NCBI GenBank assembly: GCA_026692885.1
Contig: JAPLNJ010001059.1
Span: forward strand, 1-13,586
Direction: 5' to 3'
Source of the DNA: Planctomycetota bacterium
Lineage (GTDB): Bacteria > Planctomycetota > Planctomycetia > Pirellulales > Pirellulaceae
Length of the DNA: 13,586 nt
Shown here: piece after piece, positions 1 to 13,586 of the stretch
Layout of the letters: every line of letters starts with the position of its first letter
Position numbering within the stretch: the stretch's first letter is position 1
The notes under the pieces: model-generated
What the model was told of the DNA's origin: nothing
Databases searched by the model: none
What the model saw: only the letters and a program-made list of their open reading frames with translations
Translations under genes and position numbers: made by a program

Positions 1-168
1 GATCGGGTCCTGAACAAGGGCGTCGTGATTGCGGGCGAGGTGGTCATTTCGGTGGCCGACGTCGATCTGATCTATCTCGGCCTGCAATTGATCTTGACCT
101 CGGTCGAGACGGCCAGTGGGATGGGACTCATGGGGCCGTCCCTGAAGGTTTCCGGGAGCCAATCATGA
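1..168 (+). CDS. Gas vesicle protein, GvpA/J/M/S family (C-terminal part)
   Basis: Frame 1 is open from the window edge to TGA at 166-168, so only the last 55 residues are present. The visible part begins DRVLNKGVVIAGEVVISVAD and continues VDLIYLGLQLILTSVE. This is the amphipathic core that GvpA-fold proteins use to build or nucleate the gas-vesicle shell. The 'ADVDLIYLGL' wording, in place of the 'VGIELLTIEARVV' of GvpA and GvpJ, points to the GvpM/GvpS-type minor branch. The tail after LTSVE is short and Ser/Gly-rich. gvpK follows downstream on the same strand, which supports a gas-vesicle operon. The exact subtype cannot be fixed because the N-terminus is outside the window. Confidence 0.85.
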   Translation, partial: DRVLNKGVVIAGEVVISVADVDLIYLGLQLILTSVETASGMGLMGPSLKVSGSQS

Positions 169-184
169 GTCTTTGTGTCACGGA

Positions 185-304
185 GAGGCTGTGAAAAAAT
201 CGTAGGGTGGGCTGTGCCCACCACAACTGCTTGTGTCTGGTGGGCACAGCCCACCCTACACCTTGTGCAAGCATCGTCGGCCGATTTGATTCTTTCACAG
301 CCTC
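185..304. repeat. Inverted pair of REP elements nested in a longer inverted repeat
   Basis: A perfect 22-bp inverted repeat occupies 202-223 and 238-259. Each arm starts with GTAG, followed by its own hairpin GGTGGGC-TGT-GCCCACC (206-222 on the left arm). An outer inverted repeat, 185-201 against 288-304 (GAGGCTGTGAAAAAATC), matches with one mismatch. A GTAG foot next to a small palindrome, in inverted pairs, is the known architecture of REP/BIME elements mobilised by REP-associated tyrosine transposases. It lies between the GvpA/J/M/S-family gene and gvpK and reaches close to the gvpK start. Confidence 0.75.
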
Positions 305-353
305 GGATTGCCCGCGCGTCGAATCCGAAGCCTTGGCGGACTTTGCCGGCGTC

Positions 354-641
354 ATGGCCGCGGACACACACAGCCGTGCTCCACGCATTGAGCTCAATCC
401 GGACGACGTCAAGAACGGCCTGGGAAAACTTGTCTTGACGCTGATCGAACTGTTGCGGGAGTTGTTGGAACGGCAAGCGATCCGGCGGATGGAGGCTGGC
501 TCGCTGACCGAAGCGGAAGTGGAGCGGCTGGGCACAACCTTTCTGCAACTGGCTGAGCAGATGGAGCGATTGAAGAAGGAGTTCGGCGTGGAGGGTGAAG
601 AACTGAATATCGACCTCGGCCCGCTCGGCAAGTTGCTGTAG
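354..641 (+). CDS. gvpK: Gas vesicle protein GvpK
   Basis: The 95-residue product contains the GvpK signature: LVLTLIELLRELLERQAIRR near residues 23-42, then EAGSLTEAEVERLG, a Leu/Met heptad helix, and the family-typical end LNIDLGPLGKLL. GvpK is an accessory protein needed for gas-vesicle assembly. The frame is open back to an ATG at 207, but that ATG lies inside the upstream REP palindrome, so I chose the ATG at 354; this gives the usual family length. No good ribosome-binding site precedes 354, so a TTG slightly upstream is possible. It follows a GvpA-fold gene on the same strand, and a DnaJ-type zinc protein lies about 400 bp downstream. The identity is firm and the start is less so. Confidence 0.92.
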   Translation: MAADTHSRAPRIELNPDDVKNGLGKLVLTLIELLRELLERQAIRRMEAGSLTEAEVERLGTTFLQLAEQMERLKKEFGVEGEELNIDLGPLGKLL

Positions 642-672
642 CGGTTCCCCTCGCCCCGAACATCTTCACGCC

Positions 673-788
673 TCTCTCGTTCCCACGCTCCGCGTGGGAA
701 CGCAAGTGCTTCGACGCTCCGCGTCGTCTGCCCAAGGACGCGGAGCGTCCGTGGCTTACGTTCCGACGCAGAGCGTCGGAACGAGAGA
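673..788. repeat. Long imperfect palindromic intergenic repeat (CTCGTTCCCACGCTC type)
   Basis: TCTCTCGTTCCCACGCTC at the left end is mirrored by GAGCGTCGGAACGAGAGA at the right end with one mismatch. Internal pieces are also self-complementary (for example GACGCTCCGCGTC and GACGCGGAGCGTC), giving a long branched hairpin. It carries no coding signal. I recognise the motif as a common dispersed element in planctomycetes and other bacteria. It fills much of the 403-bp gene-free gap after gvpK. Confidence 0.7.
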
Positions 789-856
789 AATCGAGGACTT
801 GGACAACTGCAAGATGGTCACAGCAGTGGGGTGAGGGGTTCCAGGCCAGCGACGCG

Positions 857-902
857 CCCCTCACCCCCGGCCCCTCTCCCCTGAGTACAGGGGCGAGGGG
901 AG
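857..902. repeat. CCCCTCACCCC-type dispersed repeat with hairpin
   Basis: CCCCTCACCCCCGGCCCCTC is followed by a hairpin pairing 871-881 with 890-900 (one mismatch, 8-nt loop GAGTACAG after the stem base). This pyrimidine-rich dispersed repeat is known from many high-GC bacterial genomes. It is intergenic here. Confidence 0.6.
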
Positions 903-929
903 AATGATCGCGTTGGGTTCTTCGTTTCC

Positions 930-1023
930 GTAGGGTACATCAAGCGCCGCGCCGATGTACCTGGGGACCGTTCTTTATCAATCGATCAACCGGTACATCG
1001 GCGCGGCGCTTGATGTACCCTAC
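930..1023. repeat. Inverted pair of REP-like elements with GTAG feet
   Basis: Two perfect 32-bp arms, 930-961 and 992-1023, are reverse complements separated by 30 bp. Each arm reads GTAG, then GGTACATC, a 12-nt GC-rich centre, and GATGTACC, so each arm is itself a hairpin with an 8-bp stem. This is the REP/BIME layout again, with a different stem from the element at 202-259 but the same GTAGGGT edge. It ends 21 bp before the start of the zinc-protein gene and so lies in that gene's leader, upstream of its ribosome-binding site at 1033-1038. Confidence 0.75.
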
Positions 1024-1044
1024 TTGTTTCTTAAGGAGTTTTCC

Positions 1045-1383
1045 ATGGTCGACAATATCGGTCTGGTAGACGTGACAGGTTCGTTTTGCAAGGGTACCGG
1101 CAAGGACCCCTTTGGACTTCTCTCCGAGCTTTCGACGTGTGGTGTCTGCGCAGGACGACAGAAAGTCTGGGTAGCGGCCCAGCATGTCTCCTGTCCCCAT
1201 TGTCGCGGGACAGGGGCTATCAAGACATTTTCCTGTACGGTCTGCGACGGCAAGGGATTTGTGCCAGCTCCCGCCGGTCCGACCACGGTCTGCGGGGAGT
1301 GCAACGGGACGGGGGACGATTCCTCGAATGGGGCCTTGGATTGTTTGGAGTGTCACGGGCGAGGCCAGCTGGCCAAGGTCTAG
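1045..1383 (+). CDS. DnaJ-type CxxC zinc protein adjoining the gas vesicle genes
   Basis: The 112-residue product is built from Cys-rich knuckles: CxxC pairs at C32/C35, C50/C53, C64/C67, C83/C86 and C100/C103. Several are followed by GxG, as in the DnaJ central zinc domain (CPHCRGTG, CTVCDGKG, CGECNGTG, CLECHGRG). An extra half-knuckle, FCKGTGKDPFGLLS, holds only one Cys (C15); its expected partner is replaced. AAGGAG at 1033-1038 sits 6 bp before ATG 1045 and fixes the start; an upstream in-frame ATG at 955 lies in the REP repeat. There is no J domain or membrane segment. A protein-binding or chaperone-like role in vesicle assembly is inferred from position only. Confidence 0.75.
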   Translation: MVDNIGLVDVTGSFCKGTGKDPFGLLSELSTCGVCAGRQKVWVAAQHVSCPHCRGTGAIKTFSCTVCDGKGFVPAPAGPTTVCGECNGTGDDSSNGALDCLECHGRGQLAKV

Positions 1384-1469
1384 CGGCTGGAGCCTTAAGG
1401 AACGAGCTTCTCTGGCTGGGCGTCGGGACCGCGTAGCCCGAAGGTCAAGAGCCAGGGACGTGAGACAGG

Positions 1470-2069
1470 ATGATGCCTGGGCTTCCCACCAAAGACCAAC
1501 TGAAGAAACTGCCATTGCGGGCGATCGTTGCGTATGCGGTGAGGTGTGCCAGACGGGTGCAGCCGCTGTACCGGCTGGCAAGTCGCATTCCCGACCGCGA
1601 GAGACACCAGGCGGCAATTGAGACCGTCTTGATGATAGGCGAGCGGTTCTGTCGAGGCGAGACCGCCGCCGCCGCTAACGCTTTCACAGCCGGCGTCAGA
1701 ACCTTCAGCGCCCCCAGAGTCACCGGAGCCGCTGACGCCGCCGCCAGAGCCGCCAGAGCGGCCAGCGCCGCCAGGGCCGCTAACGCCACCCACGCAGCCC
1801 TAGTCGCCAACGCGGCCAGAGCCGCCAGTGCCGCCGCCGAAGCTGCCAACGCCGCCGAAGCTACCGAAACCGTTGAGGCCGCCAACGTCGCCGCCACCAA
1901 CGCCACCAACGTCGCCGCCACCAACGCCAATGCCGCCGGAGCTGATTATGACCGCCTCGTGTCGTTGAGCCTGGGAGTCTACCCGGACCTTGGTCAGCCA
2001 ATCGACCTGGCGAAAAACGGGCCGCTTGGGCCGCTGTGGCCGGAGGGTCCGCCGAAGTGGTTCACTTAA
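1470..2069 (+). CDS. Uncharacterised protein with Ala-rich low-complexity middle
   Basis: The 199-residue product has three parts. Residues 1-60 form a helical basic region (KKLPLRAIVAYAVRCARRVQ, then RLASRIPDRERHQ). Residues about 87-157 are almost entirely Ala with Arg, Asn, Thr and Glu in short repeated blocks (AARAARAA, NVAATNATNVAATN). Residues 158-199 are a conserved-looking tail with DYDRLVSLSLGVYPDLGQPI and GPLGPLWPEGPP. Two adjacent ATGs (1470, 1473) are possible starts, and only a weak purine stretch precedes them. The N- and C-terminal parts resemble an uncharacterised family I associate with planctomycetes. No function can be assigned. It converges on the minus-strand gene ending near 2111. 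Confidence 0.65.
   Translation: MMPGLPTKDQLKKLPLRAIVAYAVRCARRVQPLYRLASRIPDRERHQAAIETVLMIGERFCRGETAAAANAFTAGVRTFSAPRVTGAADAAARAARAASAARAANATHAALVANAARAASAAAEAANAAEATETVEAANVAATNATNVAATNANAAGADYDRLVSLSLGVYPDLGQPIDLAKNGPLGPLWPEGPPKWFT
1728..1940 (+). repeat. Degenerate GCC/AAC-rich in-frame repeat coding the Ala-rich region
   Basis: The DNA here is built of imperfect triplet and 6- to 15-bp repeats based on GCCGCC, GCCAGAGCC, GCCACCAACGCC and GTCGCCGCCACCAACGCC. All keep the reading frame and code Ala-rich residues 87-157 of the protein at 1470-2069. The pattern suggests growth and contraction by slippage in steps of three. Confidence 0.65.
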
Positions 2070-2089
2070 CGCGGTCCCCAGAATTCGAC

Positions 2090-2141
2090 CTGACTGGTCA
2101 GCATGACTGGTCAACCTGACTGGTCAACCTGACTGGTCAGC
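2090..2141. repeat. Four tandem 13-bp repeats with palindromic core
   Basis: Four contiguous units (2090-2102, 2103-2115, 2116-2128, 2129-2141) follow the consensus CTGACTGGTCARC. Each contains TGAC-TG-GTCA, a dyad. They lie between two convergent genes, and the last copies code the final residues of the minus-strand reading frame that ends at 2111. There are no spacers, so this is not a CRISPR array. Confidence 0.85.
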
Positions 2142-2862
2142 AGCTTGACGGCTGAACCCTGCTGCGCTACGCTGCCAGCCGGAGCGAGTCTTGCGTCGAG
2201 GGCAGTAACAAACGCGGCGAACGGGCGTTCCGAACCTTCCTGGCCGCAAGCCATCATGGTGTTGCGCAGGCCAAGCCCAGGGCCCGTGCCAGAACCTGCC
2301 GGTTCTCCCAATACCCCGCTTCGTCTCGGACCTCGTGCACGATGCCCAGCGACTGCGCGCGTTGGAGCAGGTCGACGACGGCCAAGTGACACCGGCGGGA
2401 GTTACTCGCCCCGCCGTATTCACGATTGCGAGCATATTCCGTCTTGCAGAAACTGCTCCAGCGCCAACCGTGTAGCCTGGTTTCGATGCGGTGATGGCCC
2501 CGGCCGTCCTGGCCGCCCACTTGGATCACCTCCGGGTAACGGCAGAGACCGAAATTGGCCGGTTCGCATCCCGGCCCCGGCCAGCAGGAGAAGGCGATGA
2601 CGTGCAGCGGGACGATGCAGTAGTGGCGTGCCTGTTCGAGCGGATCGGTCACCGACGATTGGGCTTGGATCAAGAGCCAGCGGTGCAGATGATCTTGGTC
2701 GAATCGGTCACAGTCGCAGTCGTCACCCGTCAGTTCGATCATGTCTCCGACGCTCTCGAAGGGCAGGTCCAACGCCCGGCTTCGCAGGCGGCTCACCACG
2801 TCCTTCGCCTGTTCGGGACTTTGCGCCGTGGATCGCAGGCGGTAGTGAATCGTCAATCCCAT
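2111..2862 (-). pseudogene. Conserved uncharacterised protein, frameshifted near its C-terminus
   Basis: The main frame starts at ATG 2862 (AGAGGAA about 8 bp upstream) and gives MGLTIHYRLRS, RALDLPFESVGDMIELTGDDC, a central block with FSCWPGPGCEPANFGLCRYP, then GWRWSSFCKTEYA, RCHLAVVDLL and DEAGYWENR. I recognise these as landmarks of an uncharacterised family frequent in planctomycetes. That frame stops at 2254 after ALGLACATP. The overlapping frame continues as NTMMACGQEGSERP down to 2111, matching the expected WN-x-M-I-A-like continuation, so a one- or two-base indel near 2265-2280 has probably split the gene. The last residues (LTSQVDQSG) come from the 13-bp tandem repeats. It is the distal gene of the minus-strand series. 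Function is unknown; a sequencing error could also explain the shift. Confidence 0.6.
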
Positions 2863-2962
2863 GACGGGGATTCCTCTCGTTGTTAAGAGTCAGTGAAGGG
2901 GGTCGGCCATCGCCTCCGCAGACGGTTTGACGGCTTCTGTGGAGGCGGGGCCATCCGGTGTC

Positions 2963-2990
2963 GATCCCGGCACAGAACTGCGCCGGGATC
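2963..2990 (-). terminator. Strong intergenic hairpin after the WGR gene (terminator-like, no U-tract)
   Basis: GATCCCGGC (2963-2971) and GCCGGGATC (2982-2990) form a perfect 9-bp stem with a 10-nt loop, in the gap between the WGR gene stop (3029) and the next gene start (2862). No T-run follows on the minus strand, so it may be a processing or stability hairpin rather than an intrinsic terminator. Confidence 0.45.
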
Positions 2991-3028
2991 AGGAATCTTG
3001 TCTGGTCGACGAGTTGCGGGAATTCCGC

Positions 3029-3247
3029 TTACGGTGCGACGGCTTCGACGTAGCCCTTGCCGATCTTGGCCGTGACGAGTTTCTCCGCGTGCCGGGTCGC
3101 CGCCGCCGAGTCCGGGAAGGACTTCACCTGCGTCTGGCCGTCCGTGCCGATCCGCCCAAAGCGGACCGTCACCTCAGTGCCGCTGACGCCGAGTTCCCAG
3201 AACTTCGCCGAATTGCCGCCGACGAACTCGAAGTAACGCTTGTGCAT
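3029..3247 (-). CDS. Stand-alone WGR-domain protein
   Basis: The 72-residue product is a single WGR domain: RYFEFVGGNSAKFWELGVSG, then TVRFGRIGTDGQTQVKSF, and a closing helix with HAEKLVTAKIGKGYVEA. The WGR domain takes its name from a Trp-Gly-Arg motif; here the core reads FGR. WGR domains occur in PARPs and in small bacterial proteins beside DNA-modifying enzymes, and bind nucleic-acid ends in eukaryotic PARPs. The start is ATG 3247 with only a weak purine-rich site (AAAGAG) upstream. It sits 91 bp after the ligase gene on the same strand, so a role alongside that ligase is plausible but inferred. Length is near that of minimal WGR proteins, with no sign of truncation. Confidence 0.85.
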   Translation of the reverse strand: MHKRYFEFVGGNSAKFWELGVSGTEVTVRFGRIGTDGQTQVKSFPDSAAATRHAEKLVTAKIGKGYVEAVAP

Positions 3248-3289
3248 GTTGAACTCTTTCAGGTTGTTGATGATGTTGATGGGGATAGG

Positions 3290-3320
3290 GCCGAGCAGCC
3301 GGAATGCCCGGCTGCTCGGC
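3290..3320 (-). terminator. 13-bp perfect hairpin between ligase and WGR genes
   Basis: GCCGAGCAGCCGG (3290-3302) pairs perfectly with CCGGCTGCTCGGC (3308-3320) around a 5-nt loop. It lies just after the ligase stop (3339) and before the WGR start. No T-run follows on the minus strand. It may stop or pause transcription or protect the upstream mRNA 3' end. Confidence 0.5.
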
Positions 3321-3338
3321 GACCAAGACGTGGATGGT

Positions 3339-4365
3339 TCAGGCCAACACGGACATGCCAGCTTTAGACCGGACCCGCACGAAGGACGGGAACCGGGGTA
3401 CGCCGCGTTCGGTCAGTTCCTGGTACCGGAACGTGATCGAGCTGCCGATGGGCGGTGGATGTTGACGCTCGGCGTCCGTGAACCCGGTGCCCACCGAGAA
3501 GGTCAGGCCGTTGGGCAACTCTGCGACCACCGCGCCCAGTCGTCCGGCGTGACGCCCACAGCCCGGCAGGTGCTCGACCACACGGGCTTCCGCGTCATGG
3601 AACGTCTTCACCTTCAGCAAGGTGGACGATCGGCCTGGCTCGTACCGTGATGCCGGCTGCCGGAGCATCAAGCCTTCGCCACCCAGGCTCTCGACACGGG
3701 CCAATTCAGCTTGCAGATGGCTGATGCCGGTGCAGCGATTGTGTTGAAGCACCCGCGCATACTGCGGCCGATGCTCCCGCAACGTGGTCTCCAGAAACGC
3801 TTGACGGTTCTCAAACGGCCCATCGGCGGCCGGTGCGTCGAACACCACAAAGGCGATCCGCCGCCAGTGGTCGCTTTGGTCGTGCCGGCGCACGATACTC
3901 ACGGTCCGCTGAAACGCTTTGCGATCCAGCCACAACTCGCCGTCCAACGGCAAGCTTGGCAGCCCCGCCACAAACCAGTCGGGCGCGTGATACACATTGC
4001 CCTGCCGTGAGAGGAACTCCCGGCCGGTCCACCACGCCCGCACTCCGTCGAGCTTCTCGCTCATCCACCAACCAGCCAGGTCGATGTCGTTTTCCTACCG
4101 CTCGGCCAGCAGCAGGTTTGGAACGGTGCGTGTGGCTGAAGGCGTAGACGCCGAAGGCTTCGAGAGCAGTGCGCCCAGGCGTTCCTGTTCGGCCTGTTCG
4201 CTACGGAATGCGGGGGTGTTTGCACGTCCGACGTTCGATGGGCAGCGACTGGTTGCGCCAGGCGGGGCACGTGCAGGAATACACCCCGCCGACGTTCTTC
4301 AAGATATACGGTAGGCGAGCCGACCCTTGCACCAGGGTCGACTCGCCGTCTTTCAAATCAGGCAT
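3339..4365 (-). pseudogene. ATP-dependent DNA ligase with N-terminal zinc-finger-like domain (frameshift plus amber codon)
   Basis: From ATG 4365 (AAGGA upstream) the frame reads MPDLKDGESTLVQGSARLPY, VGGVYSCTCPAW, then RRTCKHPRIP and a stop at 4201-4203. This CxC...CxH module resembles a SWIM-type zinc finger found before some bacterial ligases. The shifted frame continues RSEQAEQERLGALLS to PNLLLAER, where TAG (4095-4097) stands where Trp is expected. The same frame resumes ENDIDLAGWWM and keeps the whole catalytic core (241 aa from Met 4064): motif I EKLDGVRAWW with the adenylated Lys, motif III LDGELWL, IIIa FVVFDAP, IV EGLMLRQP, V LLKVKTF, then an OB-fold-like C-terminus. The core could still be made by re-initiation at 4064. 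Neighbours are the AAA+ ATPase gene 42 bp upstream and the WGR gene downstream. Sequencing error is the alternative to real decay. Confidence 0.8.
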
Positions 4366-4407
4366 GTTGATGGTCCTTGGTTCCTTGGTGTTAAGAAGGG
4401 GCCGCTG

Positions 4408-5907
4408 TCAGTTGCTTAGTGGATTGCGGGCCACCTTGCGGCGTGTGCCGGTCTTGCCAGCCTCGCGTGCGTAGATCCCGCCCTTGTCGGCGTCCAAGCA
4501 CCGGCCGATGGCCCAAGTCCGCAATCGGTCCACCGACTCGGCCGCCGTGACCGCCACCGGCACGACGTTCTGCGCGGCCTGGACCAACGGAACGTCCAGT
4601 AGGGCAGCCAATCGACAACAACTTCGTATTTCGGCACCCGTGAAGTTGTCGTCTGGTGGCAGCTTCTGGTTGGCGTCGATCTCGAACAGGTCCAGATAGA
4701 TTTGCCAGATGGCCTGCTTCTGGTCTGCTCCCGGAAAGTCCAGGAAAAACGTCCCGTCAAATCTTTCCGCTCGACTGAACTCCGGCGGCAGCTTCGCGAC
4801 ATCGTTGGCCGTGCAAACCACGAACACATCGGACTCGTGGTCGTTGAGCCAGCTCAGAAACGTGCCGAACATTCGGGACGACACGCCGCTGTCCGTCTGG
4901 CCGGAATTGCCCACGCCCGAGAACGCTTTTTCCACTTCGTCAATCATCGCCACGCATGGTGCCATCGCGTCGATGATCTGCAAAGCCTCGCGAGTTCGCT
5001 GCTCCGTCTGCCCGACTAACGACCCCATCAGCGTCCCGACGTCCAAGATCAACACCGGACGCCCGGTTTCCTTGCCCAGGCACTTGCAGAACTGCGACTT
5101 GCCGCAGCCGGGCGGCGACAACAGCAGCACACCACGGGGCCGCTTCAGGGGATTGCTGCGACTCGGCTGCAACAAGGCCCGCTTGGTGAACGCCTTGAGC
5201 GACGCCAGGCCGCCCAGGCTGCTGAAGTCTTCGGTGCCCCGGTACAGCTGCATCAGGCCACTTTTCTTTAGCGTTTGGCACTTCAGGTCCCAGACCGCAT
5301 CGGCCGTGAGGCGGCCGTGTCGGACCAGCGACAACGAGTAGGCGGACTCCGCTTCGTACCGGGTCAGACCGGCGGCCGCATCCAGCAACATGTCGAGCTC
5401 GGCGCCCACCGGCAGTTCACCATCTTCGGTCGCGATACCGCGGGCGATGTCATCGAGTTGCTGGCGGCCGGGCAGGTCGTGCTCGATCACGACGAAGAGT
5501 TTCTCTAACTCCACTGGGATCGAAACGATCGGAGATAGGATTACGACGAACGTGCGCTGGAGTTTTCCTTTGGCGATCTGAGCCGCCAGGGCCTGGACGA
5601 TCTCGGGACTGTTCAAGAAGCGGTGAAAATTGACCAGGACCAACAGCGAAGACGTGTCGGCCGAGCCGAGCGCATCCAGCGATCGGATGGCAGCCAGGGG
5701 ATCGTTGGTGCCGGTGTCGACGCTGGCCCCATCGTCTTGACGGTTGATGGTCAGGCCGCGGTGGATGTCCCACACAACCAGTCGCCAGTTCTCGCCTTGG
5801 CACATCTGGGCGATTTCGGTCAGGGCGTCTTCGTGTTCGTGGGACTGAATCCACAGGCCGGTGAAACAAGCGGAGATGTATTCAGACAGGTGCGTGCAGA
5901 GCGGCAT
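4408..5907 (-). CDS. AAA+ ATPase, Ycf46-like
   Basis: The product is 499 residues, close to Ycf46 length. The N-terminal half (1-225) has a Rossmann-like look with TSSLLVLVNFHRFL (Walker-B-like strand) and RTFVVILSP, as in Ycf46-type proteins. The C-terminal AAA+ module has Walker A SPPGCGKS (264-271), Walker B VAMIDEVEKA (319-328), the GVGNSGQTDSGVSSRMFGTF segment, sensor 1 CTAND (365-369) and an arginine-finger region EFSRAERFDGTF. ATG 5907 is preceded by AGGAG about 9 bp upstream. Ycf46 relatives are predicted soluble ATPases of poorly known function; in plastid and cyanobacterial lineages Ycf46 is linked to photosynthesis regulation, which cannot apply here. DUF1257 (Ycf35-like) and DUF2997 genes upstream on the same strand are the expected partners. 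Confidence 0.88.
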   Translation of the reverse strand: MPLCTHLSEYISACFTGLWIQSHEHEDALTEIAQMCQGENWRLVVWDIHRGLTINRQDDGASVDTGTNDPLAAIRSLDALGSADTSSLLVLVNFHRFLNSPEIVQALAAQIAKGKLQRTFVVILSPIVSIPVELEKLFVVIEHDLPGRQQLDDIARGIATEDGELPVGAELDMLLDAAAGLTRYEAESAYSLSLVRHGRLTADAVWDLKCQTLKKSGLMQLYRGTEDFSSLGGLASLKAFTKRALLQPSRSNPLKRPRGVLLLSPPGCGKSQFCKCLGKETGRPVLILDVGTLMGSLVGQTEQRTREALQIIDAMAPCVAMIDEVEKAFSGVGNSGQTDSGVSSRMFGTFLSWLNDHESDVFVVCTANDVAKLPPEFSRAERFDGTFFLDFPGADQKQAIWQIYLDLFEIDANQKLPPDDNFTGAEIRSCCRLAALLDVPLVQAAQNVVPVAVTAAESVDRLRTWAIGRCLDADKGGIYAREAGKTGTRRKVARNPLSN

Positions 5908-6156
5908 ACGAGGTCTCCTAGGTTTTGGTGGACGGTTTTCGGACTGGGAACAACAACAATAAGCAGGCCGTTTTGGGCACCCTCCGTCAGACTCTGTTGC
6001 TGCGTCTGCTCAGCGCAGAACTCGCTGATGGAGCGTGTGTACGGCGACGAAGAAATCCGAGTGAACAGCATGCACCACATGGCCGCCGTGGACGAAGTGG
6101 CTCACTAGCCACTGGTATAGCGACGGGATACAGCTGGTAACGTGGAATTCCGATGG

Positions 6157-7125
6157 TTATTCATCGGGCGATGGCAGACGGTTCCGGCCGGCAAGCAGGT
6201 TGAATCGCTCCAGCAGGTCCGGCCGCAGGAACTCCAAGTGAAGGTTTTGATTCTTGAAGCAGCGAAACGCAAAAAAATCGGTGCGGCCCTTTCCGTCTCG
6301 TCCGCAGGTGCGGATCGCCGAACCAAGCGGCCCGTAGTGCGTCTCCGGCATGCCCTTGCCATCCAGTCGGTGAAAGATGTTGTCCAGGGCCGTAATGTGC
6401 TTCTCGCGGCCGTGCGTCGGCCTCCAGTACTCGCCAGGCCATCCGCGTTCGACCATCCACGGCCGGATGATCTTCCGGTTCAGCTTGAAATCGCTGTTGC
6501 GAACGTAGTCGGCGCAGTGCCGCGAAGGACGCCAGAAGTCATACTCTTCGTGGATTGCCTCAGACATGAACTCGTCGGCTGATTGGATCGTGCCGGCCAG
6601 CACTTCGTAGATCGTTTCCTCACTGATCTCCGGCAGTTGCGTAGCGGTTGCTGGTTCCCACCGGCGCTCGCCGTGAATCTCCCGGTCAAGTTCTTCCTGG
6701 CGCTTGCTCGACATGATTTTGCGGATTCCGAGCTTGTTGATCAGCACGCCCCAGGCGGCTCGGCGCATCCGGTCTTCCAGGTATTCGGCCGCTTGGACAT
6801 TAGCGTGGTGCTGTGACCCGTTGAAGTAGACGTCCACGCCGAAAGCGTAGTCGTCCTGGAAGGCTGCCTTCAACTTGTCACACTCGGCACCGATCTCGAC
6901 GACAAGTTCCATCAGTCGGCCAACGGAGGCCCGATAAACCGACGCCAGCCTTGCGGCGCCGCGGTACTCAACCAGTTCACCCATGCTTGGAAGGCCCGCG
7001 ATTCTTGCGGCTTCCACGTGGACGTCTTCTTCGCGGAACATGCGCACTCCGTCCACCACGCTGTTGGCAAACGCGGCGGCGTGTTGTTCGTCTGGCATCT
7101 CTGGCAGTTCGCATTCGTGGATCAT
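6157..7125 (-). CDS. DUF4942 domain protein
   Basis: The 322-residue product opens MIHECELPEMPDEQH. Its middle has FQDDYAFGVDVYFNG (about 89-103), AAWGVLINKLGIRKIMSSKR (124-142) and PEISEETIYEVLAG (165-178). It ends with FFAFRCFKNQNLHLEF (284-299) and DLLERFNLLAG, the typical close of DUF4942 proteins. These are mostly found on phages, plasmids and integrated elements, with no established function. The frame is open to an ATG at 7338, but I chose ATG 7125 because AGGTGA lies just upstream and the extra N-terminus looks non-protein-like. A 249-bp gap separates it from the ATPase gene downstream; I see no convincing gene in that gap. Confidence 0.8.
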   Translation of the reverse strand: MIHECELPEMPDEQHAAAFANSVVDGVRMFREEDVHVEAARIAGLPSMGELVEYRGAARLASVYRASVGRLMELVVEIGAECDKLKAAFQDDYAFGVDVYFNGSQHHANVQAAEYLEDRMRRAAWGVLINKLGIRKIMSSKRQEELDREIHGERRWEPATATQLPEISEETIYEVLAGTIQSADEFMSEAIHEEYDFWRPSRHCADYVRNSDFKLNRKIIRPWMVERGWPGEYWRPTHGREKHITALDNIFHRLDGKGMPETHYGPLGSAIRTCGRDGKGRTDFFAFRCFKNQNLHLEFLRPDLLERFNLLAGRNRLPSPDE

Positions 7126-7133
7126 CTGATCAC

Positions 7134-7508
7134 CTATTCCTTGGGAAACCTGACGGTGGACGGCTTGGTGTTTTCGGAGTATCGTGACCGCTCGACTCGT
7201 TGGTGTGCGCGAATCGCGGTCCCTATCGGATTGCATTGAAGTGGTCGCACAGGCGTGACCGCAGCCAGCCAGCGAACCCGTGCGTGCCTGTCGCGCACAC
7301 GGCCCGTGAACGAGGAAGTCGAAGTCTGGCCTGGGCACCGAGCGTAGGACTGACGACTGATCAGATTGACCACGGCACGGCCAACAGCGGGCTTTAGCTT
7401 CGAGACGCCCCTGTCCGGAGTGCTTCCGCAGGCGAGGATATCGCCAGCATCAATTGATTCGGTCCGCGGGCAGTTATCGCCACTCCGGACCGCCAACGCA
7501 TACACCAT
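7134..7508 (-). CDS. Possible 124-aa protein filling the DUF3846-DUF4942 gap
   Basis: This frame runs from ATG 7508, 11 bp after the DUF3846 stop, to TAG at 7134, 8 bp before the DUF4942 start. It therefore fills a 393-bp gap almost exactly. The product is basic and Arg/Ser/Thr-rich (for example RVRDRHARVRWLAAVTPVR), with no domain I recognise. Third-position GC is not strongly raised, no clear ribosome-binding site precedes ATG 7508, and the DUF4942 frame is also open through part of this stretch. It may be a real small gene or untranslated spacer. A 10-bp inverted repeat, GTCCGGAGTG (7413-7422) with CACTCCGGAC (7491-7500), lies within it. Confidence 0.3.
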   Translation of the reverse strand: MVYALAVRSGDNCPRTESIDAGDILACGSTPDRGVSKLKPAVGRAVVNLISRQSYARCPGQTSTSSFTGRVRDRHARVRWLAAVTPVRPLQCNPIGTAIRAHQRVERSRYSENTKPSTVRFPKE

Positions 7509-7518
7509 CACCCGCAGG

Positions 7519-7929
7519 TCAGATTGGCGTTTGCCTATACATTGTTCTTTTCCGCTCCGTGGCCTGCGGTCCCGTCCGAGCAAGAATCGCAGCCTTCTCC
7601 AGCAACTCATGAAGCAGCGGCTGGAGAATATCGAAGCCGGCTCCCACCTCATCGAACTCGCCGCTCTCGTCTTTGCATCCGACGATCACCATGGCGCCCT
7701 TGATATAGTCGCCAGGCGCCAAGCCGATCCGGTAGTCAAAGCAGAGCTTGGTCGCAAGCTCGTTCCGTGGTAGCCCTAGAGCAATGCCATCCTCGTTCAC
7801 GTACGCCTCCGTCGTGTCCGTGAACGGCAAACACTGGACATACCCGCCGACCCAGGACTGAAAGTCCTCGAACTTACCGTCCCGGATATCCACCAGCCCG
7901 CTGGCCGGGATGAACAGCACATGAGCCAT
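7519..7929 (-). CDS. DUF3846 domain protein
   Basis: The 136-residue product has the DUF3846 core: FEDFQSWVGGYVQCLPF (about 20-36), AYVNEDGIALGLPRNELAT (42-60), then GDYIKGAMVIVGCKDESGEF (73-92). The tail is a Leu-rich helix and a basic end. DUF3846 proteins are small and common on mobile DNA; biochemical function is not established. The start at ATG 7929 is well supported by AGGAGG 7 bp upstream. That ATG overlaps the TGA of the small ORF before it (TGATG), so translation is probably coupled. It belongs to the same co-directional series as DUF2997 and DUF1257. Confidence 0.82.
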   Translation of the reverse strand: MAHVLFIPASGLVDIRDGKFEDFQSWVGGYVQCLPFTDTTEAYVNEDGIALGLPRNELATKLCFDYRIGLAPGDYIKGAMVIVGCKDESGEFDEVGAGFDILQPLLHELLEKAAILARTGPQATERKRTMYRQTPI

Positions 7930-8087
7930 CAGTAGTCCTCCTGGTCGTCATGTTCCTCTTCCGCGTGCTCTCGGCAGCGAAAGGAACGAAACTCCTGAGT
8001 GCTCCCGCCGATGCCGTGCAGGCCAGCGGGAACACGGTTGCTGGCCAGGCACCAATTCGATACGTCACGGCCAGTCGGTTGTGACAA
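7929..8087 (-). CDS. Small ORF (about 52 aa, TTG start) between DUF2997 and DUF3846
   Basis: A minus-strand frame with no ATG runs from TTG 8087 (or TTG 8093, overlapping the DUF2997 stop) to TGA 7931-7929. The stop shares its A with the DUF3846 start codon. The product reads SQPTGRDVSNWCLASNRVP, AGLHGIGGSTQEFRSF, then RCREHAEEEHDDQEDY. The composition looks protein-like: Trp, two Cys, Gly turns and a strongly acidic tail. It fills the 160-bp gap exactly, and stop/start overlap at both ends suggests translational coupling. No clear Shine-Dalgarno precedes the TTG. I do not recognise a family with certainty. A Cys/His pair (CREH) may bind metal. Confidence 0.5.
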   Translation of the reverse strand: MSQPTGRDVSNWCLASNRVPAGLHGIGGSTQEFRSFRCREHAEEEHDDQEDY

Positions 8088-8089
8088 AA

Positions 8090-8284
8090 TCAAGCACGCT
8101 GCTGCGTGGCCAACTCGACCTGCTGTTGCTGATGAAACTCGGCCGTCAGTTGCTCACTGGTTTGCTGGCCCAGAGCTTGCTCCAAGAACTTGCTGGCCTC
8201 GCGGCAGGACGAACCGGCGAAGCCCTTGGTGGTGACGGTGGTCTCGCCCTTGGGCGACACGATGATCTCAATGATCTTGCTCAT
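8090..8284 (-). CDS. DUF2997 family protein
   Basis: The 64-residue product, MSKIIEIIVSPKGETTVTTK then GFAGSSCREASKFLEQALG, matches the DUF2997 layout: a beta hairpin, the G-F-x-G-x-x-C-x-x-A motif with a single conserved Cys, and a helix ending LEQALG. A Gln-rich tail follows. ATG 8284 overlaps the DUF1257 stop (ATGA, 8281-8284), and GGAGGT lies 5 bp upstream inside the DUF1257 gene, so the two genes are translationally coupled. DUF2997 commonly travels with DUF1257 and a Ycf46-type ATPase; the biochemical role is unknown. Confidence 0.88.
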   Translation of the reverse strand: MSKIIEIIVSPKGETTVTTKGFAGSSCREASKFLEQALGQQTSEQLTAEFHQQQQVELATQQRA

Positions 8285-8652
8285 GCGGCACCTCCGTTTA
8301 CCTGGACGGTCAGTTTGATCGACCCATCGCTCAGGGTCTGCTCGGTGCAGGTGTGCCCCTTACGACGACACTCGGATCGGGCTTTCTCCACGGCATACGC
8401 TTGCAGGAACGTATCCAGCTGCTTTTTCTCGCCCCAGCGGCCGTTGAAGTTGTCGTACTGGACGTGGCCCGAAGCAACATCACAGATAGCCGGATAACGC
8501 CACTTGGGCAGTTGCACAGCGAGCCCGGTGGCAGAGCTGCTGAACAGTTTGTGGGTGCCCTGGACGGGCTGAGGTAGCCGGAGTCGTTGACACGCGGCCT
8601 GGACGGCAGCGGCGTCTCTGACTTCCGTCTTGATACTGACGAGATGCGACAT
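8281..8652 (-). CDS. DUF1257 (Ycf35-like) protein
   Basis: The 123-residue product begins MSHLVSIKTEVRDAAAVQAA and has the DUF1257 order of parts: an N-terminal beta-alpha segment ending LRLPQPV, a middle VQLPKWRYPAICDVASGHVQ with YDNFNGRWGE, the helix LDTFLQAYAVEKARSECRRK, and a closing strand DGSIKLTVQV. DUF1257 includes the plastid and cyanobacterial Ycf35 proteins; function is unresolved. The start ATG 8652 has AAGGA about 10 bp upstream. Its stop overlaps the DUF2997 start by four bases, and the Ycf46-like ATPase lies further down the same strand, so it forms part of a recognisable trio. Confidence 0.86.
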   Translation of the reverse strand: MSHLVSIKTEVRDAAAVQAACQRLRLPQPVQGTHKLFSSSATGLAVQLPKWRYPAICDVASGHVQYDNFNGRWGEKKQLDTFLQAYAVEKARSECRRKGHTCTEQTLSDGSIKLTVQVNGGAA

Positions 8653-8705
8653 GGAAATTGATCCTTGATGGTTGATGGACTTTAGACAGACGGACGAGAT
8701 CGACG

Positions 8706-9290
8706 TCAGGCCCGCTTGAGCGTGTCCGTAGGATCGTCATCGGAGACCGACCCAGACTGTTTCGACGGTTGGTGATCCAGCAGCGGGACAAGCTGACGTG
8801 CTGGCAGCAGTATGGGACGATCGGTAGTCAGCTCTTCAACTAGCAGTTCGGCCAGGGCCTCGTCGGTGCCCTGTTTGTCGCGGGTGCACCACAAGAGCCA
8901 GCAGCACACCAGCAACGGCAGCAAGCAAGCCAGGATGCCGGCCCCGGCACAGATTGATGTGCCGAGGATCGAGTCCCAGTAACGGTCCTTGGCAATCTCC
9001 CGGCGTTCAGTTTCCAGCGAATCTCGCTGTCGGCTGACCTCGGCCTGGTCGGTCCGCAGCTCGCGTTGCAACTCCACCAGCTTCTGCCTGGCCTGTGAGT
9101 CCGCCTCCACGAGCTGCTTGGTGCCCTCAGCCACATGTTGCTGCAGTTCGGCCATCTGCTTGTTCTGCTCGGCCTGACGCCGGGTTGACTCCATCGCGAC
9201 CTGGGCCACGCGCGGGTCAGTCTCTTCGCAGCCGATCAACAGAACGATCAGTGCGGTCCACAGGACGCGGCACAACCAATTCATCTTCAT
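8706..9290 (-). CDS. Coiled-coil lipoprotein with a second membrane segment
   Basis: The 194-residue product has a lipoprotein signal ending in the lipobox LLIGC (Cys21). A long charged coiled-coil region follows (about 30-105, rich in Gln, Glu, Arg and Lys, e.g. QNKQMAELQQHVAEGTKQLV). A hydrophobic helix comes at about 109-135 (GTSICAGAGILACLLPLLVC), then an acidic/polar tail. ATG 9290 is chosen because GGAGGAA lies 5 bp upstream; the longer open frame to 9419 has no support. The predicted form is an N-terminally lipidated coiled coil that crosses the membrane again and exposes about 55 residues. It may be a membrane anchor for the module. A terminator-like hairpin separates it from the sigma-like gene. 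I do not recognise a named family. Confidence 0.75.
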   Translation of the reverse strand: MKMNWLCRVLWTALIVLLIGCEETDPRVAQVAMESTRRQAEQNKQMAELQQHVAEGTKQLVEADSQARQKLVELQRELRTDQAEVSRQRDSLETERREIAKDRYWDSILGTSICAGAGILACLLPLLVCCWLLWCTRDKQGTDEALAELLVEELTTDRPILLPARQLVPLLDHQPSKQSGSVSDDDPTDTLKRA

Positions 9291-9349
9291 GCGGGTTCCT
9301 CCAACGTGACAGGATTCGGGATGCCAGGCAGATGGAACGGGTGACAAGG

Positions 9350-9392
9350 ACAAGACAGAAAGCCCGGCGACACAACCGCGTGCCGCCGGGCT
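9350..9392 (-). terminator. Rho-independent terminator-like hairpin after the sigma-like gene
   Basis: AGCCCGGCG (9361-9369) pairs perfectly with CGCCGGGCT (9384-9392), loop 14 nt. Read on the minus strand the stem is followed by TTTCTGTCTTGTCC, a moderately U-rich tract. It starts 24 bp after the sigma-like gene's stop and precedes the lipoprotein gene, so it could end or attenuate transcription between the regulator and the rest. Confidence 0.6.
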
Positions 9393-9415
9393 TGCATGTG
9401 AACAGCGATGCTGAA

Positions 9416-10033
9416 TCAAGCGAACGGGGGGTCGCCCTGGAACTCAACCCACGTCGTCTCCAGTTCGCGCCGGGTCTGCGAGATCCGGCCGGGGCTGACG
9501 CGGAACTTGCGTGCCGTCCGCTTCGTGGTCTCGCCCGTCGCCAGTGTCTGCGCAATCCGGCGTTTGCGCCGGGGCAGACTGTCGAACCACTCTCCGATGT
9601 CGATTCTGGCTGCCGCGGTCTCGGCGGGGCCGGCATGGCGGTCTTCGATCAGGACCTCGTGCCACTCGCCTGTGCGTTCGTCGAAGACGTCCAGACGCTC
9701 GATGGTGATCTGCTTGTGGGCCTGGCAGTACTCGGAGCTGATATCCAGAACATTGAGCTTGGCACCAACACGGCGACCGTCACGGACCTGCTTGATGGCG
9801 TACTGGGCCAATGGCGTCGGGTACACGACTTCGAGCAAGCCCCGTTCGACCAGACGCACGAGCGCGGCCCAGCAGTTGGCGATGACTTCGGCGGTCAGGT
9901 CCTGGCGATGTTCCGCCTTCTCGTTGCGGAACGCGAACCGGGCCTGCTCTTGGATGGCTGGCAGCAGCGACAGGAACTTGGCGCAGCACGCGGACGCGGT
10001 CGATTGACGCAGTTTCTTCGCACTCACGATCAT
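9416..10033 (-). CDS. Sigma-70-like / HTH regulatory protein
   Basis: The 205-residue product has an N-terminal helical region (about 14-85) resembling sigma region 2, with EVIANCWAALVRLVERG and PTPLAQYAIKQVRDGRRVG. A linker with IERLDVFDERTGEWHEVLIE follows. The C-terminal helix-turn-helix (about 153-192), RRKRRIAQTLATGETTKRTA then VSPGRISQTRRELE, resembles sigma region 4. Planctomycetes encode many relatives of this protein, often annotated as sigma-like. ATG 10033 is preceded by AGGAGGT with 7-bp spacing. It is the first gene of the minus-strand series and may control it, though the hairpin at 9361-9392 lies between. No anti-sigma gene is seen. Whether it binds core RNA polymerase cannot be told from sequence. 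Confidence 0.75.
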   Translation of the reverse strand: MIVSAKKLRQSTASACCAKFLSLLPAIQEQARFAFRNEKAEHRQDLTAEVIANCWAALVRLVERGLLEVVYPTPLAQYAIKQVRDGRRVGAKLNVLDISSEYCQAHKQITIERLDVFDERTGEWHEVLIEDRHAGPAETAAARIDIGEWFDSLPRRKRRIAQTLATGETTKRTARKFRVSPGRISQTRRELETTWVEFQGDPPFA

Positions 10034-10056
10034 GGGGACGACCTCCTGTTAGGTAT

Positions 10057-10085
10057 GGTCGCCCACACCGGGGCGACCGTGTGGG
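10057..10085 (-). promoter_or_regulatory. Interleaved dyads in the leader of the sigma-like gene
   Basis: GGTCGCC (10057-10063) can pair with GGCGACC (10072-10078), and CCCACAC (10062-10068) with GTGTGGG (10079-10085). On the minus-strand RNA the order is A-B-A'-B', so the stems exclude each other or form a pseudoknot. They end 9 bp before the AGGAGGT ribosome-binding site of the sigma-like gene. The stems are seen directly; a regulatory role is inferred. Confidence 0.4.
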
Positions 10086-10215
10086 GGAACACAGTCGCCC
10101 TGGCACAATGCCGAGGCGCAAGACGAACTTCAACGACTCAACGACTAACCACCGTGGCGTGGTGGCGAGTCACGGGCGGTGGATACAGCAGGCTTCGGCC
10201 AGGGATGTGTGTGGC

Positions 10216-10228
10216 GGGGGGGGGGGGG
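10216..10228. repeat. G13 homopolymer tract
   Basis: Thirteen consecutive G residues lie on the plus strand, 183 bp upstream of the start of the sigma-like gene (which would see C13). Such tracts are prone to slippage and are also frequent assembly errors. Confidence 0.9.
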
Positions 10229-10338
10229 CTGAAACGAGGAACAGTCGCACCGAACTAGCCGGCAGGACTCTAACAGAAACGTGTCTTCGCCATCGCCGCC
10301 GACAGAAAAAGCAGCAATCAGCCCGCAAAAACCAGTCG

Positions 10339-10367
10339 CTGCTACCTAAGCCTTACCTTCATATAAT
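10339..10367 (+). promoter_or_regulatory. Promoter-like pair in repeat copy 1
   Basis: TATAAT at 10362-10367 is a perfect -10 hexamer, with CTGCTA at 10339-10344 as a poor -35 at exactly 17 bp. The equivalent positions in repeat copy 2 also form a promoter-like pair with the same spacing. Confidence 0.45.
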
Positions 10368-10447
10368 TGTGACGCAAAATGGGGGGGTATTTAGCTTCCT
10401 GACCGGCGTGCGTCGCAGCCCAACGGTAGGTCGCCAGAGCTGGGTAC
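10339..10447 (+). repeat. Diverged direct repeat unit, copy 1
   Basis: This unit shares CCTAAGCC, GTGACGCA/ATGACGCA, ATGGGGGGGTATTTAGCTT, CGCAGCCCAACGG and AGGTCGCCAGAGCTGGGTAC, in the same order and spacing, with the unit at 10603-10712. A 17-bp direct repeat TGAAACGAGGAACAGTC also precedes each copy (10230-10246 and 10458-10474), so a larger block of roughly 230-260 bp seems duplicated. The copy is non-coding: its ATG-GGG-GGG frame stops after seven codons. Confidence 0.75.
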
Positions 10448-10531
10448 CAGCGGCGTTTGAAACGAGGAACAGTCACGCCAAGGTGGCAGGTGAGAGCAAG
10501 ATCGGGACGTGAGATGGCGAGAGGGTGTAAA

Positions 10532-10579
10532 GGCTGCCTAGTCTGAAAGCAGATTCAAAACGAAACAGGCAAGGCAGCC
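10532..10579. other. Stem GGCTGCCT/AGGCAGCC within the duplicated region
   Basis: GGCTGCCT (10532-10539) pairs with AGGCAGCC (10572-10579) around a 32-nt A-rich loop. It lies between the two repeat copies, in the part where copy 2's block is longer than copy 1's. It might be an RNA structure; no function is assigned. Confidence 0.35.
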
Positions 10580-10602
10580 GTCAGGGGTGTGAAGACCGGG
10601 CG

Positions 10603-10631
10603 TTGACACCTAAGCCTGGTCTCCATGTTAT
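10603..10631 (+). promoter_or_regulatory. Promoter-like pair in repeat copy 2
   Basis: A perfect TTGACA (-35) at 10603-10608 is followed after 17 bp by TGTTAT at 10626-10631 (4 of 6 matches to TATAAT). Transcription would run through the G7 tract into the GIY-YIG remnant. No ribosome-binding site is seen before the ATG at 10644. Confidence 0.5.
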
Positions 10632-10712
10632 TATGACGCAGAAATGGGGGGGTATTTAGCTTTCGGACCAGCGTGCGGCGCAGCCCAACGGGAGGTCGCC
10701 AGAGCTGGGTAC
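10603..10712 (+). repeat. Diverged direct repeat unit, copy 2
   Basis: This is the second copy of the ~110-bp unit (see 10339-10447), including the G7 run in ATGGGGGGGTATTTAGCTT and the closing GAGCTGGGTAC. It ends exactly where recognisable GIY-YIG coding sequence begins, so its edge looks like a recombination junction. Confidence 0.75.
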
Positions 10713-10850
10713 ACCCGTAGCCGCCGCCCGGTCAAGCAGGTGTATCAGGAGTCCCAGTGCAGCCAGAGTCTGGCATTGAAGCGGGAAGCGGCGATCAAGA
10801 AGCTGACACGGCGGCAGAAACTGGCGATGGTCCGGGCTGGTAGACAATGA
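10710..10850 (+). pseudogene. GIY-YIG nuclease remnant (C-terminal half only)
   Basis: The frame reads YTRSRRPVKQVYQESQ, SQSLALKREAAIKKLT, RRQKLAMVRAGRQ and stops at 10848-10850. This is the second half of a UPF0213-like small GIY-YIG endonuclease: the R-x-RPV-x-x-VY-x-E strand, ALKRE with the catalytic-type Glu, and the KKLTRRQKL helix. The GIY and YIG strands and the first Arg, needed for catalysis, are missing; in their place the frame runs back into repeat copy 2 to an ATG at 10644. The gene has therefore been beheaded at the repeat edge and cannot be an active nuclease. The frame itself has no stop, so a chimeric 68-residue peptide could be made. Confidence 0.7.
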
Positions 10851-10979
10851 CGACCGTTTACGTGAAGATCCAAGGGACGGACTGTCAGTTGCGCGACGCT
10901 GTGCTGGAAAGTGGAGGCTGCCGAGACAGGGCTTGCAGTGTTCAAGTTGGGAACCAGATCGTAACGGAAAGGAAAGCAC

Positions 10980-11942
10980 ATGTATCCGCTCGAATTCGGG
11001 AATACAGAGGAGAGGGAACGCCAGGCAGGCCCGGCTGCCAGTGGTCGCCGCGAGTTCCTCAAGCAGGTCGGGACGGCCCCTGTCGCGCTCGCCGCAGCCG
11101 GTGTGGCCTACGGCGCCGCGGCTGTCGCGGAGACGCACCCCTTGCCGCAGATCCGGCTGGGCGAGCACTCGGTTTCGCGGCTCATCTGCGGCGATAATCC
11201 ATTTAAGGCGAATTCCCATCTGTCGGTATCTCTCAACCAGCACATGCGGCGATATTACACGCCCGACCAAATCGTCAAGACCTTGCGGCGTTGCGAACAA
11301 GTGGGAATCAACTGCTGGCAAGCCAGCTTCGCCGGTGAGCTGGACCTGCACCGCCGCTACATCGCAGAAGGCGGAAAGATGCAGCTGATCGTGATCGAGG
11401 CGGGCACGGACATCATCGCCAAGGCCAAAGATGCCGGAGCGATCGGCGTGGCCCATCAAGGCGAAGCTACCGATCACCTCTTCAAGTCGGGCCAGCTCGA
11501 CAAGGTGCATGAGTTCCTGAAGCAGGTGCGTCAGGCGGGAATGCTCGTCGGTGTCTCCACCCACATGCCTGCGGTGGTCGACGCCATCGAATCCAAGGGC
11601 TGGGACGTCGACTATTACATGACTTGCGTCTACGAGCGGAACCGTAGCGCCGAGGAACTCAAGAAGCTGCTCGACCACGTGCCCATTCCCGTGAGCGAGG
11701 TGTACTTGACCGAAGATCCGCCGCGGATGTTTCAGGCGATCCGCCACACAAGACGCCCTTGCCTGGCGTTCAAGATTCTCGCGGCGGGAAGGTGCTCCTG
11801 GCATCGCGAGTGGGTCGAGCGGGCCTTCCGCCAGACCTTCCAGTCGATCAAGCCCACCGATGCCGTCATCGTCGGCATGTATAACGAGTTCAACGACGAA
11901 CCGGCCGAAAACGCCGAGTTGGTCCGCCGCTACGGGTCGTGA
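10980..11942 (+). CDS. Tat-exported TIM-barrel / aldo-keto-reductase-like protein
   Basis: The 320-residue product carries a twin-arginine signal: SGRREFLKQVG at about 21-31, then an Ala-rich hydrophobic stretch to about residue 50. The mature part begins PLPQIRLGEHSVSRLICGDN, with HMRRYYTPDQIVKTLRRCEQ, VGINCWQASF, the repeated beta-alpha units of a TIM barrel (MQLIVIEAGTD, AGAIGVAHQGEA, VGVSTHMP, VDYYMTCVYE), CLAFKILAAGR, and a closing TDAVIVGMYNEFNDE then ENAELVRRYG. Planctomycetes have many such exported proteins of unknown substrate. ATG 10980 follows GGAAAGGAAA. No conserved catalytic Tyr/Lys pair of aldo-keto reductases can be assigned with confidence. The next gene, also exported, may belong to the same carbohydrate-related function. 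Confidence 0.7.
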   Translation: MYPLEFGNTEERERQAGPAASGRREFLKQVGTAPVALAAAGVAYGAAAVAETHPLPQIRLGEHSVSRLICGDNPFKANSHLSVSLNQHMRRYYTPDQIVKTLRRCEQVGINCWQASFAGELDLHRRYIAEGGKMQLIVIEAGTDIIAKAKDAGAIGVAHQGEATDHLFKSGQLDKVHEFLKQVRQAGMLVGVSTHMPAVVDAIESKGWDVDYYMTCVYERNRSAEELKKLLDHVPIPVSEVYLTEDPPRMFQAIRHTRRPCLAFKILAAGRCSWHREWVERAFRQTFQSIKPTDAVIVGMYNEFNDEPAENAELVRRYGS

Positions 11943-12054
11943 CGGGAACCAAAGGACAACGGGGACTCATGGTCACACCGAGACACATCGGAGGCCGCCA
12001 CGCAGGTTGTCTTTGTCGGATGGCGTTTCGAGCGATTTCGTCAGGCCCGTCGTG

Positions 12055-12063
12055 TGGTACACT
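12055..12063 (+). promoter_or_regulatory. Possible extended -10 (TGGTACACT)
   Basis: TGG followed by TACACT (4 of 6 matches to TATAAT) forms an extended -10 about 60 bp before the glycosidase-like gene. No recognisable -35 lies 16-18 bp upstream, so support is weak. Confidence 0.25.
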
Positions 12064-12124
12064 CCCTACGTTTCGACTTACAACTCCTGCGATGGACGAT
12101 GATCACGTGCAAACCACCACGAAG

Positions 12125-13507
12125 ATGAACTGGCATCCGGCTCGTCTGCTGATTGGATTGATTCTGTTGGGCCTCGTAGACGACTCTGCGGTTGGGGCTG
12201 GCGAACCGCGATTGCGTATCGAGATGGGCAAGCGGCAGCCGGAAGTCGGATTCCTGAGTTGGGACACCGAAGGCGGCTCACGGGCGGAGACCAATCTGTT
12301 GCGTCCTGGACAACCGATGCGTCTGCGGGCGCGTTCCGGCGGACAAGGGAAGCCGGGCGAGGACCTTCGTCTCGGCTCGATCGATGCAAAACCGAACGTC
12401 AGCACGTATCGCCTGGCACCCGCACCGGGTGTCGAATTGCTCTGGAGTGTGCGCCCAGCAGCCGCTTCGCTCGCCATGACGTTCTCGAAGCAGGGAGCCG
12501 GCACGGACCGCATGGAGGGAGTAGAGCTGCTCGTACCCTTTGACCCACGCGTCACGCCGACGACCGTGCTGCCCAGCCAGTGGGATGACGACGGCAGCTT
12601 GCGTCTGCCGGCGGTGATCAATGCTCCCGATTTCGGCCAAATGCTGCTCTCGGAGTCAGGTGGCCAGCGACTGAAGGCACGCCTGGAAGGCAGCCGGGCT
12701 GATAAGACTGTGGAATTGGTCGTGGAACTGCCGCCGCTGAAGTCGGGCGAAAGCTGTTCGCTGAATCTAGCGCCGCTCCGGCTGCCAGCGCCGCAGGGCC
12801 TGACCGATCAGTCCCTGTGGGAGAAAGCACGGCGAGGTTGGTTCGGTGCCTTCCAGCCGAGCGCTCGGTGGGGCGATCAGACTCGGCCGTTCAGCGCGCC
12901 GGCCGGCATCCTGGGCAATAATGTCATCAGCGATCCGGCCAGTTGTTCCCTGTGGTTCTACGCCGATCAGGTCCTGTGGACGCCACAACTCACACCGGAT
13001 ATCTCCGTGGCAGCTCTCGTCCGACGGTCGTTGGATTGGTGGCTGGAGCAGCGTACGCGTCCGACCGGCGAGGTGGTCTGTTACTGGGACTACGGGAACT
13101 TTCTGGATGCCAACGCGGGACCGCTCGTCGCAGCCTGGGACTACGTCGAGGCCACGGATGACAAAGCGTGGCTGGGCCAACGGATCGAGCGTTTGGAGTT
13201 CATCGCTGAGTTTCTGGCGAAACGGGACATCGACAACGATGGATTGGTCGAGGCTGTCCAGAGCGGAAACCGGGGCACGCTGAAGCAGCCGGCTCGATCG
13301 TGCGCCTGGTTCGACGCGCTCAACTGCGGCCACAAAGACGGGTACACCAACGCGATTATCTATCGTGCTTGGCGTTGTCTGGCCGACCTGGAGGCTCAGT
13401 TGGGGCGCGTCGATAAGCACTCACGCTACAGCACCTTGGCCGATCCAGATTGTCCCACTTTTAAGCTGCCATTTCTTCCAGACTTACGTCACTTTGCGGC
13501 TGGTTGA
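12125..13507 (+). pseudogene. Secreted six-hairpin glycosidase-like protein, interrupted by an insertion sequence
   Basis: From ATG 12125 the product has a signal peptide (MNWHPARLLIGLILLGLVDD, cleavage likely after GAG). A beta-rich N-terminal part follows, then an (alpha/alpha)6-type region with LWFYADQVLWTP, VCYWDYGNFLDANAGPL, DIDNDGLVEAVQSGN, SCAWFDALNCGHKDGYTNAI and YRAWRCLADLEAQLG, as in GH63/trehalase-like bacterial proteins. Homology ends after RYSTLAD (about 13443). The rest, CPTFKLPFLPDL to TGA 13507, is insertion-sequence DNA read in frame. About the last part of the barrel is therefore missing, and activity is doubtful. The open frame reaches ATG 11939, and ATG 12092 is an alternative start, but its acidic N-terminus would not suit a signal peptide. 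No clear ribosome-binding site is seen. Confidence 0.7.
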
Positions 13508-13586
13508 TTGGGGTCGGCCGTGCCTTCGCGATGGTCAATCCGTTATGTACCAGCACCAGCAGGCCAAGTTGCGTGCGGGCGCGGCA
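13451..13586 (-). mobile_element. End of an insertion sequence (runs off the window)
   Basis: TGTCCCACTTTT at 13451 marks where glycosidase homology has stopped and lies 10 bp outside the stop codon of a minus-strand transposase tail. It is a likely terminal inverted repeat, but the other end is outside the window, so the exact boundary and target duplication cannot be confirmed. Confidence 0.55.
13461..13586 (-). CDS. Transposase, C-terminal fragment
   Basis: The minus-strand frame from the window edge reads RARTQLGLLVLVHNGLTIAK, then ARPTPINQPQSDVSLEEMAA, and stops at TAA 13463-13461. Only 41 residues are visible. The RARTQLGLLVLVHNGLTI helix is what I recognise as the end of a DDE-type transposase. 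The family cannot be named from this piece. Its stop codon lies 10 bp from the presumed element end, which is normal for an insertion sequence. Confidence 0.6.
   Translation of the reverse strand, partial: CRARTQLGLLVLVHNGLTIAKARPTPINQPQSDVSLEEMAA

Follow-up and report, generated by a model that had tools for sequence, protein, structure and literature searches.

A probable decaying copy of a mobile-element module with Ycf35-, DUF2997-, and Ycf46-type genes in a planctomycete contig

Ycf35, DUF2997, and Ycf46 are conserved genes that, to our knowledge, have been little explained so far, and the locus described here raises the question of what such a trio does when it lies among a ligase, a WGR protein, and a membrane-type coiled coil. 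The window, by which we mean the whole stretch of 13,586 nucleotides analyzed from a Planctomycetota bacterium (contig JAPLNJ010001059.1), carries these genes in one run. An initial annotation had described them as lying in one direction with short gaps or overlaps. Profile searches and open reading frame translations confirm that all of the named genes are present, on the minus strand throughout (Table 1). The spacing was described correctly only in part, as it extends from the 4-base overlap shared by the DUF2997 and DUF1257 genes up to about 390 bases, and the end of the run, placed at 2111, is corrected to 2254, where the last gene stops.

Table 1. Features of the gene run in the window
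Feature	Position	Strand	Evidence
Sigma-70/HTH-like regulator	9416..10033	-	205 aa; TIGR02937 E 1.5e-5, 24.7 bits, cut-off of 42.9 not reached
Lipoprotein-like coiled coil	8706..9290	-	194 aa; profile matches of coiled-coil type only
DUF1257 (Ycf35-like), trio member 1	8281..8652	-	PF06868 E 0.0026, 18.4 bits, below 22.2 cut-off
DUF2997, trio member 2	8090..8284	-	PF11211 E 3.4e-18; family alignment A4
DUF3846	7519..7929	-	PF12957 E 3.7e-10; slot between DUF2997 and AAA+
DUF4942	6157..7125	-	PF13708 E 5.6e-29; same DUF2997-to-AAA+ slot
Ycf46-type AAA+ ATPase, trio member 3	4408..5907	-	PF00004 E 1.7e-23
SWIM-like zinc-finger piece	4201..4365	-	Separate 54-aa ORF, CxC...CxH pattern in translation
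Broken gene for an ATP-dependent DNA ligase with LigE-like NTase and OB domains	3339..4064	-	NF006592 E 2.8e-95
Stand-alone WGR domain protein	3029..3247	-	PF05406 E 9.3e-21
202-aa protein without family name	2254..2862	-	Recurs downstream of AAA+ gene in relatives

The three families of the DUF1257/DUF2997/Ycf46-type trio thus stand close together on one strand. The identity of the DUF1257 protein is secured by a family alignment (A1, 21 rows), and its predicted model has a pLDDT of 90.5. The AAA+ protein matches phrog_8638 along its length (E = 1.4e-83) and has a p97/Cdc48-like AAA domain; the name Ycf46 follows the initial annotation. The lipobox and membrane segment of the coiled-coil protein were read by eye, and the 202-aa protein has no Pfam or NCBIfam match.

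The ligase gene of the window is broken. The SWIM-like ORF is separated from it by a frame change and by an in-frame stop, at 4097-4095, in the frame upstream of the ligase. The ligase with a zinc-finger-like N terminus that had been reported for this DNA is therefore not an intact fusion. An intact 446-aa SWIM-ligase-WGR ORF does occur in a related locus, L001, and the WGR protein has a stand-alone relative in another, L083. The nearest solved relative of the ligase is an ATP-dependent DNA ligase (4d05), and 8u6x is also related.

Among related planctomycete loci, DUF1257 and DUF2997 both accompany the AAA+ gene in 47 of the 51 with at least 1 kb of upstream sequence. Of the 42 loci whose downstream sequence reaches 3 kb or more, 38 have a DUF3150 relative there, and two small proteins come after this helical protein in most relatives with enough sequence. 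The module core consists of DUF1257, DUF2997, the Ycf46-type AAA+ protein, and usually a DUF3150-like protein, and many planctomycete genomes contain it in two or more copies. The AAA+ protein of the window falls inside the module clade, where it groups with L001 (85% identical), L002, L003, L004, and L021 at a support of 100/99; the loci are not independent, as L001, L002, L003, and L021 come from MAGs of one sample series and L017 is almost the same as L018. Varied cargo is accepted both in the slot between DUF2997 and the AAA+ gene and in the stretch behind the latter. In the window, this cargo is the DUF3846/DUF4942 pair plus the SWIM-ligase, WGR, and 202-aa set; the searches detected no DUF3150-like, clamp, or Ubl gene in the window, including its 4.4 kb downstream of the AAA+ gene, and nothing in the window matches the recombinases of related loci.

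The 40 loci with a DUF3150-like gene divide into 16 with a clamp gene, 17 with a Ubl cassette, and 7 with neither; none has both. Four of the seven with neither (L020, L064, L077, and L078) have 9 to 10 kb of downstream sequence. Clamp-type and Ubl-type loci are interleaved on the AAA tree. The clamp gene product is homologous to DnaN (7rzm; E = 8.5e-9). In the Ubl cassettes of relatives, the E1 matches ThiF over the cut-off (E = 2.2e-24), the ThiS-like match (0.0037) is under it, and the Prok-JAB match (E = 2.0e-5) is just under it. HTHPG and S..D, which we take to be the JAB catalytic motif, are invariant across 10 rows. The components by which we recognize a Ubl cascade (Ubl, E1, and a JAB with this motif) are found in the relatives, not in the window. 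A candidate E2 has an invariant H-P-H-x6-C in 51 rows, a resemblance of pattern only; no E2 family or structure was matched.

The trio had been regarded as a puzzle outside photosynthetic lineages; in fact, it recurs on mobile DNA. It is present on plasmids of several phyla, including two of Candidatus Manganitrophus with the order AAA+, DUF1257, DUF2997, DUF3150. Among ten hand-picked plasmid neighborhoods of the AAA+ gene, six have DUF1257 and DUF2997, two have DUF2997 only, and two have neither. Iron-sulfur genes adjoin trio genes on some plasmids. The IMG/VR contigs with the module are large and two carry clear terminases; AAA+, DUF1257, DUF2997, and DUF3150 occur together on 14 of the 28 found. 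On one contig of 69.5 kb, the complete Ubl-type module occurs together with a serine recombinase and a terminase (phrog_979, E = 4.3e-55). Within 10 kb of 18 module copies from nine genomes, observed neighbors were compared with expectation: a recombinase of any kind lies near 7 copies (0.74 expected), a tyrosine integrase near 6 (0.55 expected), an N6_Mtase near 4 (0.10 expected), and a serine recombinase near only 1 (0.2 expected). Terminases are rare near chromosomal copies, and none was found in genome G246, which has five copies; most integrated copies are therefore not plain prophages.

Could the whole ten-gene run nevertheless be one dedicated, membrane-tied system for ATP-driven nucleic acid processing or conflict, as had been proposed? 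Part of the expected co-occurrence with the trio is real. The ligase, WGR, and 202-aa set accompanies it on two AAA-tree branches that are distinct from each other: a ligase copy, intact or cut by a contig end, lies directly behind the AAA+ gene in L001, L003, L081, L082, and L083 (genomes G001, G002, and G006), and 6 of the 57 module loci contain a relative of the 202-aa gene. Of the same 57, 16 have lipoprotein relatives upstream and 6 have relatives of the sigma-like gene; five of these 6 lie upstream, and the sixth, in L080, lies downstream of the AAA+ gene at a distance of 8 kb. However, the expectation fails for DUF3846 and DUF4942, which have no relative among the genes called in 61 related loci and no tblastn match in the first 29. 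DUF4942 is found in none of 17 module-carrying genomes and in 1 of 199 planctomycete genomes; a protein collection holds 28 relatives, the nearest 97% identical. Moreover, among the 49 module loci whose downstream sequence reaches 0.6 kb or more, only 4 have the ligase, broken in the window, right behind the AAA+ gene (L003, with shorter sequence, is a fifth), and a clamp or Ubl cassette is the commoner partner. The trio and ligase also occur with no lipoprotein match in L081 and no sigma-like match in L082, despite more than 9 kb upstream in each. A single membrane-tied system is thus quite improbable. We consider it more improbable again that the trio owes its neighbors in the window to an accident of insertion and decay: DUF3846 and DUF4942 are seen with the trio in the window alone and the ligase is broken, as such an accident would have it, but the ligase, WGR, and 202-aa set, the lipoprotein, and the sigma-like gene all recur, and the recurrence in G001, G002, and G006 counts as a partial refutation.

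A host housekeeping set of the cyanobacterial and plastid kind (Ycf35/Ycf46) would agree with the clustering of DUF2997 and ycf35 with fed7 in Synechocystis (PMC4284462) and with the iron-sulfur genes on some plasmids. This reading is strained by copy number and by carriage on plasmids and IMG/VR contigs, and the loci of remote Ycf46-like paralogues (L087-L089 and L091) have no DUF1257, DUF3150, clamp, or Ubl matches; we regard it as extremely improbable. In L087, a DUF2997 gene lies 0.6 kb from the remote paralogue. Anti-phage defense by the trio with its Ubl/E1/JAB cassette, like other bacterial Ubl-conjugation defenses, deserves more weight, although we still think it rather unlikely. Known defense genes adjoin many module copies, which fits the suggested overlap with defense islands: some copies stand beside genes for PglW (1501 bits), for HmaA (1.1e-179), and for type I REases, and, of 37 loci whose upstream sequence reaches 8 kb or more, 14 have at least one searched defense gene. 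The AAA domain of the window also matches IetA models (2e-14, PADLOC) at the domain level only. Against this, 23 of the 37 loci have none of the searched genes, no PADLOC model fits the window core proteins beyond the AAA domain, and the module is carried by phage-like contigs themselves, so that a mobile-element function fits at least equally well. The profile of the module is that of a mobile-element core accompanied by defense genes rather than that of a single ten-gene machine tied to the membrane.

We therefore consider the run in the window to be, probably, a copy of a mobile-element module that is truncated or in decay, with its mobile signatures drawn from relatives and its biochemical function inferred. 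In such a module, the AAA+ protein may act as a hexameric remodeler that DUF1257 and DUF2997 would help to aim, its target being a nucleoprotein or a conjugate that the plugged-in cassette would produce. That cassette could be a clamp, a Ubl conjugate, or a nick-sealing ligase with WGR; what stands behind the DUF3150-like gene is a beta-clamp gene or Ubl/E1/JAB genes with a possible E2, or neither in some loci. The putative role is replication, establishment, or counter-defense of the element, with the ligase step broken in the window. As a tentative extension, which we hold to be possible but not probable, DUF1257, DUF2997, the Ycf46-type AAA+ protein, and DUF3150 may form one general remodeling complex of bacterial mobile elements. 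Its client-making cassette would be swapped in the same place, an element-encoded sliding clamp in exchange for an E1/E2/Ubl/JAB pathway, with a SWIM-ligase-WGR repair enzyme added in two lineages, and the whole would be a bacterial counterpart of Cdc48-like clamp and ubiquitin handling at replication. Recurrence on plasmids, phage contigs, and integrated elements gives Ycf35, DUF2997, and Ycf46 a testable home, and the clamp-or-Ubl alternation, if functional, would mean that bacteria link a Cdc48-like ATPase both to a sliding clamp and to a ubiquitin-like system.

The DUF1257 and DUF2997 families are the same as those of cyanobacterial and plastid Ycf35, DUF2997, and Ycf46. Whereas a Synechocystis ferredoxin review has DUF2997 and ycf35 clustered with fed7 (PMC4284462), the trio here is often multicopy, mobile, and followed by DUF3150, clamp, or Ubl genes. 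PRTRC, a plasmid cassette (ThiF, A, B, C, E, F, and ParB) with ATPase, DUF3150, and VWA neighbors, is similar in being plasmid-borne and in having a ThiF-family E1 and a DUF3150 relative a few kilobases off. The E1 described here matches PRTRC_ThiF at 1e-7, which is under the cut-off and not the best model, and PRTRC B, C, and A (single sequences from one plasmid) have no profile match to our E2-like, Ubl, and JAB families. In the planctomycete cassette, unlike PRTRC, we noticed no ParB, and the ATPase adjoining DUF3150 in PRTRC is a different gene, annotated only as an ATP-binding protein. The ligase resembles bacterial ATP-dependent DNA ligases of the LigE type (NF006592; relatives of PDB 4d05 and 8u6x), to which the planctomycete forms add a SWIM-like N terminus and a WGR C terminus. 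IetAS and SgiAT share with the module a SpoVK/Ycf46/Vps4-like AAA+ protein that is carried on mobile or defense DNA. In IetAS, the AAA+ protein is paired with a subtilisin-like protease, and the same pairing is described for SgiAT (PMC10954446); in the loci described here, we noticed no protease of this type. The literature searched yielded neither the word DUF3150 nor Ycf46, ubiquitin-like, and AAA+ together. The Ubl-type loci also resemble the mobile E1/E2/JAB/Ubl operons that Iyer et al. (2006; PMC1779556) described in prokaryotes, in which genes of the E1, JAB, and Ubl types are grouped and are in some cases carried by mobile DNA. The word "AAA" is absent from the main text of that paper; in the planctomycete loci, by contrast, DUF1257, DUF2997, AAA+, and DUF3150 stand ahead of the cassette.

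We consider the core of the module to be four genes: the trio of DUF1257, DUF2997 and Ycf46-type AAA+ ATPase, and a gene for a protein of about 291 aa. The window AAA+ protein matched 29 loci in GTDB genome contigs, all planctomycete-titled (best segment 59 to 85% identity), with two or three loci per assembly in six assemblies. Whole-genome searches of eight of these genomes gave at least two module-like matches in six, besides remote paralogues; genomes G005 and G008 had one each, and the second match of G004 was fragmentary. A search that scored no more than five candidates in each of 294 planctomycete genomes gave an AAA+ match at E 1e-60 or better in 52 of them, and full-length matches ranged from 70% identity down to paralogues at about 33%. 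Thirty-two stretches of at most 20 kb were drawn from these genomes, their genes called and families rechecked by tblastn. The 61 loci, less four remote-paralogue controls (L087 to L089 and L091), give 57 module loci.

DUF1257 and DUF2997 were both present in 47 of the 51 module loci with at least 1 kb upstream (exceptions L015, L027, L074 and L085), and the 291-aa protein in 38 of the 42 whose downstream sequence reaches 3 kb or more (absent from L001, L016, L082 and L086). The latter protein has no Pfam family; when profiles were compared, it proved related to a Candidatus Manganitrophus plasmid protein annotated DUF3150 (98% probability). The controls had no DUF1257, DUF3150, clamp or Ubl match (0/4), and in L087 a DUF2997 gene lay 0.6 kb away. 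In module locus L022 the AAA+ gene is broken across two frames (10001-11487). In the literature library searched, no paper named DUF3150, none joined Ycf46, ubiquitin-like and AAA+, and none joined WGR domain, DNA ligase and SWIM.

Behind the DUF3150-like gene stand alternative cassettes. Of 40 loci with this gene, 16 carry a beta-clamp gene and 17 a Ubl cassette; none carries both, and seven carry neither (L007, L020, L028, L064, L077, L078 and L083), L007 being counted on only 1.2 kb of downstream sequence. The clamp genes are mostly about 400 to 480 codons long, and their ten-row profile matched the DNA polymerase III beta clamp 7rzm (E 8.5e-9). A PD-(D/E)XK/Cas4-like nuclease occurs in 7/16 clamp loci, 2/17 Ubl loci and L064. 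Ubl loci encode a ThiS-like small protein with a KIEGA stretch invariant at or near its end (the frame continues past it in 6/17 loci as called), an E1 of the ThiF family (15 loci), a JAB protein in which HTHPG and S..D are invariant (15) and a Cys-rich protein (16); the cassette misses in L009 and L018 fall on short downstream stretches. The Cys-rich protein is a candidate E2 by its invariant H-P-H-x6-C motif; it matched no E2 family or structure. Clamp and Ubl loci intermingle on the AAA tree: L068 (clamp) stands beside L071 (Ubl; 100/98), and L067 (Ubl) groups with L061 and L063 (clamp) and L064 (neither; 95/81).

The module ATPase domain is related to p97/Cdc48. Two small proteins and the helical DUF3150-like protein constantly accompany the AAA+ protein, which suggests that together they would form a remodelling machine with adaptors, and the alternation of clamp and Ubl suggests that its client would be supplied by the plugged-in cassette. 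Both parts of this scheme are read from the anatomy of the loci.

The ligase, WGR, DUF3846 and DUF4942 genes, which the initial annotation had grouped with the trio, recur unevenly. A single intact ORF joins SWIM, ligase and WGR in L001 (446 aa) and in L081 and L082 (431 aa each); in L083 ligase and WGR are two separate ORFs. The L001 protein matched 11 of 17 genomes at E 1e-10, three of them by the WGR part alone. Ligase copies lie directly behind AAA+ in G001, twice in G006 and twice in G002 (one cut by the contig end); other copies are distant from the module, for example by about 320 kb in G129. Ligase-bearing module loci fall on two branches of the AAA tree, window/L001/L003 and L081/L082/L083, the L003 copy being unlabelled there because it is cut at the contig end. 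A SWIM-ligase relative is encoded by a 485-kb uncultured phage record (LR745208.1, 79787-80818; 46% identity over 74%), and a Nostoc plasmid (L100, 7854-8402) has a WGR protein one gene downstream of AAA+. The lipoprotein recurs in 16/57 module loci, the 202-aa gene in 6/57 and the sigma-like gene in 6/57. Gene calls across the 61 loci included no relative of DUF3846 or DUF4942, and tblastn gave no match to either in the first 29; DUF4942 occurred in 0/17 module-carrying genomes and 1/199 planctomycete genomes. Between DUF2997 and AAA+, the slot spans no more than 0.35 kb in 32 of 49 loci; in the other 17 it is longer.

In the window, the LigE-like ligase is broken: its zinc-finger piece lies in a different frame, and a stop stands in frame upstream of the ligase ORF. 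Since, moreover, no DUF3150, clamp or Ubl part was seen in the window, the window copy is possibly a remnant, or it may extend past the window. The window DUF1257 falls below the Pfam cut-off; alignment with 20 relatives gave 29 invariant columns. Searches of the window for tRNA genes, and for Rfam families at gathering scores, gave no match. The direct repeats and the GIY-YIG-like fragment possibly mark an old boundary.

Features of the window
Feature	Position	Strand	Remark
gvpK gas vesicle gene	354-641	+	PF05121, E 2.1e-34 on longer ORF 207-641; adjoins run
DnaJ-type zinc-finger protein	955-1383	+	window flank
Ala-rich repeat ORF	1470-2069	+	window flank
Gene run	10033 to 2254	-	sigma-like regulator, lipoprotein-like coiled coil, DUF1257, DUF2997, DUF3846, DUF4942, Ycf46-type AAA+ ATPase, SWIM-like piece, ATP-dependent DNA ligase, WGR protein, 202-aa protein
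Direct repeats	10328-10712		60 and 71 bases, spacing 264-265 bases
GIY-YIG-like fragment	10644-10850		similar fragment upstream of sigma-like gene in related locus L002

Tyrosine integrases occur near module copies above expectation, and defence genes near many of them. Family-model searches covered nine genomes with 18 module copies. Within 10 kb, 6 copies had a tyrosine integrase against 0.55 expected, 4 had an N6_Mtase against 0.10, and 1 had a serine recombinase against 0.2; at 25 kb the serine recombinase count rose to 4, against 0.48 expected. With queries drawn from the loci themselves, recombinases appeared in 13 and PglW, HmaA or type I RM genes in 14 of the 37 loci whose upstream sequence reached at least 8 kb; PADLOC confirmed one example each of PglW, HmaA and type I REase. 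Terminase matches were few in 13 planctomycete genomes, and only two of these matches had a module copy no more than 30 kb away. Near the L020 module copy, a TraG/VirD4-like coupling protein recognized by eye (3043-4821) hints at conjugative carriage.

Relatives extend to plasmids and IMG/VR contigs. DUF1257 or the DUF3150-like protein led to 28 of the latter, and 14 of these carry the full four-gene core. Terminase matches occurred in 8 of 17 tested records, several of them weak; strong PHROG matches confirmed two (phrog_979, 4.3e-55; phrog_675, 1.7e-56). On one contig of 69.5 kb, the Ubl-type module is complete and is accompanied by a terminase and a serine recombinase relative. The window AAA+ protein matched 701 plasmid records, 80% or more of the protein being covered in 22, all below 60% identity. 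Ten plasmid neighbourhoods, hand-picked among the matches listed, held DUF1257 and DUF2997 in six cases, DUF2997 alone in two and neither in two, one of these a Treponema record with a DUF2997 gene about 20 kb off. An eleventh record, found via the DUF3150-like protein, has the order AAA+, DUF1257, DUF2997, DUF3150. On Burkholderiales plasmids (L102, L104 and L105), DUF3150 relatives sit between ATP-binding and VWA-like proteins, near PRTRC genes. Near trio genes, plasmids of Paenarthrobacter and Paenibacillus (L097 and L098) encode single-cluster 4Fe-4S proteins, an arrangement reminiscent of the fed7 cluster described in a Synechocystis review (PMC4284462).
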